Below are positions 1 through 64,000 of a DNA stretch of 64,000 nucleotides, piece by piece. The stretch is from assembly GCF_033344935.1 (NCBI RefSeq), contig NZ_JAWPMM010000001.1:1350001-1414000 (forward strand), given 5' to 3'. The notes under the pieces are model-generated. The model worked only from the letters and a program-made list of their open reading frames with translations. It did no database searches and was not told where the DNA came from. The translations under genes were made by a program, and so were the position numbers. Each line of letters opens with the position of its first letter. The first letter of the stretch is position 1. Source of the stretch: Reichenbachiella sp. Lineage in GTDB: Bacteria; Bacteroidota; Bacteroidia; Cytophagales; Cyclobacteriaceae.

Positions 1-985
1 TGACAGCTAAAAAGAGTAGCACTACACCAATACCTAAAAGCAAAATTCGCTTGTAAGTTTTTTCTTCCTCTAGCTTAAGGTTGGCATTCTTAATTAGTGC
101 CAACTGAATCTCTTTTTCCTTAGTTAGGATATAGGTACCCAGTTGTTCCCGGTCATACGAACTATCGATGAATTGATACAATTCATTACCAAGATACTTA
201 GATATGATACTGGATATTTTGGTTTTATAATTTTCGTCGGCAAGAAATTCATTGAATGGAATATCCCAATCGCTAGACTGGGGCAAAATAAAACCATAAC
301 CAATTCCTCGGATCGTGAAGAAATTTTGGCGGGTAAGATCTCGTCCATTTTTAATCCATATGAGATAAATGGGTAAGTCAATAAAGCCAAACATGTGATC
401 GGATTTACTTATATGATCCAGTAGATTTTCGTCACTATCGATATAGCGAATCTCATAATTCATCTGAAGCTCTTCTTTTATTTGAAGGAGATGTTTTTCA
501 TAAGTAGTACCTTTTATGGTAACAGCCACCATGTTATTCATGAGTTCGTTGACTTGCTCTAAGTCACGAACTATAGGAGTGCCTTGACTAGAGACAAGAA
601 CGCTGATGTCAGGCAGATAGGAGTTTGTGAATTTGACTTGTTGCTTTCTTTCCTCGGTAATAGAAAAAGCCGATACACCAAATTTGTTGGGTTTAGAAGA
701 GGAATTTATGTTGGTGAGAATATTATTGAAGCTTTTATCTTTGATCCAATTCAGCTTCAGTTCTATTTGGTGTTTTTGCTGTAAGTATTCTCCAAAAGTC
801 TCGATCAACTCATATTCAAGGCCAATCAATTCCTGTTTAGCATTATGCTGGACGAATGGTCTGGAAGTAAACCACAATAGATCTAATTCTGCCTTTTTGT
901 CTGCTTTGGCCTGTTGCCAAGAATCAGCCAGAACGTTGTTAGAAAAATGAACGAATAAGGTTAGACTTATTAAAAAAAAGCGCAT
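1..985 (-). CDS. Periplasmic solute-binding-type sensor protein, truncated by window edge
   Basis: The frame opens at an ATG at 985 and stays open to the left edge, so the C-terminus is missing (328 codons visible). The product begins with a signal peptide (MRFFLISLTLFVHFSNNVLA). A region like the bacterial extracellular solute-binding family 3 fold follows (residues about 35-270, with LLWFTSRPFVQ, GLEYELIETFGEYL and FGVSAFSITEERKQ). A charged helix and a membrane segment (ILLLGIGVVLLFLAV) come just before the edge. This is the layout of sensors that carry a periplasmic binding domain in front of a cytoplasmic kinase or other output. The output domain lies outside the window, so its type is unknown. 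A binding domain of this type usually senses amino acids or other small ligands; the ligand here cannot be read. Confidence 0.72.
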   Translation of the reverse strand, partial: MRFFLISLTLFVHFSNNVLADSWQQAKADKKAELDLLWFTSRPFVQHNAKQELIGLEYELIETFGEYLQQKHQIELKLNWIKDKSFNNILTNINSSSKPNKFGVSAFSITEERKQQVKFTNSYLPDISVLVSSQGTPIVRDLEQVNELMNNMVAVTIKGTTYEKHLLQIKEELQMNYEIRYIDSDENLLDHISKSDHMFGFIDLPIYLIWIKNGRDLTRQNFFTIRGIGYGFILPQSSDWDIPFNEFLADENYKTKISSIISKYLGNELYQFIDSSYDREQLGTYILTKEKEIQLALIKNANLKLEEEKTYKRILLLGIGVVLLFLAV

Positions 986-1035
986 AGGCCTAAATATGCC
1001 GAATAAACTTGGATTAAGCAATATAGAGAAGTGAT

Positions 1036-1070
1036 TTTGGAGGAGATAAAAACAATTTATTTCCTCCAAA
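1036..1070. terminator. Hairpin between the sensor gene and ettA
   Basis: A perfect 9-bp inverted repeat (TTTGGAGGA and TCCTCCAAA) is separated by 17 nt. On the plus strand it is followed by TTTTCTTT; on the minus strand, the direction of ettA, it is followed by a poor U tract. It probably marks the 3' end of the ettA transcript, but it is not a textbook terminator. Confidence 0.35.
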
Positions 1071-1078
1071 TTTTCTTT

Positions 1079-2758
1079 CTATTGTAGTTTCTTGTACTTG
1101 ATCCTCTTAGGCTCTACATTTCCCTGGCGCTTCATTCGATTTTCTTCATAAGCAGAGAATGGACCGTCAAAGAAATACACCTGACTGTCACCCTCGAAGG
1201 CTAATGTATGCGTGCATACTCTATCTAAAAACCATCTGTCGTGACTAATGATAACAGCGCACCCTGCGAAGTTTTCCAGAGCTTCCTCAAGTGCTCGTAA
1301 GGTGTTTACATCCAAATCGTTTGTTGGTTCATCAAGAAGGAGTAAGTTGGCTCCTTGCTTAAGTGTCATGGCGAGATGGACTCTGTTTCGCTCACCGCCT
1401 GATAATGCACTTACTTTTTTGCCCTGATCAGACCCACCAAAGTTGAATTTACTCACATAAGCCCGAGAGTTCATTTGTTTGCCGCCAAGTTCAATCAATT
1501 CATTGCCTTCAGAAATAACTTCCCAAACAGATTTATTCGGATCTAAATCATCATGCTCTTGATCCACGTAGGCGATCTGAACCGTAGAACCTATATCAAA
1601 CGAACCGCTATCTGGTTTCTCTTTTCCGGTGATCATATTGAACAGGGTAGTTTTACCTGCTCCGTTTGGTCCTACGATTCCTACAATTCCTGCTTGTGGT
1701 AAAGAAAACGTAAGGTTTTCATAGAGCAATTTGTCACCAAATGCCTTTGATACTCCTTCTACTTCGATGACTTTGTCACCCAATCTCGGTCCAGGTGGGA
1801 TGTAAAGTTCTAGTTTGCTTTCTCTTTCATTGGCATCCTGACCAGCAAGCTTATCATAGGCTGCCAACCTCGCCTTTCCTTTGGCCTGACGACCCTTTGG
1901 AGTCATTCTTACCCACTCAAGCTCTCGCTCCAGCGTCTTCTGTCTTTTGGACTCTGTTTTCTCTTCTTGGGCTAGTCGTTTTTGTTTCTGATCTAACCAG
2001 GAGGAATAATTGCCTTTCCATGGAATGCCTTCGCCACGATCCAATTCTAATATCCATCCAGCTACATTGTCGAGGAAGTATCTATCGTGAGTCACGGCGA
2101 TTACTGTGCCTTTGTACTGATTTAAATGTTGCTCCAGCCAAAGTACCGATTCGGCATCCAAGTGGTTGGTAGGTTCATCTAATAACAATACATCGGGCTC
2201 TTGTAATAATAAACGACAAAGCGCTACTCTTCTTTTTTCACCACCAGAGAGGTTTTCGATTTTGGCATCTCCAGGCGGAGTTCTTAATGCATCCATGGCA
2301 CGTTCCAACTTACTATCCAATTCCCAGGCATTGGTCGCATCCAATTTTTCTTGTACCACCGCCTGATCTTGAATAAGCTTATCCATAGCATCAGGATTAT
2401 CTAGCACTTCTGGGTCTGCAAATTTGGCATTAATGTCCTCGAATTTCTGTAAAAGATCTACAATCTCTTGCACACCTTCTTCTACCACTTGTTTAACCGT
2501 TTTGGAAGGGTCTAGTTGTGGTTCTTGTTCGAGAAGTCCTACACTATATTCGCTGGAAGAAACCACCTCGCCTTGATATTCTTTGTCAATACCGGCAATG
2601 ATTTTAAGTAGCGACGACTTTCCAGAGCCATTGAGACCTAAAACACCAATTTTAGCTCCATAAAAAAAAGAGAGGTAGATGTTTTTGAGTACTTGCTTTT
2701 GGGGTGGGTAAATCTTGTTTACACCAGCCATTGAAAAGATGATTTTTTCGTCGCTCAT
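1079..2758 (-). CDS. ettA: Energy-dependent translational throttle protein EttA (ABC-F ATPase)
   Basis: This is a soluble ABC-F protein with two ATPase domains and no membrane part. The first domain has GLNGSGKSS (Walker A), LSGGEKRR (signature) and LLLDEPTNHLD (Walker B). The second has GPNGAGKTT, LSGGERNR and LLLDEPTNDLD. The linker carries the charged ABC-F segment. Length (559 aa) matches the EttA family, which binds the ribosomal E site and gates entry into elongation according to the ATP/ADP ratio. The ATG at 2758 is preferred; an in-frame TTG at 2779 would add seven residues (MSEKLLL) that are not typical. Divergent from the DUF349 gene, with about 100 bp between them. Confidence 0.93.
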   Translation of the reverse strand: MSDEKIIFSMAGVNKIYPPQKQVLKNIYLSFFYGAKIGVLGLNGSGKSSLLKIIAGIDKEYQGEVVSSSEYSVGLLEQEPQLDPSKTVKQVVEEGVQEIVDLLQKFEDINAKFADPEVLDNPDAMDKLIQDQAVVQEKLDATNAWELDSKLERAMDALRTPPGDAKIENLSGGEKRRVALCRLLLQEPDVLLLDEPTNHLDAESVLWLEQHLNQYKGTVIAVTHDRYFLDNVAGWILELDRGEGIPWKGNYSSWLDQKQKRLAQEEKTESKRQKTLERELEWVRMTPKGRQAKGKARLAAYDKLAGQDANERESKLELYIPPGPRLGDKVIEVEGVSKAFGDKLLYENLTFSLPQAGIVGIVGPNGAGKTTLFNMITGKEKPDSGSFDIGSTVQIAYVDQEHDDLDPNKSVWEVISEGNELIELGGKQMNSRAYVSKFNFGGSDQGKKVSALSGGERNRVHLAMTLKQGANLLLLDEPTNDLDVNTLRALEEALENFAGCAVIISHDRWFLDRVCTHTLAFEGDSQVYFFDGPFSAYEENRMKRQGNVEPKRIKYKKLQ

Positions 2759-2861
2759 GAGTAGTAATTTTTCCGACAAATATGCAAAAAATATTCTGCC
2801 TTTGGCCTGATTTTGTAAATTTGCAGCCGATTTATCAAAGAAAAGGCATTCGCCAAATATT

Positions 2862-4130
2862 GTGGAAATACCATTCGGTCACGTAGAAAATAATACGCTC
2901 TTTCGATCAGCTTTTGGTCAAGTAGCGGCACTCCAGTTAAAAGAAGTCAAAGAGGGTGAATTAGAAGCAGCTGTCGCTTATTTCACTACACGATTTGATA
3001 AGTTAAAACTAAAACTGGAGGAGATAGAAGAGAAGATTAATTCGCAGAGCAATAAAGGATCCTTTCTATCCAGCCTTCAAAATATTGAAGACTCCATTCC
3101 AACGCATGATGGATTGGGTGATTATCAGACTCTGTTGGATAGAATAGGTCCACTGAAATCACTATTAGAGGACTATGTCCAGAAGAACAGAGCTAAAAAC
3201 ACGGAGATTAAGCAGGCTTTGCTCTTAGAGTTAGATGCCATCTTGGCTAATAATGATCAAGAAGAGGCATTTGAGCAAATAAAGGATTTGAAATCCAGAT
3301 GGCTAAAAACAGGTAGTGCTGATCAGTCTGTAAGAGCTGAATTAGAAGAAAAATTTAAGTCTGGTGTAGATGGTTTCTTTGAAAAAAGAAATGCTTTCAC
3401 AGAAGATAAGAAAATGTTGGTGAAGGCTCGATTGGATGAGTATCAAGGCATCATAGCTGAAATCAAATCCTTTATTGAGAAGAAAGACTATCAGTCAAGT
3501 GTGGATAGAGTAAAAGAGCTTCAGAAACAGTGGAAAGACGTTGGTCGCATTCCAGAAAACGAATTCAAGACAGTCAACGACACTTATTGGAAGGTTACGC
3601 AAGATTACTTTGATAAACAAAAGAAAAGAAGGAGCTCAGAGCGTAAATTAAAAGCCAAAGACGAAAAACAAAGTTTAAAAGCTAAACAAGAAATTCTGAA
3701 TGAGCTTAAATCGCTTGTGCAAAATGCATTTGGAAGTGAGGTAAAGGCTTTTGATGCGCTGAAAACAAAATGGAAAAACAGCGGGCATGTTTCAAAGAAG
3801 GCTCATCCAGAAGTTCATGAGTCCTTTATACAGCTTTCTAGAGAATGGCAGGAGAGACAGTTTGTTTGGAACCTGACGCATAAGAAAAATAAGGGCTTCG
3901 CGAAGAAGGATGAGAAGAGTCAATTGAAGGATCTAACAAGAGTGATAAGAGACTTGCTGCACAGAGACGAGACGGAGCTCAAATCTTTTAATGAGAACAT
4001 GGGGAATATGCATATCAACAAGGGCTCTTTCGTAGATATGCTAAACGACAAGCTCAAAACCCAAAAAGAAAAAGTAGCGCTGAAAAAAAATCTCTTGAAA
4101 GAATGTCAAGATAAAATAAAACAACTCTAA
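2862..4130 (+). CDS. DUF349 domain-containing protein
   Basis: A 422-aa, highly charged, largely helical protein with repeated DUF349 units. Their hallmark tryptophans sit in KSRWLKTG, KQWKDVGRIPE and TKWKNSGHVSKK, and the C-terminal third is Lys/Glu-rich coiled coil. DUF349 proteins are common in Bacteroidetes and Actinobacteria and their role is not established; they have no catalytic motif. No signal peptide is seen, so it should be cytoplasmic. The start is a GTG at 2862; no in-frame ATG lies upstream. A TAAATTTG element at 2816-2823 could be its -7 box, but no good -33 box is spaced correctly. Confidence 0.85.
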   Translation: MEIPFGHVENNTLFRSAFGQVAALQLKEVKEGELEAAVAYFTTRFDKLKLKLEEIEEKINSQSNKGSFLSSLQNIEDSIPTHDGLGDYQTLLDRIGPLKSLLEDYVQKNRAKNTEIKQALLLELDAILANNDQEEAFEQIKDLKSRWLKTGSADQSVRAELEEKFKSGVDGFFEKRNAFTEDKKMLVKARLDEYQGIIAEIKSFIEKKDYQSSVDRVKELQKQWKDVGRIPENEFKTVNDTYWKVTQDYFDKQKKRRSSERKLKAKDEKQSLKAKQEILNELKSLVQNAFGSEVKAFDALKTKWKNSGHVSKKAHPEVHESFIQLSREWQERQFVWNLTHKKNKGFAKKDEKSQLKDLTRVIRDLLHRDETELKSFNENMGNMHINKGSFVDMLNDKLKTQKEKVALKKNLLKECQDKIKQL

Positions 4131-4248
4131 TGTCCGTTGCGTTAGGAGTTCAAAAAAAAACATCAGAATCATTTTAATATCAGTTGTATTTTTTTTTGAT
4201 ACAGATTATATTCAGTTAAAATAAATTTTGAGATAAGGGAGTCAATAG

Positions 4249-4278
4249 TTTGATTATTGGTTGAAAAATTTATTTTTG
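4249..4278 (+). promoter_or_regulatory. Bacteroidetes-type promoter of the DUF2795 gene
   Basis: TTTG at 4249-4252 and TATTTTTG at 4271-4278 with an 18-bp spacer fit the Bacteroidetes sigma-A consensus (TTTG, 19 bp, TAnnTTTG). The start codon lies 39 bp downstream. Confidence 0.65.
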
Positions 4279-4317
4279 CACGATTATATAAAACACCAGA
4301 ATTAAAGGAAGTAAATT

Positions 4318-4539
4318 ATGTATTGGACATTAGAATTAGCATCGTATTTGGAGGACGCACCTTGGCCGGCTTCAAAAGATGAATTGATTGATTATTCCAT
4401 TCGATCAGGGGCTCCTTTGGAAGTGGTTGAGAACTTGCAAGAGTTGGAGGAAGACGGACATCCTTTTGAGACAATTGAAGAGATTTGGCCTGATTACCCA
4501 ACGAAGGAAGACTTCTTCTTTAACGAAGACGAGTACTAA
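4318..4539 (+). CDS. DUF2795 domain-containing small acidic protein
   Basis: A 73-aa acidic protein (starts MYWTLELASYLEDAPWPA, ends FFFNEDEY) of the DUF2795 type found across Bacteroidetes. It is monocistronic, with its own strong promoter and a good terminator immediately downstream. This suggests a well-expressed stand-alone gene. No enzymatic motif, signal or membrane segment is present. The function of the family is unknown; the small helical fold suggests a protein-protein interaction role (inference). Confidence 0.85.
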   Translation: MYWTLELASYLEDAPWPASKDELIDYSIRSGAPLEVVENLQELEEDGHPFETIEEIWPDYPTKEDFFFNEDEY

Positions 4540-4570
4540 GGCTCGCTGTCATATATAGTGATAAGAAATT

Positions 4571-4610
4571 AAGCCTGGCTTTCTTGGAAAGGTCAGGCCT
4601 TTTATTTTCT
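4571..4610 (+). terminator. Rho-independent terminator after the DUF2795 gene
   Basis: A stem pairs AAGCCTG...CTTTC with GAAAG...CAGGCCTT (one bulge, 3-nt loop), followed by TTTTATTTTC. It overlaps the last codons of the convergent ispD gene. Confidence 0.75.
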
Positions 4611-5273
4611 CCTTTTTAGTATTGAATCAGCAATAATTAGGTCTTCTGGCGTAGTGATTTTGAGGTTATCATAACTTCCTTCTACTAAATTCACCTTTTC
4701 CCCAAAAGCTTCTATCACACTAGCGTCATCGGTAAACTGATTAGATTGACTTTGGTTAAAAGCTTTTTTTATCAAATCGACATCGAAGGTCTGTGGAGTT
4801 TGGACTGAATAGAATTGATTTCGATCGACAGCCTGACTTTGATCGTTCTTTATCTGGCGGATAGAATCCTTCACTTGTACTGCTGCAATGCCATTGCCTG
4901 ACTTCTTAGCTTGATTTACGGTTCTATGTATGACGTCAGATGATATGAGAGGCCTAGCTCCGTCATGTATGGCTACAATTCCATTTCCTTTAATTTCATT
5001 GAGCCCGTTTTGGACGGAATCGAATCGGGTGGCTCCGCCTAGAGTGATTTGGTGTGCTGTTTTAAATTGAAGTAAATTGACCAACTTCTGCCAGGTATCT
5101 ATGTGATTAGCCGGCAAAACCAATATGATGTGCATGTCAAGCTGACAATTGGCAAACGCTTCCAAAGTATGCATCAGTATCGGTTTGCCATCCAACTCCA
5201 AAAACTGCTTGGGTTGACTGGCTTGCATTCTGCTACCTGAGCCTCCTGCTACTATTACAGCATAATTTTTCAT
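4602..5273 (-). CDS. ispD: 2-C-methyl-D-erythritol 4-phosphate cytidylyltransferase
   Basis: A 223-aa enzyme of the MEP isoprenoid pathway that transfers CMP from CTP to MEP. The N-terminal nucleotide-binding loop (VIVAGGSGSRM, then PKQFLELDGKPIL) and the IHDGARPL segment are typical of IspD. The C-terminal TDDASVIEAFG and NLKITTPEDL segments complete the family pattern. Length is normal. Only 84 bp separate it from queA, but a clear terminator lies between, so it is probably expressed separately. Confidence 0.92.
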   Translation of the reverse strand: MKNYAVIVAGGSGSRMQASQPKQFLELDGKPILMHTLEAFANCQLDMHIILVLPANHIDTWQKLVNLLQFKTAHQITLGGATRFDSVQNGLNEIKGNGIVAIHDGARPLISSDVIHRTVNQAKKSGNGIAAVQVKDSIRQIKNDQSQAVDRNQFYSVQTPQTFDVDLIKKAFNQSQSNQFTDDASVIEAFGEKVNLVEGSYDNLKITTPEDLIIADSILKRRK

Positions 5274-5302
5274 TGAGGCAATATTAGGTCATTCTATAAA
5301 AC

Positions 5303-5334
5303 AAAAAAACTCCGAAGATGCCTTCGGAGTTTTT
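5303..5334 (-). terminator. Bidirectional-looking terminator after queA
   Basis: An A-rich left side, ACTCCGAAG, a 4-nt loop, CTTCGGAGT and a T run. The stem of about 9 bp extends into flanking A/T pairs. It ends queA on the minus strand. Confidence 0.8.
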
Positions 5335-5357
5335 CATTCTTTGAATTTCTATAAATC

Positions 5358-6404
5358 TTAGATAATCAACATGGCATCACCATAGCTGAAGAATCTGTAT
5401 TTCTCTTTAATAGCTACTTGATAAGCTTCCATGATCAAGTCAAATCCACCAAATGCAGCTGCATTCATCAGTAGTGTGGATTCAGGCAAGTGGAAATTTG
5501 TCACCAATGACTTAACGATTTTGAAATCGTAAGGAGGGAAGATGAACTTGTCGGTCCATCCTTCATTGGCTTTCAATCTACCATTGGCAGAAACTGAAGA
5601 TTCAAGTGCTCTAAGTACCGTAGTGCCTATTGCGCAAACCTTTTTCTTATCGTCCAGTACCTTATTTACCAAAGTCGCTGTGTCTTCCGGAACGATGTAG
5701 TTCTCCGAATCCATTTTGTGTTTGGTCAAATCTTCTACGTCCACAGGTCTGAAGGTTCCTAAGCCTAAATGTAAAGTGATCGCCTTCGTATCAACACCTT
5801 GAAGCTCCAATCTCTTAAGCATTTGTCTGGTGAAGTGAATACCAGCTGTAGGGGCAGCTACAGCACCAACCTTATCAGCATAGATGGTTTGGAATCTTTC
5901 TCTATCTTCCGGCTCTGTTTTCCTAGCAATTTCTTTTGGTAGCGGGGTTTCGCCCAATTCGTCAATAGACTTGTAGAACTCTTCATCAGTCCCATCAAAA
6001 AGGAATCGGATCGTTCTGCCTCTAGAAGTGGTGTTGTCGATTACTTCTGCAACCAAATCACCTTCGCCAAAATATAGCTTGTTACCTACTCTGATTTTTC
6101 TAGCAGGGTCTACCAACACATCCCAAAGGTGAAGTTCTTTGTTGAGCTCTCTCAAAAGAAATACTTCGATCTTTGCGCCAGTTTTTTCCTTGTTCCCATA
6201 AAGACGCGCAGGAAATACTTTAGTGTCGTTTAAGATTACGCTGTCGCCTTCGTCTAAATAACTGATTAAATCTTTGAATACTTTATGCTCGATCTCCCCG
6301 GTATCCTTGTGCACGACCATCAATCGAGACTCGTCACGGTTTTCAGTAGGATAAAGCGCTAGCAATCCTGGTGGGAGGTCAAATTTGAATTCTGATAATT
6401 TCAT
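5358..6404 (-). CDS. queA: S-adenosylmethionine:tRNA ribosyltransferase-isomerase
   Basis: A 348-aa QueA, which moves the ribosyl group of SAM onto preQ1 in tRNA to make epoxyqueuosine. Family segments include [21 protein letters not shown] near the N-terminus, [37 protein letters not shown] and [12 protein letters not shown]. Length and start (ATG) agree with the family. It is divergent from the ABC permease gene, with a 250-bp intergenic region in which no convincing promoter pair could be assigned. Confidence 0.95.
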
Positions 6405-6654
6405 CTGTTTGTATTTTATTTAATCAGTACATGAAACACACAAGTACGATTTGCAGCACTCGCTTTTTGCTTCATCTAAATCTGTTTTTTGGAATGGGTT
6501 CTGAATTGAATAAATGGCTGAAAAAGGAAGTTTAAAATATTCAATTGCATTCATGTAATAAAAGTAACGATTGTACGACCAATACGTCAAAATAAGAGGG
6601 CAAAATTAGTAAATTGTTCTGATAAATATTGCTTGTAAATAAATTTATTATAGG

Positions 6655-7905
6655 ATGCTGATATTTCGGTTGATTTGGGAAAGTTTCCGGTTTGCTTTCA
6701 ATGCCCTCAAGATGAATATGATGAGGACGGTCTTATCCTTCTTGGGAGTAACGATTGGCATTTTTGCCATTATTTCGGTCTTCACATTAGTGGACTCATT
6801 GCAACGTAATATCAATAACAGTTTGAATTTTCTTGGGGCAGATAATATCATCCTTGAGAAATGGCCGTACCAGTTTGGAGGTAGCTTTTATCCCTGGTGG
6901 AAGTATTACCAAAGACCTAATCCGGATTATGAGGAGTTTAAGTATCTACAGACCAACTTAGTTAATCATGATGGATTGGCTATTTATGCCTACAAAACAA
7001 ATATTACGGCCAAGCAGAAGAGTAGCAGCAGTTCAGGGTTGAATATGATTGGAGTGTCCTATGGATATAAGGATATCAATGATTTGCAGTTGCAAACTGG
7101 TAGGTATTTCAGTATTCAGGAAACTGAAAATGCGAGTAATGTGGCCCTAATTGGTCAACGAGCTGCAACAGAATTGTTTCCATTTCAATCCCCACTTGGC
7201 CAAATGGTAAAAATTAAAGGCACAAAGTTTAGAGTGATAGGTGTCATTGAGGAAGAAGGTGAGGCTTTATTGGATACACCCAGTAATGATGATAATATCT
7301 TGATACCTTATAAAACGTTAAGCAAATTCTACCTAGTTAGTAAGCACAAAGGATTAGGTTCTTCTATAAACATAAAGGGAATGGCTGATGATCCGGGTCA
7401 AGAACGATTGGAAGGAGAACTCACCGGTCTGATGCGTAAAAAGAGAGGACTGAAGCCAAAAGAAGACAATAACTTTGCAATGAATCGACCAGAGGCCTTT
7501 GCCACTTTTTTAAGTCAAGTGTTTAATGTGCTGAATATTGCGGGTTGGATTATTGGTAGTTTTTCTATTCTGGTTGGCGGTTTTGGAATAGCTAACATCA
7601 TGTTTGTGTCAGTTAGAGAACGCACGAATATAATTGGTATCCAAAAGTCGCTAGGGGCAAAGAATAACTTTATTCTTTATCAGTTTTTGTTTGAATCTAT
7701 CTTTCTGAGCTTGTTTGGAGGAATGTTCGGTATCTTTTTGGTTTATCTGTTAACATTTATGGACTTGGGTTCGCTGGAACTAATTATGAATTTGAAAAAT
7801 ATCCTGATTGGATTGGGTGTCTCGGTGGTCATAGGAGTAATTTCAGGTATTGTTCCTGCTGGTTTGGCGGCAAAAATGGATCCGGTCATTGCCATTCGGT
7901 CATAA
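6655..7905 (+). CDS. FtsX/MacB-type ABC transporter permease
   Basis: A 416-aa integral membrane protein. An N-terminal membrane helix (about residues 20-45, SFLGVTIGIFAIISVFTLV) is followed by a large periplasmic MacB-type domain (about 50-270). Three C-terminal helices of the FtsX domain follow (about 285-410, with GGFGIANIMFVSVRERTNIIGIQKSLGA). These are the hallmarks of MacB/LolCE-like permeases, which work mechanically across the periplasm and do not form a classic transport channel. No ATPase gene is adjacent, so the partner must be encoded elsewhere. Ends at a strong terminator. Confidence 0.88.
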   Translation: MLIFRLIWESFRFAFNALKMNMMRTVLSFLGVTIGIFAIISVFTLVDSLQRNINNSLNFLGADNIILEKWPYQFGGSFYPWWKYYQRPNPDYEEFKYLQTNLVNHDGLAIYAYKTNITAKQKSSSSSGLNMIGVSYGYKDINDLQLQTGRYFSIQETENASNVALIGQRAATELFPFQSPLGQMVKIKGTKFRVIGVIEEEGEALLDTPSNDDNILIPYKTLSKFYLVSKHKGLGSSINIKGMADDPGQERLEGELTGLMRKKRGLKPKEDNNFAMNRPEAFATFLSQVFNVLNIAGWIIGSFSILVGGFGIANIMFVSVRERTNIIGIQKSLGAKNNFILYQFLFESIFLSLFGGMFGIFLVYLLTFMDLGSLELIMNLKNILIGLGVSVVIGVISGIVPAGLAAKMDPVIAIRS

Positions 7906-7907
7906 AA

Positions 7908-7936
7908 AAAGTCCCGATCAATCGGGACTTTGAAAT
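7908..7936 (+). terminator. Terminator after the ABC permease
   Basis: A run of A, GTCCCGAT, a 2-nt loop and ATCGGGAC followed by TTTGAAATTTTC: an 8-11 bp perfect stem directly after the stop codon. Confidence 0.8.
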
Positions 7937-8006
7937 TTTCCAGGATTTTATGAAATCTTTAGTTTTAATAGCTGATTTCAATTTTTTACTTTTCCCGTAA
8001 GCTTTC

Positions 8007-8246
8007 TTAATTTTCTGCAGCCACACTGTCTACAGCCTCTACAGCTTCAGTAGCCAGAGAGTCAACTGTTTCCATTGCTTCTTCTGCCATGTCAGTAGCT
8101 TCTTCTGCTGCTTCTTCTACAGCCTCGGCAGCTTCCTCCATTGGAGCTTCTTCAGTGCCTTCAGATGAGCTTTTAGAGCCGCATCCTACTACAAACAAAA
8201 AACTCATTGCCGCAGCAATCAAACTAAGGTTTCTTAAAAACTTCAT
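8007..8246 (-). CDS. Small Ala/Glu-rich lipoprotein
   Basis: A 79-aa predicted lipoprotein with a signal peptide (LSLIAAAMSFLFVVGC) ending in a lipobox-type VVGC cysteine. After a short Ser-rich linker the mature part is made of repeated Ala/Glu/Val units (EEAAEAVEEA, EEATDMAEEAMETV). It should form a long amphipathic helix. No catalytic motif is visible and no family was recognised. The repeat-like coding may drift quickly. Most likely a surface or periplasmic helical lipoprotein. Confidence 0.75.
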   Translation of the reverse strand: MKFLRNLSLIAAAMSFLFVVGCGSKSSSEGTEEAPMEEAAEAVEEAAEEATDMAEEAMETVDSLATEAVEAVDSVAAEN

Positions 8247-8364
8247 AAATACGAATTGGTTTAGTGAAACTTGAAGCTAGAACGATAATTTCACTTTAAC
8301 AAGAAAAAATGTTAATGATTGTTAACGGTTTGAGTCAAATTATTGATTGTCAGTATTTTGCAAA

Positions 8365-8925
8365 TCAGTCGTTAAACTGGTTCATTGTTCTGGATATCCC
8401 TATGGTACAAAATGATAGCACCATATCGCAGGCTTTATCCATGTCAAAAGGCAGATTTTCTAGTTGTTCTTTCGAGAATTGACTCAACACATAATCTACT
8501 TGCTGACCCTTGTGAAAGTCATTGCCTATGCCAAATTTTAATCGAGCATAGTTATTGCCTCCCGTTTGTTCGTCAATGTTTTTTAGTCCATTATGGCCGG
8601 CATTACTGCCTTTGGCTCTCATTCGAAGACTGCCATGGGGGAGCGCAATGTCGTCGGTGATGACGAGTATATTCTCCTTACTTATTTTAAGGTCTTGCAT
8701 CCAGTAGTTAACGGCCTTTCCACTTAAGTTCATATAAGTGGTAGGTTTGATTAAGTGGATCGTTCTTCCTTTGTATTTAAATTCACATTTGTTGGCCAAC
8801 TTGGTATGTTCAAATCTGGCACCTTGCGATTCCGCCAATCGATCAAGTACCAAAAAACCAATATTGTGACGAGTGAGTTCATACTCTGGACCAATATTGC
8901 CAAGGCCTGCTATGAGATATTTCAT
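8365..8925 (-). CDS. pth: Peptidyl-tRNA hydrolase
   Basis: A 186-aa Pth, which frees tRNA from prematurely released peptidyl-tRNA. The catalytic His is in TRHNIGFLVLDRLAE, the family Asp in VITDDIALPHGSLR, and conserved Asn residues in TTYMNLSGKAV and GSNAGHNGLKNI. Length is normal. It follows rplY on the minus strand, an order common in many bacteria, but a terminator lies between the two. Confidence 0.95.
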   Translation of the reverse strand: MKYLIAGLGNIGPEYELTRHNIGFLVLDRLAESQGARFEHTKLANKCEFKYKGRTIHLIKPTTYMNLSGKAVNYWMQDLKISKENILVITDDIALPHGSLRMRAKGSNAGHNGLKNIDEQTGGNNYARLKFGIGNDFHKGQQVDYVLSQFSKEQLENLPFDMDKACDMVLSFCTIGISRTMNQFND

Positions 8926-8970
8926 CGGTTGTTTTTAGAAGAAAATTAATACTTATAAAAATCAGTCAAA

Positions 8971-9002
8971 AAAAAATCCTACTCGAAGAGCAGGATTTTT
9001 TA
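8971..9002 (-). terminator. Terminator after rplY
   Basis: AAAAATCCT, CTC, GAA, GAG, AGGATTTTTT: a hairpin with one mismatch flanked by A and T runs, able to act in either direction. It separates rplY from pth. Confidence 0.75.
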
Positions 9003-9020
9003 AATTTTGTATTCAGTAGC

Positions 9021-9662
9021 TTATTCAGCTGCAGGTGCCTCAGCTCCTTCTGCTGCCTCTTCGCCTTCAGCTCCTTCTTCGCCTTCACCTTCTAATTCGT
9101 CTGCAGACTTACCTCTCAATGCTCTAGGTACTTCAACTACCGCAATAGATGCTTGTGGAGTATCAAGAATTTCGAAGTTGTCGGTGATTACATCGCTTAC
9201 TTTGATTGCTTTACCAAAATCAAGTGCAGTAATGTCAAGATCAATATGCTCAGGCATATTCTTAGGCAATGCTTTGATAGACAATAATCTTCTTTTGTGG
9301 ATCAGGGTTCCTCCATTAGAAACACCTTTTGAAACACCTGTCAAGTGAACTGGAATGTCCATTTTGATAGCCTTGCCAGTAAACCACTGCAAGAAGTCTA
9401 CGTGCAAAATCATTTCACTTACTGGGTGAAACTGGATATCCTGCATGATACAGTCATACTCAGCGCCTTCAACATTCACTTTTACAAAGTGCGCTTCAGA
9501 AGTATACACCAATTCTCTGAAAAGAATCGCTGGTGCGTAGAAGTGAATTTGTTCTTCGCCACCGTAAATTACACATGGTACTTGACCCTCGGCACGAAGA
9601 CTTTTCGCTTCTGATTTGCCGAGATTCGCTCTTTTATACCCTACAATCTCTATAGTTTTCAT
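9021..9662 (-). CDS. rplY: 50S ribosomal protein L25/general stress protein Ctc
   Basis: A 213-aa two-domain L25 (Ctc/TL5 form) that binds 5S rRNA. The N-terminal L25 domain is residues 1-90 (EIVGYKRANLGKSEAKSLRAE, with PCVIYGGEEQIHFYAPA) and the TL5-type C-terminal domain about 95-190. A low-complexity Glu/Ala/Gly tail (EGEGEEGAEGEEAAEGAEA) follows, which is common in Bacteroidetes homologues. It sits 15 bp downstream of prs, so the two are probably co-transcribed. Confidence 0.94.
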   Translation of the reverse strand: MKTIEIVGYKRANLGKSEAKSLRAEGQVPCVIYGGEEQIHFYAPAILFRELVYTSEAHFVKVNVEGAEYDCIMQDIQFHPVSEMILHVDFLQWFTGKAIKMDIPVHLTGVSKGVSNGGTLIHKRRLLSIKALPKNMPEHIDLDITALDFGKAIKVSDVITDNFEILDTPQASIAVVEVPRALRGKSADELEGEGEEGAEGEEAAEGAEAPAAE

Positions 9663-9677
9663 ACTACTTTATATATG

Positions 9678-10607
9678 TTATTGAATAAATAATGAACTAA
9701 TTGATTCGTGGTCATGGATTTTCCTGATCGCTTTCGCAAAAAGCTCTGCCATGCTAGCCACTTTGATTTTCGAAGATTGACCTTCATTTATTTTAATGCT
9801 GTCAGTTACTACTAACTCTTCCAGCTCAGAACTATCTACATTTTCGTAAGCTTTACCAGATAAAATTGGGTGCGTACAGAATGCTCTTACAGAGATAGCT
9901 CCTTTTTCTTTTAGCAAGTTGGCTGCCTTAGTCAATGTGCCTGCCGTATCAATAATGTCATCTACCAGGATAACATTTTTTCCTTCAACGTCTCCAATGA
10001 CTTGCATAGAAGCGACTTCATTGGCTCTTTTTCTGTGTTTATCACAAACCACCATTTCTGCTTCGAAGAATTTGGCAAATTCTCTTACTCTTTTTGTACT
10101 TCCTACATCTGGAGCAGCAAAAATTAGGTTATCCAAATTCAATTTCTTGATGTATGGCACGAAGATAGAAGCGGCTACCAAATGGTCTACCGGAATATCA
10201 AAAAATCCTTGAATCTGGTCGGCATGAAGGTCGCAAGTCATTAATCGATCTGCTCCAGCTGCTTGCAGTACGTTGGCCATCAACTTTGCTGCGATTGAAA
10301 CTCTCGGTTTGTCCTTTCTGTCTTGTCGTGCATAGCCGTAGTAAGGCACTACACAAGTCACAGACTTGGCACTGGCTCTTTTAGCCGCATCGATCATAAG
10401 TAAAAGCTCGATGAGATTGTCGGAAGGACCAGTAGATTGAATAATGAAAACATCGCAGCCACGAACAGTTTCATTGTAGCTAAATGATAGCTCACCATCG
10501 CTGAATTTCTTGGACGTTGAGTTTCCAAGCGGTTTGCCATAACTATTAGCGATTTTGGTGGCTAATTCTTTGGATCCGTTTCCGGCGAAGATTTTAACTG
10601 CAGACAT
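9678..10607 (-). CDS. prs: Ribose-phosphate pyrophosphokinase
   Basis: A 309-aa PRPP synthetase (ribose 5-phosphate plus ATP gives PRPP) that feeds nucleotide, His and Trp synthesis. Signature segments are the Mg/ATP loop (TCDLHADQIQGFFDIPVDHL) and the PRPP-binding loop (VILVDDIIDTAGTLTKAA), with VVPYYGYARQDRKD in between. The start codon is only 24 nt from the hairpin after tRNA-Gln and no separate promoter is seen in that gap. It may be expressed by read-through from the tRNA promoter. Confidence 0.95.
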   Translation of the reverse strand: MSAVKIFAGNGSKELATKIANSYGKPLGNSTSKKFSDGELSFSYNETVRGCDVFIIQSTGPSDNLIELLLMIDAAKRASAKSVTCVVPYYGYARQDRKDKPRVSIAAKLMANVLQAAGADRLMTCDLHADQIQGFFDIPVDHLVAASIFVPYIKKLNLDNLIFAAPDVGSTKRVREFAKFFEAEMVVCDKHRKRANEVASMQVIGDVEGKNVILVDDIIDTAGTLTKAANLLKEKGAISVRAFCTHPILSGKAYENVDSSELEELVVTDSIKINEGQSSKIKVASMAELFAKAIRKIHDHESISSLFIQ

Positions 10608-10630
10608 GTCTCTTGCGTTAGTGAAATAAA

Positions 10631-10664
10631 AGAAGCTATCTCAATAGAGATAGCTTCTTTTTTT
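10631..10664. terminator. Strong hairpin between tRNA-Gln and prs
   Basis: A perfect 12-bp stem (AGAAGCTATCTC and GAGATAGCTTCT) with an AATA loop and T tracts on both strands. In the tRNA-prs direction it is followed by TTTTATTTC and then, within 24 nt, by the prs start codon. It may act as tRNA terminator, as attenuator, or as an mRNA 5' stabiliser after tRNA processing. Confidence 0.75.
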
Positions 10665-10665
10665 G

Positions 10666-10738
10666 TTGGTCTACTAGGGCTCGAACCTAGACTCTTCTGG
10701 ACCAAAACCAGACGTGTTGCCAGTTACACCATAGACCA
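10666..10738 (-). tRNA. tRNA-Gln (anticodon TTG)
   Basis: A 73-nt cloverleaf. Acceptor arms TGGTCTA and TAGACCA pair fully, and the discriminator base is A. The anticodon stem is TCTGG/CCAGA with loop TTTTGGT, so the anticodon is TTG. The T arm carries GGTTCGAGCCC-like sequence. The 3' CCA is not encoded, as is usual in Bacteroidetes. Confidence 0.95.
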
Positions 10739-10766
10739 GTGTTGCACCCCTCTTATTTTGGGAACA

Positions 10767-10797
10767 CAAAAGTAGATATTTGCCTGAATAATGCCAA
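10767..10797 (-). promoter_or_regulatory. Promoter of tRNA-Gln
   Basis: On the minus strand, TTG (10795-10797), 20 bp, then TACTTTTG (10767-10774). This fits the Bacteroidetes consensus and lies about 30 bp before the mature tRNA 5' end. Confidence 0.7.
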
Positions 10798-10835
10798 GCC
10801 TTGGCGATAAAAAAGCTAAATATTTTTACTTTTTT

Positions 10836-13800
10836 CTACTGATGTCCCTTCACCCATTCTTTAGCGTTGATAAACGCCTGAATCCATGGGGTAATTTCAT
10901 TAGCAGTCTCCGTGTAGTGCGCCCAGTTCCAAGGGAACAAAGAACGTTCTAAGTGAGGCATCATGGCGAGATGTCTTCCATCTTTTGAATACACACCCGC
11001 TACATTGTAATCAGATCCATTAGGATTGCCTGGATAGGCCTCGTGTGCATATTTCAAACAAACCGTATAATTACTTTCTGTTAGAGGTAACTCAAACTTA
11101 CCTTCGCCATGAGCTACCCAAACACCCATTCTCGTATTCGACAAGTTGCCTAACATCACAGAATCGTTTTGAGGAATAGTGACATCAAGGAAAATAGACT
11201 CAAACTTGCCAGAAGCATTGTGAGCCATTTTAGGATGGTTTTCTATTTCAGGGAACACCAAGCCTAATTCCATCATCAGCTGACAACCGTTGCAAACCCC
11301 TAAACTCAGAGTGTCAGGTCGAGCGTAAAAATTCTTTAATGCTGTGTTAGCTTTTTCGTTGTAAAGGAAAGCGCCGGCCCAGCCTTTCGCTGATCCTAGT
11401 ACATCTGAATTGGAGAAACCGCCAACAAATACGATCATGTTTACATCAGACAAATCCTCTCTACCTGAGATCAAATCCGTCATGTGGACGTCCTTAACGT
11501 CAAATCCAGCCAAGTGTAAAGCGTAGGCCATTTCTCTATCACCATTCACACCTTTTTCTCGGATGATGGCAGCTTTGATACCTGATTTTTCTTTTCTTTT
11601 TTGATCTATTCCTAGAGAACTAATGGTTCCTTTCCAATCAGCAGGGAAAGCATATTGAAGCGCTTGATTTTTGTAGCTCTCAAAACGAGACTTTGCATTG
11701 CTCGCTTCCGTTTGATGTTGCTCTAGCAGATAAGAAGTTTTGAACCAAGTGTCTCTGAGCTCATCAATATTCAGTGAATGATTGTTATTATTGGACTTAA
11801 TGTCAAACGAACGGTTCAAATTAACTGATCCTATTTTTTCAACGGAAACGCCGTCCAAAGCATCTAGTGAAGCATCTTTTGCTATCTGAATTACCAATGC
11901 AGGACTTTCACTAAATGCTACTTCTGAGAGATTCGAATTCAACGCACTCAAGTCAATGCTTGCACCACTTTGCGTAGTAGGGAAGTGCATTTCTAATAAG
12001 GTAGTTATCAAGCCACCCGCAGACACATCGTGTCCCGCCAGCACATGTCCATCCTTGATCAATTGCTGGACAGCGGCAAATGCTTTTTTGAAGTATCCGG
12101 CATCCGGAGAAGAAGCTGGGTTAGTTCCTACCGTATTTTTAATTTGCCCAAAACTGGATCCATCGAGCGCAAACGTACCGTCAGAAAGCGGGATATATAT
12201 TAATGTCGAATCAGCAACGGGTTTGATGTCTGGTGTCACTGTTTGACGAATGTCTGAAACTTCACCCACAGTTGAAATGATAACCGTACCTGGTGAGTCT
12301 ACAGTCTTTCCGTCATTGTACTTCTGTGTCATGGACAAAGAGTCCTTTCCAGTTGGGATATTAATTCCCAAAGCGATAGCATATTCGCTTACTGCTTCTA
12401 CGGCATCATAAAGTCTCGCTCTTTCTCCCTCTGTCTTGGTAGGCCACATCCAGTTGGCACTCAGTGATACGCCACCCAAACCGTGCGTAAGTGGTGCCCA
12501 GATTATATTTGTTAATGCTTTAGTAATGGCCAATTGCGAACCTTTAGCTGGGTTGGCAATAGCTGCCACTGGCGCATGACCGATGGAAGTAGCAATTCCT
12601 TTGTTGTTTACAAAGTCGAGTGCCATTACAGCTACATTGTTTAGAGGCAACTGAATTTCTCCGCAAGTCTGCTGCTTGGCTACTCGGCCGGTTACCGATC
12701 GGTCTACTTTGTTTGTCAACCAATCTTTACAAGCCACTGCTTCCAGTTGAAGCACTTGTTTCAAGTCTTCTAAGAAGTCTGCATCGTTGGCAACTGCAGA
12801 TTGATAAGGCTTTTGAAGTTTTTTATCTTTTAATATCGTTTTTGGTGCTGAGCCAAACATATCCGAAAGCCCCCAATCCATAGCAGCTTTGTCGCTGTCT
12901 TTGTGCTTCATAGTGAATTTCATATCACCAGTGGCTTCGCCTGCTACGAAAAGTGGTGCTCTTTCGCGGTCAGCAATCTCCTTCAATCCAGGGATGTCCT
13001 TGTCGGCTATAGCTAATCCCATTCTTTCTTGAGATTCGTTACCGATAATTTCTTTGTTTGATAGTGTAGGGTCTCCTACTGGGAGTTGATCGATATGGAT
13101 CTGACCTCCGATATCTTCAATCAATTCAGAAAGACAATTTAAATGTCCGCCAGCGCCATGATCGTGAACTGATACAATTGGATTATTGTCGCTTTCTGCT
13201 AAAGCTCGAAGCGCATTAGCCACTCTTTTCTGCATTTCAGGGTTGGATCGCTGAATGGCATTGAGTTCGATTGCATTGGAGTGCTCTCCTGTGGATACAG
13301 AGGAAACAGCACCACCGCCCATTCCGATGCGGTAATTGTCACCACCCATCACTACGATTTTGTCTCCTTTAGTTAATGGCTTTTTCTGTGCATCAGACAA
13401 TTTTCCATATCCGACACCACCTGCCATCATGATCACTTTGTCGAAACCTTGTGTGTCTCCATTCTCTTCATGCTCGAAAGTGAGGACACTTCCGCAGATT
13501 AGTGGCATACCAAATTTGTTTCCAAAGTCGCTGGCACCATTGGAAGCTTTGATTAAAATGTCAAGAGGAGTTTGGTACAACCACTCTCTGGCTTTGGTTT
13601 TTTCTTCCCACTTTTTCCCTTGTTCTAATCTAGGGTAGGAGGTCATGTATACTGCAGTGCCAGCAAGAGGGATACTGCCTTGTCCACCAGCCATACGATC
13701 TCTGATTTCTCCTCCTGAGCCAGTTGCCGCTCCATTGAATGGCTCAACAGTGGTAGGGAAGTTGTGTGTCTCCGCTTTGAGTGAAATCACAGAATCAATG

Positions 13801-14498
13801 TCTTTGGTTTCGAAGTAGTCTGCTTTGTTTTGAGTCTTTGGAGCGAATTGCTCCATTTTAGGACCTTTGATAAAGGCTACATTGTCTTTGTAGGCAGATT
13901 CGATTTGTCCTGGATGGGTTTCAGAGGTTTTTCTGATCAGTTTGAACAACGACACTGGTTTTTCTTCTCCGTCGATGATAAACTGTCCGTTGAATATTTT
14001 GTGACGGCAGTGCTCAGAATTCACCTGAGAAAAGCCGAATACTTCGCTGTCAGTCAACGGTCGACCTAGTCTAAGTGCTACACTTTCTAAGTAAACCACT
14101 TCTTCTTCGCTCAGCGCTAGTCCTTCGCTCTGGTTGTAGCTTCTAATGTCTTCGATATCCTGAATAGCTTCAGGCTGCTTGTTGATGATATAAACTTCTT
14201 CGTTTAGTGCCTCATATTTTTGATTGAGCATTGGGTCGAAATTACCTTCAGTGTGGAATTCTTCAATTCGCTCAATGCCTTCAATGCCCATGTTTTGTGT
14301 GATTTCCACTGCATTGGTACTCCAAGGAGTAATCATCTCCTGACGTGGTCCAATGAAAGAACCTGGTAGGTTTTTTTCACTTAGAACCTCTGCATTACCA
14401 AAAAGCCATTGGAGCTTTTCTATGCTAGCAGCGTCTAGATCGGATTTTGATTTTAAAAGATAGTAGGTGGTGGGATTTTTCTTGAATATAAAGATCAT
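10836..14498 (-). CDS. purL: Phosphoribosylformylglycinamidine synthase, large single-chain form
   Basis: A 1220-aa single-chain PurL that makes FGAM from FGAR, ATP and glutamine in purine synthesis. The AIRS-like synthase halves cover most of the chain (SEVFGFSQVNSEHCRHKIFNG, AETHNFPTTVEPFNGAATG, then the second half with NWMWP and GKDSLSM). A C-terminal glutamine amidotransferase domain carries the nucleophile in LGVCNGCQLMMELG and the downstream H/E pair in MPHLERSLFPWNWA. The ATG at 14498 is preferred: an in-frame TTG at 14525 overlaps the -7 promoter element. It is downstream of its own promoter and not in an operon. Confidence 0.96.
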   Translation of the reverse strand: MIFIFKKNPTTYYLLKSKSDLDAASIEKLQWLFGNAEVLSEKNLPGSFIGPRQEMITPWSTNAVEITQNMGIEGIERIEEFHTEGNFDPMLNQKYEALNEEVYIINKQPEAIQDIEDIRSYNQSEGLALSEEEVVYLESVALRLGRPLTDSEVFGFSQVNSEHCRHKIFNGQFIIDGEEKPVSLFKLIRKTSETHPGQIESAYKDNVAFIKGPKMEQFAPKTQNKADYFETKDIDSVISLKAETHNFPTTVEPFNGAATGSGGEIRDRMAGGQGSIPLAGTAVYMTSYPRLEQGKKWEEKTKAREWLYQTPLDILIKASNGASDFGNKFGMPLICGSVLTFEHEENGDTQGFDKVIMMAGGVGYGKLSDAQKKPLTKGDKIVVMGGDNYRIGMGGGAVSSVSTGEHSNAIELNAIQRSNPEMQKRVANALRALAESDNNPIVSVHDHGAGGHLNCLSELIEDIGGQIHIDQLPVGDPTLSNKEIIGNESQERMGLAIADKDIPGLKEIADRERAPLFVAGEATGDMKFTMKHKDSDKAAMDWGLSDMFGSAPKTILKDKKLQKPYQSAVANDADFLEDLKQVLQLEAVACKDWLTNKVDRSVTGRVAKQQTCGEIQLPLNNVAVMALDFVNNKGIATSIGHAPVAAIANPAKGSQLAITKALTNIIWAPLTHGLGGVSLSANWMWPTKTEGERARLYDAVEAVSEYAIALGINIPTGKDSLSMTQKYNDGKTVDSPGTVIISTVGEVSDIRQTVTPDIKPVADSTLIYIPLSDGTFALDGSSFGQIKNTVGTNPASSPDAGYFKKAFAAVQQLIKDGHVLAGHDVSAGGLITTLLEMHFPTTQSGASIDLSALNSNLSEVAFSESPALVIQIAKDASLDALDGVSVEKIGSVNLNRSFDIKSNNNNHSLNIDELRDTWFKTSYLLEQHQTEASNAKSRFESYKNQALQYAFPADWKGTISSLGIDQKRKEKSGIKAAIIREKGVNGDREMAYALHLAGFDVKDVHMTDLISGREDLSDVNMIVFVGGFSNSDVLGSAKGWAGAFLYNEKANTALKNFYARPDTLSLGVCNGCQLMMELGLVFPEIENHPKMAHNASGKFESIFLDVTIPQNDSVMLGNLSNTRMGVWVAHGEGKFELPLTESNYTVCLKYAHEAYPGNPNGSDYNVAGVYSKDGRHLAMMPHLERSLFPWNWAHYTETANEITPWIQAFINAKEWVKGHQ

Positions 14499-14522
14499 CG
14501 AAGAAGGACTGTTTATCAGCCG

Positions 14523-14530
14523 CAAAAGTA
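14523..14530 (-). promoter_or_regulatory. -7 element upstream of purL
   Basis: TACTTTTG on the minus strand matches TAnnTTTG exactly and lies about 25 bp before the purL ATG. The best TTTG upstream is only 12 bp away, so the -33 box is uncertain. It argues against the longer TTG start. Confidence 0.45.
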
Positions 14531-14588
14531 AGATGATTGGCTCAAAAGTTGGGTATGGGATATAGTATTATTGTGGATTTTTCTTTTA

Positions 14589-15551
14589 CTATAATTTGAA
14601 AGAAACTGGGAGAGAAAGAATGAAGGATTGTGGGTTGCCTCGGGATGTCCCAGGAATCCACTCCACCGAAGTTTCTTCGAAAATTCTCAAGGCTTCCTGG
14701 TTACAGTCTGGGCTCAACCCTTTAATTATATAATAATCCGCTACTCGGCCGTTTTTATCGATAGTATAGGCGATATGGACAGTGCCCTGCAGACCAATCT
14801 TTTTAGCACTCTTTGGGTATCGCATTTCTTTAGTCAGTTTTTCATAATACTTTGGGAAGCCCATAGTAGGAGAGGGTAGTGTATTGATTTGTGTGTAGCT
14901 GTGTTTAGTACTATCCAGTTTCGTGCTGGTGCCGCTGATTAATTCACCTCCTTTGTATTTTTCGGTATAGAATGAATGGCCGTTAGGATAGTAGCCCTTC
15001 CACGTTCCGCTTCGCATGCCTTTATATATTTTGCCCTTGGCTGAAATGCTTAAGTCAGCACGATATTCAATTAGGTTTCCCATACCATCTTTGACTAATT
15101 GATTACCTAAGGAGTCCCAGGCATTGTAAGTGCGATGATTTATTTCCGTGGCTGTGGAATACCCAGTGTATTCTCGTTCTAATGCTTTCACTCCATTTGG
15201 ATACCAGAAGACGTAGCCGCCAAATATGTGTCCATTTTTTAATTGATATTTTTCTTTAACCTGGCCATTTTCATAATATTCTACGCCTATTCCAATTTGT
15301 TGGCCGCTTTCGTCATATGTTTTTTTGGCTTTCGTTTTTCCATTGGAAGTGAATTTTTCAGTGACTTTTCCAATGAAGTAATTTTTGTCATTAGGAATTA
15401 CACCTGTAGCTGAATAATAGGCTATACTTTGATCAACGGGCTGACCTGCTTTATCGAAATAAAGTGTTTGTGTAGGTTGTGCTAGACAAGCTCCATGGAG
15501 TAAGAAGCAAAAGACGAAGGTTTTGAAAATATTGTTAGCTATTGAGCGCAT
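14589..15551 (-). CDS. MORN-repeat protein with C-terminal TonB domain
   Basis: A 320-aa exported protein. The signal peptide (IFKTFVFCFLLHGACLAQ) is followed by repeated MORN/YwqK-like strands (EYYENGQVKEKYQLKNG, VFWYPNGVKALEREY, GYYPNGHSFYTEKY). A C-terminal TonB-type domain of about 80 aa follows (GLQGTVHIAYTIDKNGRVADY ending LPVSFKL). This architecture is common in Bacteroidetes and probably works in the periplasm as an envelope adaptor; its partner is unknown. ATG 15551 is preferred over the upstream start at 15575. Its start overlaps the end of the hydrolase gene by 17 bp, so the two are translationally coupled. Confidence 0.8.
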   Translation of the reverse strand: MRSIANNIFKTFVFCFLLHGACLAQPTQTLYFDKAGQPVDQSIAYYSATGVIPNDKNYFIGKVTEKFTSNGKTKAKKTYDESGQQIGIGVEYYENGQVKEKYQLKNGHIFGGYVFWYPNGVKALEREYTGYSTATEINHRTYNAWDSLGNQLVKDGMGNLIEYRADLSISAKGKIYKGMRSGTWKGYYPNGHSFYTEKYKGGELISGTSTKLDSTKHSYTQINTLPSPTMGFPKYYEKLTKEMRYPKSAKKIGLQGTVHIAYTIDKNGRVADYYIIKGLSPDCNQEALRIFEETSVEWIPGTSRGNPQSFILSLPVSFKL

Positions 15552-16350
15552 TAGATACTTCCACAAATGATTCATTCAAAAGTTTGGTGTGTCCTGTGTC
15601 TAAGATAATGACTTTCGCTTGTGGTATTTGGTTTAAGAAATAGAAATGTCGCTCAGGTTGAATGATTTTGTCGTATTTTCCGAAAATTACTGTAGTCTTA
15701 AAATTCCCAGTGTTTATACGCTCGATGAGTTCGGCTTGTCGCATTCTAAACTTGCGTAAGGTGATCCATGAATGATAGACTCTCATTCGCTGATCCTTGT
15801 CCTGTAGCTGAGTACGAGAAAAATCTATCGTCCATTGATTAAACATTTTGGTCTTTTCCAACAGATCCAGAAAAATGAAAAACGGCTTAGGGTTTCTCAT
15901 GAAGAAACCAAATAGCTGCTCCGAACCCAAAGGGAAAGTGGCAAACTCATAGGAACTACGTTTCACAATACCATCGGGAGCAATCAACAGGCAATGGTCA
16001 ATGCGATTTTCGAAAGATTTTAATGTACTAGAAGTATATCTACCTCCTAAGCTGTATCCCAAAACTGAAAAGCGATCAATATTCAAGTGATTAAGAAACC
16101 CAGCAAAAATATTTTTCCATTCCTCTTGAAGTAAATATTTGGAGCCGCCCTGTCGTACACTCTTTCCGTGATAAAACAAATTGACGCTTACCACCTGATG
16201 ATCGACTAATCCACTCGATAAGTCATTGAATACCATTAAGTTTTGCCCAAATCCATGAAAGCAAATCAGTGTTTTTTCTCCGTTACCGGAGCACGCGTAT
16301 TCCAGTTGAATTGATTGAGAGTGAATGTATAGTTTGGGCGAATGGTTCAT
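15535..16350 (-). CDS. Alpha/beta-fold hydrolase
   Basis: A 271-aa protein with the alpha/beta hydrolase layout. The oxyanion segment is CFHGFGQN, the nucleophile elbow GYSLGG (Ser), the acid in VIFGKYDKIIQPE and the His in DTGHTKLLNE. No signal peptide is seen. The substrate cannot be predicted. The ATG at 16350 is chosen; a TTG three codons upstream is less likely. It is divergent from the TetR gene, so both may respond to the operator-like repeats between them. Confidence 0.85.
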   Translation of the reverse strand: MNHSPKLYIHSQSIQLEYACSGNGEKTLICFHGFGQNLMVFNDLSSGLVDHQVVSVNLFYHGKSVRQGGSKYLLQEEWKNIFAGFLNHLNIDRFSVLGYSLGGRYTSSTLKSFENRIDHCLLIAPDGIVKRSSYEFATFPLGSEQLFGFFMRNPKPFFIFLDLLEKTKMFNQWTIDFSRTQLQDKDQRMRVYHSWITLRKFRMRQAELIERINTGNFKTTVIFGKYDKIIQPERHFYFLNQIPQAKVIILDTGHTKLLNESFVEVSNALNS

Positions 16351-16377
16351 TGCGGACAAAAAAATACCAGAAAAATT

Positions 16378-16400
16378 CGAACAAATATTGATTTTGTTCG
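16378..16400. promoter_or_regulatory. Inverted repeat, candidate operator 1 (hydrolase/TetR intergenic)
   Basis: CGAACAAA and TTTGTTCG form a perfect 8-bp inverted repeat with a 7-nt spacer, 27 bp upstream of the hydrolase ATG. Size and symmetry suit a TetR-type dimer site. Confidence 0.5.
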
Positions 16401-16410
16401 TAGAAACTTC

Positions 16411-16438
16411 GGAAACTTTTAGTAATCATAAAGTTTCC
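16411..16438. promoter_or_regulatory. Inverted repeat, candidate operator 2 (upstream of tetR-type gene)
   Basis: GGAAACTTT and AAAGTTTCC form a perfect 9-bp inverted repeat with a 10-nt spacer, ending 19 bp before the regulator start. Such a position would allow autorepression and control of the efflux operon. Confidence 0.5.
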
Positions 16439-16457
16439 ATAGTTTCTTTGCGGTACA

Positions 16458-17084
16458 ATGATTAACAATACAAAGGAGAAAATATTAGAAAACACTGAAG
16501 CACTCTTTAATAAATATGGAGTACGAAGCGTGTCTATGGATGACATTGCAAGAGAACTTTCTATTTCTAAAAAGACGATTTATCAGTTTTTTAAGGATAA
16601 GGATGAATTGGTGACTCTAATAACCAAAGGGCATATAGATCGAGAGCGATCAGAGATGGCGACCGTGAAGTCTACTGCTGAAAACGCAATTGATGAATTG
16701 TTCAAACTTTCACATTGTATTCGTGAACATGTTAAGGAAATTAACCCTTCGATGCTTTTTGACATACAAAAGTATCACCCAAGTGCATGGGCGCTGTGGT
16801 TGGAGTACAAGAATGTTTTTATTAAAAATACCATTTTGGATGTCATAGCAAGAGGGAAAAGTGAGGGGTATTTTAGACCTGAATTGGATGCTGAAATAAT
16901 ATCCACTTTTCGTGTTGAATCCATAGAGCTAAGCTTTGATGAAAAAATATTTCCAAGAGACAAATTTGATTTTACTGAAGTACAAATGACCTTATTTGAT
17001 CATTTTGTACATGGACTAATGACCGTAAAAGGTCTAGAACTATATGATAGCTTGATAGATGCTAAATCTTATGAGAGTAATTAA
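16458..17084 (+). CDS. TetR/AcrR family transcriptional regulator
   Basis: A 208-aa regulator. The N-terminal helix-turn-helix spans about residues 5-55 (NTEALFNKYGVRSVSMDDIARELSIS with KKTIYQFFKDKDELV), and the variable C-terminal domain would bind an inducer. It is the first gene of an operon with TolC, adaptor and RND pump genes; its end overlaps the TolC gene. TetR proteins in this position normally repress their own efflux operon until a substrate binds. The two inverted repeats upstream are candidate sites. Confidence 0.92.
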   Translation: MINNTKEKILENTEALFNKYGVRSVSMDDIARELSISKKTIYQFFKDKDELVTLITKGHIDRERSEMATVKSTAENAIDELFKLSHCIREHVKEINPSMLFDIQKYHPSAWALWLEYKNVFIKNTILDVIARGKSEGYFRPELDAEIISTFRVESIELSFDEKIFPRDKFDFTEVQMTLFDHFVHGLMTVKGLELYDSLIDAKSYESN

Positions 17085-18432
17085 ACAACCAATACTTTTA
17101 CTACTACTTACAATGGGTTTTGTGGCTGTTCACCAGGTGAGCATGGGCCAAAACCCCGAGTCGATGAGCGTCTCCTTAGAAGAGGCGATTGATTATGCGT
17201 TAGAAAACAATCAGCAGGTGAAAAATGCTAGGCTGGAAGAAGAAATAGCCGACAAGCAGGTGGGTGAAATTCTTGCCGATGGATTGCCACAGGTGAATGC
17301 AAATGCCAGTTTGATGCATAATTACAAAATTCAGCAAACGATTGTAGAATCTTCAAATGGTTTTCCTCCTGGTGTACCAGACGGTGAGGCTGTTGCTCTG
17401 GAATTTGGGATACCGTATACATCCGGTTTTGATTTTGGTTTGACGCAGATGGTGTTTGATGGTTCGTTTTTTATTGGACTTGAGGCAGCGAAGACCTTTA
17501 CCCAGCTCTCTAGAAAGGATCACATCAAAACGAAGATTGATATCGCAGAGGCGGTGTCTAAAGCCTATTTCGGAGTTTTAGTGAATGTGGAGCGATTGGC
17601 CTTAGTGGAACGAAATTATTCTCGATTGGATTCTTTGTTGCAAGAAACAGAGGTGATGTACCAGAACGGATTTGCTGAAAAAATTGATGTAAATAGAGTC
17701 AAAGTACAGTTTAACAATGTGAAGGTTGAAAAGGATAACTATCAACAAATTGTTGATTTATCTGAATCTATTCTAAAATTCCAAATGGGATTGAAGCCTA
17801 ACACACCATTGATATTAACAACTGAAATTCAAACGATAGATTATTTCAATTTTGAGACTATCAAGGACTTTACCTATGAACAAAGAATTGAGTATTCTCA
17901 GATGAACATCAGGAAAGAACTCAAGCAACTAGATATAAAAAATGTAAGAGCCAAATACTATCCAAAAATTGATCTCGTAGCCAACTACGGTAGAAATACG
18001 GGTAACACCTCCTTAGATGCGGTGTTTTCAGATGACTGGTTTGGGAATGGAGCCATAGGGCTGCGTGCTAGTGTGCCCATTTTTGATGGCATGAGGAAAC
18101 GCCGCCAGGTGCAACAAAGGCAATTACAAGCCCAGCAAATCGATTATTCCTTGAATCTATTGGAAAATAATATTGATGTAGAAATAGAACAGGCGCTGAC
18201 TTCGTACAACAGACAAATTGAAATGATGCAAGCACAAAGAGAAAACATGGAATTGTCTCAAGAAGTCTACGAAGTGGCTAAAATTAAATACAATGAAGGC
18301 GTGGGGTCAAACATCGAAGTGATCGATGCTGATGCTACCTTCAAACAAGCACAAATAAACTATTACAATGCGCTCTACGATGCGCTCATCTCAAAAATTG
18401 ACCTGCAAAAAGCCTATGGCATTTTGCTCTAA
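17059..18432 (+). CDS. TolC-family outer membrane efflux protein
   Basis: A 457-aa outer membrane factor. The signal peptide (ILLLLLTMGFVAVHQVSMGQ) is followed by two OEP repeats with long amphipathic helices (SLEEAIDYALENNQQVKNARLE, then YEVAKIKYNEGVGSNIEVIDA). These are the elements of the trimeric TolC channel that spans the outer membrane and periplasm. The gene overlaps the TetR gene by 14-26 bp, depending on whether the ATG at 17059 or 17071 is used. With the next two genes it forms a full tripartite pump. Confidence 0.92.
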   Translation: MLNLMRVIKQPILLLLLTMGFVAVHQVSMGQNPESMSVSLEEAIDYALENNQQVKNARLEEEIADKQVGEILADGLPQVNANASLMHNYKIQQTIVESSNGFPPGVPDGEAVALEFGIPYTSGFDFGLTQMVFDGSFFIGLEAAKTFTQLSRKDHIKTKIDIAEAVSKAYFGVLVNVERLALVERNYSRLDSLLQETEVMYQNGFAEKIDVNRVKVQFNNVKVEKDNYQQIVDLSESILKFQMGLKPNTPLILTTEIQTIDYFNFETIKDFTYEQRIEYSQMNIRKELKQLDIKNVRAKYYPKIDLVANYGRNTGNTSLDAVFSDDWFGNGAIGLRASVPIFDGMRKRRQVQQRQLQAQQIDYSLNLLENNIDVEIEQALTSYNRQIEMMQAQRENMELSQEVYEVAKIKYNEGVGSNIEVIDADATFKQAQINYYNALYDALISKIDLQKAYGILL

Positions 18433-18451
18433 GCTAATAACCTCTTTAAAA

Positions 18452-19600
18452 ATGAAAAAATTAACATATATCATTCCATTGATCCTTGTATTTGCCGTTG
18501 GATGTTCGAGCGATTTGGAAACTAAGAAAGCAGAAGTTGAGGAATTGAAAACTCAAATTCAAGACCTCAAAGGTCAAGTAGTGGCCCTCGAAGAGGAAAT
18601 CAGAAAAGAAGATCCAGCGTACGGAAAAGTCACAGTCAATAAAACTTTGATTACGGTGCTGGATGTGGTCCCGAGATATTTCGAACACAAAATCGAGGTA
18701 AGGGGTGCGGTAGAATCAAGAACCAATGTGACTGTTAGTCCTCAAGTTCCCGGGAAAATAGAAAGCGCAAATGTCATTGCCGGACAGAATGTGAAGAAAG
18801 GGCAATTGTTGTTTTCTCTGGATAGTGATATTATAAACAACAATATTGCAGAATTGGAAACAGCTCTTGAATTAGCCACGATAATGGCTGATAAGCAAGA
18901 AAACCTATGGAAACAAAATATTGGTACTGAAGTTCAATATCTCCAGGCTAAAAACAATAGAGAGTCTTTAGAGAGAAAGTTAGCAACAGCTCAATCTCAA
19001 CTCAGTCAGACTAGAATATTGGCTCCTTTTTCAGGGACAATAGATGCGATGGATGCTAAAGTGGGGGAGATGGCACAGCCAGGAATGCCATTGGTGAGAA
19101 TTGTTAATCCTAACGACGTGCACATCAGTTCGGATGTGTCTGAACGATTCATTGGCAAATTCAAAAAGGCCGATCAAGTGGATGTGTATTTCCCATCTCA
19201 GGATAAGAAAATGGTAAGTCAAGTGTCCTCTGTTGGTCAAGTGATCAATAGCCAGAATCGTACTTTCGAAATGGAAGTGTATTTACCAACACTTGATTTT
19301 CCTGTCAAGCCCAATCAGGTGGTTGTGCTCAACCTTAGAGACTACCAAAATGAACAGGCTTTAGTTGTGCCCACTCAGTTGATTCAAAAAGACAATAAAG
19401 GGTCATTTGTATTCGAAATCGTTAAGGAAGGAAGTAATCTGGTGGCGAAGAAAGTGTATGTGGAGACAGGCGTGACTTACAACAACGAGACAGAAATCAA
19501 ATCTGGATTGAAAGCCAATCAAAGACTGGCCAATAAAGGTTTCCGTGAGCTATCCGAAGGGGTGATAGTTAGTATCAAAGAGGATAAACCTGCCAAATAA
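18452..19600 (+). CDS. Efflux RND transporter periplasmic adaptor (membrane fusion protein)
   Basis: A 383-aa lipoprotein: the signal peptide ends in FAVGC, placing it on the periplasmic face of the inner membrane. A coiled coil follows directly (residues about 20-55, TKKAEVEELKTQIQDLKGQV). Lipoyl-type segments (SPQVPGKIESANVIAGQNVKKGQ and RILAPFSGTIDAMDAKVGE), a beta-barrel and a membrane-proximal domain complete it. A longer in-frame version from 18368 would lie inside the TolC gene and lose the signal peptide, so ATG 18452 is chosen. Confidence 0.93.
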   Translation: MKKLTYIIPLILVFAVGCSSDLETKKAEVEELKTQIQDLKGQVVALEEEIRKEDPAYGKVTVNKTLITVLDVVPRYFEHKIEVRGAVESRTNVTVSPQVPGKIESANVIAGQNVKKGQLLFSLDSDIINNNIAELETALELATIMADKQENLWKQNIGTEVQYLQAKNNRESLERKLATAQSQLSQTRILAPFSGTIDAMDAKVGEMAQPGMPLVRIVNPNDVHISSDVSERFIGKFKKADQVDVYFPSQDKKMVSQVSSVGQVINSQNRTFEMEVYLPTLDFPVKPNQVVVLNLRDYQNEQALVVPTQLIQKDNKGSFVFEIVKEGSNLVAKKVYVETGVTYNNETEIKSGLKANQRLANKGFRELSEGVIVSIKEDKPAK

Positions 19601-19623
19601 TCTTAAACTCAAAAGTAATTGAC

Positions 19624-22600
19624 ATGGCTGATAGCAATGTAAAAAATAAACAAATAGAGAAGGAGTTTGGGCTGACCACACTCTCGATCAACAACAGAAC
19701 TACCGTGTTGGTATTGAGTGCTTTGATTGTCTTGATGGGCATTTCGACGTATATCAACTTACCAAAGGAGAGTTTTCCTGAGATTCGACAACCAAAGGTT
19801 TATATCGGTACGCCACACCCAGGTAATTCCCCGGTTGATATGGAAAATTTGATCACCAGGCCCATTGAGAAAGAGCTTAATACCATTTCCGCTGTGGAGG
19901 AAATCCGATCCACTTCTGTTCAGGATTATTCTACCATCATTGTGGAGTTTACTTCTACGACTTTGATCGAAGATGCTTTGACTAAAGTGAAAGATGCTGT
20001 AGATAAAGCAAAGCCTGAATTGCCTAGTGATCTGGAAAAAGATCCGAATATATTCGAAATGAACTTTTCGGAGTTCCCAGTTTTGAATATTAACCTGTCT
20101 GGAAATTTTAGCATCGAAGAGCTGAATGACTACGCAGAAGATCTGGAAGATGAAATTGAAAAGATTAGTCAAATTTCTAAAGTGGATATTCGAGGGGTCG
20201 ACGAGAAAGAAGTTCGGGTAAATGTGGATCCATATCAAATGGAAGCCCGTTTGGTGAACTTTGGGGACATCGAAAACGCCATCCGTGCGGAGAATATCAC
20301 ACTTTCTGGAGGAAACTTGAAAGAAGGAGATATACGTCGTTCGATCCGTGTGGTGGGCGAATTCAAAGACCCAAAGGATCTGCTCAAAGTAGTGGTTAAA
20401 CATGAAAAAGGCAATATTGTATACTTAGGAGATATTGCTGAAGTAGAATTCGACTACAAAGAAAAGCAGAATTATGCTCGCCTCAATGGTAAGCCTGTTG
20501 TGATGCTCGACATTGTAAAAAGAAGTGGAGAGAATTTGTTGATCGCTACGGATAAAATCGACGAGATCATCGCTGACTTCAAAGCTAACAGATTCCCTGA
20601 GGGCATGGAAGTGACCAAAACCAATGACCAGTCTCAGCAAACCAGAGACATGGTGAGTAGTTTGGAAAATAATATTATTTCTGGGGTGTTGCTAGTGGTT
20701 CTTGTACTGCTATTTTTCTTGGGCACTAGAAATGCGCTGTTCGTTGGGGTAGCCATTCCACTTTCGATGTTCATGGCATTTATGATTTTGGGAATGTTCG
20801 GCATCACGATCAATATGATGGTGCTGTTCTCTTTGATCATGGCACTGGGTATGTTGGTGGACAATGGTATTGTGGTCGTGGAAAATGTTTATCGATTGAG
20901 AGAGCAAGGTCTATCGGCATATGAAGCGACCAAAAGGGGTGTGGGTGAAGTGGCTTGGCCAATTATTGCTTCCACAGCTACGACTTTGGCTGCATTCTTA
21001 CCTTTGGCTTTCTGGCCGGGTATCATGGGTGAGTTTATGAAGTTTTTGCCGATTACTCTGATGGTGACTTTAGGCTCTTCTTTGTTTGTGGCATTAGTTA
21101 TCAATCCTGTTTTGATTACCGCATTCATGAAGTTGGACGACGGCAAGCCTGCGGATAAAAAGAAGATTTTTATCTACTTTGGCATTGCCTTGGGATTGGG
21201 TCTTTTGCTACTGTTCACAGACATAGCACCTATAGGCAGATTATCTATCGCGTTTGGTTTGGTTATTCTATTAAACGTGTTTGTGCTAATTCCTATTTCC
21301 AGGAAATTCCAAAGATCGTTTTTGCCTTGGTTAGAAGGAGTGTACAAGAAGTCTATGCAATTTGCTTTAGCAGGATGGATGCCTTATGTGTTCTTCTGGG
21401 GAACCGTAGGATTATTATTTTTCTCTGTGGCTTTGATGAATGTCTTTCCTCCAAATGTTGAATTCTTCCCTAAAACACCACCGAAATATGTGAATGTGTT
21501 TGTGGAGTATCCAATTGGTACAGATGTAGAGACAACCAATGCATTTACCTCTAAGCTCGAAAAGAAAGTGGCGGTACTCGTCAAGCCTTATGGTGAAGTT
21601 GTAGAGTCGATCACTGTCAACGTGGGCGCAGGAGCTTCCGACCCGATGGATCAATCTTCATTTGGGCAAAGTGATACGCCGAATAAGGCACGGATTACAG
21701 TCAACTTTGTTGAGTTCAGAGAAAGAAATGGTGTTTCAACAAATGAAATTTTGGACAAAATCAGATCGTCCATGTCGGGTTATCCAGGTGTGGCAGTTAC
21801 TGTGGATCAAAATAGTGATGGCCCTCCGGTAGGTAAACCTATCAGTATCGAAATCATCGGAGACGATTTTGCTACCTTGATCGATTTGTCTGAGCAGATG
21901 AAGAGCTTTATCAACAAATCTGGAATAGAGGGTATTGAGAAATTGAAATCTGATTTGGAGACTGGAAAGCCAGAATTAGTAGTTGATATTGACCGAGAAA
22001 AGGCTAGAAGGTTTGGTCTATCTACGCAAGGAATAGCTATGGAAATTCGTACGGCGCTATTCGGGAAAGAAGTTTCTAAATACAAACGAGGAGAAGATGA
22101 TTATGAAATTCAGGTGAGGCTGGCTGAAAAGTACAGATATGACATCGATGCCTTGATGAATAAGAGCATCGTTTATAGAAATCAGTCTAATGGTAAGATT
22201 GTGAGTGTTCCTATCTCTTCTGTAGCTACAGCCGATTTGAGCTCGACTTATGGTTCGATCCGAAGAAAAGATTTAAATCGAGTGGCAACACTTACCTCGA
22301 ACGTGGTGAGTGGCTATAATGCCACTTTGATCAATGATCAGATCAAGGCCTTATTGAGTGATTTCAAAATGCCAATAGGCTACGAGTTTAGATTTGGTGG
22401 AGAGCAAGAAAAGCAAGCCAAAGAAATGGCTTTCTTGAGTAAGGCATTGTTGATAGCTGTATTCATGATCTTCCTGATTATCGTATCACAGTTCAACAAG
22501 ATTACTACTCCGTTCATAATCATGATGTCTGTAGTGTTGAGTACCATTGGTGTGTTCTTAGGACTAGTTGTTTTCCAAATGAATTTCGTAGTCATTATGA

Positions 22601-23025
22601 CCATGATTGGGATTATTTCCTTAGCGGGAATTGTGGTGAACAATGCCATCGTATTGATTGATTTTATCGAGTTGAGTAGAAATCAATTGAGAGCCGACAA
22701 AGGAGTGGACAAGCTGGAAATGAGCGATATCATCAGTGCCATTGCTACTGCAGGTGCCACACGTTTGAGACCTGTATTATTGACTGCGATTACAACCATT
22801 CTTGGTTTGATCCCATTGGCGGTGGGGATCAATATTGACTTCATCAACTTCTTTGCCTCTTTGGATGCAGACTTCTACTTAGGAGGTGATAATGTTGCCT
22901 TCTGGGGGCCTATGTCCTGGACGATCATTTTCGGTTTGACTTTCGCGACATTCCTGACGCTGTTTATCGTGCCGGTGATGTACTTGTTCTTTGCAAAACT
23001 GAATAGGAAACTAGGGATAAGTTAA
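19624..23025 (+). CDS. RND-family efflux pump permease (AcrB/HAE-1-like)
   Basis: An 1133-aa inner-membrane proton-driven exporter with the classic duplicated layout. One N-terminal helix (VLVLSALIVLMGISTYINL) is followed by a large periplasmic loop, a helix bundle around residues 345-560, a second periplasmic loop and a C-terminal helix bundle. PKESFPEIRQPKVYIGTPHPG is typical for the family. The charged helix segment (MALGMLVDNGIVVVENVYR) carries the proton-relay Asp. It is slightly longer than AcrB (about 1050). Last gene of the operon, followed by a strong terminator. Substrates are probably hydrophobic compounds (inference). Confidence 0.94.
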   Translation: MADSNVKNKQIEKEFGLTTLSINNRTTVLVLSALIVLMGISTYINLPKESFPEIRQPKVYIGTPHPGNSPVDMENLITRPIEKELNTISAVEEIRSTSVQDYSTIIVEFTSTTLIEDALTKVKDAVDKAKPELPSDLEKDPNIFEMNFSEFPVLNINLSGNFSIEELNDYAEDLEDEIEKISQISKVDIRGVDEKEVRVNVDPYQMEARLVNFGDIENAIRAENITLSGGNLKEGDIRRSIRVVGEFKDPKDLLKVVVKHEKGNIVYLGDIAEVEFDYKEKQNYARLNGKPVVMLDIVKRSGENLLIATDKIDEIIADFKANRFPEGMEVTKTNDQSQQTRDMVSSLENNIISGVLLVVLVLLFFLGTRNALFVGVAIPLSMFMAFMILGMFGITINMMVLFSLIMALGMLVDNGIVVVENVYRLREQGLSAYEATKRGVGEVAWPIIASTATTLAAFLPLAFWPGIMGEFMKFLPITLMVTLGSSLFVALVINPVLITAFMKLDDGKPADKKKIFIYFGIALGLGLLLLFTDIAPIGRLSIAFGLVILLNVFVLIPISRKFQRSFLPWLEGVYKKSMQFALAGWMPYVFFWGTVGLLFFSVALMNVFPPNVEFFPKTPPKYVNVFVEYPIGTDVETTNAFTSKLEKKVAVLVKPYGEVVESITVNVGAGASDPMDQSSFGQSDTPNKARITVNFVEFRERNGVSTNEILDKIRSSMSGYPGVAVTVDQNSDGPPVGKPISIEIIGDDFATLIDLSEQMKSFINKSGIEGIEKLKSDLETGKPELVVDIDREKARRFGLSTQGIAMEIRTALFGKEVSKYKRGEDDYEIQVRLAEKYRYDIDALMNKSIVYRNQSNGKIVSVPISSVATADLSSTYGSIRRKDLNRVATLTSNVVSGYNATLINDQIKALLSDFKMPIGYEFRFGGEQEKQAKEMAFLSKALLIAVFMIFLIIVSQFNKITTPFIIMMSVVLSTIGVFLGLVVFQMNFVVIMTMIGIISLAGIVVNNAIVLIDFIELSRNQLRADKGVDKLEMSDIISAIATAGATRLRPVLLTAITTILGLIPLAVGINIDFINFFASLDADFYLGGDNVAFWGPMSWTIIFGLTFATFLTLFIVPVMYLFFAKLNRKLGIS

Positions 23026-23050
23026 TATCCTATGAGTTAAAGGCAATAGA

Positions 23051-23083
23051 AGCGAGATCTTGCAAAAGGTCTCGCTTTTTTTG
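23051..23083 (+). terminator. Terminator of the efflux operon
   Basis: AGCGAGA...TCTCGCT stem (7 bp plus inner pairs) followed by seven T residues. Confidence 0.82.
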
Positions 23084-23108
23084 TATCTTTTTAATTGGAA
23101 TTCGTGCA

Positions 23109-23116
23109 TATATTTG
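23109..23116 (+). promoter_or_regulatory. -7 element upstream of proline dehydrogenase
   Basis: TATATTTG matches TAnnTTTG exactly, 33 bp before the start codon. Nearby TTG triplets are spaced 11 or 25 bp away, so the -33 box is not well defined. Confidence 0.4.
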
Positions 23117-23148
23117 CCGTCCAAAAAATGAGCAACAATTATTGACCA

Positions 23149-24315
23149 ATGATAAACTTCGATGACACCCAAGTGGCATTCGCAGACAAGTCGAATTTTG
23201 ATTTGAAAAGAATGCACTTCCTTTTTCTTTCGATGAACAACCCTGTAATCGCAAGGATTGGGATTTGGATGACTGTTTTTGCGCTAAAGATTCACTTGCC
23301 CATCAAGTGGATGATCAAAAAAACAATCTTTGCGCAATTTTGTGGAGGTGAGTCATTAGAAGATTCAAAAGGAACAGTTGAGAAGTTGGGTGCTTCACAT
23401 ATTCGTACAATTCTGGACTATTCTGTAGAAGGCGAAGATTCTGAAAAAGTTTTTGATGCCAATCGCGATGAGATCATTCGTTCTTTGGAGTTAGCCGCTA
23501 CAACCGACCATATCCCTACTGGGGTGATGAAGCTTACTGGATTTACCGAATTTAAATTGTTGGCCAAGAAGCAGAGTGGCTCTGCAATGTCAGCGGATGA
23601 AGAAAATAGATATGCTGTTTTTCTCGAAAGAGTAAATCAGATCTGTGCAAAAGCAGTGGAAGTGAAGAAATACTTGTTTATCGATGCAGAGGAAACCTGG
23701 ATTCAGGATGTAATCGATGAGGTGGTATATGCCATGATGGAAAAGTATAATAAGGAGACAGTGTACATTTTTAATACCTATCAGATGTACCGAACGGCCT
23801 CATTGCAAAATCTAAAGGACGCGCATCAGTTGGGATTAGACAAGGATTTCAAGGTCGGGGCGAAGTTGGTGCGTGGTGCATACATGGAAAAGGAAAGAGA
23901 CCGAGCAAAAGAAAAAGGATACGAAGATCCGATCCAGCCGAACAAAGCAGCTTCAGATAAAGACTATGACGCAGCGGTAACTTACTGTATTGAGTACATC
24001 AATGATATTTATTTATGCGTGGGTACGCACAATGAAAATAGCTGTAAGCTAACGGCTGAATTGATGGACCATCACGGAATTGCTAAAGCAGATCCTAAAG
24101 TCTATTTCGCTCAACTTTATGGAATGAGCGATAATCTTTCTTATACACTAGCGAATGAAGGATACAATGTGGCTAAATATGTGCCATACGGCCCGGTAGC
24201 CAAAGTATTACCCTATTTGATGCGACGCGCCGAAGAGAACACTTCCATTGCAGGCCAAAGTAGTCGGGAATTTACTTTGGTAAAAAAAGAAATCAAGAGG
24301 AGAAAGAGCGCTTAA
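23149..24315 (+). CDS. Proline dehydrogenase
   Basis: A 388-aa FAD enzyme that oxidises proline to pyrroline-5-carboxylate. The barrel segments are TGVMKLTGFTEF, FIDAEETWIQDVID, AKLVRGAYMEKERDRA, and the substrate-binding arginines in the C-terminal LMRRAEENTSIAGQSSRE. It is the short monofunctional form; no P5C dehydrogenase domain or gene is adjacent. The following NhaC Na+/H+ antiporter is 185 bp away and probably separate. Confidence 0.93.
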   Translation: MINFDDTQVAFADKSNFDLKRMHFLFLSMNNPVIARIGIWMTVFALKIHLPIKWMIKKTIFAQFCGGESLEDSKGTVEKLGASHIRTILDYSVEGEDSEKVFDANRDEIIRSLELAATTDHIPTGVMKLTGFTEFKLLAKKQSGSAMSADEENRYAVFLERVNQICAKAVEVKKYLFIDAEETWIQDVIDEVVYAMMEKYNKETVYIFNTYQMYRTASLQNLKDAHQLGLDKDFKVGAKLVRGAYMEKERDRAKEKGYEDPIQPNKAASDKDYDAAVTYCIEYINDIYLCVGTHNENSCKLTAELMDHHGIAKADPKVYFAQLYGMSDNLSYTLANEGYNVAKYVPYGPVAKVLPYLMRRAEENTSIAGQSSREFTLVKKEIKRRKSA

Positions 24316-24499
24316 TCCCATTCCAATATTTTTTCTAAAAAAGTCCTAAGATTCCTGTGTATAGATCTCAGATCAGATCTTTGGACTAATACAATATTAC
24401 CATCCGGGATTATTTTAATCGGTAATTTCTAACCGCAGCTTTTTGGTTGATTAAAAATGATTAACTTCCGAGTTTTTAATACCAAAAATGCGCTAGCGA

Positions 24500-25951
24500 A
24501 TGAGTACAAGCAGTGAGAAGAGAGAGCCTTCGCTTATTGAGGCATTCATACCTATAATATTCCTCATAGTTTTTTTATCTGTCAATGTTTCCATCTTTGG
24601 AGATGACGCCCTGTCCGGTTCCAATCAGATTGTTTTGATACTTTCTGCTATGGTAGCGGCCATACTGGCTTCGCGTCTGGGATATAAATGGAAGGATATT
24701 GAAAAATCCATGGTGAAGAGTATCACTTCGGCCATGGGCTCCATTTTGATTTTGTTGATGATCGGGTCATTAGCCGGTAGCTGGTTGATAAGTGGAGTGG
24801 TTCCTGCCATGATTTACTACGGACTTCAAATATTGAACCCAACCATATTTCTTTTTGCAGCTTGTGTAGTTTGTGCGATTGTGTCTATGGCCACTGGAAG
24901 TTCATGGACTACAGCCGCTACAGTGGGTATTGCCCTCATAGGGATCGGTCAAGCTATGGGAATTCATGAAGGTATTGTTGCAGGAGCTATTCTCTCAGGA
25001 GCATATTTTGGTGATAAAATGTCTCCGCTATCAGATACTACAAACCTCGCCCCAGCTATGGCTGGGACGGACTTGTTTACCCATATTCGATATATGGTTT
25101 ACACTACTTTTCCCTCCATTTCCATTACGTTGGTCATCTTTCTGATTATGGGTTTTTTCAATACAACTGCAGAGGCAAGCGTAAATACGGGTGAGGTACT
25201 TGAAGCTATATCCTCTAAGTTTTATATATCGGGATGGTTGTTTATTGTTCCGGTTGTGGTGATTATACTTATTGTTAAAAAAGTACCGGCATTTCCGGCC
25301 TTAATGGTAGGGACTTTACTGGGAATTTTGTTTGCGCTCATTTTTCAGAGAGAAGTGATTAGTGAGGTGTCAGGTTATTCTGGCGCTTACTGGAAAACCA
25401 TGTTTGTAGGAGTGATGAAAGCCCTCTATGGACATGTAGGTGTGACTACTTCCAACGAAATGGTCAACGAGTTGCTAAGCTCAGGAGGTATGTACAAAAT
25501 GCTCAATACGATATGGCTCATCATGTCCGCTATGATGTTTGGCGGAGTGATGGAAGGAGCAGGAATGCTCAGAGTGATTGCACAAGCCATAATGAAAAGA
25601 ATAGAGTCTAGTGGCGCATTGATTGCTTCTACTGCAGGTACCTGTATGTTTTTCAACGCCACAGCCTCAGATCAATATTTGGCCATCGTAGTGCCAGGCA
25701 GAATGTATGCTGACTTGTATAAAGAAAAGGATCTTGCTCCTGAAAATTTGAGTCGAACTTTAGAAGATTCAGGTACTGTAACATCCGTACTTGTACCTTG
25801 GAATACCTGTGGTGCTTATCATTCCAGTGTCTTGGGTGTGGGCGTGTTGGCCTTTGCTCCCTATTGTTTTTTCAATATCATTAGCCCTTTTATGACTATA
25901 TTATTCGGATATTTAAAAATTAAGATTCGAAAACTGAGTGACAAAAAATAA
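24500..25951 (+). CDS. nhaC: NhaC-type Na+/H+ antiporter
   Basis: A 483-aa polytopic membrane protein with about 11-12 helices. NhaC-type segments are MATGSSWTTAATVGIALIGI, GAYFGDKMSPLSDTTNLAPA and, in the second half, NATASDQYLAIVVPGRMYADL and VPWNTCGAYHSSVLGV. It exchanges internal Na+ for H+ and helps pH and salt balance, in keeping with a marine host (inference). The 3' neighbour starts 8 bp later, so they are co-transcribed. Confidence 0.9.
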   Translation: MSTSSEKREPSLIEAFIPIIFLIVFLSVNVSIFGDDALSGSNQIVLILSAMVAAILASRLGYKWKDIEKSMVKSITSAMGSILILLMIGSLAGSWLISGVVPAMIYYGLQILNPTIFLFAACVVCAIVSMATGSSWTTAATVGIALIGIGQAMGIHEGIVAGAILSGAYFGDKMSPLSDTTNLAPAMAGTDLFTHIRYMVYTTFPSISITLVIFLIMGFFNTTAEASVNTGEVLEAISSKFYISGWLFIVPVVVIILIVKKVPAFPALMVGTLLGILFALIFQREVISEVSGYSGAYWKTMFVGVMKALYGHVGVTTSNEMVNELLSSGGMYKMLNTIWLIMSAMMFGGVMEGAGMLRVIAQAIMKRIESSGALIASTAGTCMFFNATASDQYLAIVVPGRMYADLYKEKDLAPENLSRTLEDSGTVTSVLVPWNTCGAYHSSVLGVGVLAFAPYCFFNIISPFMTILFGYLKIKIRKLSDKK

Positions 25952-25958
25952 AATTTGA

Positions 25959-26546
25959 ATGAAGATTAGGAAGATTACGAAGCAGGAAGTAAACGCACTT
26001 CCATTGATGAAATATGAAGGGGAGTATCAAATAATCGACAAAGAAAGTCAAGTAAAAAAAGCGGTTGAAGCTTGTAAAAAGGCCAAAATATTAGGATTTG
26101 ATACGGAAACAAAACCGGCTTTTAGAAAAGGTGAATCTTATCCTGTAGCCTTATTACAGTTGTCATTACCCGATATGGCATTTTTATTCAGATTGAATAA
26201 AATCAGCCTTTCGGAAGAAATCGTAAGCCTCTTCGAGGATCCAAAAATCAAGATTGTAGGTATAGGCATAAGGGATGATATCAAGGACTTGCAAAAACTG
26301 AGAAAATTCAAACCTCATGCATTTGTAGACCTCAATGAGCTTGGAGCCAAACTCGGATTTGAAAGTATTGGTGCCAGGAATTATGCCGGTATGTTTATGA
26401 ACCATAGGATTTCAAAGAGCCAACAGGTATCTAATTGGGAGAACGAGGTGCTGACCGAATCTCAAATTAGCTATGCGGCTACAGACGCCTGGATATGTCT
26501 TGATATCTATAGAAAAATGATGGAAATTCAAGCGAAGTCGAACTAA
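25959..26546 (+). CDS. RNase D-like 3'-5' exonuclease (DEDDy)
   Basis: A 195-aa single-domain exonuclease. All DEDDy motifs are visible: Exo I in ILGFDTETKPAF (Asp and Glu), Exo II in VGIGIRDDIKDL (Asp), and Exo III in SYAATDAWICLDIY (Tyr and Asp). It lacks the HRDC domains of full RNase D. Substrate may be RNA or DNA; similar short proteins are common in Bacteroidetes. It lies 8 bp after nhaC. Confidence 0.9.
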   Translation: MKIRKITKQEVNALPLMKYEGEYQIIDKESQVKKAVEACKKAKILGFDTETKPAFRKGESYPVALLQLSLPDMAFLFRLNKISLSEEIVSLFEDPKIKIVGIGIRDDIKDLQKLRKFKPHAFVDLNELGAKLGFESIGARNYAGMFMNHRISKSQQVSNWENEVLTESQISYAATDAWICLDIYRKMMEIQAKSN

Positions 26547-26665
26547 AGCGAATATTTACCAATATTTTCAGAATCCATTGCAATTCTACTAGCTAAAATA
26601 TTTCTATATTTATTGCTAGGCAGCGTCTTGGGCTCGACGCCCTTCTCAATTGAATCAAACAGCGC

Positions 26666-27274
26666 ATGAATAATCTTAGAAAAAAGCAGACCAATCAACT
26701 GAATCACCTTAAAAATATTGTGGCCTTCAGAGATTTGATGGAAGGCTCTGATGTGAATATTGTCTATCTCGGTAAGATTACCCAAAATACAATCAATGGG
26801 ATTACTGCCATGACCGAGGAAGATATGACCGATAAAAAAGAGGATAAAAAAGTATCTCGACGGGTATATCACGTGATGATTGAAGCGTTACAGAATATTT
26901 GTAAGCATGCGGACAGTACGGCTGAGTACGCTTCTGATAGTTTGGAAGATGGATTGGCGAAAGATGGGATTTTCCTGATCGGAGATAATGACTATGAGTA
27001 TTATGTAACGACAGGCAATCAAATTTCCCTTGATAATGCAGTAAGACTTCGTGATATTCTAGACCGTGTGAATTCCTTGGACAAAGAAGAGCTAAGGGCG
27101 CTGCACAAAACCACGATGGAGAACACAACCATTTCAGAAAAGGGTGGTGCTGGTTTAGGATTTATTGATATCAAAAAAAGAACAGGAACAGAGTACGAAT
27201 ATTATTTTGAGCCATTAGATGCAGAGCATTGTTTTTTCATTCTAACCATTCGAATCAGAAAGGAAGACGCCTAG
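26666..27274 (+). CDS. SiaB-family protein kinase (DUF6272)
   Basis: A 202-aa protein of the SiaB type, a GHKL-fold kinase without a histidine-phosphotransfer domain. The ATP-binding N box is MIEALQNICKHAD and the glycine-rich lid is EKGGAGLGFIDIKKRTG. In Pseudomonas aeruginosa SiaB phosphorylates SiaC and the phosphatase SiaA removes the phosphate, controlling biofilm through a diguanylate cyclase. The SiaC homologue lies 275 bp downstream. The pair opens an extended chemosensory locus. Assignment to the family is firm; the output in this organism is inference. Confidence 0.88.
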   Translation: MNNLRKKQTNQLNHLKNIVAFRDLMEGSDVNIVYLGKITQNTINGITAMTEEDMTDKKEDKKVSRRVYHVMIEALQNICKHADSTAEYASDSLEDGLAKDGIFLIGDNDYEYYVTTGNQISLDNAVRLRDILDRVNSLDKEELRALHKTTMENTTISEKGGAGLGFIDIKKRTGTEYEYYFEPLDAEHCFFILTIRIRKEDA

Positions 27275-27548
27275 GGATTTAGTACAATTTGTCGGATTCC
27301 ACGTCTATTCAATTCTCAGCCACGAAAGTTCACTTTCATTTCATCAAGAAATTCATTAAATTATTATAGAAAACCCTGCCATATTGGGCTAATAATGAGC
27401 TCAATAATGCGATAAGCGGTTTTACCTAATATGAAATTTAGGTACAAAAACGTATTGAAATGCGGTATAATAATCTCTAATATTGAATCTTAGAATAATT
27501 ATAGACCATTTTAATAAAATAAGAATTAAGAATAGTTCGAATACGGTA

Positions 27549-27953
27549 ATGGATGGATATTTTATAAGACCCACAGGTACAACCCCATCGGTTAATTTCC
27601 GACCAGGAAATGGTGAGCTAGAACTCCGTGGAAATTCTATGCCTGATGACCCGTTGAGCTTTTATGGACATGTTTTTAGCCATTTGCCTGCCTTAGACAA
27701 TGATGAGCTTAAGGCCATCAATGTCAACTTCGCACTCAAGAATATCGAAGACTCAAGCACATATCTCCACATCCTTATAAAAAAGTTAATTTCACTTTCT
27801 TCGGAAAAAAGACCGCTTAATATCACTTGGTATTATGAAAAAAACAGGACAAATATCCTTGAGATCGGACGTGAAATAAGCGAACACTACAGCCATCCAT
27901 TTAAGTTTGTCGAAGTATTCAAAATCAAGGATCAGTTGCGTCAGGCATCGTAA
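27549..27953 (+). CDS. SiaC-family regulatory phosphoprotein (DUF1987)
   Basis: A 134-aa protein of the DUF1987/SiaC family: the N-terminal strand pair TPSVNFRPGNGELELRG with NSMPDDPLSFY is diagnostic. The segment NFALKNIEDSSTYLHIL aligns with the SiaC phospho-acceptor region, so one of S, S or T there is the likely SiaB target (inference). ATG 27549 is preferred; a TTG at 27483 would add 22 residues that the family lacks. The 274-bp gap after siaB holds no gene. Un-phosphorylated SiaC in Pseudomonas binds and activates a diguanylate cyclase; none is encoded here. Confidence 0.86.
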   Translation: MDGYFIRPTGTTPSVNFRPGNGELELRGNSMPDDPLSFYGHVFSHLPALDNDELKAINVNFALKNIEDSSTYLHILIKKLISLSSEKRPLNITWYYEKNRTNILEIGREISEHYSHPFKFVEVFKIKDQLRQAS

Positions 27954-28141
27954 GATAAGGTTCTTAATATTCTGTTCTCATTTTTGGTTTATAAATGGAT
28001 TTCTTATTAAGGAAGGGAGAAGGTTGATATAGACAATATATCCCTTTCTAAATGATTTGAAAGTTATCATTTAATTGTAGAATCATGTATATTAGAAAAA
28101 ACCAATAAGACCGAATTTTTTAACAACAATCAATAGGGCCG

Positions 28142-29503
28142 ATGTCTGGTGTCGGCATGAAACAGAGTATGAAAAGAAAGTTTGTTTTTTTTGTAGTTGC
28201 TATGATCCTACTTTGTGGTTTGAATACCTCTGAAGTAAAGGCTAACCTACAGATGTCTGGTCTCGCTTTCAGTCTACCTAACCTCACAATTACTCAGGAG
28301 AATGAAGATCAACCGGTTTCACAAAATCCCTCGAGTGCTGTTACTATTCTACTTGTAGTGGTATTGCTCGGTGTTTCAGGCGGGGCTTATTATTACATTT
28401 CTACTTTGCGAAAAGAGGCTTTTACTAAAGACCTTCAACTCAACGATTTTCATCGCCAGCTAAAAACAAAAGAAGCGCACGTAAATAAGCTCCAGCAGGC
28501 TTATCAAAAGACGGTGAGTCAGAAAAAGGAGATGAAGCAAGTCTTTGCCAAAGAATATGATAAGCTGGTGGCTAAGTATAAAGAGCTCTCCAAAATCAAA
28601 GAAAAGTTGTCCGAGCAGCAAGCGGCAAGAGAAGAACTTGAAGAAACCAGCAAGACGCTAGAAAAAACTCAAGCATTACTTCTGCAGTCAGAAAAAATGT
28701 CCTCCCTTGGTCAGCTAACGGCTGGGATCGCACATGAAATTAACAATCCAGTAAACTTTGTAGCTAATGGAGTGAATACTTTGAAAGACAATTTCAAACA
28801 ACTCAATGTGTTTATTGAAAACTACAAGCGCATATGTGAATTAGAGAGCCTGGAAGAGATAAAAAAATATTACAAAATACAGAGAGAAGATGATCACCAT
28901 TTTAATGATCTTCAAACTTCAACAGAAGAGTCATTAGATGATGTGGAATATGGTACTACAAGAATTACAGAAATTGTAAATGGATTGAGAGTTTTTGCGC
29001 GCCATGATGAAGTTGAAATTAAAGAAGCTGATCTTAACCAAGTGGTCGAAAATGCCATTGTAATTCTCAAGCCAAAATATAAGAAAAAGGCCAAAGTGCT
29101 TAAGGACTTTGATACCAATATTGCACCAATCAAATGTTTACCCGGGCAGTTGAACCAAGCGCTGGTTAATCTCATCGGCAATGCCTGTGATGCCATAGAC
29201 TTCAAAGGTACGATCAATGTGAAGACCGAAGAACTTGATGAGGACAAGGTTAGGATTTCTATCCGGGACAATGGCAAAGGGATGTCGGAAGATACTGTCA
29301 AGAAAATTTTTGATCCATTTTTCACTACCAAAGAAGTGGGTAAAGGCACGGGGTTAGGACTAGCCATTACCTACGGTATAATTGAGAAGCATAATGGTTC
29401 AATCACCGTAGAAAGCGAAGAGGGCAAAGGAACGGAGTTTGTGATTACACTACCAAAGAAGCTACGGAAAGTAAATAAATCAATGGATTCAGCTTTAGCA
29501 TAA
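28142..29503 (+). CDS. Membrane sensor histidine kinase with minimal extracytoplasmic part
   Basis: A 453-aa kinase. A signal peptide or first helix ([13 protein letters not shown]), about 30 periplasmic residues and one membrane helix (residues 65-88) are followed by a long coiled coil (about 100-185). The HisKA site is [12 protein letters not shown] (His198). The ATPase boxes are [25 protein letters not shown] and GTGLGLAI. No sensor domain fits in the periplasm, so the signal may be sensed in the membrane or through the coiled coil. The receiver/PP2C-like gene follows by 13 bp and is the likely phosphate acceptor. Confidence 0.9.
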
Positions 29504-29516
29504 CTTAATTGTAATT

Positions 29517-30785
29517 GTGGAAGGAGTACTAAATAGAACTTATAAAGACGAAGAAGTAAAACGATTCAATATCCTTTATGTGGATGATGAAGAGGTTAAT
29601 CTGCGCATATTTCAGCGCGCCTTTAAAAGACATTACAATGTATTCACGGCTGAATCCGGAAGTGATGCAATCAAAATTTTAGAAGATAATCAGATAGATC
29701 TCATCATGTCTGATCAGCGAATGCCCGGTATGACGGGAGTTGAATTGCTCATCAAGATTGTTCCGATGTACCCAAACATTGTGAGAATGATCATGACCGG
29801 CTTCAGTGATGAAGACGAGATCATTAGAGTGGATAAGGAGGTAGGTTTGGATCGATTTCTCGTGAAACCTTGGAATCAAGAAGATCTAAAAGAAGAATTT
29901 GACAAGGCGCTTGAGTTGAGGAACCCAACCGAGGATGTGGAGGAACCGCCTCCAGCGGCAATTCCTGCAGAAAAGAAGCCACAGGCATCGGCACCAACGA
30001 AGCTTAGCAAGCAAGAACTGAAAAAGGAGATTATTAAGTCTGTAGAAGCTAGAAAGAATATGATGTCAACGGTCAATATGGACCAGGTCATAGAATTCAA
30101 TGTTTCGCTCAGAGAATCACTTTTGCCTAGACAAGAAGAACTAAAGCTGTATTTGGATGATGCTTTTGTATTGTATGAACACAATAGAGTAAACCATAAT
30201 GGCTATTGGTTTGGAGAAGTAGCGGATAAAGTGCTCATTACTTCCTTTAATACCAATTCTGGAGTAATTCATGCACTGACGCTTAATACATTTATTTGTG
30301 CAACGCTGATGGAGTTGATGTATAAGGATAGAGTTTTTGATCCTAAAGAAATTCTTTCCAGTTTATCTACGAGAATTCAGAACAGGTTTTTTGGTAAGAA
30401 ATACGACGAAAATATCTGCTCCATAGATATTGCCTTGTTGGTTTATGATAAGCAAGATGAATCGCTGCTATTTGGAGGGGCCAATCATAACCTTTATTCA
30501 TTTAGCAAAAGCGGTGAGTTTAAAACGCTTTCTGGGAACATAGCACCGCTTATCCCAGGTGTAGAGCCGGATGTGAATGTGCTTCAGTTCGATACTTTTG
30601 AAGTGAGTGAGTTGTATTTCATTTCTAATAATGTAATTGACGATAGTACAAAAAAATCAGAAAGCAACTCAGCCTTACTAAGTACGCAGTTGTTGCTTGA
30701 AGAACTACATAAGTTTCCAATGATCATGCAAGCCAAGCTGCTACATGAATACAAGTACAAAAGTTTGGTGGGCGTCCGTTTTTAG
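29517..30785 (+). CDS. Response regulator fused to a degenerate SpoIIE/PP2C-like domain
   Basis: A 422-aa protein with GTG start. The receiver domain covers residues 17-125, with phospho-acceptor Asp66 (LIMSDQRMPG) and Lys117 (LVKPW). A Pro/Ala linker and a coil (165-200) lead to a SpoIIE/PP2C-like domain (about 205-422). The fold is recognisable (LLPRQEEL, SIDIALLVYD, FGGANHNLY), but the metal-binding motifs are gone. The usual SGDFYWF is NHNGYWF (226-232), DCTGHG is SFNTNSG (243-249) and FSDG is ISNN (369-372). It therefore probably binds partners without dephosphorylating them. In SiaABC the phosphatase SiaA has the active version of this domain. Confidence 0.88.
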   Translation: MEGVLNRTYKDEEVKRFNILYVDDEEVNLRIFQRAFKRHYNVFTAESGSDAIKILEDNQIDLIMSDQRMPGMTGVELLIKIVPMYPNIVRMIMTGFSDEDEIIRVDKEVGLDRFLVKPWNQEDLKEEFDKALELRNPTEDVEEPPPAAIPAEKKPQASAPTKLSKQELKKEIIKSVEARKNMMSTVNMDQVIEFNVSLRESLLPRQEELKLYLDDAFVLYEHNRVNHNGYWFGEVADKVLITSFNTNSGVIHALTLNTFICATLMELMYKDRVFDPKEILSSLSTRIQNRFFGKKYDENICSIDIALLVYDKQDESLLFGGANHNLYSFSKSGEFKTLSGNIAPLIPGVEPDVNVLQFDTFEVSELYFISNNVIDDSTKKSESNSALLSTQLLLEELHKFPMIMQAKLLHEYKYKSLVGVRF

Positions 30786-30823
30786 GAACTAACCTAATCA
30801 ATAAATATTTGAGTAAAGAGAAA

Positions 30824-31465
30824 ATGGCAATAGGTAAAAATCTTAAAAAGGGAAACAACAAAGAGACTTCTTCTAATGAAGAAATCAAAGACGAGAAATT
30901 GGAAGAATCTGTGGTACAGAAAGAAGTGATGAAGGAAAAATCGGCAGTAGCACCAACGCCAAAAAGTCAAACGCAATCTTTGAATCAACTCAATCATGAT
31001 TTAGAGGCTGTCCAGCAGCTGGAAGAAGATAGCAGGATGCTAGTCGTCTTTCCTGTAGGTCAGGAGGAATACGCTTTTGAAATTGGACAAATAAAAGAAG
31101 TGGTGCCAGTGCCACCTATTTCACCAGTTCCACAAACCAAACCTTATATCCTTGGCGTGGCAAACGTGAGGGGCAACGTATTGGCCGTAATAGATTTGGC
31201 TAAGAAATTTGGAAGAAAGAAAGAGCAGGAAGCAGATTATATCAAGTATGTTATTGTAATCAAAAGCGAAGAGATTAAAGTGGCCGTAGCCTCTAGCCAG
31301 GTACCCGAAACGCTAATGATACCCGAAAGTCAAATAGATAGTACGGCAGATGTGATGAGAAAAACCAATGCGGAGCAAAATTTCATCAATGGTGTGGTAA
31401 AAAAGGACAACAGAATGATAGTACTCATCGACGTTTTAGAAATGGTCGATGGTGACCAAGAATGA
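30824..31465 (+). CDS. cheW: CheW-like coupling protein with basic N-terminal extension
   Basis: A 213-aa CheW that links receptors to CheA. The CheW fold starts at about residue 70 (MLVVFPVGQEEYAFEIGQIKEV, then GVANVRGNVLAVIDL, and FINGVVKKDNRMIVLIDV). The first 65 residues are an unusual charged tail starting MAIGKNLKKG. The second CheW of the locus begins MALGKNVKKD, so this N-terminal motif is conserved between the two paralogues. ATG 30824 is preferred over the TTG at 30809. It is 15 bp before the first MCP gene. Confidence 0.9.
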   Translation: MAIGKNLKKGNNKETSSNEEIKDEKLEESVVQKEVMKEKSAVAPTPKSQTQSLNQLNHDLEAVQQLEEDSRMLVVFPVGQEEYAFEIGQIKEVVPVPPISPVPQTKPYILGVANVRGNVLAVIDLAKKFGRKKEQEADYIKYVIVIKSEEIKVAVASSQVPETLMIPESQIDSTADVMRKTNAEQNFINGVVKKDNRMIVLIDVLEMVDGDQE

Positions 31466-31480
31466 ACGAAGCAAAGTAGC

Positions 31481-34400
31481 ATGGAGACACTAAGGAAATT
31501 AAAAATAAGGCAGAAGATGTTGCTTTATATAATGGGTGCTGCGGCCTTATTATATATTGGGATTTTCAGTTATGTAGGGTCCAGATTAAAAGAGGAATCG
31601 AAGAAGGAAGCTATTAAGCTGGCAGATTCGGATGCCTTACAGAAAGCCAATAATGTAAATGCTCGCATGCAGGAGGATATATCTGTGGCTCGTTCCTTAG
31701 CCATTACATTAGGTGATTATGCTGATCTACCTGCAGAGACAAGGTACTCCATGCAAAAATCTTTGATGACCAGCTTTCTCCAAAAGTATTCTGATTATGA
31801 TGCCATATGGATGAACTGGGAGCTAAGCGCAATTGATCCGGATTGGTCACTACCTTATGGCCGTCAACGTATCACTTATTTCTGGAAGGATGGTCAAATT
31901 CAAGAAACTATAGAGACCTTGGATACCGACGGGACCAATTTAGTTGGTGATTATTATAGGTTGAAGTCGGATTTGAATGAAGAAATGTCTGAGCCATATA
32001 TAAGTGAAGACTACGAGAACGGCATGACCAATGAAAAATTGATTACCTCACCCTGTATTCCTGTAGTTAAAAATAATCGCTTTATTGGCTTGGTTGGTAC
32101 GGACTATGATGTATCGGTATACTCAAAGGCTATTGAAGACTCCAAGCACAAACAGGGATCTTCGTATTTAATAGCCAACAGTGGTATGATTGCATCCAAT
32201 GGTAAGAAAGAAATGATTACCAGGTCTGTGAAAGAATTACCATATCATCAGGAAGAATTTGGTGTCCTTGAAAGCATTGCCAAAGGACAATTTGTGTCTT
32301 ACACCACAATTAATAAAGACACAGGGGAAGAGGTTTACGTTTCGTTTGCACCGATTGAGTTAAATCGAGCATCATTGCCGTGGTCGGTAGGTACTGTTTT
32401 GCCGTTGGATGAAATTGGAAATACTTATATGACTGCCTTAAACTTTTTAATTAGTGCGGGAATTATAGGTTTTGTCCTTTTGGGCTTTATCATTTGGAAT
32501 ATAGCTGGTCGATTTACGAATCGGATCAAGGCAACCAATCATGCCATGAAAGAACTTTCCTATGGCAACCTTGACCATTCGCTTAACATTGAGATTGAAA
32601 CTGGTGACGAGATTGGAGAAATGCAAGGTTCACTGAACCATTTAATTACTCAATTAAGTAAAAAGGCGGACTTCTCGCGAGAGATAGGGGAAGGAAATTT
32701 GGATGCTCCTTTTGAAGTAGCTAGCGACAATGACGTCCTTGGTACCTCACTCATGAAGATGAGAGATAATCTTCAAATCGTGATTAATGAGACGAATGGA
32801 GTAATTAGAGATGCTGCGGAGGATGGTAACTTTAGTACAAGAGTAGAAGAAGAAGGGAAGCAAGGCGCATGGTTTGAATTAAGTGCCTCCATAAATAATT
32901 TGTTGGGTTCATTTGTAGCTCCATTGATTACACTCAACAGAATCATAAGAGCCATGGCTGATGGAGATCTCACTAAGCGATATGAAGATGATGTAAAAGG
33001 AGAGATCAAAGAAATGGCAGATAATTTTAATCTGGCCTTGGATAATATAGATGGGCTTTTGCATCAGATTTCTATGAGTTCTGGAGTGGTCGACGAAGCA
33101 TCCGCAGAGATGAAGGTGACCACTGAAGAGATGCGAACTAATACTTCTGAAATAGCCTCTGCTATTGCTCAAATGAGCAACGGTGCTCAGAACCAAGTGT
33201 CTAAAGTGGATGAGTCGTCTACTTTGATAGAAGGGATATTGAGTTCTTCTAATGAAATGGCCAGTAAAGCTGAAACCATCAACAATTCAGCAAAAAATGT
33301 TGCGGAAAGAAGTGGTAAAGGATTAGAGATGATGAACAAGGTCGTTTTCAATATGGATGATATTTCGGCCTATTCATCAAAAACTCAAGATTCGATTAAG
33401 GTATTGACCGAACGGTCTAAAGAAATTACCCGTGTGCTTGGTGTGATTACAGAAATCGCTTCACAAACTAACTTATTAGCGCTTAATGCCGCGATTGAAG
33501 CCGCTCAAGCAGGCGATGCTGGTAGAGGGTTTGCTGTGGTAGCTGAAGAAATTCGAAAATTGGCCGAAGACTCCAGAACCTCAGCCAAAGAGATTGAATT
33601 GTTGGTAAGTGGAGTTCAGAAGGATACTAAAGAAGCTGCGGATGTAATTGAAATCATGAATGCCAGCGTAAAAAATGGTAGTGAGGCCTCTAGTGAAGCT
33701 TCTGATGTATTTAAGCAAATATTAGATTCAGCAACAGCTAATCTTGATTACTCAGAAGAAATTCTTAACGATACGAAATTGCAAATCGGAGATATCAATG
33801 AAGTAGTGTCTCTCACTGAATCAATAGTAGTTATTGCTGAGGAAACTGCTGCAGGAACTGAGCAGGTGGCTAGTTCTGCGACAGAATTGTCTTCTGGTAT
33901 GGAGCTTTTCAATGAAAAGACGCAAAGTCTGGCTGTGGTGGCAGAAACATTGAAGGATGGAGTGAGCATGGTGAAGCTCTCAGGTACAGCCAGCGAAAAC
34001 ACGGCTATATTCAAAATGAGAGAGGCATTTGAACATGAAAAAATGTTATTGGATGCTTTGCTAGACTATATGCCTGATACCATTTATTTTAAAGATTTGG
34101 AGTCTAAATTCATCAGAAATAGTATGTCGCATGCTAAGCAAATGGGACTTGACAACCCTCGAGAACTTATTGGGAAAAGCGATTTTGATTACTTCGGAGA
34201 GCATGCGCAAAGAGCCTTCGATGATGAACAAAGAATCATTAAGACTGGGGAGCCTATTTTGAACCTAGAAGAAGAGGTGGACAAAAAAGATGGTGATACA
34301 GTATATGTTTCAACTACCAAATTACCACTGAAGGATAAAGATGGAAACACCATAGGTACATATGGTATCACTAGGGATATTACACAAATCAAAATAGCCA

Positions 34401-34879
34401 CTAAGCGGGAAGGAGAAATTCGTCAGCAACAAATGCAGGAGCATTTGGCAATGATCAAAAAACAAAATGATCTCTTCGGTGATATACTCAATTTAGTTGA
34501 TTATAAAATTGCCCTCAAAGACCCGAATGGTGTGATCTATCTGGTCAATGATGCTGTTGCGAAAGACTTTGGTTGTCCACCATCAGAAATTATAGGAAAG
34601 AGTGATTTTGACTTTTATGACAAAGAGTTTGCTGAAAAGATAAAGGAGAAAGAAGGGGAGCTTGTGGCTTCACGTGTACCAGTGATTAGCTTAGAGAAAG
34701 TGAAACTACAAAATGATGTAAAATACTGGTTCATTAGGAAGGTGCCCATTTTGATTCCAGAGTTTGAGGATTGGGGTCTATTGGTGATTCAAAATGAAGT
34801 AGAAGAACAAAAAGTAAAAGCAAAAGAATATATCGCTGAGTTACAAGAAAAATTCCCAGGCATGGTTCTGGAAATCTAA
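31481..34879 (+). CDS. Methyl-accepting chemotaxis protein with two C-terminal PAS domains
   Basis: An 1132-aa receptor. TM1 is at about 14-34 and TM2 at about 317-339. Between them is a large dCache-type periplasmic sensor. Several HAMP-like units follow (about 340-520), then the signalling hairpin with its tip at about 657-685 ([20 protein letters not shown]). Unusually, two PAS domains come after the signalling hairpin (about 850-985, [18 protein letters not shown]; and about 995-1115, [17 protein letters not shown]). A cytoplasmic input could thus act on the membrane-distal end of the receptor. First of three tandem paralogues. Confidence 0.92.
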
Positions 34880-34901
34880 AACAGGTTTGTAGATCACCAA
34901 A

Positions 34902-37433
34902 ATGAGAATTATGATGAAGAATATTACGGTTAGGAAAAAGATGTTGGGTTTCATCCTAGGGATGACGGTGGTAATTTATGTCATTACTTTAAGCTATATC
35001 GGTTTTAATTTGAGGGAAAAGGCGATAGTAGAAGCGAAGAGACTAGCTGATACCTTCGCTACTCAGAAAGCCAATGAAATAAAGGCCATCTTGAATGAAG
35101 ACATGGCGGTGGCTCGGGATATGGCAATAGTTGTTCAAGGGTATACCAAAATGCAAAATCCGCTTAGAGATAGCCTGAGAGAAAATCTAATGGTTGAAAT
35201 TTTGAAAAAGTATCCAAAATATGCAGCCACCTGGATGAGTTGGGAATTGTCAGCCATTGACCCGACGTGGGTCAAATCGCATGGCAGAGAAAGAATTAAT
35301 TTTTATCAGCGTGACAATCAAATTTTCTCATCGCGAGAGTTGGCCAATCTAGACGCGGATCCCGAAGGTGGGCTTTATCATAAAATAAAGTACAACGACA
35401 ACATTGTAGAGACACTTTCAGAGCCTTATTGGTATCAGGACTATAATTATACAGACGCCACCGCAGATTCTCTTTTGGGTGTATCTCCTAGCTGTGCTAT
35501 TGTGGTAGATGGTGAATTTAGTGGTGTCATCGGTACAGATATGACACTCGAAGCATTTCAGTCGATGTCAGAGATTGATTTCTTTGATAGGGGCTATGCA
35601 TTTTTATTATCCCATGAAGGTGTGATCATTGCCCATCAAAATGTTGAAAATTTTTCTCTCCCTATCGATACCTTAAGTTTTACAAAGAGAGTCGATCTGA
35701 ATGAAATCAAATCTCTTATAAAAGAAGGGAAACCTAAATCTTTTACGGTATACGATGACTCATTTGGTGAGGATGTTTATGTTTCATTTGCACCTATATT
35801 TATTGGTCAAACGGATTTTCCTTGGTCTGCTGTGACTATTGTTCCTGTGTCTGAAATCACGGCACCTTTTAATACGACTTTTCAGATTACTCTTCTTGTT
35901 GGGGGTATTGGGTTGATTTTACTTACGCTGGTAATTTTAAGAATTTCAAATGGAATAACTACCTCAATTGAAAGCTCAAACAGCTTGCTTAAAAATTTGG
36001 CCATGGGTAACCTGGATCAAAATAAAAAACTGGTTGTAAAATCAAATGATGAGCTGGGCCAAATGGCTAATTCTGTCAATGTATTGGTAGATGAGTTGAA
36101 TAAAAAAGCAGTTTTTTCTATAGAAGTTGGTAAGGGAAATCTGGATTCAAATTTCGAGGTGGCTAGTAATCAGGACAGCCTTGGCCTCTCACTTTTGAAA
36201 ATGCGGGACAATTTGAAGAATGTGTTAGATGATACCAACGCTGTGGTGAGAAGGGCAGGTGCCGATGGTGATCTGAGTGCTCGAATAAATACGGAAGGAA
36301 AGCAAGGTGGGTGGAAGGATTTGGCAGAATCTGTTAATAATCTATTGAGTTCCATCTCTACTCCCGTAATGGTGGTAAATCAAATTGTTAATGCCATGGC
36401 TGAAGGTGACCTTTCTCAAAGGTTTTCTGAAGAAGCCCATGGAGATATGGAGCGATTGTCCAATAACCTTAATAAGGCATTGGATAGCTTGAATGATTTG
36501 TTGAAAAGCATTGCTGAAAATGCGGAGGTAATAGACGAATCATCTGCCGAAATGCGAGTGGTGAGCGAAGAGATGAATACCAATACCCGGGAAATAGCTT
36601 CTGCCATATCAGAAATGAGTAATGGAGCTCAGACTCAGGTCAGCAAAGTAGATGAATCATCTAATTTAGTAGAAGGTATTTTGAGATCGTCTACTGAAAT
36701 GGGAGACCGTGCCGAGACCATTAATGAGGCCGCTAAAAAAGGTGTCAGCAGCAGCGAAAAAGGGTTGGAGATGATCAATAAGGTGGTGTTTAACATGACT
36801 GACATTTCCGAGTATTCTACCAAGACACAAGAGTCGATTCAGGTACTTACAGAAAGATCCACGGAAATTACAAGAGTACTGGGAGTAATCACGGAGATTG
36901 CCTCGCAAACAAACTTATTGGCTCTTAATGCAGCTATCGAAGCAGCACAGGCCGGAGATGCCGGACGTGGGTTTGCCGTTGTGGCAGAAGAAATCAGAAA
37001 ATTGGCAGAAGACTCAAGAAACTCAGCGAAAGAGATTGAAAAACTGGTCAGTGGCGTTCAGACGGATACGACTGAAGCAGCAAAAGTCATTGAAATCATG
37101 GGAAGCAGTGTGAAGAATGGAGAACAGGCCTCCAAGGAAGCCTCTGAAGTATTCAAAGAAATTGCAGAAACGTCTGATAAAACCTTCAGTCATTCTCAGG
37201 AAATTCTTCAGGCCACAAAGTCTCAAGTGAAAGATATCAACGAGGTAGTGGCGATAACAGAAAATGTAGTAGTAATAGCAGAAGAAACGGCTGCAGGCAC
37301 CGAACAAGTAGCAAGCTCAGCTACGGAGTTATCATCTGGGATGACTGGATATTCAGAGAAGTCCCAGAAACTGGCTGATGTGGCCAATGAATTGAAAGAG
37401 CGATTGAAAAAGTTTATTCTATCAAATAGTTAA
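34902..37433 (+). CDS. Methyl-accepting chemotaxis protein (dCache, poly-HAMP)
   Basis: An 843-aa receptor with the same layout as its neighbours but without the PAS pair. TM1 is near the N-terminus ([20 protein letters not shown]), followed by a dCache-like sensor with [15 protein letters not shown]2 (about residues 326-348) and repeated HAMP units separated by GNLD repeats. The signalling hairpin has its tip at about 664 ([18 protein letters not shown]), followed by [20 protein letters not shown]. It lies 22 bp after the first and 5 bp before the third MCP gene, so it is a recent tandem copy in one operon. Confidence 0.93.
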
Positions 37434-37438
37434 TCTAG

Positions 37439-39949
37439 ATGTTAAAGAAAATAGCCATACGACGAAAAATGATGCTCTTTATATTGGGCATTTCATTAGC
37501 TATTTACGTGGTAACACTAAGCTATGTAAGTATCACGCTTCGCCAAAATGCGATCACCGAAGCGAATAAATTAGCCAATTCGCTTGCCTTGCAAAAAGCT
37601 AATGATATCAAAGCCAAATTGGATGAAGGCGTGGCTGTTTCCAGATCGATGGCAGACATTATTAAAAGTTATGCCTTTATGCCAAAGGATCAGCGAGAGC
37701 AACTGCAGAAGGAGCTTTTAGTAAACATCTTAAAGAACTACCCGGATTATGACGGTACTTGGTTGAGCTGGGAACTCGAAACTATAGATCCAGAATGGCA
37801 AAAGTCTCATGGCAGACAAAGATTCACCTATTATATCAAGGATGGTCAGATATTGGAAGATGTTGATTTTGTAAATCTCGAAGGAGATGATTTGAATGGT
37901 ATTTATTATCGTCATAAAGTCAACATGGATGAAGGTATTACAGAACCATATTTTTATGCCAGCTATGATGAGGGAGAGAAGAATCAAGTTTTAGGAATAT
38001 CGCAAAATGCTTCGATCATTATCGATGGCAAATTTGCCGGCCTTATAGGCTCTGATTTGTCATTAGAGGATTATGAAGACATGACTACGTTCAATGATTT
38101 TGACAAAGGGTATGCTTTCTTAGTTTCTAACAACGGAGCCATTGTAGCACACCCAAATAAAGATATCAGAAGTCATCTGCTAGACACCTTAGGATTTGAA
38201 GTAAATTTTGATATGAAAGATTCAGTTAGAAGCGGAGGGTTTACCTCATTTTATAGCCATGACCCTATATACGACGAAGAAGTATATATCTCTTTGGCAC
38301 CTATTCCTATTGGTAGGTCATCGGCTCCATGGGCTGTGGGTACAGTAGTGCCTGTATCAGAAATAACAAAGTCTTTTAATGCCACATTTAAAATAACAAT
38401 CATAGTTGGACTCATTGGTTTGATTCTACTGTCTATGGTGATTTGGAGAATAGCTAATCAAATTATTTCCTCCATTGAGAAGTCTAATGATTTGCTCAAA
38501 GACCTAGCTCTTGGAGATTTGAATCGGGATAAGAAACTAATTGTTGATACTGAAGATGAATTAGGCGAAATGGCTAGTTCGGTGAATGTATTAGTTGATG
38601 AATTGAGTAAGAAAGCTGAATTCTCTAAAGAAATTGGAGAAGGCAATTTAGATTCCAATTATAAAGTAGCAAGTGAACAGGATATTCTAGGGCATTCTTT
38701 ACTCAAAATGCGTGATAGCCTTAAAAATGTCTTGGATGAGGTGAAAGAAGTAGTGGAGGAAGCTGGAAATGCAGGGAATCTAAGCGCAAGGATTAAAACT
38801 GAAGGTCAACAAGGTGGATGGAAAGATTTAAGCGAATCTGTAAATAATTTGCTGCAATCAGTTTCTACTCCTGTGATGCGAGTAAATACGATTGTGAACG
38901 CCATGGCAGAAGGAGATCTGACTGAAAGATTTAATGAGCAAGCACATGGAGATATTGCCCGCCTTTCGGGTAATCTAAATAAGGCCTTGGATAGTTTGAC
39001 AGACCTGCTGCAAAGCATTTCCAAGAATGCGAATTTTGTAGATGAGTCATCGGCTGAGATGAGTGTAGTTAGCGAAGAGATGAACACCAATACCAGAGAG
39101 ATAGCTTCTGCTATTTCTGAGATGAGCAATGGTGCTCAGACTCAGGTGTCCAAGGTAGATGAATCCTCAAATCTGGTTGAGGGCATTCTGAGATCTTCCA
39201 ATGAAATGGGTGAACGTGCCGAGAACATCAATGACGCAGCTAAGTTAGGAGTGGCAAGCAGTGAGAAGGGGATGGACATGGTGAATAAGGTGGTGTTCAA
39301 TATGGTGGATATATCAGAATATTCTTCCAAGACTCATCATTCTATTCAGGTGCTTACCGAACGTTCGGCTGAAATCACAAGAGTACTGAGTGTGATTACG
39401 GAAATAGCTTCTCAAACAAATTTACTAGCCTTGAATGCAGCTATTGAGGCCGCACAGGCAGGTGACGCAGGGCGAGGTTTTGCCGTTGTAGCGGAGGAGA
39501 TTCGAAAGCTCGCAGAAGATTCTCGAAACTCAGCCAAGGAAATTGAAAAGCTGGTCAATGATGTGCAGGCTGATACGACAGAAGCCGCTAAGGTGATTGG
39601 CATCATGAGTGAGAGTGTAAAGAATGGCGAGCAAGCCTCAAAAGAAGCGTCTGAAGTATTCAAAGAAATTTCTGATACATCAGATAGAACTTTCCGCCAC
39701 TCACAAGAAATATTGGAGGCTACAAAGCTGCAAGTTAAGGACATCAATGCGGTGGTAGCTATTACTGAAAATGTCGTGGTGATTGCCGAAGAGACCGCAG
39801 CGGGTACTGAGGAGGTGGCAAGCTCTGCAACGGAATTGTCTTCAGGAATGATGGGGTACACAGAAAAATCACAGCAGCTGGCTAAAGTCGCAGAGGAGCT
39901 CAAAAGTGGGATAAGCAAGTTTGTACTTACCAAAGAAAATGTTAATTAA
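37439..39949 (+). CDS. Methyl-accepting chemotaxis protein (dCache, poly-HAMP)
   Basis: An 836-aa receptor, the closest relative of the preceding one. Starts [18 protein letters not shown], with TM1 at about 10-32, a dCache-like sensor ([14 protein letters not shown]), TM2 at about 320-342, poly-HAMP and a signalling hairpin with its tip at about 655. The sensor domains have diverged more than the signalling domains, which suggests different ligands feeding one array. ParA-like and CheW genes follow at 14 and 781 bp. Confidence 0.93.
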
Positions 39950-39963
39950 AATCAACTGATCTA

Positions 39964-40710
39964 ATGACCAAAATAATTGCGATAGTAAACCAAAAAGGCG
40001 GAACAGGCAAGACCACAACTACGGTCAATCTGGGGTGTGCTTTGGCTAAAAAGGGGAAGAAAGTACTGCTTGTTGATTTAGATGCGCAGGGAAATCTAAG
40101 CTATTCGCTAGGTATACTGGAAATAGAAAAGTCTATTGGTCAGGTGATTATGGGAGAAGTAGATTTTCAGGACATATTGGTTTCTACCGAAGGATTGGAT
40201 GTAGCTCCGGCGCAGATCGATCTGGCAGATGTAGAGATTAATATTGCTGGTGAGCTGGCTCGAGAGTCAATTTTGAAAAAAATATTGGCGAACACGGAAG
40301 AGTACGACTATGTATTAATCGATTGCCCGCCATCACTATCTCTATTGACCATCAATGCACTGAATGCAGCCAAGTGGGTAATAGTTCCATTACAAATGGA
40401 AGTGTTGAGCCTACAAGGGTTGGATCAGATTATCTCTACGATCAATCAAATCAAAGAGGTACTCAATGAGAATTTAGAGATACTAGGACTACTGCCGGTG
40501 ATGGTTGATAGTAGAAGAAAATTGAGTAGAGAGATTTATGAGCACATAGAAGAGAATTATAATTTTAAAATTTTCAATTCTCGTATCAGAACAAATGTGA
40601 GAGCAAGCGAGGCGCCTTCTTTTGGCGAAAGCCTGATAAGCTATGCGCCTACTTCTAATGGAGCAAAAGACTACATGGATTTTGCGAATGAAATATTGAA
40701 ATCAAAGTGA
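39964..40710 (+). CDS. ParA/Soj-family ATPase of the chemosensory locus
   Basis: A 248-aa ParA ATPase with the deviant Walker A KGGTGKTTT, the Walker A' LLVDLDAQGNLS and Walker B LIDCPPSLSLLTINAL. It sits inside the che operon with no parB or partition site, so it is likely to be of the ParC/PpfA kind that positions chemosensory arrays and not a chromosome partition protein (inference from context). The two CheW proteins of the locus have long basic N-terminal tails that could be its partners. Confidence 0.9.
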   Translation: MTKIIAIVNQKGGTGKTTTTVNLGCALAKKGKKVLLVDLDAQGNLSYSLGILEIEKSIGQVIMGEVDFQDILVSTEGLDVAPAQIDLADVEINIAGELARESILKKILANTEEYDYVLIDCPPSLSLLTINALNAAKWVIVPLQMEVLSLQGLDQIISTINQIKEVLNENLEILGLLPVMVDSRRKLSREIYEHIEENYNFKIFNSRIRTNVRASEAPSFGESLISYAPTSNGAKDYMDFANEILKSK

Positions 40711-40730
40711 TAATAAACGATTGAGAGCTG

Positions 40731-41546
40731 ATGGCTTTAGGTAAGAACGTTAAGAAAGATAAGTTGATTCCTTCCAAACCAAAGAAGGAAACAAAAGCTG
40801 TGAAGGCCAAAAATAAGCCGGCTGCAAAGCCAGCAAAGAAAAGTACATCTAAACCGAAGAAGAAGGTTGTTCAAAAGGTAGTGAAGCCTCCGGTGGTTGA
40901 ACAAGGTGTGGTAGAAAAAGTGGAGACGCCAGTGGTTGAGCAAGAAATTGTTGAAAGTCCGAAACTAAACACCGCCAAAAGAGTACTGCCTGCCAACTTC
41001 CTAACCAAGGAAGAAATGGAGGAACGAAAGAGACTCAAGGCTAAGTATGATCAGGATATTTTGAACCTACGTGGACAAAGTGTTCAGTTGATAGTTTTTA
41101 AGTTGGGAGGAGAGAGATATGCACTGGAGATAGATAAGGTAAAAGAAATTGTTCCGGCTCCTACCATCTCAAAATTGCCAAGAGCACCAAAATTCATGAA
41201 GGGTGTAGCCAACATCAGAGGGTCTGTGATGGTGATTATGGATTTAGAGGACAAGTTTGAATTGTTTAAATCAGAGGAAATTAGTGAAAAGACATTTACG
41301 CTGGTAATTAAAAATGAGCGCTTCAGAGTCGGGATTTTGGTCAGCGAAGTGCCTACCACGCTCAAAGTGCAAGGAGATATTATTGAGAGTTCTTCAGGTA
41401 TCATGAGCAATACAGTTTTGGATGAGACTTTTATCAAAGGGCTAATCAAACAGGAAGAAGGGATGATCATCCTGTTAGATATTATTGAATTAATTGAAAG
41501 TGACGAAGTAAGAGTTATTGCAGAGTCGGTAGAAGACGGCAACTAG
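40731..41546 (+). CDS. cheW: CheW-like protein with long Lys/Pro/Ala-rich N-terminus
   Basis: A 271-aa protein. The first 100 residues are low-complexity and basic (MALGKNVKKDKLIPSKPKKE, then VVEQ/VVEK repeats). The CheW domain runs from about 118 to 265 (LIVFKLGGERYALEIDKVKEI, GVANIRGSVMVIMDL, FIKGLIKQEEGMIILLDI). The tail resembles a DNA-, membrane- or ParA-interacting region and is reminiscent of ParP, though sequence identity was not tested. It stops 1 bp before cheB, so the two are translationally linked. Confidence 0.88.
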   Translation: MALGKNVKKDKLIPSKPKKETKAVKAKNKPAAKPAKKSTSKPKKKVVQKVVKPPVVEQGVVEKVETPVVEQEIVESPKLNTAKRVLPANFLTKEEMEERKRLKAKYDQDILNLRGQSVQLIVFKLGGERYALEIDKVKEIVPAPTISKLPRAPKFMKGVANIRGSVMVIMDLEDKFELFKSEEISEKTFTLVIKNERFRVGILVSEVPTTLKVQGDIIESSSGIMSNTVLDETFIKGLIKQEEGMIILLDIIELIESDEVRVIAESVEDGN

Positions 41547-41547
41547 A

Positions 41548-42573
41548 ATGAAAGACACAAGAGTACTCATAGCGGACGATTCAGGTTTTATGCGCCTCCT
41601 TATTTCAGATATTTTGTCTGAAAATGAGGGCATGCAGGTCGTTGGAGCTGCTGTGGATGGAAAGGATGCTGTAGCTAAAGTGAAGGAGCTTCAGCCTGAC
41701 GTACTGCTTCTTGATATGAACATGGGAGAGTATGATGGCATCTATGCGGTGAAAAACATCATGAAGGATAATCCGCTACCGATTTTGATTTTGAGCTCTG
41801 TGGGTAATACCAATCTTCAGCCGATTTTTGATGCGCTTCAGGAAGGTGCGGTGGATTATCTCAACAAACCCTCTCGAGGAAATGCCAAAATGCGTTTGAT
41901 TGAAACTGAGCTTATTCAGAAGATTCGGAGTGTGACTCGGGCGAAGCCCATGGCAGTAAAGCCTAATAACAAAAACACTCATCAGCATACATTTGATGAG
42001 AATAGCCGGTTCGACCTAATTGTGATTGGCGCGTCTACCGGAGGTCCAAGTGCCTTGGAAGAAATAATCGTGTCGTTGCCTTCGAACCTCAATGTTCCGG
42101 TGGTTATCGGCCAGCATATGCCGACCAATTTTATTGCGCCATTTGTAAAACGGTTGAATAAGCTCAGCCCGCTCAATGTGGTAGTCGGAACTAAAAACAT
42201 GGAGCCAACCGCGGGTAACGTAATTATCGCTCCTGGCAATGCTAACATGGTATTGATAAAAAAAGGAAAAAGATGCAAGGTTGATTTTACAGATCAGCAG
42301 TTCAAAGAATATAACAATCCATCTATCAACTCAATTATGCTCTCTGCAGCGAAAGTTTTTGGAGCGCGTACCCTGGGTGTCATTCTCACAGGAATGGGCA
42401 AGGATGGAGTAGAAGGAATGAAGGCCATAAAAGAGGCCGGAGGTTACACTATTGCACAAAATGAAAAGTCGAGCATTATTTATGGAATGCCAAAGGCAGC
42501 GGTGCAATGTGGTGCGATTGACAAGTCAATCGATATCAAGGAGATAGGTAGTTTTATAGTCAGTAGTTTATAA
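41548..42573 (+). CDS. cheB: Chemotaxis methylesterase/deamidase CheB
   Basis: A 341-aa two-domain CheB. The receiver domain (1-125) has LIADDSGFMR, phospho-acceptor Asp in VLLLDMNMGE and a KPS lysine (YLNKPSRG). The esterase domain (about 150-341) carries the catalytic triad: Ser in IGASTGGPSAL, His in VVIGQHMPTNF and Asp in LTGMGKDGVEGM. It removes methyl groups from the MCPs when phosphorylated by CheA, and so opposes CheR, encoded downstream. Confidence 0.95.
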   Translation: MKDTRVLIADDSGFMRLLISDILSENEGMQVVGAAVDGKDAVAKVKELQPDVLLLDMNMGEYDGIYAVKNIMKDNPLPILILSSVGNTNLQPIFDALQEGAVDYLNKPSRGNAKMRLIETELIQKIRSVTRAKPMAVKPNNKNTHQHTFDENSRFDLIVIGASTGGPSALEEIIVSLPSNLNVPVVIGQHMPTNFIAPFVKRLNKLSPLNVVVGTKNMEPTAGNVIIAPGNANMVLIKKGKRCKVDFTDQQFKEYNNPSINSIMLSAAKVFGARTLGVILTGMGKDGVEGMKAIKEAGGYTIAQNEKSSIIYGMPKAAVQCGAIDKSIDIKEIGSFIVSSL

Positions 42574-42585
42574 AAAAGGAGAAAG

Positions 42586-44382
42586 TTGAAGTCGAAAGAA
42601 GAAGAATACAAGGAACTCTTTCACGCCGAGGCGCTGGAGAATTTTGAGGAGTTGAATCGTCTGTTTACTGATCTTGAGAATGATCATACAGAATTCAATG
42701 CGATCAATTCGATTTTCCGAATCGTGCATACTTTGAAAGGTAATGCAATGGGTATGGGATTCGACGATATTGCGGCGCTTACTCATGTGATGGAGGATGT
42801 AATGGGTTCTGTGCAACAGGGCACGATGTCGCTCAATAAAGACCTTTTTGACAGCCTTTTTAAAGCCAATGACAAGCTGGGTGCGCTGATTGATGCGTTG
42901 AAAACTGGTCAGCGAGTATCTTATTTAGGTATTAAAACGAAATTGTTTGTTCTGCTGGAGAAGCATCAAAAAGTAGCTGATACCAAAGCAGGTCAAGATA
43001 CCAAGGCACCTGAGCCTGCGGGAGAAGCAAATCCTGCACCAGTAGCTGAGGAAACTAACAAAGAAGAGCTGGATAGCCCCCAAGAGGAAGTATTAGTTCC
43101 TACAGGAGATACTTCAAAAAACCCGCAGGCGATGAAGTCTGAAATCACCTTTACAGATGTGATTCAGATCCCAGTCAAAAAAATGGATGAGTTGATGACC
43201 ATGGTGGGGCAGCTCATTATTGAAAGAGATAGATTAATTACCCTCAATAGTGTGGATGGCAAGCGAACCACAGAATTTGAAGGTTTGCAGCGAATCACTT
43301 CAGACTTGCAGTATGGGGTGATGAATGCCAGAATGGTAACCGTGGGCTTTTTGTTTAACAAGTTCCATCGGATTGTACGGGATGTGGCCTCTATTGAAAA
43401 TAAAAATGTAGGGCTGGTGCTTCAAGGTACCGAATGCGAAATTGATAGAAACATTCTCAAGATCATGAGTGATGCCATGATTCATTTAGTCCGAAACGCG
43501 GTGAGTCATGGGATTGAAAAAAGTGAGGGCAGAAAGGCTAAAGGCAAACCAGATAAGGGTACAATTATATTGAGTGCTCATTATGAAAAAGACAACGTAG
43601 TTATTGAAGTGGCTGATGATGGCAATGGCATAGATGCCAATATCATTCGAAGAAAAATTGTAGAGAAGGGATTGGCCAGCAAAGAATTGGCACAACACTT
43701 ATCCGATGAGGAAGTGATAATGTACATCTTCGAGCCTGGCTTTTCCAATGCAGAAAAGATAACCGAGATCTCAGGTAGAGGTGTAGGTATGGACGTGGTG
43801 AAAAAGGCCGCAGAGTCTATTGGAGGGCAGATCAATGTGGATACCGAAGTTGGGATGGGTACCACGATTAAGCTCAACTTGCCTTCTTCTATGGCACTCA
43901 AAGGAGCACTTTTATTTGCGCTTGAAGAGCAAGAGTATGCAGTGGCACTCTCCTATACCGAGGCTGTTATTTCATTGGCAAAAAGCGAAATTCATCTGAT
44001 TACCGATGGACTGATGGCACAGTATCTGGATCAAACCATCCCTATTATATTCTTAAAGGATATTATCAACTTGGAGAATTTGGCTGACTGCCAGAAGGAA
44101 GGGGTTTTGCATCAGTCTTTTGAAGAGATTGAGGAAGATGCCAAGCTAGATGTAATTGTTCTTTCCTATGCGGGAAAACTGCTGGGTGTTGTGGTAGATC
44201 GTCTGTTGCAACAAAAAGAAATTATTGAAAAATCGATGGTACGCCCATTGGAGAAAACCAAGTTATTGAGCGGTACCACTATACTGGGGAATGGAAAGGT
44301 CTGTCTCGTGATTGATGTGACCACCATTTCAGATTTAATGTTCAAAACATTAGCCCAAAAAACTGTAGAAAGCGAAAACTAG
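42586..44382 (+). CDS. cheA: Chemotaxis histidine kinase CheA
   Basis: A 598-aa CheA. The P1/Hpt domain has phospho-acceptor His48 (FRIVHTLKGNAMGMGF). A short linker with no recognisable P2 follows. Then come P3 (VKKMDELMTMVGQLIIERDRL), P4 kinase (LVRNAVSHGIE, ADDGNGIDANI, FEPGFSNAEKITEISGRGVGMDV) and P5 CheW-like (from about 435). The lack of P2 suggests CheY and CheB dock directly at P1 or P4. The start is a TTG at 42586, with an unusually good AAGGAG four bases upstream; no in-frame ATG exists before the Hpt domain. Confidence 0.94.
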   Translation: MKSKEEEYKELFHAEALENFEELNRLFTDLENDHTEFNAINSIFRIVHTLKGNAMGMGFDDIAALTHVMEDVMGSVQQGTMSLNKDLFDSLFKANDKLGALIDALKTGQRVSYLGIKTKLFVLLEKHQKVADTKAGQDTKAPEPAGEANPAPVAEETNKEELDSPQEEVLVPTGDTSKNPQAMKSEITFTDVIQIPVKKMDELMTMVGQLIIERDRLITLNSVDGKRTTEFEGLQRITSDLQYGVMNARMVTVGFLFNKFHRIVRDVASIENKNVGLVLQGTECEIDRNILKIMSDAMIHLVRNAVSHGIEKSEGRKAKGKPDKGTIILSAHYEKDNVVIEVADDGNGIDANIIRRKIVEKGLASKELAQHLSDEEVIMYIFEPGFSNAEKITEISGRGVGMDVVKKAAESIGGQINVDTEVGMGTTIKLNLPSSMALKGALLFALEEQEYAVALSYTEAVISLAKSEIHLITDGLMAQYLDQTIPIIFLKDIINLENLADCQKEGVLHQSFEEIEEDAKLDVIVLSYAGKLLGVVVDRLLQQKEIIEKSMVRPLEKTKLLSGTTILGNGKVCLVIDVTTISDLMFKTLAQKTVESEN

Positions 44383-44399
44383 ATATAAACTCATAAACC

Positions 44400-45029
44400 A
44401 TGTTTAATAATTTGTCAGAAAGAGAAAACAGCGCTACCAACAAACTACTTGAGTTTGGACTGTCAAAAGCAGCTCTCGCATTTCGGAGCATATTAGGCAC
44501 TGAGGCGAGCCTCAAAAGCATAGACGCTCCTCTGGAACAATTAGGTGAAGTGCCACAGTATTGTACTAAGACAACAGGCAAAGTACATCTGCTTAAAACT
44601 GAACTAGTCGGAGACCTCAAGGGGTTTTGCCACTTGATCTTTTCTGAGGAGGAGGTTCAAAAAATCCAAAGTGCAGGATTGCCTGAGGAAGTTTTGATGA
44701 ACAACAATCCGGAGACACGACTGATGAAGCTTGAGTTTTTGACCGAAATTGATAACATGGTGGCAGGGGCAGTGGTCACTCAATTGGCCAATTTTTTGGA
44801 TTTAGAAATTTACGGCAATGTACCTTCGTTGCATGTGATGCAAGCGGATGAAGTTAATAAGTATATTAAGGCAGAATCAGTAGTTTACAATTCTAAAGTA
44901 GAGTTTAGAGCAGTTTTTGGAATTCCTGACTTGGATGTACAACCCGAGTTTGTTTGGTTGCTTCAGGAAAATTTTATAGACAAGGTCAAAGACAATGCAG
45001 AAAATGTATTGGCGAAGGAGTTAACTTAA
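44400..45029 (+). CDS. CheC-like phosphatase of phosphorylated CheY
   Basis: A 209-aa protein of the CheC/CheX/FliY fold. The active-site motif (D/S-x3-E-x2-N-x22-P) is present once, at about residues 112-142: Glu116 and Asn119 in LEFLTEIDNMV and Pro142 in YGNVPSL, with the exact 22-residue spacing. The first position is Glu instead of Asp or Ser. A second motif, as in full CheC, was not seen. It would speed dephosphorylation of CheY and end the signal. Its family is rarely annotated in Bacteroidetes. The 35-bp gap to cheR holds no gene. Confidence 0.75.
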   Translation: MFNNLSERENSATNKLLEFGLSKAALAFRSILGTEASLKSIDAPLEQLGEVPQYCTKTTGKVHLLKTELVGDLKGFCHLIFSEEEVQKIQSAGLPEEVLMNNNPETRLMKLEFLTEIDNMVAGAVVTQLANFLDLEIYGNVPSLHVMQADEVNKYIKAESVVYNSKVEFRAVFGIPDLDVQPEFVWLLQENFIDKVKDNAENVLAKELT

Positions 45030-45064
45030 TCAATGAAATAAACGGTACGTAAACCACAGCAATA

Positions 45065-45886
45065 GTGATAGATAGCATATCAGATGAAGAATTAGATGCT
45101 TTGATGCAAGCCTTGAAAAACAGGTACGGATTGGATTTCACGAATTATGAAAAAAAATCCTTGAAGAGAAGTATTGTGCGTCTGATGATGAAGCACAAAA
45201 TGACTTCAATGCTTGAGTTGTGGTCAAAAATCATTAAGGACAAAGAATTTTTTGAAAGAGGTATCGATGACTTATTGGTTAACCTTACTGAACTGTTTAG
45301 AAATCCAGATGCTTGGATAGTGATTAAGGAAAAAATATTAGATCACTATAAGACCAAACCAAGACTTAATGTTTGGCATGCAGGATGTTCTACCGGAGAA
45401 GAGGTATATACTATGGCTATTGTGCTTGAAGAAAAGGGCTTCCTACATAAGACCAGAGCATTAGCCACCGACTTGAGTGATAGAGCACTAAAAAAGGCCA
45501 AGGCAGGGGACTATTCCTTGATCATATTAGAACAGTACCTCAAACCATTTCTTTCTTTTTATCCGAATAGAAAGATGGCAGACTTTTTCGATTTCAATGA
45601 ATTTCATGCGACTATAAAGCCAGCTTACAAAAGCCATGTGACTTTTGAAAGGCATAATCTGGTTCATGATGGCATGGTAACTAAACACGATATTATTTTT
45701 TGTCGAAATGTGATGATTTATTTCGATGAAAAGCTAAAAATACAAGTACTCGAATTATTTCATAAGAGCTTAAATGATGATGGATTTTTAGTCATTGGCT
45801 ATTATGATATTATGCCTGATGCTGGTAAGGTACTGTTCGAGGTATTTGATGTAAAGACCAGAATTTATAAGAAGAAGAAAATTTAA
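45065..45886 (+). CDS. cheR: Chemotaxis receptor methyltransferase CheR
   Basis: A 273-aa SAM-dependent methyltransferase acting on MCP glutamates. The N-terminal alpha domain (ALKNRYGLDFTNYEKKSLKR) is followed by the TELFRNPDAW segment, the SAM-binding loop (VWHAGCSTGEEVYTMAI), ATDLSDRALKKAKAG, and the catalytic-region FCRNVMIYFD. The start is a GTG at 45065. It is close to CheC and CheY genes and pairs functionally with CheB. Confidence 0.94.
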   Translation: MIDSISDEELDALMQALKNRYGLDFTNYEKKSLKRSIVRLMMKHKMTSMLELWSKIIKDKEFFERGIDDLLVNLTELFRNPDAWIVIKEKILDHYKTKPRLNVWHAGCSTGEEVYTMAIVLEEKGFLHKTRALATDLSDRALKKAKAGDYSLIILEQYLKPFLSFYPNRKMADFFDFNEFHATIKPAYKSHVTFERHNLVHDGMVTKHDIIFCRNVMIYFDEKLKIQVLELFHKSLNDDGFLVIGYYDIMPDAGKVLFEVFDVKTRIYKKKKI

Positions 45887-45896
45887 CCATATAGCG

Positions 45897-46259
45897 ATGA
45901 GCAAAAAAGTATTGATAGTGGATGACTCAATGTACATGCGTACTTTGATCAAGGATACCCTAAAAGCCGAAGGGTATGAAGTTGTAGGCGAAGCGCCTAA
46001 TGGAGAGACGGCTATTGATTTGGCCATGGAGCTTTCTCCTGATTTGATTACACTAGATAATATCCTTCCTGATATGATAGGAACAGATATCTTGAAAGTT
46101 TTTAAAGATCAGGGCATTAGCTCAAAAGTGATCATGGTGAGTGCGGTAGGTCAGCAGTCTGTGATCAACGAAGGGATAGATTTGGGTGCCTCTGAATACA
46201 TTGTGAAGCCATTTACATCGGAAGATCTTATAGCAGTGGTTAACAGAGTGGTCAACTGA
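45897..46259 (+). CDS. cheY: CheY-like single-domain response regulator
   Basis: A 120-aa receiver. Acidic pocket LIVDDSMYMR, phospho-acceptor Asp in LITLDNILPD, Thr/Ser position in VSAVGQQS, and Lys in YIVKPFTSED. No output domain follows. With no flagellar motor genes nearby, its target could be a gliding motor, a pilus or a regulator (inference). Last gene of the operon; the convergent NrtR-like gene stops 8 bp away and no clear terminator fits between them. Confidence 0.93.
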   Translation: MSKKVLIVDDSMYMRTLIKDTLKAEGYEVVGEAPNGETAIDLAMELSPDLITLDNILPDMIGTDILKVFKDQGISSKVIMVSAVGQQSVINEGIDLGASEYIVKPFTSEDLIAVVNRVVN

Positions 46260-46267
46260 TCGAAATA

Positions 46268-46978
46268 TCAATGAAATAGAATATCGTAGCCTTCGGTTTC
46301 TAGTTCCTGATATTTTGTTTTATTGAACTGATAGTGGAAAGCACCTTTTTTGGAAGCTGTCTTGTCTTTGGTATCCAGCTTTTCCAGTAGGCCTGTTGCA
46401 AGTATTTTCTTGCGAAAATTTCTGTCATCAATCTCCTTCTGATAAATCTCCTGATAAAGTTTGAACAGTTGAGGAAGGGTGAACTTAGGGGGCAATAAAT
46501 TAAACCCCACTGGTTTTCTCCGTGCATTATCCTGAAGTTTGGTTAGTGCATCTGAGATGATTTGATTGTGATCAACGACAACTTCAGGGATGTTGTTGAC
46601 TTCAAACCACCCAGCATCGTGGGTGGCGACCAAGTCCTTTCTGTACTTTTGGAGTTGAATTAGACTGTAGTAAGCTATGGAAATCACACGATCTTCCGGG
46701 TCACGGTCTATGGCACTGTAGGTATGAAGTTGTTCGAGATATACACTTTCCAAACCAGTGAAATCTGTCAGTATCCTTGAGGCAGCAGTAACTGCCGATT
46801 CCTCGGGCTGAATGAAACTTCCCACCAAGGACCATTGACCAGCAAAAGGCTCAATTTTCCTTTTGAATAGTAATACTTTTAGTTTTTCCTCTTCAGTATC
46901 AAATCCAAAAATTACATTATCTACAGCCACCAGTATGGGCTGAGCAACAATATAAGTTGAGGTGCTTTCGTCAGTCAT
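46268..46978 (-). CDS. NrtR-like NUDIX-derived transcriptional regulator
   Basis: A 236-aa protein: an N-terminal NUDIX fold (about 10-145) and a C-terminal winged-helix domain (about 155-236, FTLPQLFKLYQEIYQKEIDDRNFRKKI). The NUDIX box (GSFIQPEESAVTAASRIL) has lost the catalytic glutamates of the REUxEE core, as in regulators that use the fold only to sense a ligand. It is divergent from galK-galT, with a perfect inverted repeat over both promoters, so it is most likely a sugar-responsive regulator of these genes (inference). Confidence 0.88.
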   Translation of the reverse strand: MTDESTSTYIVAQPILVAVDNVIFGFDTEEEKLKVLLFKRKIEPFAGQWSLVGSFIQPEESAVTAASRILTDFTGLESVYLEQLHTYSAIDRDPEDRVISIAYYSLIQLQKYRKDLVATHDAGWFEVNNIPEVVVDHNQIISDALTKLQDNARRKPVGFNLLPPKFTLPQLFKLYQEIYQKEIDDRNFRKKILATGLLEKLDTKDKTASKKGAFHYQFNKTKYQELETEGYDILFH

Positions 46979-47004
46979 TGATTTCAGATTTGTTGCTAAA
47001 ATAA

Positions 47005-47033
47005 TAAATGTATGTAATACGGTTGCAATTCAA
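47005..47033 (-). promoter_or_regulatory. Promoter of the NrtR-like gene
   Basis: On the minus strand, TTG (47031-47033), 18 bp, then TACATTTA (47005-47012), one base off TAnnTTTG. It lies just before the regulator start. Confidence 0.5.
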
Positions 47034-47052
47034 TTTATAAACGTTAAATTTA
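47023..47052 (+). promoter_or_regulatory. Promoter of galK-galT
   Basis: TTG at 47023-47025, a 19-bp spacer and TAAATTTA at 47045-47052, close to the Bacteroidetes consensus. The galK start is 21 bp further on. Confidence 0.6.
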
Positions 47053-47061
47053 CGTTTATAA
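47035..47061. promoter_or_regulatory. Palindromic operator candidate between nrtR-like gene and galK
   Basis: TTATAAACGT and ACGTTTATAA form a perfect 10-bp inverted repeat with a 7-bp spacer (TAAATTT). It covers the galK -7 box and touches the -33 area of the divergent promoter. Binding here would block galK transcription, which argues for repression. Confidence 0.65.
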
Positions 47062-47073
47062 TTATCGAGCATT

Positions 47074-48234
47074 ATGGTACAAAAGAGGGAGGATATAAAA
47101 GACAGATTTGTAGAGGCCTTTGGGTCTGAACCTGAAATATTTCGAGCACCCGGTAGAATCAACATTATTGGAGAGCATACGGACTATAATGATGGATTTG
47201 TTTTGCCAGCAGCCATTGATTTAGCTGTTTATGTGTTTATTCAAAAGAGCGGATCTGATCAATCGAAGCTCATCTCGATTGATCTAGACGAATCTTATTT
47301 CTTTAATATCAAGGAGGCTTTAGCTCCCGTGGATCAAGGTTGGGTTAATTATTTTCTGGGCGTGATTGATCAGTTGCAAATGGCTGGTCATCAATTAGAA
47401 GGATTCAATTTGATGTTTACCAGCGACATTCCCATGGGATCAGGGCTCTCGTCTTCCGCAGCTTTAGAATGTGGTTTCGGTCAGGCTTTGATAGACTTAT
47501 TTGATCTAAATATTCCGAAAATGGATCTGGCTAAAATGGGTCAGGCTGCAGAGCACAAGTTTGCAGGCGTCAAGTGTGGCATTATGGATCAGTTTGCTAG
47601 TTGCATGGGCAAGGATGGTCATGTGGTTCGACTGGACTGCAGAAGCCTAGAGTTCGAATACTACCCGGCTGACTTCAAAGCATACGACCTGGTGCTATTT
47701 GATTCCAATGTCAAACATAATTTGGCCGATTCTCAGTACAACATTCGTCGGGCCCAATGCGAAGAGGGAGTGAAAGCACTTCAATCTGTGAACCCTGATA
47801 TCACCTCATTAAGAGAGGCTAATTTGGAGGATTTGGCAGAAGCACAAGCCTCCATGGAAGAAGTGGTCTATCGCAGATGCAAGTATGCGATTGAAGAGAA
47901 TATTAGAGTACAAGCCGTATGCGAGGCCTTGCAGGCTGGTGAGATAGAAAAAGTAGGGCAAATTATGCTCGAAACGCATCATGGACTAAGTAAAGATTAT
48001 GAAGTCAGTTGTAAGGAGCTGGATACACTTATTGAAATTGCGACAAACTGTGAAGGACATATCGGTGGACGAATGATGGGCGGGGGCTTTGGCGGATGCA
48101 CCATCAATTTGATTAGGAAGGATAAAGTAGATAAGGTTATTAGTCAGGTAGTAGATGGCTATAAAAAGGCGCTTGGAATAGATGCCAAAGTATATCGCGT
48201 AGCGATAGCGGACGGAGTAGGACGGTTAAAATAA
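47074..48234 (+). CDS. galK: Galactokinase
   Basis: A 386-aa GHMP kinase that makes galactose 1-phosphate. Substrate signature [16 protein letters not shown] near the N-terminus, ATP loop [12 protein letters not shown], and C-terminal [16 protein letters not shown]. Normal length. It is 8 bp upstream of galT; with it, galactose is converted to the UDP-sugar pool. galE and galM are not in the window. Expression is probably set by the palindrome over its promoter. Confidence 0.95.
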
Positions 48235-48241
48235 AAGTCAA

Positions 48242-49288
48242 ATGAAATTTAATGCAAACGATCACTCGCACAGGCGATTGAATATATTGACTGGCGAATG
48301 GGTGCAAGTATCGCCGCACCGTTCCAAAAGACCCTGGCAAGGACAAGTAGAGAAGTTGTCGGTGGATCGACGACCGGAGTATGACGACAAATGTTACCTA
48401 TGTCCGACTAATGAACGGATAGGAGGCGAGCTCAATCCAGATTACAAAGATGTTTTCGCCTTCACCAATGATTTTGCCGCCTTGCAATCGGACATTCCAT
48501 CCGGCGGAGTAGAAAATGGATTGATGCAGTCCAAGAGCGAACGAGGGCTTTGTAAAGTGATCTGTTTTTCTCCTCGTCATGATTTGACCATACCCGAAAT
48601 GGAAACAGGTCAAATTAAACTAGTCGTAGATTTGTGGATCGATCAGTGCCATGAAATTGGTGCATTAGATTTTATCAATCACATTCAGATTTTTGAAAAT
48701 AAAGGGGCTGTAATGGGATGCTCTAATCCTCATCCGCATGGGCAAATCTGGGCGCAAGAATCTGTACCTGTGGAGCCAGCCAAAAAGCAAGCGCAACAAT
48801 TGGCTTATTTTGAAAAAACAGGAGGCAACTTGCTGTTGGACTATTTGTCTCAGGAAACAGAATTACAGGAAAGAATCATCTTCGAAAATGATCATATGGT
48901 GGTACTGGTGCCGTTTTGGGCGGTATGGCCTTACGAGGCAATGATTATTCCTAAAAGAAAAATGTCCAGAATCATCGGAATGAATGATGAGGAACGAGTG
49001 GCATTGGCAGAAGCTTATCGCTATTTAACCATTAAATACGACAACTTATTCGAGACGTCTTTTCCTTATTCTGCTGGAATTCATCAGGCACCATACGATG
49101 GAGTACCTCATGAAGAATGGCAATGGCATATGACTTTTTATCCACCGTTGCTTAGATCTGCCACTGTCAAGAAGTTTATGGTTGGGTATGAAATGCTAGG
49201 CAACCCACAGCGCGACATTACACCAGAGTTTGCAGCTCAGCGAATCAAGGAGCAATCTGAAATGCACTACTTATCCAGAATGGATTGA
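48242..49288 (+). CDS. galT: Galactose-1-phosphate uridylyltransferase
   Basis: A 348-aa HIT-superfamily enzyme that swaps galactose 1-phosphate for glucose 1-phosphate on UDP. The active-site motif is [12 protein letters not shown] (HPHGQ nucleophile His). A zinc-site Cys pair is in CYLCPTN and further His residues in [18 protein letters not shown]. Normal length. The 3' end overlaps the convergent dehydratase gene by 22 bp. Confidence 0.95.
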
Positions 49289-50214
49289 AACTTGTCGAAT
49301 GACATGTTTCGCCCTGTCAGGATGGTGCACACAGATTTGAATTTTTTAAAATGTTCTGGATACTTTCTAATGGCAGCTAATCCGACTACAGCTGAAGGTT
49401 CTACATAATGCTTGTGCGCTTTGAGTAACCACAACAAACTGTCCCGAATTTCCTCTTCGCTGACTACGAAAAAGTCGTCTACCAATTCTTCAATGTAAGG
49501 CCAGGTGATGGAATCTTCTTCAACTTCGGCGCCAATTCCCTCGGCAATAGAAGGTTGCATGATCAACTCTTTAGGATATGTTTTGTGTTTAAACCACTCC
49601 GCTAAAAAAGGCGCATTTTCTTGTTGTACCCCATAGATTTTAATGTCAGGGTTGATAGCTTTCAACAAAATACCCATGCCGGCGATATATCCACCGCCAC
49701 CGACGCCACAGACCAGACAATCCATATTTGGTAACTGCTCTAGCAATTCTACGGCGATCGTTCCGCCGCCTTCTACCATTTCAGTATCGTTGAAAGCCGA
49801 AACAAAAACATAATTGTTAGCCGCTTCTAGCGCCTTAGCTTTGGCTCGAGCTTCAGGCACAGTATCAAAAAATTGGATGGCCGCCCCATTGGCTTCAATA
49901 TCTTTGATTCGATCGCTGTCGGCAGTCTTAGGCATCAGGATATGTACTTTGGCTCCTAATTGGTTTGCTGCATAGGACAAACCGACCCCATGCCCGCCGG
50001 CAGTAGGGGCAACAAACTCTTCTGTAGGATTCTTGAGTATCTTATTGAATCCACCTCTTGGCTTGAAACTTCCAGATACTTGCAAGTTTTCCAATTTGAA
50101 GTGTACGTTTATTCCAAATTCTTGCTGAAGTGCCTGAGCGTATTCTACTGGTGTTTCCCTGATATATGGTGCAATTCTTTCCTTGGCTTTGAGGATGTCT
50201 GTGGGTTTGATCAT
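49267..50214 (-). CDS. Threonine/serine dehydratase-like PLP enzyme
   Basis: A 315-aa fold-type II PLP enzyme without an ACT regulatory domain. The PLP lysine is in [12 protein letters not shown], the phosphate-binding glycine loop is [11 protein letters not shown], and [10 protein letters not shown] and [11 protein letters not shown] are typical of the Thr dehydratase/Ser racemase group. The short form suggests a catabolic or racemase-type role; the substrate (Thr, Ser or a hydroxyaspartate) cannot be fixed from sequence. Confidence 0.88.
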
Positions 50215-50290
50215 AGTTATTGAGTAAACCTCAAAATTGAAGGTTATAAACTTGAACCTACCTCAATAACCTTGAAAAGAATTGATCCAA

Positions 50291-50860
50291 TTAATCAATT
50301 CTTGTGATGTTAAGGATTTTAATGGGTTCAATCAGGTATTGATCGTCTTCCTCTTGCTCCTGGATCTTTTTTACTACATCCATGCCTTTGGTTACCTGAC
50401 CAAAGGCCGCAAAGCCCTGCCCATCCGGATTTCTGGCTCCACCAAAATCCAGCGAAGGCTGCTCACCGATGCATATGAAAAAACTGCAAGTGGCTGAATT
50501 GGGCGTGTCTCTGGCCATGGACAATGTGCCATCTTTGTGTAGTAATCCGGTTTGCTCGGTGGTTTCAATGGCTACAGGGTCCATTTCTTTTTCTGTTGGC
50601 AGATCTCCGCCCTGTATGACTTCTATTCGAACGTCTCGTTCTGCTTCGTTTTCGGGTGTGCAAGTCCGAAAAAAGCTGGAATTCGCATACAAACCGGCAT
50701 CCACATACTTCAAGAAATTCGCTACGGTGTTAGGCGCTTTTTCCGGATACAGTTCTACTTCGATTGCTCCGAGTGAGGTTTCTATTTTGCATTGGGTAGT
50801 TTTTTCGACGCATCGAATCTGGAATAGGGAAAGTAAACAAAGAGCAAAGGTTAGTCGCAT
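50291..50860 (-). CDS. Cyclophilin-type peptidyl-prolyl isomerase, exported
   Basis: A 189-aa cyclophilin. The N-terminus (MRLTFALCLLSLFQIRC) looks like a lipoprotein or secretory signal. Core motifs are KAPNTVANFLKYVDAGLY, SSFFRTCT (catalytic Arg), IQGGD and SMARDTPNSATCSFFICIGE. It is a compact form with acidic insert EQEEDDQY near the end. It probably helps protein folding in the periplasm. Confidence 0.88.
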   Translation of the reverse strand: MRLTFALCLLSLFQIRCVEKTTQCKIETSLGAIEVELYPEKAPNTVANFLKYVDAGLYANSSFFRTCTPENEAERDVRIEVIQGGDLPTEKEMDPVAIETTEQTGLLHKDGTLSMARDTPNSATCSFFICIGEQPSLDFGGARNPDGQGFAAFGQVTKGMDVVKKIQEQEEDDQYLIEPIKILNITRID

Positions 50861-50994
50861 ATCTTTTATGATAAAAGTTGGTTTTTTTCTAACGAAAAGA
50901 TAAGTGATAATATTTATTTGTTTTGGCCTCAGATGCTAAATTGCTCAGTAATTATCCTAATTAATCTTTATATTCAATTTTAGAATACAACTTC

Positions 50995-52776
50995 TTGACC
51001 TTGAGCGAAATATTCATTAGCTATATTCCAGAAGACAAACGCCGGGCCCGCCAATTGGCAGAGGTGCTCGACGAGTTTGGCTGGTCGGTTTGGTGGGAGT
51101 CTGCCATTGCTGATGACGAACATTTTGACGCTCAAATCCAATCTGCTTTGAAAGGCGCAGATTGTATCATTGTACTCTGGTCTCCGAATGCCATCAATAA
51201 TGAAATCATTTTGGAGCAGGCTCAGCTAGGGGTGAAGAAGAAAAATCTGGTTTCTCTGACCTACGACGAGGTACAGAAGGAGCACCCCTTACCATCAGAT
51301 AACTATACCAATCTGTCGCATTGGAATGGTGATACTGCCGATAAGAACATTCGAATTCTGTTAAGCGATATTTATGACCTGATTGGTCATCCGCCACAAA
51401 AAACCAGAGATAAGACATTTAGGAATCTGGTCACCTTTGTGTCTGTTATGCTTTTGGTCGTATGGAGTACTTTTATTTTGTCCATTCAGTATAAAAATAA
51501 AACCCAGGAAGCCAGGGACTGGGAAATGTACCTATCTGAAAACAAAAGCGAAGGGTACAAGGCATATTTAAAACTCTACCCAGAGGGAAAACACGTTCGA
51601 ACGGCTGCATTCAAAGTAGATAGTCTGCACGAGGCTGAAAGTTGGGAAAAGGCACTAATCGCTAATTCAGTGGCAGTTTTGGAAGCCTACATCCAGGAAA
51701 ACCCTAAGGGGACGTATAAGGATGCGGCTTTTGCCCGAATCGCTGAACTGAAGGATGAAGCAGCCTGGCAGGAAGCCAGTGAAGAAAACACGGTGGTAAG
51801 TTACAAGGTGTACCTCAGGCTTTCGCCTAATGGCAAGTTTGCCAACGAAGCTGAAAAAATCATTACCGAACGCACGAGACCCAAAGTCGTAGCTAAGGCA
51901 AAACCAGTGGAGCCTAGTTATCTGCTACAAACCTTCTCTGCACCCAAAGAAGTGCTGAGTGTGGCTGTGGCACCTAATGGCCGACGTATTCTCACCAAGG
52001 GCTGGGACAATACCGCCTGGCTCTGGGATCTGAATGGTAACCTGATCGAAGAACTCAAAGGGCACACCGACTGGTTGACCTCTGTCGCTTTTTCACCCAA
52101 TGGTAATCGTATGGCTACTGGCTCTTGGGATAAAACGGCCAAATTGTATGATGTCAATGGACGTATGCTTCGTGAATTCAACGGACACACGTTTCATGTG
52201 AGCGATGTGACTTTCTCTCCTGATGGAGAATATCTGGCGACGGCTTCCTTCGACAAAACAGCCAGATTGTATAAACTGGATGGCACTTTCGTGCAATCTT
52301 TTCAAGGACACAGAGAGTGGGTCAACGCAGTAGCCTTCTCACCAGATGGCAAACATATACTGACAGCTTCCAATGATCATACCGCTCGCATGTGGGACAT
52401 GAAGGGCAATATGGTCGCTGAGTTTTCTGGCCACATTCATTGGGTGACTTCCGTGGCTTTTTCTCCAGATGGTAAGTTTATCATTACTGGTTCTAAGGAC
52501 AAGACGGCCAGAATCTGGAGACTGAAAGACCGTAAAAACAAGAAGCTTATCGGTCATACCAAACCTGTCAATGCAGTGGCCTTCTCTCCGGATGGCCAAA
52601 AGGTAGTCACCGCATCAGCCGATCACACGGCTATCCTTTGGACCCTCAATGGCAAAGAGCTCCGAAGATACACCAAACACAAAGGCCAAATCAATGATGT
52701 GGCTTTTACCCCAGATGGTAGCAAAATCCTAACCGGTTCCAGCGATCGTACGGCTAGGCTTTGGGAGGTGCAGTAA
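50995..52776 (+). CDS. TIR domain, transmembrane helix and seven-blade WD40 protein
   Basis: A 593-aa protein. The TIR-like domain is residues 1-135 (EIFISYIPEDKRRARQLAEV, GWSVWWESAIADDEHFDAQI, IIVLWSPNAINNE). A membrane helix follows at 144-165, then three short helical repeats (about 170-300, each with W..A and AY..YL...P.G). Seven WD40 repeats (310-593) close the chain, enough for a full propeller. The position of the catalytic Glu of TIR NADases appears to be Gln75, so it may be a scaffold (inference from motif alignment). The start is a TTG at 50995 or 51001; no ATG is available. A role in defence or signalling is possible but unproven. Confidence 0.85.
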   Translation: MTLSEIFISYIPEDKRRARQLAEVLDEFGWSVWWESAIADDEHFDAQIQSALKGADCIIVLWSPNAINNEIILEQAQLGVKKKNLVSLTYDEVQKEHPLPSDNYTNLSHWNGDTADKNIRILLSDIYDLIGHPPQKTRDKTFRNLVTFVSVMLLVVWSTFILSIQYKNKTQEARDWEMYLSENKSEGYKAYLKLYPEGKHVRTAAFKVDSLHEAESWEKALIANSVAVLEAYIQENPKGTYKDAAFARIAELKDEAAWQEASEENTVVSYKVYLRLSPNGKFANEAEKIITERTRPKVVAKAKPVEPSYLLQTFSAPKEVLSVAVAPNGRRILTKGWDNTAWLWDLNGNLIEELKGHTDWLTSVAFSPNGNRMATGSWDKTAKLYDVNGRMLREFNGHTFHVSDVTFSPDGEYLATASFDKTARLYKLDGTFVQSFQGHREWVNAVAFSPDGKHILTASNDHTARMWDMKGNMVAEFSGHIHWVTSVAFSPDGKFIITGSKDKTARIWRLKDRKNKKLIGHTKPVNAVAFSPDGQKVVTASADHTAILWTLNGKELRRYTKHKGQINDVAFTPDGSKILTGSSDRTARLWEVQ

Positions 52777-52911
52777 AACTTTAGTATATGCTGGTCTAAT
52801 ATAATAATTGAATATAACGTATACGCTGAACTGCGTTTGAATTATGTTTAGATTGAGTTACAGGTTTACTAGTTTCATAGCTTAGTGACTACCTGTATTG
52901 TGGATATATGG

Positions 52912-55815
52912 TTAGCTGCTCGGTGGTACATAATGTCCCGACAGTTCTTCCGACGAACCGAAGAGTGCAAGATTAATTTGTACTGTTCCGCCCTCGCACA
53001 AATTTAATCGCAAAGGTGTTGCTTCATGCCCATACTCGGCAATATAAAGGGTCACCCCATATTTTGCTACACCCGCCGGAAGGGTTATGTTGATTTTGTC
53101 AATTAGTTTTTTAATATCTACCCAATCAACATGCTGATCAAATGTGAGACCGACTGCCGCTGCGGCTGCTTCTAATCGAGCCTTCTCTATTCCCTGATGA
53201 ATCAAACTGTCCCACAAGCACTCCCCACCATCTCGAATACCAGCTGTATTGGCACGAAAAATGAACCCACCGGCATGAATGGCATCATCATGGCTGAGCT
53301 CTGCTCTGCCAGCCGTGATGGAGGGACTCCCTCCTTGCGCTTGTTTTCCTCCAACAATGGCAGTTGCTGTTTCGCTACTTTGGGAAGTTGCTGCTGCCGA
53401 TCCTTCATTTTGACACATAAACATAAACTGATGAATGATTTCCTGATGAATCTTCATCAGTTGCCCGCGATTTTCAAAAATAAACCACCTCATTAATCCG
53501 TGGTCGAGAAGTTTGTTGATTTCATCGGGCGTTTCTGCTTTCATAGTGGCAGGAGCTTGTGCTGGTTCGATGTCATGTGGATTCATCAATGCCCGACAAA
53601 GTGGGATCTTGATTTGGTCCGCATCTACTTTCACATGTTGCCGGGACATACCTGAACTACTGATCATTACAGCGAGTTTCGTTATGTAGGTTTGCTCTTC
53701 CTCAAACATTGCCTCAATCTGCGAAGCTAAAAAAGCTCGAACGGAATGTGTTTTACTGGCGGGTTTCACCTGAAAACGGCCACTATCTGTAGGTGTGGCC
53801 AGATTTGGTCTGTAGGTAGTTACTTTTTCTTTTTCATGGACCTGGCGAATAGTGTTTCTTAGGTCAACTCCTTCTCGTTTTGCCGTTCCCCAAGAAGGTA
53901 TGCGGCGACTGTGAGTATCCTCCATTCCGGTCATCATGCTCAAAGCAGTTGGTTTGCCTGGTCTTGCAGCCAAGAAAACCATATTTGGTTCGGTAGGATA
54001 AATCAATTCTGAATTGATGGAATGAATCATCATACGAAACTGCGCATCCAACTGATTGGCCAACAACGTGAGTCTATGTTCGGGAATGTTCATATCCAAA
54101 TCACCACCTCCATGTGCTGTTTTTTCATCAAATCGGTATCCTCCCACCATCAGTTCTGGATGACCGGCTTTTTCCAGTTCATCCGAATAACCCTGTAGCA
54201 AAGTTCTTTTAACTCCTTTTTGCTGTTCGGAGGTACGAAATGAGGGTGCATCCGCATCCGAGTTAAAAATATACACGTGCTTGCCATGTGCATGAAATTC
54301 ATCCACACATCTACGATTTTCCGGAGACTCTAGTAATTTGGTTCGAAGCAACCCGTAGGGAATTGCGTTGCTAGCTCCTCCTATGAAGCTCTTTTCATAT
54401 TGATGAACACGCTGGTTAAAAACTACTGAAGCCTCTGCTAACAGCCTATCATTATCTGCCGCCTTTTCCTTAATGAACGCCAATTGCTCATTCATACACT
54501 CCTTGACTTCATCCAGTCCCTGATCCTCTCCCCAATTCATCCCCCAGGTATACCGAATAACCGTAACGGGAAACGGCACTACGGAGGGAAGTTTGCATGC
54601 AAGTAGCTGCTCAGCTCCCGTACCATGAACAGACTCTAACAGATTCAAACCAATAACCATAGCAAAAGGAATTTCAGGCGTCACCAATTCGCTGTATCGC
54701 TTAAGCACAGCAGCAAGGTCGGTTGGCGTGGTGATCAAATTTGCCACATATGCAATTCTATCGGTTCGTGCAGCGGCTGCTTGTAGATTTCCTGCATGTT
54801 CCGGTGGTCCCACAGATTTAATCAAAGCGGGATTTGGTTTGTGATGTACCACCTTACACATATGTCGAAACCTGCGCATCGCTTCTGTCGCCAGACTATC
54901 GGGAGTTATAGCCGCAATGGCGGCGGCGGCAGCAGTCTCAGCCGATGCCTGTCTAATTTGCTTTACCTCTGCCTTCAGCCTGGCTTCATCTTCAGGAGAC
55001 ATTGATCCGGCTCTCTTTCCAATCTGAACGTTAATTAAAGTGTCTGCCATGGAAGCAGGCAACCTCATTTTTCTCGCCTCAGCTTCAGCCCAAGTCACTA
55101 ACTCTTGCGCTGTGGACCAGGCAGGTGTGCTTCCACCACCTCCGCCTCCTTTTTTTTCGCTTTTTTTCTTCGGTGGCATCAACTGGGCTACACTTGAACC
55201 CTGAGGTGCTGTTTTGCTAGTCAGATGGCCAGCAGTATTGTTTTCGTTGGATAAATTCGAAGCCTTTTCTCCCATGACATCCGCCTCTTTTTCCAAACCA
55301 GTATCATTATTAATATGCACACCACTTTTCGTTTGAATTGTGGGCTTCACTCTTCCTTGCTTTTGTTGAACTACATGCCAAGCTTCATGAGGGAGATGTT
55401 TTTTTTGACCAGGCCCTAAATGGATGTCAGTTCCCTGAGCGAAAGCATGCGCTTGTAGTTGGGCAGGTTTTGCAGAGTTAATATGCACTTTTACATCACT
55501 CATGGAGTAACCCGAAAGCTTTTCTATTCCTATTTTTAAATTATCAGGTAAACCAGTATTGTTCTTATTTTTTTGGATTGGTTGTCGTTGCCTACTGGAT
55601 TGGTTGTCAGTTGTCGCTTGGAATTGAGTCACTTTATTCTTAGCGATCTCTTGCAGTTTCCTTTGAGCTACAGCTTCAGGTCTATTATCCGTAAACTGAA
55701 AAGTAGGCTCTCTAACGTGCTTCACTTTAGAATCGGCTGCAGGCACCGATTGGCGTTTGTTCTCTTTAGTATTGTCAGCGTAAGTATTCAAATATACTTT
55801 TTGCTTTATACCCAA
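52912..55815 (-). CDS. eCIS-core (DUF4157) effector with OTU-like C-terminus
   Basis: A large protein (967 aa at most). The N-terminus has FQFTDNRPEAVAQRKLQ (about 39-55), and DUF4157 follows (about 88-160) with the HExxH-type LPHEAWHVVQQ (143-147). This is the mark of cargo for extracellular contractile injection systems. A Gly6 linker (223-228) leads to a large middle part with NSDAD (518-522), a possible DxD. The last 105 residues look like an OTU-type cysteine protease: GGECLWDSL (Cys866) and GHYV (His961) just before the end. Start uncertain: TTG 55815 or TTG 55791 (giving an N-terminus like other family members). No ATG is available. No eCIS sheath or tube genes are in the window. Confidence 0.8.
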   Translation of the reverse strand: MGIKQKVYLNTYADNTKENKRQSVPAADSKVKHVREPTFQFTDNRPEAVAQRKLQEIAKNKVTQFQATTDNQSSRQRQPIQKNKNNTGLPDNLKIGIEKLSGYSMSDVKVHINSAKPAQLQAHAFAQGTDIHLGPGQKKHLPHEAWHVVQQKQGRVKPTIQTKSGVHINNDTGLEKEADVMGEKASNLSNENNTAGHLTSKTAPQGSSVAQLMPPKKKSEKKGGGGGGSTPAWSTAQELVTWAEAEARKMRLPASMADTLINVQIGKRAGSMSPEDEARLKAEVKQIRQASAETAAAAAIAAITPDSLATEAMRRFRHMCKVVHHKPNPALIKSVGPPEHAGNLQAAAARTDRIAYVANLITTPTDLAAVLKRYSELVTPEIPFAMVIGLNLLESVHGTGAEQLLACKLPSVVPFPVTVIRYTWGMNWGEDQGLDEVKECMNEQLAFIKEKAADNDRLLAEASVVFNQRVHQYEKSFIGGASNAIPYGLLRTKLLESPENRRCVDEFHAHGKHVYIFNSDADAPSFRTSEQQKGVKRTLLQGYSDELEKAGHPELMVGGYRFDEKTAHGGGDLDMNIPEHRLTLLANQLDAQFRMMIHSINSELIYPTEPNMVFLAARPGKPTALSMMTGMEDTHSRRIPSWGTAKREGVDLRNTIRQVHEKEKVTTYRPNLATPTDSGRFQVKPASKTHSVRAFLASQIEAMFEEEQTYITKLAVMISSSGMSRQHVKVDADQIKIPLCRALMNPHDIEPAQAPATMKAETPDEINKLLDHGLMRWFIFENRGQLMKIHQEIIHQFMFMCQNEGSAAATSQSSETATAIVGGKQAQGGSPSITAGRAELSHDDAIHAGGFIFRANTAGIRDGGECLWDSLIHQGIEKARLEAAAAAVGLTFDQHVDWVDIKKLIDKINITLPAGVAKYGVTLYIAEYGHEATPLRLNLCEGGTVQINLALFGSSEELSGHYVPPSS

Positions 55816-56011
55816 AATACTTAAATGTTACCCTATTCTTTTAATTAATTACCCAGATTCAATAATGAAGCTCAGTGTCTTTCATATACTATGAAGCTCT
55901 GCCGCTCGATTCAGCTCTTAAAAAAACGAAATATTATTTGTTCGAGTTTCCAAAAACGAACTGAGACGAAGGATCTCGAAGCTAAAATTGTTCAAAAAAA
56001 CAATAATAACT

Positions 56012-56602
56012 ATGACTATGAACAATTTACGACTTATTACAATGGCGCTTTTAATGGCAATGATTTCATGCTCTGATGATGACGAGAGCGAACAACAAGA
56101 TGATGGAAATTCTACTATAGAAAGCTATTCTTTTACGTATAACGAAACTGAGTACGAGGTGATTCTAGAGAAGATGTCATGGAAGGAGGCCGCAGCGTAC
56201 GCTAAAGAAAATGGAGGGTACTTAGCTGAAATTAATTCACAAGAAGAGCAAAACACCCTGTTCACAGAACTCTCGAAGAATGCGGGAATAACGCTGACAA
56301 GAACCACGGCTAGCGATGGAGGAGGAGCTTCTTATGTATGGATCGGAGGAAATGATATGGGCACGGAAGGGAAATGGATGTGGGATGGAAGCAATGCTGG
56401 TAGTGGCACTCAGTTTTGGCAAGGATTAGCCGATGGCGCGACTGTCGGAGGGCTATATAACAACTGGGGTGATGAGCCTGATGATTTTGAGGGAAATCAA
56501 GATGCCTTAGGGTTCGCACTTACCGATTGGCCATTAGGTGTGGCTGGAGAATGGAATGATTTGCGCGATTCCAACAGGCTTTACTTTCTTATCGAATACT
56601 AA
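56012..56602 (+). CDS. C-type lectin-fold lipoprotein
   Basis: A lipoprotein of about 196 aa. The signal ends in MALLMAMISC. After an acidic stretch (SDDDESEQQDDG) comes a C-type lectin domain: the MSWKEAAAYAKENGGYLAEI helix, SYVWIGGND, KWMWDGS, an EPDDFEGNQ calcium-loop-like segment and the closing GEWNDLRDSN (WND motif). It should bind sugar or another ligand at the cell surface. ATG 56012 (or 56018) is preferred over TTG 55988. It converges with the AraC-type gene, 3 bp apart. Confidence 0.87.
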   Translation: MTMNNLRLITMALLMAMISCSDDDESEQQDDGNSTIESYSFTYNETEYEVILEKMSWKEAAAYAKENGGYLAEINSQEEQNTLFTELSKNAGITLTRTTASDGGGASYVWIGGNDMGTEGKWMWDGSNAGSGTQFWQGLADGATVGGLYNNWGDEPDDFEGNQDALGFALTDWPLGVAGEWNDLRDSNRLYFLIEY

Positions 56603-56605
56603 AAA

Positions 56606-57676
56606 TTAATCTGCAAGTTTTTGATACTTGAGGGGTGTCACCCCGGTACGTTTCTTAAACTCAGTATAGAAAGAAGATCTTGAATTAAACCCTGCCGAGT
56701 ACATGATCTGTTCGATGGTGTGCTTGGCAGGGTTTTGTTCGCTCAACTCTTCTAAGACATAATTTATTCGATAGTCATTTACATATTCAAAAAATGACTT
56801 CTGATTGACGGTGTTTATTGCTTTTGAAATCAAATAGGGTTTATGATTAGTTAAATCGCCAAGTGAATTGATACTCAAATCGGATTTCTTAAACAGCTTG
56901 GCATTTTGCATGAAGTTGTCTACCTCGTTAAGGATCAGCTTATACACCGGATCATTGTCTAATCGGCTACCACCATTTTTAGGGAAATGAGCAGACTTAA
57001 TGACTGTGAGTATCAAGAGAAAAGCCAAATAACCAACTACTGATCCGCTGATTATCCCAAAGAAAACCAGATAGGTCTGATTATCGATTGGATCAAAATA
57101 AAGAAGGATGGTAATAACAATTCGAATGACTACCACAGCTAAGCATCCATAGATAAGCAGGGACTCCCATAGACGCATACCCTCTACTGATTGGTGCCCT
57201 CTAAAGCATTGGATAGCTTTCCAAATATAGTATAGTTGATACACCATAATGGCTTGAAAGTAAGGCTTCCAGTGCTGGTTCAACCATTCCACAAAAGCGA
57301 ATTCATTGAATATTGATATAATTGATAGAACAACCACTGGATAGATGATCCGCTTCATCCTTTTTTCTGAAACATTAATATTTGAATTGGCTAACGCAAA
57401 CAGATAAATTAACGGACCCCAAAACCACATGCCTTGAAAAGTAAAATTCCGAATCCATAAGATGTCGCCGTTTTGTAGTGTGGTCAGGATGTTTGAGATC
57501 ACATAAAAACCCCAACTAAAAAAATACCAACCCAAAAAAGTGAATTTTTGGTGAAACTTACCCTTCTGGATCAGAGCAGCTCCTAGTAGCAAAGCAAAGA
57601 AGATAACATTGAGATTGATCAGTAGTTTAGGCAAGGCTTCCATAAAGTATATTTTTCCGACTTTTTTGTACAACAT
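56606..57676 (-). CDS. Membrane-bound AraC-family transcriptional regulator
   Basis: A 356-aa protein: about seven hydrophobic helices (residues about 15-225), then a C-terminal AraC helix-turn-helix pair (about 255-356: SINSLGDLTNHKPYLISKAIN, and FNSRSSFYTEFKKRTGVTPLKYQ). This class is common in Bacteroidetes and couples a membrane sensor directly to DNA binding. ATG 57676 or ATG 57643 could be the start; the second gives a more typical N-terminus. The target is unknown; the neighbouring lectin gene is a possible one. Confidence 0.87.
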   Translation of the reverse strand: MLYKKVGKIYFMEALPKLLINLNVIFFALLLGAALIQKGKFHQKFTFLGWYFFSWGFYVISNILTTLQNGDILWIRNFTFQGMWFWGPLIYLFALANSNINVSEKRMKRIIYPVVVLSIISIFNEFAFVEWLNQHWKPYFQAIMVYQLYYIWKAIQCFRGHQSVEGMRLWESLLIYGCLAVVVIRIVITILLYFDPIDNQTYLVFFGIISGSVVGYLAFLLILTVIKSAHFPKNGGSRLDNDPVYKLILNEVDNFMQNAKLFKKSDLSINSLGDLTNHKPYLISKAINTVNQKSFFEYVNDYRINYVLEELSEQNPAKHTIEQIMYSAGFNSRSSFYTEFKKRTGVTPLKYQKLAD

Positions 57677-57871
57677 TTTAAAAAGTCAAAAACCGTATAC
57701 TTGGTAATCCCATTTTTTAACTTGTTTGGAGGTCTTTGATGTGTGGAAATGTTTCTTTCCCTGGACTGTAGCGTCCGCTAAGACCCAAAACAAATAGTGG
57801 ACCCGATTGATCAAGATCAGATTGAAAAAATTTCCCTTGATGTATCATTCGGGCGGACGCCCTTTCTCAAG

Positions 57872-57910
57872 CTTGGTCGTAGAACCGCTGGCGCTTAATC
57901 TACGACCAAG
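57872..57910. repeat. Perfect 12-bp inverted repeat next to the intron remnant
   Basis: CTTGGTCGTAGA and TCTACGACCAAG with a 15-nt loop containing GAACCGC. A shorter palindrome (GGGCG GAC GCCC) lies just before it, at about 57851-57862. It adjoins the intron 3' remnant, where domain V should be. It may be a rearranged domain V or a separate repeat. Confidence 0.6.
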
Positions 57911-57964
57911 GGGTGGTGTGAGAGGCACACTGGTGGTCGAAAGACCGTCAGCCGTCTACTCGAT
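57882..57964 (+). mobile_element. 3' remnant of a group IIC intron
   Basis: GGTGGTGTGAGAGG (from 57912) is the conserved 3' part of domain V. A domain VI hairpin with GAAA loop follows (CTGGTGGTC/GACCGTCAG), then the 3' terminus CCGTCTACTCGAT, ending at 57964. GAACCGC at 57882 may be the domain V 5' strand. All upstream intron parts are missing. Its 3' junction sits in the last codons of the small membrane-protein gene. Confidence 0.75.
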
Positions 57965-58357
57965 TGTGTGCTCGTTATCTTTTGCTTTTAATACTATCCA
58001 AATTAGAATTGATAAAGCCAGTGTGAGTATTGAAAAGGATTTTTCTAAAGCCGTTTCTGCGAATAAATTTCCAATTGTATTCAACCCAAAAAGGATGAGA
58101 AATATCCAGAGTATTACGTTCACAACACTTAAACGAATTATCGGTTTTAGGTAGTTTCCCTTGATGAGCAGTGTAGTGCCTAACAAGAGATTAATTACGA
58201 TAGAAATCAATTCGAAAACGTACATTTCAGAATCAGTTTTCAAGCGCCCTCCCCAAGTTATTTCGTAAGGAATTATTTTAAAGAGAATACTAAAGTGAAA
58301 TATAGTTAAAGCAACTACTATGGATAGTATTATTTTTATTGCGGTTCCTGATTTCAT
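57956..58357 (-). CDS. Small four-helix membrane protein; stop codon supplied by intron remnant
   Basis: A 133-aa hypothetical protein with four predicted membrane helices (IILSIVVALTIFHFSILF, VFELISIVINLLLGTTLLI, LSVVNVILWIFLILFGL, FSILTLALSILIWIVL). No family recognised. ATG 58357 is preferred; an upstream ATG at 58402 would add 15 residues. The last two residues (Ile-Glu) and the TAG stop lie inside the group II intron remnant, so the original C-terminus was altered by the insertion. It is the last gene of the cassette-like array. Confidence 0.65.
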   Translation of the reverse strand: MKSGTAIKIILSIVVALTIFHFSILFKIIPYEITWGGRLKTDSEMYVFELISIVINLLLGTTLLIKGNYLKPIIRLSVVNVILWIFLILFGLNTIGNLFAETALEKSFSILTLALSILIWIVLKAKDNEHTIE

Positions 58358-58457
58358 TATTCTAATTGTTTCATTTCTATGACACACTTTCAGTATATGC
58401 ATAGTAGATGATTGCGGGCTTCAAACCTATCAAACTGAAACGATTTTCAAGCGGGCT

Positions 58458-58505
58458 ACAACCGTTGAGTTTACTACTATTTCGCCTATTTTGTATATAC
58501 ATTGT
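58458..58505 (-). repeat. attC-like site, interrupted by intron copy 1
   Basis: With the intron removed (58506-59171), the exons join to give CATTGT|TATATGG. The resulting GTTAT box faces an ACAAC box at 58458-58462, about 50 bp apart, with partly complementary inner arms. It lies nine bases after the parE stop codon. This is the weakest of the three attC-like sites. Further left, GCGGGCT is repeated at 58414 and 58451. Confidence 0.35.
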
Positions 58506-59171
58506 GTGTGCCCAGCATGGGCATCTGGTATCGAAGATACCAAATTATTCCAGAGGGTGTAAGTCCCTTGTGTGCGGGAGTCGTGTCCCGAAGCACTAGC
58601 AAGTCGCAAGCTGGTTTACCGTGAGGTATGCAGTGAAGGAAGCGAGACTGCAAAGCCCGGTTCCAACGAATAGGACCGGGTCGCCGGGCGACTGGATACA
58701 GAGGCTGTACAGGTCGGATGAGGTAGCACATCATACTGACGTCCAAAGGGTGGGTAACCACCAAGTACCCTTCAGGTAGATCCAGTGGATATTGGGTGAA
58801 GGAATATGCTCTTATCTGGGGAGATCTCGGATTCCACGAGTTGGGAACTGAGAAGTCAGCCGAGGTCATAGTACCAATTAGCAAAGAGCTGTCACCGCAA
58901 AGGATTAGACGGAGACCTCACAAGATTGGGAAGGACCGAACGTATTGTGAAGCGAAAATTCGCATAGGAATACCTTGGTATAGCCTATGCTTAAAAGTAG
59001 CGGAAAGATGTGTCGGTGTAAAGAGCGATACATTATGCTTTACGAACCGCCGTATACCAGAACCGCTTGGCCTGTCCTGACGAAGGAAGGATCTGGTGGT
59101 GTGCCCCGAAGGGATGCCTATGGCAAGAGGCGCACCCCATCAGTTATCGCTGGTGGGGCCGTCTACTCGAT
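58506..59171 (+). mobile_element. ORF-less group IIC intron, copy 1
   Basis: A 666-bp element. The 5' end GTGTGCCCAGCATGGGCATC matches the start of group IIC introns such as O.i.I1 (Oceanobacillus iheyensis). Domain I features follow (AGGGTGTAAGTCCC, GAAGGAAGCGAGACTGCAA), with GGGGAGATCTC and GAAGTCAGCCGAGGTCATAG typical of this group. GAACCGCCGTATACC is the 5' strand of domain V. The 3' end is GTCTACTCGAT. No reverse transcriptase is encoded, so mobility would need a protein in trans. The 3' strand of domain V is atypical (see findings). It runs opposite to the genes around it. Confidence 0.85.
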
Positions 59172-59180
59172 TATATGGAT

Positions 59181-59477
59181 TTATTTCAGGTGACGCTTCA
59201 AATCCATTCTTTCGTGTAGGATTCTTACTACTTCAATTTCATCTGCTGAGGCCTCATGATAAAAAATAATATGTTTGTTAATACTGTAGCCTAAAACTTT
59301 GGATGATATTTCCTCATATGTTTTGCCAAGGCTGGGTTTGTTCGAAATGTCTATACAAGCTGACTTAATTGCTTGATAGTATTTATCTGCTTGGTTTTCA
59401 GACCATGTTTCAGAGGTGTATTCCCAAATATCGGTAAGGTCATTGATGGCTTCCTGCCTCAAAACGAGTCTAGCCAT
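59181..59477 (-). CDS. parE: ParE/RelE-type toxin
   Basis: A 98-aa ParE-superfamily toxin: LRQEAINDLTDIWEYTSETW at the N-terminus, YYQAIKSACIDISNKPSLGKTY and the closing beta strands HIIFYHEASADEIEVVRILHER. ParE toxins act on DNA gyrase; RelE relatives cut mRNA. The assignment to ParE rests on pairing with a ParD-type antitoxin. It overlaps the antitoxin gene by 8 bp. The stop codon is nine bases from the 3' end of intron copy 1. Confidence 0.9.
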   Translation of the reverse strand: MARLVLRQEAINDLTDIWEYTSETWSENQADKYYQAIKSACIDISNKPSLGKTYEEISSKVLGYSINKHIIFYHEASADEIEVVRILHERMDLKRHLK

Positions 59478-59721
59478 TTTTTACTCGATTAGCTTTCAGT
59501 GACGATAGGTGTTGATCAAAGTCAAAGCTTTCTACTCTTGGGCTCTCCAGCCCTTTTTGAATAGCCGACTTTAGGGCGTTGACTTTTCTTTCTTCTTCTT
59601 CAAGTAGCCTGAGTCCAGCTCGAATAACTTCACTCACGTTCTTGTATCTACCGTTTGAAATGCTATGTTGAACAAATTCATCGAAATAGTTCCCTAGCGA
59701 TATGGATGTGTTCTTACTCAT
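59470..59721 (-). CDS. parD: ParD-type ribbon-helix-helix antitoxin
   Basis: An 83-aa antitoxin: the RHH DNA-binding part (MSKNTSISLGNYFDEFVQ, then GRYKNVSEVIRAGLRLLEEEE) is followed by a C-terminal toxin-binding tail. ATG 59721 is preferred over a TTG at 59736. It is upstream of and overlaps the toxin gene, the usual ParD-ParE order. It probably represses its own operon at the palindrome just upstream. Confidence 0.9.
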   Translation of the reverse strand: MSKNTSISLGNYFDEFVQHSISNGRYKNVSEVIRAGLRLLEEEERKVNALKSAIQKGLESPRVESFDFDQHLSSLKANRVKNG

Positions 59722-59742
59722 ACTCAAAAGTACCAATAAATG

Positions 59743-59753
59743 GTATAATATAC
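59743..59753. promoter_or_regulatory. Palindrome upstream of parD, candidate autoregulatory site
   Basis: GTATA-A-TATAC is a perfect 11-bp palindrome around one central base, 21 bp upstream of the parD ATG. RHH antitoxins often bind such short repeats. Confidence 0.4.
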
Positions 59754-59770
59754 AAGATCACTCCTTCCAT

Positions 59771-59881
59771 ATAACGATCAGCTAAAACTCGTAGGCTGAC
59801 CATTTGTTAATTTCATTAAAAATATCGGATTCAAATGCTCTTTGCAAGTAGCTCACAAGCCTATGGATTTTTAGCATCTGT
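59771..59881 (-). repeat. attC-like imperfect palindrome, interrupted at its end by intron copy 2
   Basis: With the intron removed, an ATAAC box (59771-59775) faces a GTTGT box formed at the exon junction (CTGT|TGTAGAG), about 114 bp apart. The arms pair over a long distance: GAT(CA)GCTAAAA and TAGGCT on the left with AGCCTA and TTTTTAGCATC on the right, leaving a two-base bulge. An inner CATTTG/CAAATG stem is also present. Terminal boxes, long arms and extrahelical bases are the pattern of integron attC sites. It follows the stop codon of the 208-aa membrane-protein gene by a few bases. Confidence 0.5.
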
Positions 59882-60556
59882 GTGTGCCCGGCATGGGCAT
59901 CTGGTATCTAAGATACCAAAATTATTCCAGAGGGTGCGGAGAAATCCAAGTCCCTTGTGTGCGGGAGTCGTGTCCCGAAGCACTAGCAAGTCGCAAGCTG
60001 GTTTACCGTGAGGTTTACACTGAAGGAAGCGAGACTGCAAAGCCCGGTTCCAACGAACAGGACCGGGTCGCCGGGCGACTGGATACAGAGGCCGGTAGGA
60101 TCGGATGAGGTAGCACATCATACTGACGTCCAAAGGGTGAGTAACCACCAAGTACCTTGCAGGTAGATCCAGTGGATATTGGGTGAAGGAATATGCTCTT
60201 ACCTGGGGAGATCTCGGATTCCACGAGTTGGGACTGAGAAGTCAGCCGAGGTCATAGTACCAATTAGCAAAGAGCTGTCACCGCAAAGGATTAGACGGAG
60301 ACCTCACAAGATTGGGAAGGACCGAACGTATTGTGAAGCGAAAATTCGCATAGGAATACCTTGGTATAGCCTATGCTTAAAAGTAGCGGAAAGATGTGTC
60401 GGTGTAAAGAGCGATACATTATGCTTTACGAACCGCCGTATACCAGAACCGCTTGGCCTGTCCTGACGAAGGAAGGATCTGGTGGTGTGCCCTGAAGTGA
60501 TGCCTATGGCAAGAGACGCACCCCATCAGTTATCGCTGGTGGGGCGTCTACTCGAT
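59882..60556 (+). mobile_element. ORF-less group IIC intron, copy 2
   Basis: A 675-bp element nearly identical to copy 1 (differences by eye: a 9-base longer AGGGTGCGGAGAAATCC segment, a few substitutions in domain I, and several single-base changes near the 3' end). 5' end GTGTGCCCGGCATGGGCATC, 3' end GTCTACTCGAT. It has the same atypical domain V as copy 1, so both derive from one altered ancestor. No reverse transcriptase ORF. Same orientation as copy 1; the two flank the parDE locus as direct repeats. Confidence 0.85.
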
Positions 60557-60568
60557 TGTAGAGTGTTT

Positions 60569-61195
60569 TTATTGAAGTCCTTTAAGACTGGAAAGTATTT
60601 TTATCCATTCACTGCCAATCAAATAGTTCATTAGACACAAAAGAGCGGAAATGAATAAAATCAGTTGTAGAGGAAGGTATTTGAAAACTCTTGATTTTAG
60701 ATACTTATTAGTCTTAATCCGATCTTCAAATTTCTTTATAGTGGGAATTAGGCTTAATATGAGGCTGAAAAAAGTAATTAGTACAAAGACTATCAATGCA
60801 ATAAATGTTAAATCAAAGCTTTCAGCTTGATAAACATCAATTCCAAAAGGCCCACCGCCCTCAACAAGTTTTCGAGGTTGCATGTTTAAGAATACTATTC
60901 CTCCATGTCCAGTTACGCTATTCCATATATTTTCTTTTTCGGATATATCTACATTACTTATAGTGGATCTTAGTTGTAACGTGAAAAATAGATGAATAAC
61001 CGTCCAAACAACTATGGCCAAAGAATAATACAAAATCGGAATCTTGACGCCCAAAAGCTTAATTGGGATTACTTCATCCTCGTTTTCTTGATGTGTTGGT
61101 AAGAATTTCTTGATGATGACTATAAAACCAAGAAATATACCGGACAGAATTGTCCAGTTTATTAAGCTAGTGACAAAAAGAACTGATTTATCCAT
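60569..61195 (-). CDS. Hypothetical four-helix membrane protein
   Basis: A 208-aa protein with four hydrophobic helices (WTILSGIFLGFIVIIKKF, YYSLAIVVWTVIHLFF, FIALIVFVLITFFSLIL, LPLQLILFISALLCLM) and an extracytoplasmic loop of about 40 residues between helices 2 and 3. No family recognised. Overlaps the preceding 75-aa gene by 8 bp, so the two form one unit. The stop codon is 12 bases from the 3' end of intron copy 2. Confidence 0.7.
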   Translation of the reverse strand: MDKSVLFVTSLINWTILSGIFLGFIVIIKKFLPTHQENEDEVIPIKLLGVKIPILYYSLAIVVWTVIHLFFTLQLRSTISNVDISEKENIWNSVTGHGGIVFLNMQPRKLVEGGGPFGIDVYQAESFDLTFIALIVFVLITFFSLILSLIPTIKKFEDRIKTNKYLKSRVFKYLPLQLILFISALLCLMNYLIGSEWIKILSSLKGLQ

Positions 61196-61415
61196 ATGTT
61201 GGTTCTAATCCATAAAGAAAACGAATAATTACTATTAGAAGCCAAATTTCACCTGCCAAAAGAGCCAAACCTAGGAGCCTTTCTCCAAAACTTGATTCTG
61301 AACTGAATAGAAGGTTCAATGGGAAAAATATGATTGGAATAATTCCGCTTAAGATCGGAATTCCAAATATTATTATTAACAAAATAGTTAAAACAACTCC
61401 CATATCTTTTAACAA
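61188..61415 (-). CDS. Hypothetical small membrane protein
   Basis: A 75-aa protein with two to three hydrophobic helices (VVLTILLIIIFGIPILSGIIP, LLGLALLAGEIWLLIVIIRFL). No family recognised. It starts with ATG 61415, 29 bp after the attC-like palindrome, and overlaps the next gene by 8 bp. Together the pair looks like one mobile-cassette unit. Confidence 0.65.
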   Translation of the reverse strand: MLKDMGVVLTILLIIIFGIPILSGIIPIIFFPLNLLFSSESSFGERLLGLALLAGEIWLLIVIIRFLYGLEPTYG

Positions 61416-61442
61416 TTATTGATTGTAGTTTGCATCAATACT

Positions 61443-61503
61443 CTACAACGGCTCCGCTATGAAACGTGTCCCGAAGGGCATGTTTTTATAGCGATTGTTG
61501 TGC
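61443..61503 (-). repeat. Empty attC-like palindrome after the helicase gene
   Basis: ACAAC (61445-61449) pairs with GTTGT (61497-61501). Inside these, CGCTAT (61455-61460) pairs with ATAGCG (61488-61493), and AAAC..CCC GAA GGG..GTTT forms the apex. The spacers are 5 and 3 bases. No T tract follows on the minus strand, so it is a poor terminator. The right box reads ATTGT|TGTG, which equals the 5' exon of intron copy 1 plus the 3' exon of the remnant. It is therefore an unoccupied version of the intron target. Confidence 0.5.
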
Positions 61504-61525
61504 CTTCCTTGTTTTATTTATTTGT

Positions 61526-64000
61526 TTAGAAAAGAATCGAACTGATTTCATCATATTCTATTTCTTCTTTGTTTAATCTACTCTTTAATCTCTTAATATT
61601 GATTTCAATGAGTTTGTCACCTTCAATTTTTAAGCAGTCTTTATATTTCTTAAAAATATAGTCTGCTGTGTGTCTTGAAAGTCCATAATTCTGTAAAGCG
61701 ATTACGATAGTGTTTTGTGTTCCATATTCTAAAAATGTTGCCCAGTTTACACCTGCATTATCTTCTCCCAAAATTTCTACAAGCATGGCATAGTAGTTAT
61801 TGAAGTATTTTTCGAAAAGAAATCGAAGAACACTTTCAATATCATCGATGATGTTACCAATAAGAACATTGATATGTTGTTTACTATTGTCGAACACCTC
61901 ATAAGTTGGTTTCCCATTTTTATAACCGACCATCAATGTGCTGCCTTTGCGGATGTAATAAGCAATAGATTCATTGATGATTTGGCTCAATGATATTCCA
62001 TTGATCCATTGATTCATCAGGACAGCATAATAGTCAAGTTGCTTTTCAGATTTGAATCGTTTTTCCTCTGTTGACCAATGAAACATTGAGTAGCATTTAT
62101 GAAGCCATTCTTGGCATATTTCATAAGTAACCCTGCTTGGCAATTTGATGGCAGATGGATTCTTGGCTTGCTTTTTCAAAGCAATAAAGACCTCATTCTG
62201 AATATTTAGTTTGATTGAATTATTAGTATTTAATACGCTAGAAGGAACTTCTACTTTGGTTGTTTTCTCTTTTGCTAATTCAATTATTGCTTCCTTATTT
62301 TCAGCAATCAGTTTTTGGATAATTTCACTTCTATAGTTACTTCGTTGAATCTCAAGAGTATCTATATTGATGATATTAGCTATATATTCTAAAATCTCTT
62401 TCATTATACCTGACTCAAATTTTACATCAGGTTTTTCTTGAAGAATTTGTTCAATCTTCTTTAGTCTTTTATCAATATAACTTTCAACTGAGGGGTTCAG
62501 TTTAATATCGATTTCTTTTGCCAAAAGATCCTCATGTTTTTTCCACTCTTTTTCAGTTTCTTTCAGACAGATAATATTTCCGGATAATTCTAATTTTAAG
62601 CGACCTGCTCTGCCAGCTAGATTCCAAAAGTCGATTGGCTTAAAAAATGAATTTCCATGTACCCTGTTATTTAGGATAAAAACATTTTTAGCAGGCAGAT
62701 TTACACCCTCTAAAAGGGTCGAAGTACAAAACACGAAGTTGATTTCACGCTCTTTAAAAAGTCCTTCAACTTTGTTTCTTATTATTTGCGGAAGATTACC
62801 ATAGTGATAGCCAATCCCCCTATTCAGAAACTCGCCCAAGAAGTAATCTTTATGGATGTAAGATTTGATTTGGCGAATAACCTTTTTTACGGTTCTGGAA
62901 ACTTCAATCTGTTTGTCTTTATTTCGCTCAAATAGTTTGGAAGCTTTATCAACTGCATCAAATCTTGAACTACAATACACAATGTTGCTTTCATCGTCAC
63001 CTATTGCAGAAAGCAAATCATAAATCGTTTCTGACTTTGTTACGATTAAGGGTTCAAATAAATAATGACCATCATCCAAGTAATGGGTGACCTTCTTTTC
63101 AACCAAATCAACAAAAAACAGATTTTGTGAAACTGGTGTTTCTATGGTTCTAAAAAATTGCTTTTCGTCTTTCTTAAATAATTTCAGAAAGACTTCAGGA
63201 TTCGAAACATTAGGAGAAGAGAAATATAAATTAAGGTTGGGATTTCTCCTTAGTGCCTTTGAAATGGCTGAATATGCGGTTACTGCTCGACTGTCTTTTT
63301 CTGCTGCCAGTTTATGCGCTTCATCTATGAATAAATAAGCAATGGGAGGATTATTTTTTTGGGATAGATAACTCAAAAGCCTTTCAGGAGTTAGCACAAA
63401 AATATAGTGATGTTCTGTTGATGGTAACTCAGAAACATTGGAGTTGGTAACTACAGAGTAGTTGTAATGATCCAAAACCTCTTTGAGTTCTTTGTTGAGG
63501 TCTATAGAAAACTGGTTAATCAAAGCCCTAGTCGGAACCATGATGACAATATTCTCAGGCGGTTTGTTGCCTACTACTTTTCTAATAAAGGATTTAATGA
63601 TAAACGATTTGCCCATTGAAGTCGGGCCTGAAAAGCTAAAATGTTTCGAGCCGCTAATCTTCTTATATAGTTCAAATTGTGAATCGGTAAAAATTAAATC
63701 TTCGGTATCGGGAACGGCTTGTATAAACTCCTTGACCTTCTTTTCAAGTTCCCTGTCAAAGGGTAATTCAGAACTGTTGTTTTCATTCTGCAAAAACTCA
63801 ATTCCGGGAAAGTTGCCCAATTTTGCCAATACAGAATGTGAGAAGGTCTGGTAATAAGGATTTGCTTTGTAATCCTCATTGAGCAGGGTGATAAGTTGGT
63901 AGGCTTTGTTTCTTGCTTTTGGGTTTTTGGAATTTGAAAGTATATCGGCAAAGCGAAGCGTGTCATTCAATTCCTTTTCGGTCAATTTTATACTTCTACC
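61526..64000 (-). CDS. DEAD/DEAH-box Ski2-like helicase, HamB/AbpB-type candidate (5' end beyond window)
   Basis: At least 825 codons; the frame stays open to the window edge and a TTG at 63985 is the only start in view, so the N-terminus is uncertain. SF2 helicase motifs: GPTSMGKS (Walker A, about 120-127 from that TTG), FIDEAHKL (DEAH, 221-224), SSPNVSN (motif III), STLLEGVNLPAK (motif V) and LAGRAGRL (motif VI). GVNLPA and AGRAGR mark the Ski2-like group. A helicase of this type with a DUF1837 partner upstream is the Hachiman/AbpAB phage-defence layout. The partner would lie just outside the window, so the name is a hypothesis. It is the first visible unit of the cassette-like array. Confidence 0.75.
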   Translation of the reverse strand, partial: GRSIKLTEKELNDTLRFADILSNSKNPKARNKAYQLITLLNEDYKANPYYQTFSHSVLAKLGNFPGIEFLQNENNSSELPFDRELEKKVKEFIQAVPDTEDLIFTDSQFELYKKISGSKHFSFSGPTSMGKSFIIKSFIRKVVGNKPPENIVIMVPTRALINQFSIDLNKELKEVLDHYNYSVVTNSNVSELPSTEHHYIFVLTPERLLSYLSQKNNPPIAYLFIDEAHKLAAEKDSRAVTAYSAISKALRRNPNLNLYFSSPNVSNPEVFLKLFKKDEKQFFRTIETPVSQNLFFVDLVEKKVTHYLDDGHYLFEPLIVTKSETIYDLLSAIGDDESNIVYCSSRFDAVDKASKLFERNKDKQIEVSRTVKKVIRQIKSYIHKDYFLGEFLNRGIGYHYGNLPQIIRNKVEGLFKEREINFVFCTSTLLEGVNLPAKNVFILNNRVHGNSFFKPIDFWNLAGRAGRLKLELSGNIICLKETEKEWKKHEDLLAKEIDIKLNPSVESYIDKRLKKIEQILQEKPDVKFESGIMKEILEYIANIINIDTLEIQRSNYRSEIIQKLIAENKEAIIELAKEKTTKVEVPSSVLNTNNSIKLNIQNEVFIALKKQAKNPSAIKLPSRVTYEICQEWLHKCYSMFHWSTEEKRFKSEKQLDYYAVLMNQWINGISLSQIINESIAYYIRKGSTLMVGYKNGKPTYEVFDNSKQHINVLIGNIIDDIESVLRFLFEKYFNNYYAMLVEILGEDNAGVNWATFLEYGTQNTIVIALQNYGLSRHTADYIFKKYKDCLKIEGDKLIEINIKRLKSRLNKEEIEYDEISSILF

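Follow-up and report, generated by a model that had tools for sequence, protein, structure and literature searches.

Canonical chromosomal integrons, under which Bacteroidota are listed in the accessible part of PMC8618304, carry attC sites with AAC...GTT ends, a spacer and a stem, join cassettes at G|TT, and keep them in one orientation with the recombinase at one end. Integron recombination has been said to need the additional domain (I2) of the integron integrase IntI, a domain that archaeal IntI have too (available sections of PMC9668308); for an I2-less ancestor of IntI, a lack of intermediates is named in the accessible text of PMC7790495. Integron-like tyrosine recombinases have been described as well, and what is accessible of PMC8138268 does not link them to cassette arrays. 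Group IIC-attC introns insert into the attC bottom strand at TTGT/T, opposite to the genes, and do so in CALINs too (accessible part of PMC7923331).

At the right end of our window (the whole 64,000-nucleotide stretch of Reichenbachiella sp. DNA analysed) lies a cassette array. We consider it probable that this is a satellite array of an integron-like, I2-less system, later invaded by group IIC introns, and that the likely enzyme is the recombinase of a second array elsewhere in the genome (array 1). The window array occupies the minus strand from 57956 to about 66.8 kb, beyond the right window edge. All units between 57956 and 64000 in the open reading frame listing share this strand, with attC sites 3' of the array units (Table 1); to the right of the window the array goes on with hamA, a methyltransferase gene and a lipoprotein gene. 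Defence genes in the cassette cargo comprise Hachiman and type IIG restriction-modification. As in known Hachiman systems, hamA and hamB are adjacent, but here the operon is one cassette of the array, followed by attC site A. Like a CALIN, the window array has at least two attC sites and cassettes with no adjoining integrase gene; unlike one, it has an attI-like element at its start, and one of its cassettes recurs in another array of the genome.

Table 1. Positions of the genes, attC sites and introns discussed (window positions unless prefixed C1)
Feature	Position	Strand	Evidence or remark
Recombinase of array 1, 306 aa	C1:1024212-1025132		IntI relative without additional domain (I2)
Third group IIC intron, 5'-truncated 3' remnant	57911..57964	+	At 3' end of 148-aa unit
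Cassette gene, 148 aa (133 aa from internal start)	57956..58402	-	Membrane protein by eye
attC site E, after parDE	58380..58505, resumes 59172	+ (bottom strand)	R2 36.9 bits, E 1.3e-7; R1 third of 12
Group IIC intron 1, 666 nt, no maturase ORF	58506..59171	+	Rfam RF02001, RF01998
parE, parDE cassette	59181..59477	-	PF05016, 62.6 bits
parD, parDE cassette	59470..59736	-	PF03693, 89.4 bits
attC site D, after 75+208-aa unit	59769..59881, resumes 60557	+ (bottom strand)	R2 8.4 bits, E 0.65; fold of joined flanks
Group IIC intron 2, 675 nt, no maturase ORF	59882..60556	+	Rfam group II models
Cassette gene, 208 aa	60569..61195	-	ORF; no Pfam match
Cassette gene, 75 aa	61188..61415	-	ORF; no Pfam match
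attC site A, empty, after hamB	61443..61503	+ (bottom strand)	R2 27.8 bits, E 1.8e-5; fold
hamB, Hachiman operon	61526..64000	-	PADLOC HamB1, 1055 bits
hamA, Hachiman operon	C1:1414099-1415010 (right of window)		HamA1, 374.9 bits

The attC sites were scored with two covariance models. R2 was built from 34 intron-bearing attC sites of other Bacteroidota, with this genome left out (alignment A3, from which 5 of 39 sites had been dropped: two short, two near copies and one from Verrucomicrobiota). R1 was built from 15 attC sites near IntI genes in other classes; 2 of 25 candidates were dropped before A1/A2, and near copies and one misaligned site were then removed. Two of the 15, from L243, are R2-like and lie on units facing their IntI. 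With R2, predicted sites B, E, A, C and D are the five best of 23 matches in 11 kb, on the correct strand, with E-values of 8.5e-18 for B and 7.8e-5 for C; site D scores no better than noise, the next match reaching 8.1 bits. R1 gave zero matches with default filters. A, C, E and B are the four best of its 12 matches, and all of the 12 except A, the best (15.8 bits, E 0.047), score at about the level of the top match in a control stretch (11.6 bits). The array holds attC sites that have both boxes (R and L) and whose bottom strand folds, D being a weak one, and neither model supports sites after the 148-aa and 135-aa units. Site B is the empty counterpart of an intron-filled site in L166 (112 of 125 positions identical). 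A generic palindrome scanner proved too weak for attC, with 5 matches versus 4.9 on shuffles at threshold; a motif drawn from sites A, B and C, with three matches in 110 kb and 0 in 40 shuffles, was rejected as circular, and its relaxed form gave 5 matches where shuffles averaged 1.98 and reached up to 7.

Introns 1 and 2 are 95% identical to each other and above the Rfam gathering score. Each is inserted between GT and T of an attC bottom strand, opposite to the genes, splitting site E at ATTGT|T and site D at CTGT|T, and at both junctions the R2 match stops. This is the placement of IIC-attC introns, although here the host belongs to Bacteroidota, the introns have no maturase ORF, and a domain search found no GIIM maturase domain in the genome. 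Maturases are present in 15 of the 59 genomes of the close-relative set. Two reverse-transcriptase genes occur in the genome studied here. Many Bacteroidota have intron copies that share this 5' end, and we aligned 34 attC-like targets of such copies; because introns reached the same sites independently, they are natural probes of folded attC. The third intron survives as 53-54 nt with 87-89% identity to the intron 3' ends of congeners, belongs to a different intron family and carries the shared intron end GTCTACTCGAT; a search of Rfam returned no match for it, and its 5' end was not found.

The initial annotation had described minus-strand units followed by attC-like sites, with three group IIC introns at GT|T opposite to the genes. 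The units, the sites (as the five best R2 matches, D weakly) and the introns' orientation on the attC bottom strand are borne out, the introns as two complete copies and a 3' remnant ending at 57964, and the empty fourth site, ATTGT|TGTG, lies where it was placed, at 61498|61499. The 133-aa protein at the left end holds only from an internal start; the full 148-aa product had no match in Pfam or PADLOC searches, and the stop codon of its gene falls inside the intron remnant. That IIC-attC introns were known only from Proteobacteria fits the literature found, but copies with the same 5' end occur in many Bacteroidota; we found no report of group IIC introns in attC of this phylum in the open-access literature (mostly titles and abstract openings, no preprints), which is weak evidence of absence.

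Array 1 lies 383 kb to the left, with nine attC sites, all on one strand, behind its IntI-like recombinase; at least 5 of the 10 genome-wide R2 matches fall within 30 kb of the recombinase gene. One cassette is common to both arrays, 787 bp with zero mismatches. It begins after G at TTACCC, with no common base upstream and a T run one base longer in array 1, so that it starts at G|TT, and it ends 3 bases past G|TT, as joining at G|TT in integrons predicts. Such identity points to a recent move within this genome or to one recent source of both copies. Another cassette is duplicated within array 1 (96.4% identity).

A profile search found no integron integrase above the family cut-off in this genome. 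Against TIGR02249 the array-1 recombinase scores 209 bits (cut-off 265) with model positions 177-240 unmatched, the solved IntI4 aligns to it in two parts, and two fixed motifs are separated by 65 residues versus 107 in 10 of 11 IntI rows; it differs in this from a canonical integrase with I2. It resembles the integron-like tyrosine recombinases, in that 4 of 5 scanned members of its I2-less family pass NCBIfam NF040815 ('site-specific tyrosine recombinase/integron integrase') and it falls just below (218.9 versus 220). The family is not resolved as a single clade in our tree, from which the IntI of G032 was left out (L300 was left out before A4), and its second member in this genome has no R2 match in the 20 kb around it. 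An integrase had been expected to the right of the window array; there the next PF00589 tyrosine recombinase comes only after more than 700 kb, at C1:2138k, and the likely enzyme lies on the other side. The proposed sedentary chromosomal integron therefore stands as a cassette array, but only as a satellite without an integrase of its own. Lack of attC and of any integrase or further array had been named as grounds for abandoning the idea; attC sites and a further array are present, with no canonical IntI, and the initial interpretation as a whole is partly supported.

At the level of sequence, the linkage of recombinase and attC recurs in relatives. Among 17 genomes (this one included) fetched for close-looking matches, whose recombinase and attC loci were thus picked for closeness, 14 (this one and 13 relatives) have an intact I2-less recombinase beside attC, at one end of the sites and in nearly constant geometry. 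Unlike in canonical integrons, gene and cassettes run in the same direction in 13 of the 14 loci. The sites may differ from canonical attC as well: one G.T pair is invariant in all 53 strong attC of loci with this recombinase type, and, in an alignment fitted to the model, 40 of the 53 have no bulge between outer and inner stem (column 18) and 13 have one, with an extra base in column 23 in 7. All 15 A2 sites have a base in column 17 under the structure drawn here. The G.T pair may take over from extrahelical bases in marking the attC strand.

Several loci have a dyad with a GTT motif behind the recombinase stop, and a similar attI-like element, beside a fixed 135-aa gene, begins the window array. 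The pair in this genome shows modest similarity (51 versus a shuffled maximum of 46; 0 of 300 shuffles), the pair in G004 scores 90 versus 43 (0 of 300), and the elements of the two genomes are barely alike (34 versus 36). G004 has different genes between the same anchors as the window array, and this syntenic locus gave no R2 match and no convincing R1 match. In the mechanism we propose, genes would travel as units ending in attC and joined at G|TT. The array-1 recombinase is likely the joining enzyme, and would act both on the element that follows its gene and, in trans, on the one at the start of the window array, both short elements being putative attI. Introns 1 and 2 would have inserted later, at GT|T of the folded bottom strand, and the remnant would be what survives of a third insertion.

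The window array might instead be a dead ordinary CALIN, its cassettes received from bacteria with canonical IntI or gathered through a lost IntI, with the IntI-like recombinase doing another job. Within the phylum, 105 of 395 genomes do have an IntI above the cut-off, some of them, in other classes, together with R2 sites, and so does one of the 59 genomes of the close-relative set (G032), where it looks degenerate by eye and the palindrome scanner found no convincing attC around it; R2 sites occur in 50 of the 59, this genome included. Yet the 107 genomes with an IntI match include not one of the 63 own-class genomes that have R2 sites (this genome counted). This, the position of the I2-less recombinase in the 14 genomes and the mismatch-free shared cassette make a dead CALIN improbable. 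Xer enzymes serve several mobile elements, and Xer-type recombinases are present here, so the host XerC/XerD might move the cassettes with the I2-less recombinase as a passenger. We regard this as the least probable of the alternatives, hardly credible, given that the two Xer genes (C1:4326k and 964k) lie away from both arrays and that the I2-less family has the IntI C-terminal YTHV...SPLD, which both Xer lack.

There might also be no integron at all, only genes with terminator-like hairpins that IIC introns target, assembled in some other way. IIC-attC introns are said to retain terminator targeting (accessible part of PMC7923331), and for 15 of 16 introns the 3' end falls at -40 to 60 nt from an opposite-strand ORF stop. 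But in the R box, C-G pairing is seen in 53 of 53 attC and A-T pairing in 52 of 53, two-sided changes occur in 14 of 17 pairs, and hairpins also occur without an intron, in arrays and at the boundaries of the shared cassette, so that this explanation, already disfavoured, is very unlikely.

We prefer the I2-less satellite array, and lean slightly towards a wider reading in which Bacteroidia have a widespread integron kind of their own, with an I2-less IntI-like recombinase upstream of and co-directed with the cassettes and an attC strand marked by the invariant G.T pair instead of extrahelical bases. In the same body of literature we found no description of Bacteroidota cassette arrays with an I2-less integrase, again weak evidence of absence. 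In these enzymes, the I2-less ancestor of IntI could have living relatives. Searches for IntI keyed to the additional domain would likely miss such arrays. If I2-less enzymes move cassettes, natural proteins can be used to test how integrons arose, and a large cassette pool comes into view.

Judged from their sequences, the units at the right end of the window form a real cassette array, as the initial annotation had held when it placed group IIC introns in attC-like sites of a minus-strand array. The genome is a single contig (C1) of 4.88 Mb, on which the window spans C1:1350001-1414000. From 57956 rightwards the minus strand holds all units, which run from the left as a 148-aa protein, parDE, a pair of 75 and 208 aa, and hamB, and continue beyond the window with hamA, a methyltransferase and a lipoprotein. 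HamB (HamB1 match, 1055 bits) and HamA, encoded outside the window (HamA1 match, 374.9 bits), make up a Hachiman operon. Past the lipoprotein lie a 135-aa gene and then chromosome with plus-strand genes. AAC...GTT hairpins can be seen by eye after the units; the predicted attC sites are called A to E, of which E is interrupted by intron 1 and D by intron 2.

Complete intron copies in the window array
Feature	Position	Strand	Evidence
Intron copy 1	58506-59171	+	Rfam group II models over gathering score
Intron copy 2	59882-60556	+	Rfam group II models over gathering score

The two complete introns are 95% identical to each other, each is inserted between GT and T, and they are the only matches to RF02001 in the genome. 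The Rfam models leave the class unnamed, and we take the introns to be group IIC from their ends together with general knowledge of the class. A third intron is present as a 3' remnant ending at 57964, whose 53-54 nt are 87-89% identical to the 3' ends of intron copies in congeners. No maturase domain (GIIM) was found in the genome, and its two reverse-transcriptase matches lie elsewhere than the introns. Sequence records of Verrucomicrobiota, Clostridia and Zetaproteobacteria carry the 5' end pattern of the introns as well (L101-L217), often close to contig ends.

Two attC covariance models were built without sequence from this genome. R1 was trained on 15 attC lying no more than 20 kb from IntI genes in other classes of the phylum; two of the 15 sites (L243) may belong to the R2 type described next. 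Run unfiltered over 11 kb, its best four of 12 matches, all to the minus (top) strand, were A, C, E and B, with A alone standing out (15.8 bits, E-value 0.047); a 27.5 kb control stretch gave up to 11.6 bits, and default filters left no match. R2 was trained on 34 intron-bearing sites from other Bacteroidota, which we picked from the 39 passing stem, AAC and length filters among 117 pattern matches; an AAC lay within 11 nt of the hairpin in 65 of these 117, against 20.3 expected. The best five of 23 unfiltered R2 matches were B (E-value 8.5e-18), E (1.3e-7), A (1.8e-5), C (7.8e-5) and D (0.65) on the plus (bottom) strand, D scoring 8.4 bits against 8.1 for the sixth match, and the matches at E and D end exactly on the intron junctions. 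A scan of 124 kb under default filters kept B, E and C along with one match at E-value 2.4. Both-sided changes occur in 14 of 15 predicted pairs of the R2 family, and in an uncultured flavobacterium (L166) an intron 5' end sits in a site whose empty form is site B (112/125 identical).

One stem position is G.T in all of 53 attC with E-values of at most 1e-6, taken from fetched stretches at 19 loci and mutually non-independent, while the flanking pairs show both-sided changes in 20 and 16 sequences. The R2 training sites have G.T there in 29 of 34 cases. In 40 of the 53 the outer stem passes into the inner stem with no additional base, in an alignment fitted to the model. Since G.T would be an A.C mismatch on the top strand, the pair could mark the strand.

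R2 found sites in 50 of 59 genomes, this one included, where there are ten; among the nine listed, five lie within 30 kb of a recombinase gene (C1:1024212-1025132). In the stretch read there, nine attC follow the recombinase gene, all on a single strand, and form a second array (array 1), 383 kb left of the window array. Its cargo includes a type IIG restriction-modification gene (836 bits) and two copies of a 157-aa cassette (96.4%); the gene of a 737-aa protein that matches type II methyltransferases (L295:6549-8762, minus strand) also lies within it, in reverse orientation to the cassettes. The lipoprotein cassette of the window array, with attC C, has a second copy in array 1. A BLAST alignment of 802 columns, extending past the cassette end, gives 99.5%; compared position by position, the two copies agree over 787 bp with zero mismatches. 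This shared stretch starts at TTACCC, preceded by ...ACAAG in the window array and ...GATCGT in array 1, where the T run at the start is one base longer; upstream, no base is common to both arrays, and the stretch ends at ...GAGCG|TTA. Three further attC far from both arrays (L315, L316 and L317 at C1:2075827, 3115990 and 1840891; E-values 3.3e-16 or better) each lie just past a gene's stop, on the expected strand.

The array-1 recombinase is a 306-aa tyrosine recombinase without the IntI additional domain (I2), scoring 209 bits on TIGR02249 (cut-off 265) and 218.9 on NF040815 (cut-off 220); four further family members scanned were over the NF040815 cut-off and under that of TIGR02249. Two fixed motifs are 65 residues apart in it and likewise in 14 of 15 family rows (70 in the remaining one); the spacing is 107 in IntI rows (106 in G032), 73 in this genome's XerD and 69 in its XerC. 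Relative to IntI, 42 residues are missing, and the alignment to the solved IntI4 falls into two parts flanking that stretch. The IntI C-terminal YTHV...SPLD is kept, and is absent from this genome's XerC and XerD. In a tree of 37 rows, with G032 IntI left out and long branches flagged, the IntI rows group as one clade (100/99), and the I2-less rows branch outside this clade without resolving as a single one, so that loss of I2 within the sampled IntI is not favoured; descent of the family from an I2-less ancestor is possible. A second I2-less family recombinase of this genome (387 aa) lies in C1:2119500-2139499 (L314), and R2 had no match in the 20 kb read around it.

Canonical IntI exceeds the cut-off in one of the 59 close-set genomes, this one included, and in 105 of 395 across the phylum; the sole one among the 59 (G032:C13:43538-44470; L058, L069, L070) looks degenerate by eye in conserved stretches. 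R2 sites at E-values of at most 1e-6 occur in 172 of the 395. By our count 63 of these 172 belong to the class of this genome, which is itself included, and none of the 63 is among the 107 phylum genomes matching IntI. Genomes from other classes can carry both R2 sites and IntI, and R2 sites alone are therefore no proof of an I2-less enzyme. Linkage was read in 17 genomes, this one included, chosen for apparent closeness of recombinase and R2 matches. An intact family member (at least 42% identical to ours) shared a stretch with attC in 14, and at 13 of these 14 loci the attC lie behind the recombinase gene with co-directed cassettes, the gene being divergent in G009. G001 and G037 have a single R2 match each, G007 and G050 have just short recombinase frames near the sites, and the recombinases of G019 are at 34-35% identity.

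Behind the recombinase gene, several loci carry a dyad and GTT motif, and a similar element adjoins the 135-aa gene at the start of the window array, where it may be an entry site. Paired with the attI-like element behind this genome's recombinase gene, it gives 51 against a shuffled maximum of 46, and the corresponding pair of the relative G004 gives 90 against 43, with none of 300 shuffles as high in either case. The attI-like elements of the two genomes, compared with each other, give 34, below the shuffled maximum of 36, and this genome's entry element matches the G004 attI-like element at the level of shuffled sequence, 71 of 300 shuffles scoring as high. G004 shares the 135-aa gene (83%) and, as left anchor, the gene of the 593-aa protein (87%; window 50995-52776, plus strand), in which WD40-like repeats can be seen by eye and which weakly matches a TIR-type model of PADLOC; between these anchors it holds other genes over 7.2 kb. 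Neither R2 nor R1 gave a convincing attC there, which counts against the entry-site reading. The variable region of G004 also includes, in the opposite orientation, a transposase-like gene, presumably of IS110 type (L228:5640-6659, minus). The 39 kb of G004 used for the comparison contain no match to a 967-aa protein of the window (52912-55815, minus strand), which carries an eCIS core domain (PF13699).

The arrays themselves can be read from sequence, and the larger point is the system behind the window array, in which we infer that a recombinase without the additional domain would be the enzyme at work.
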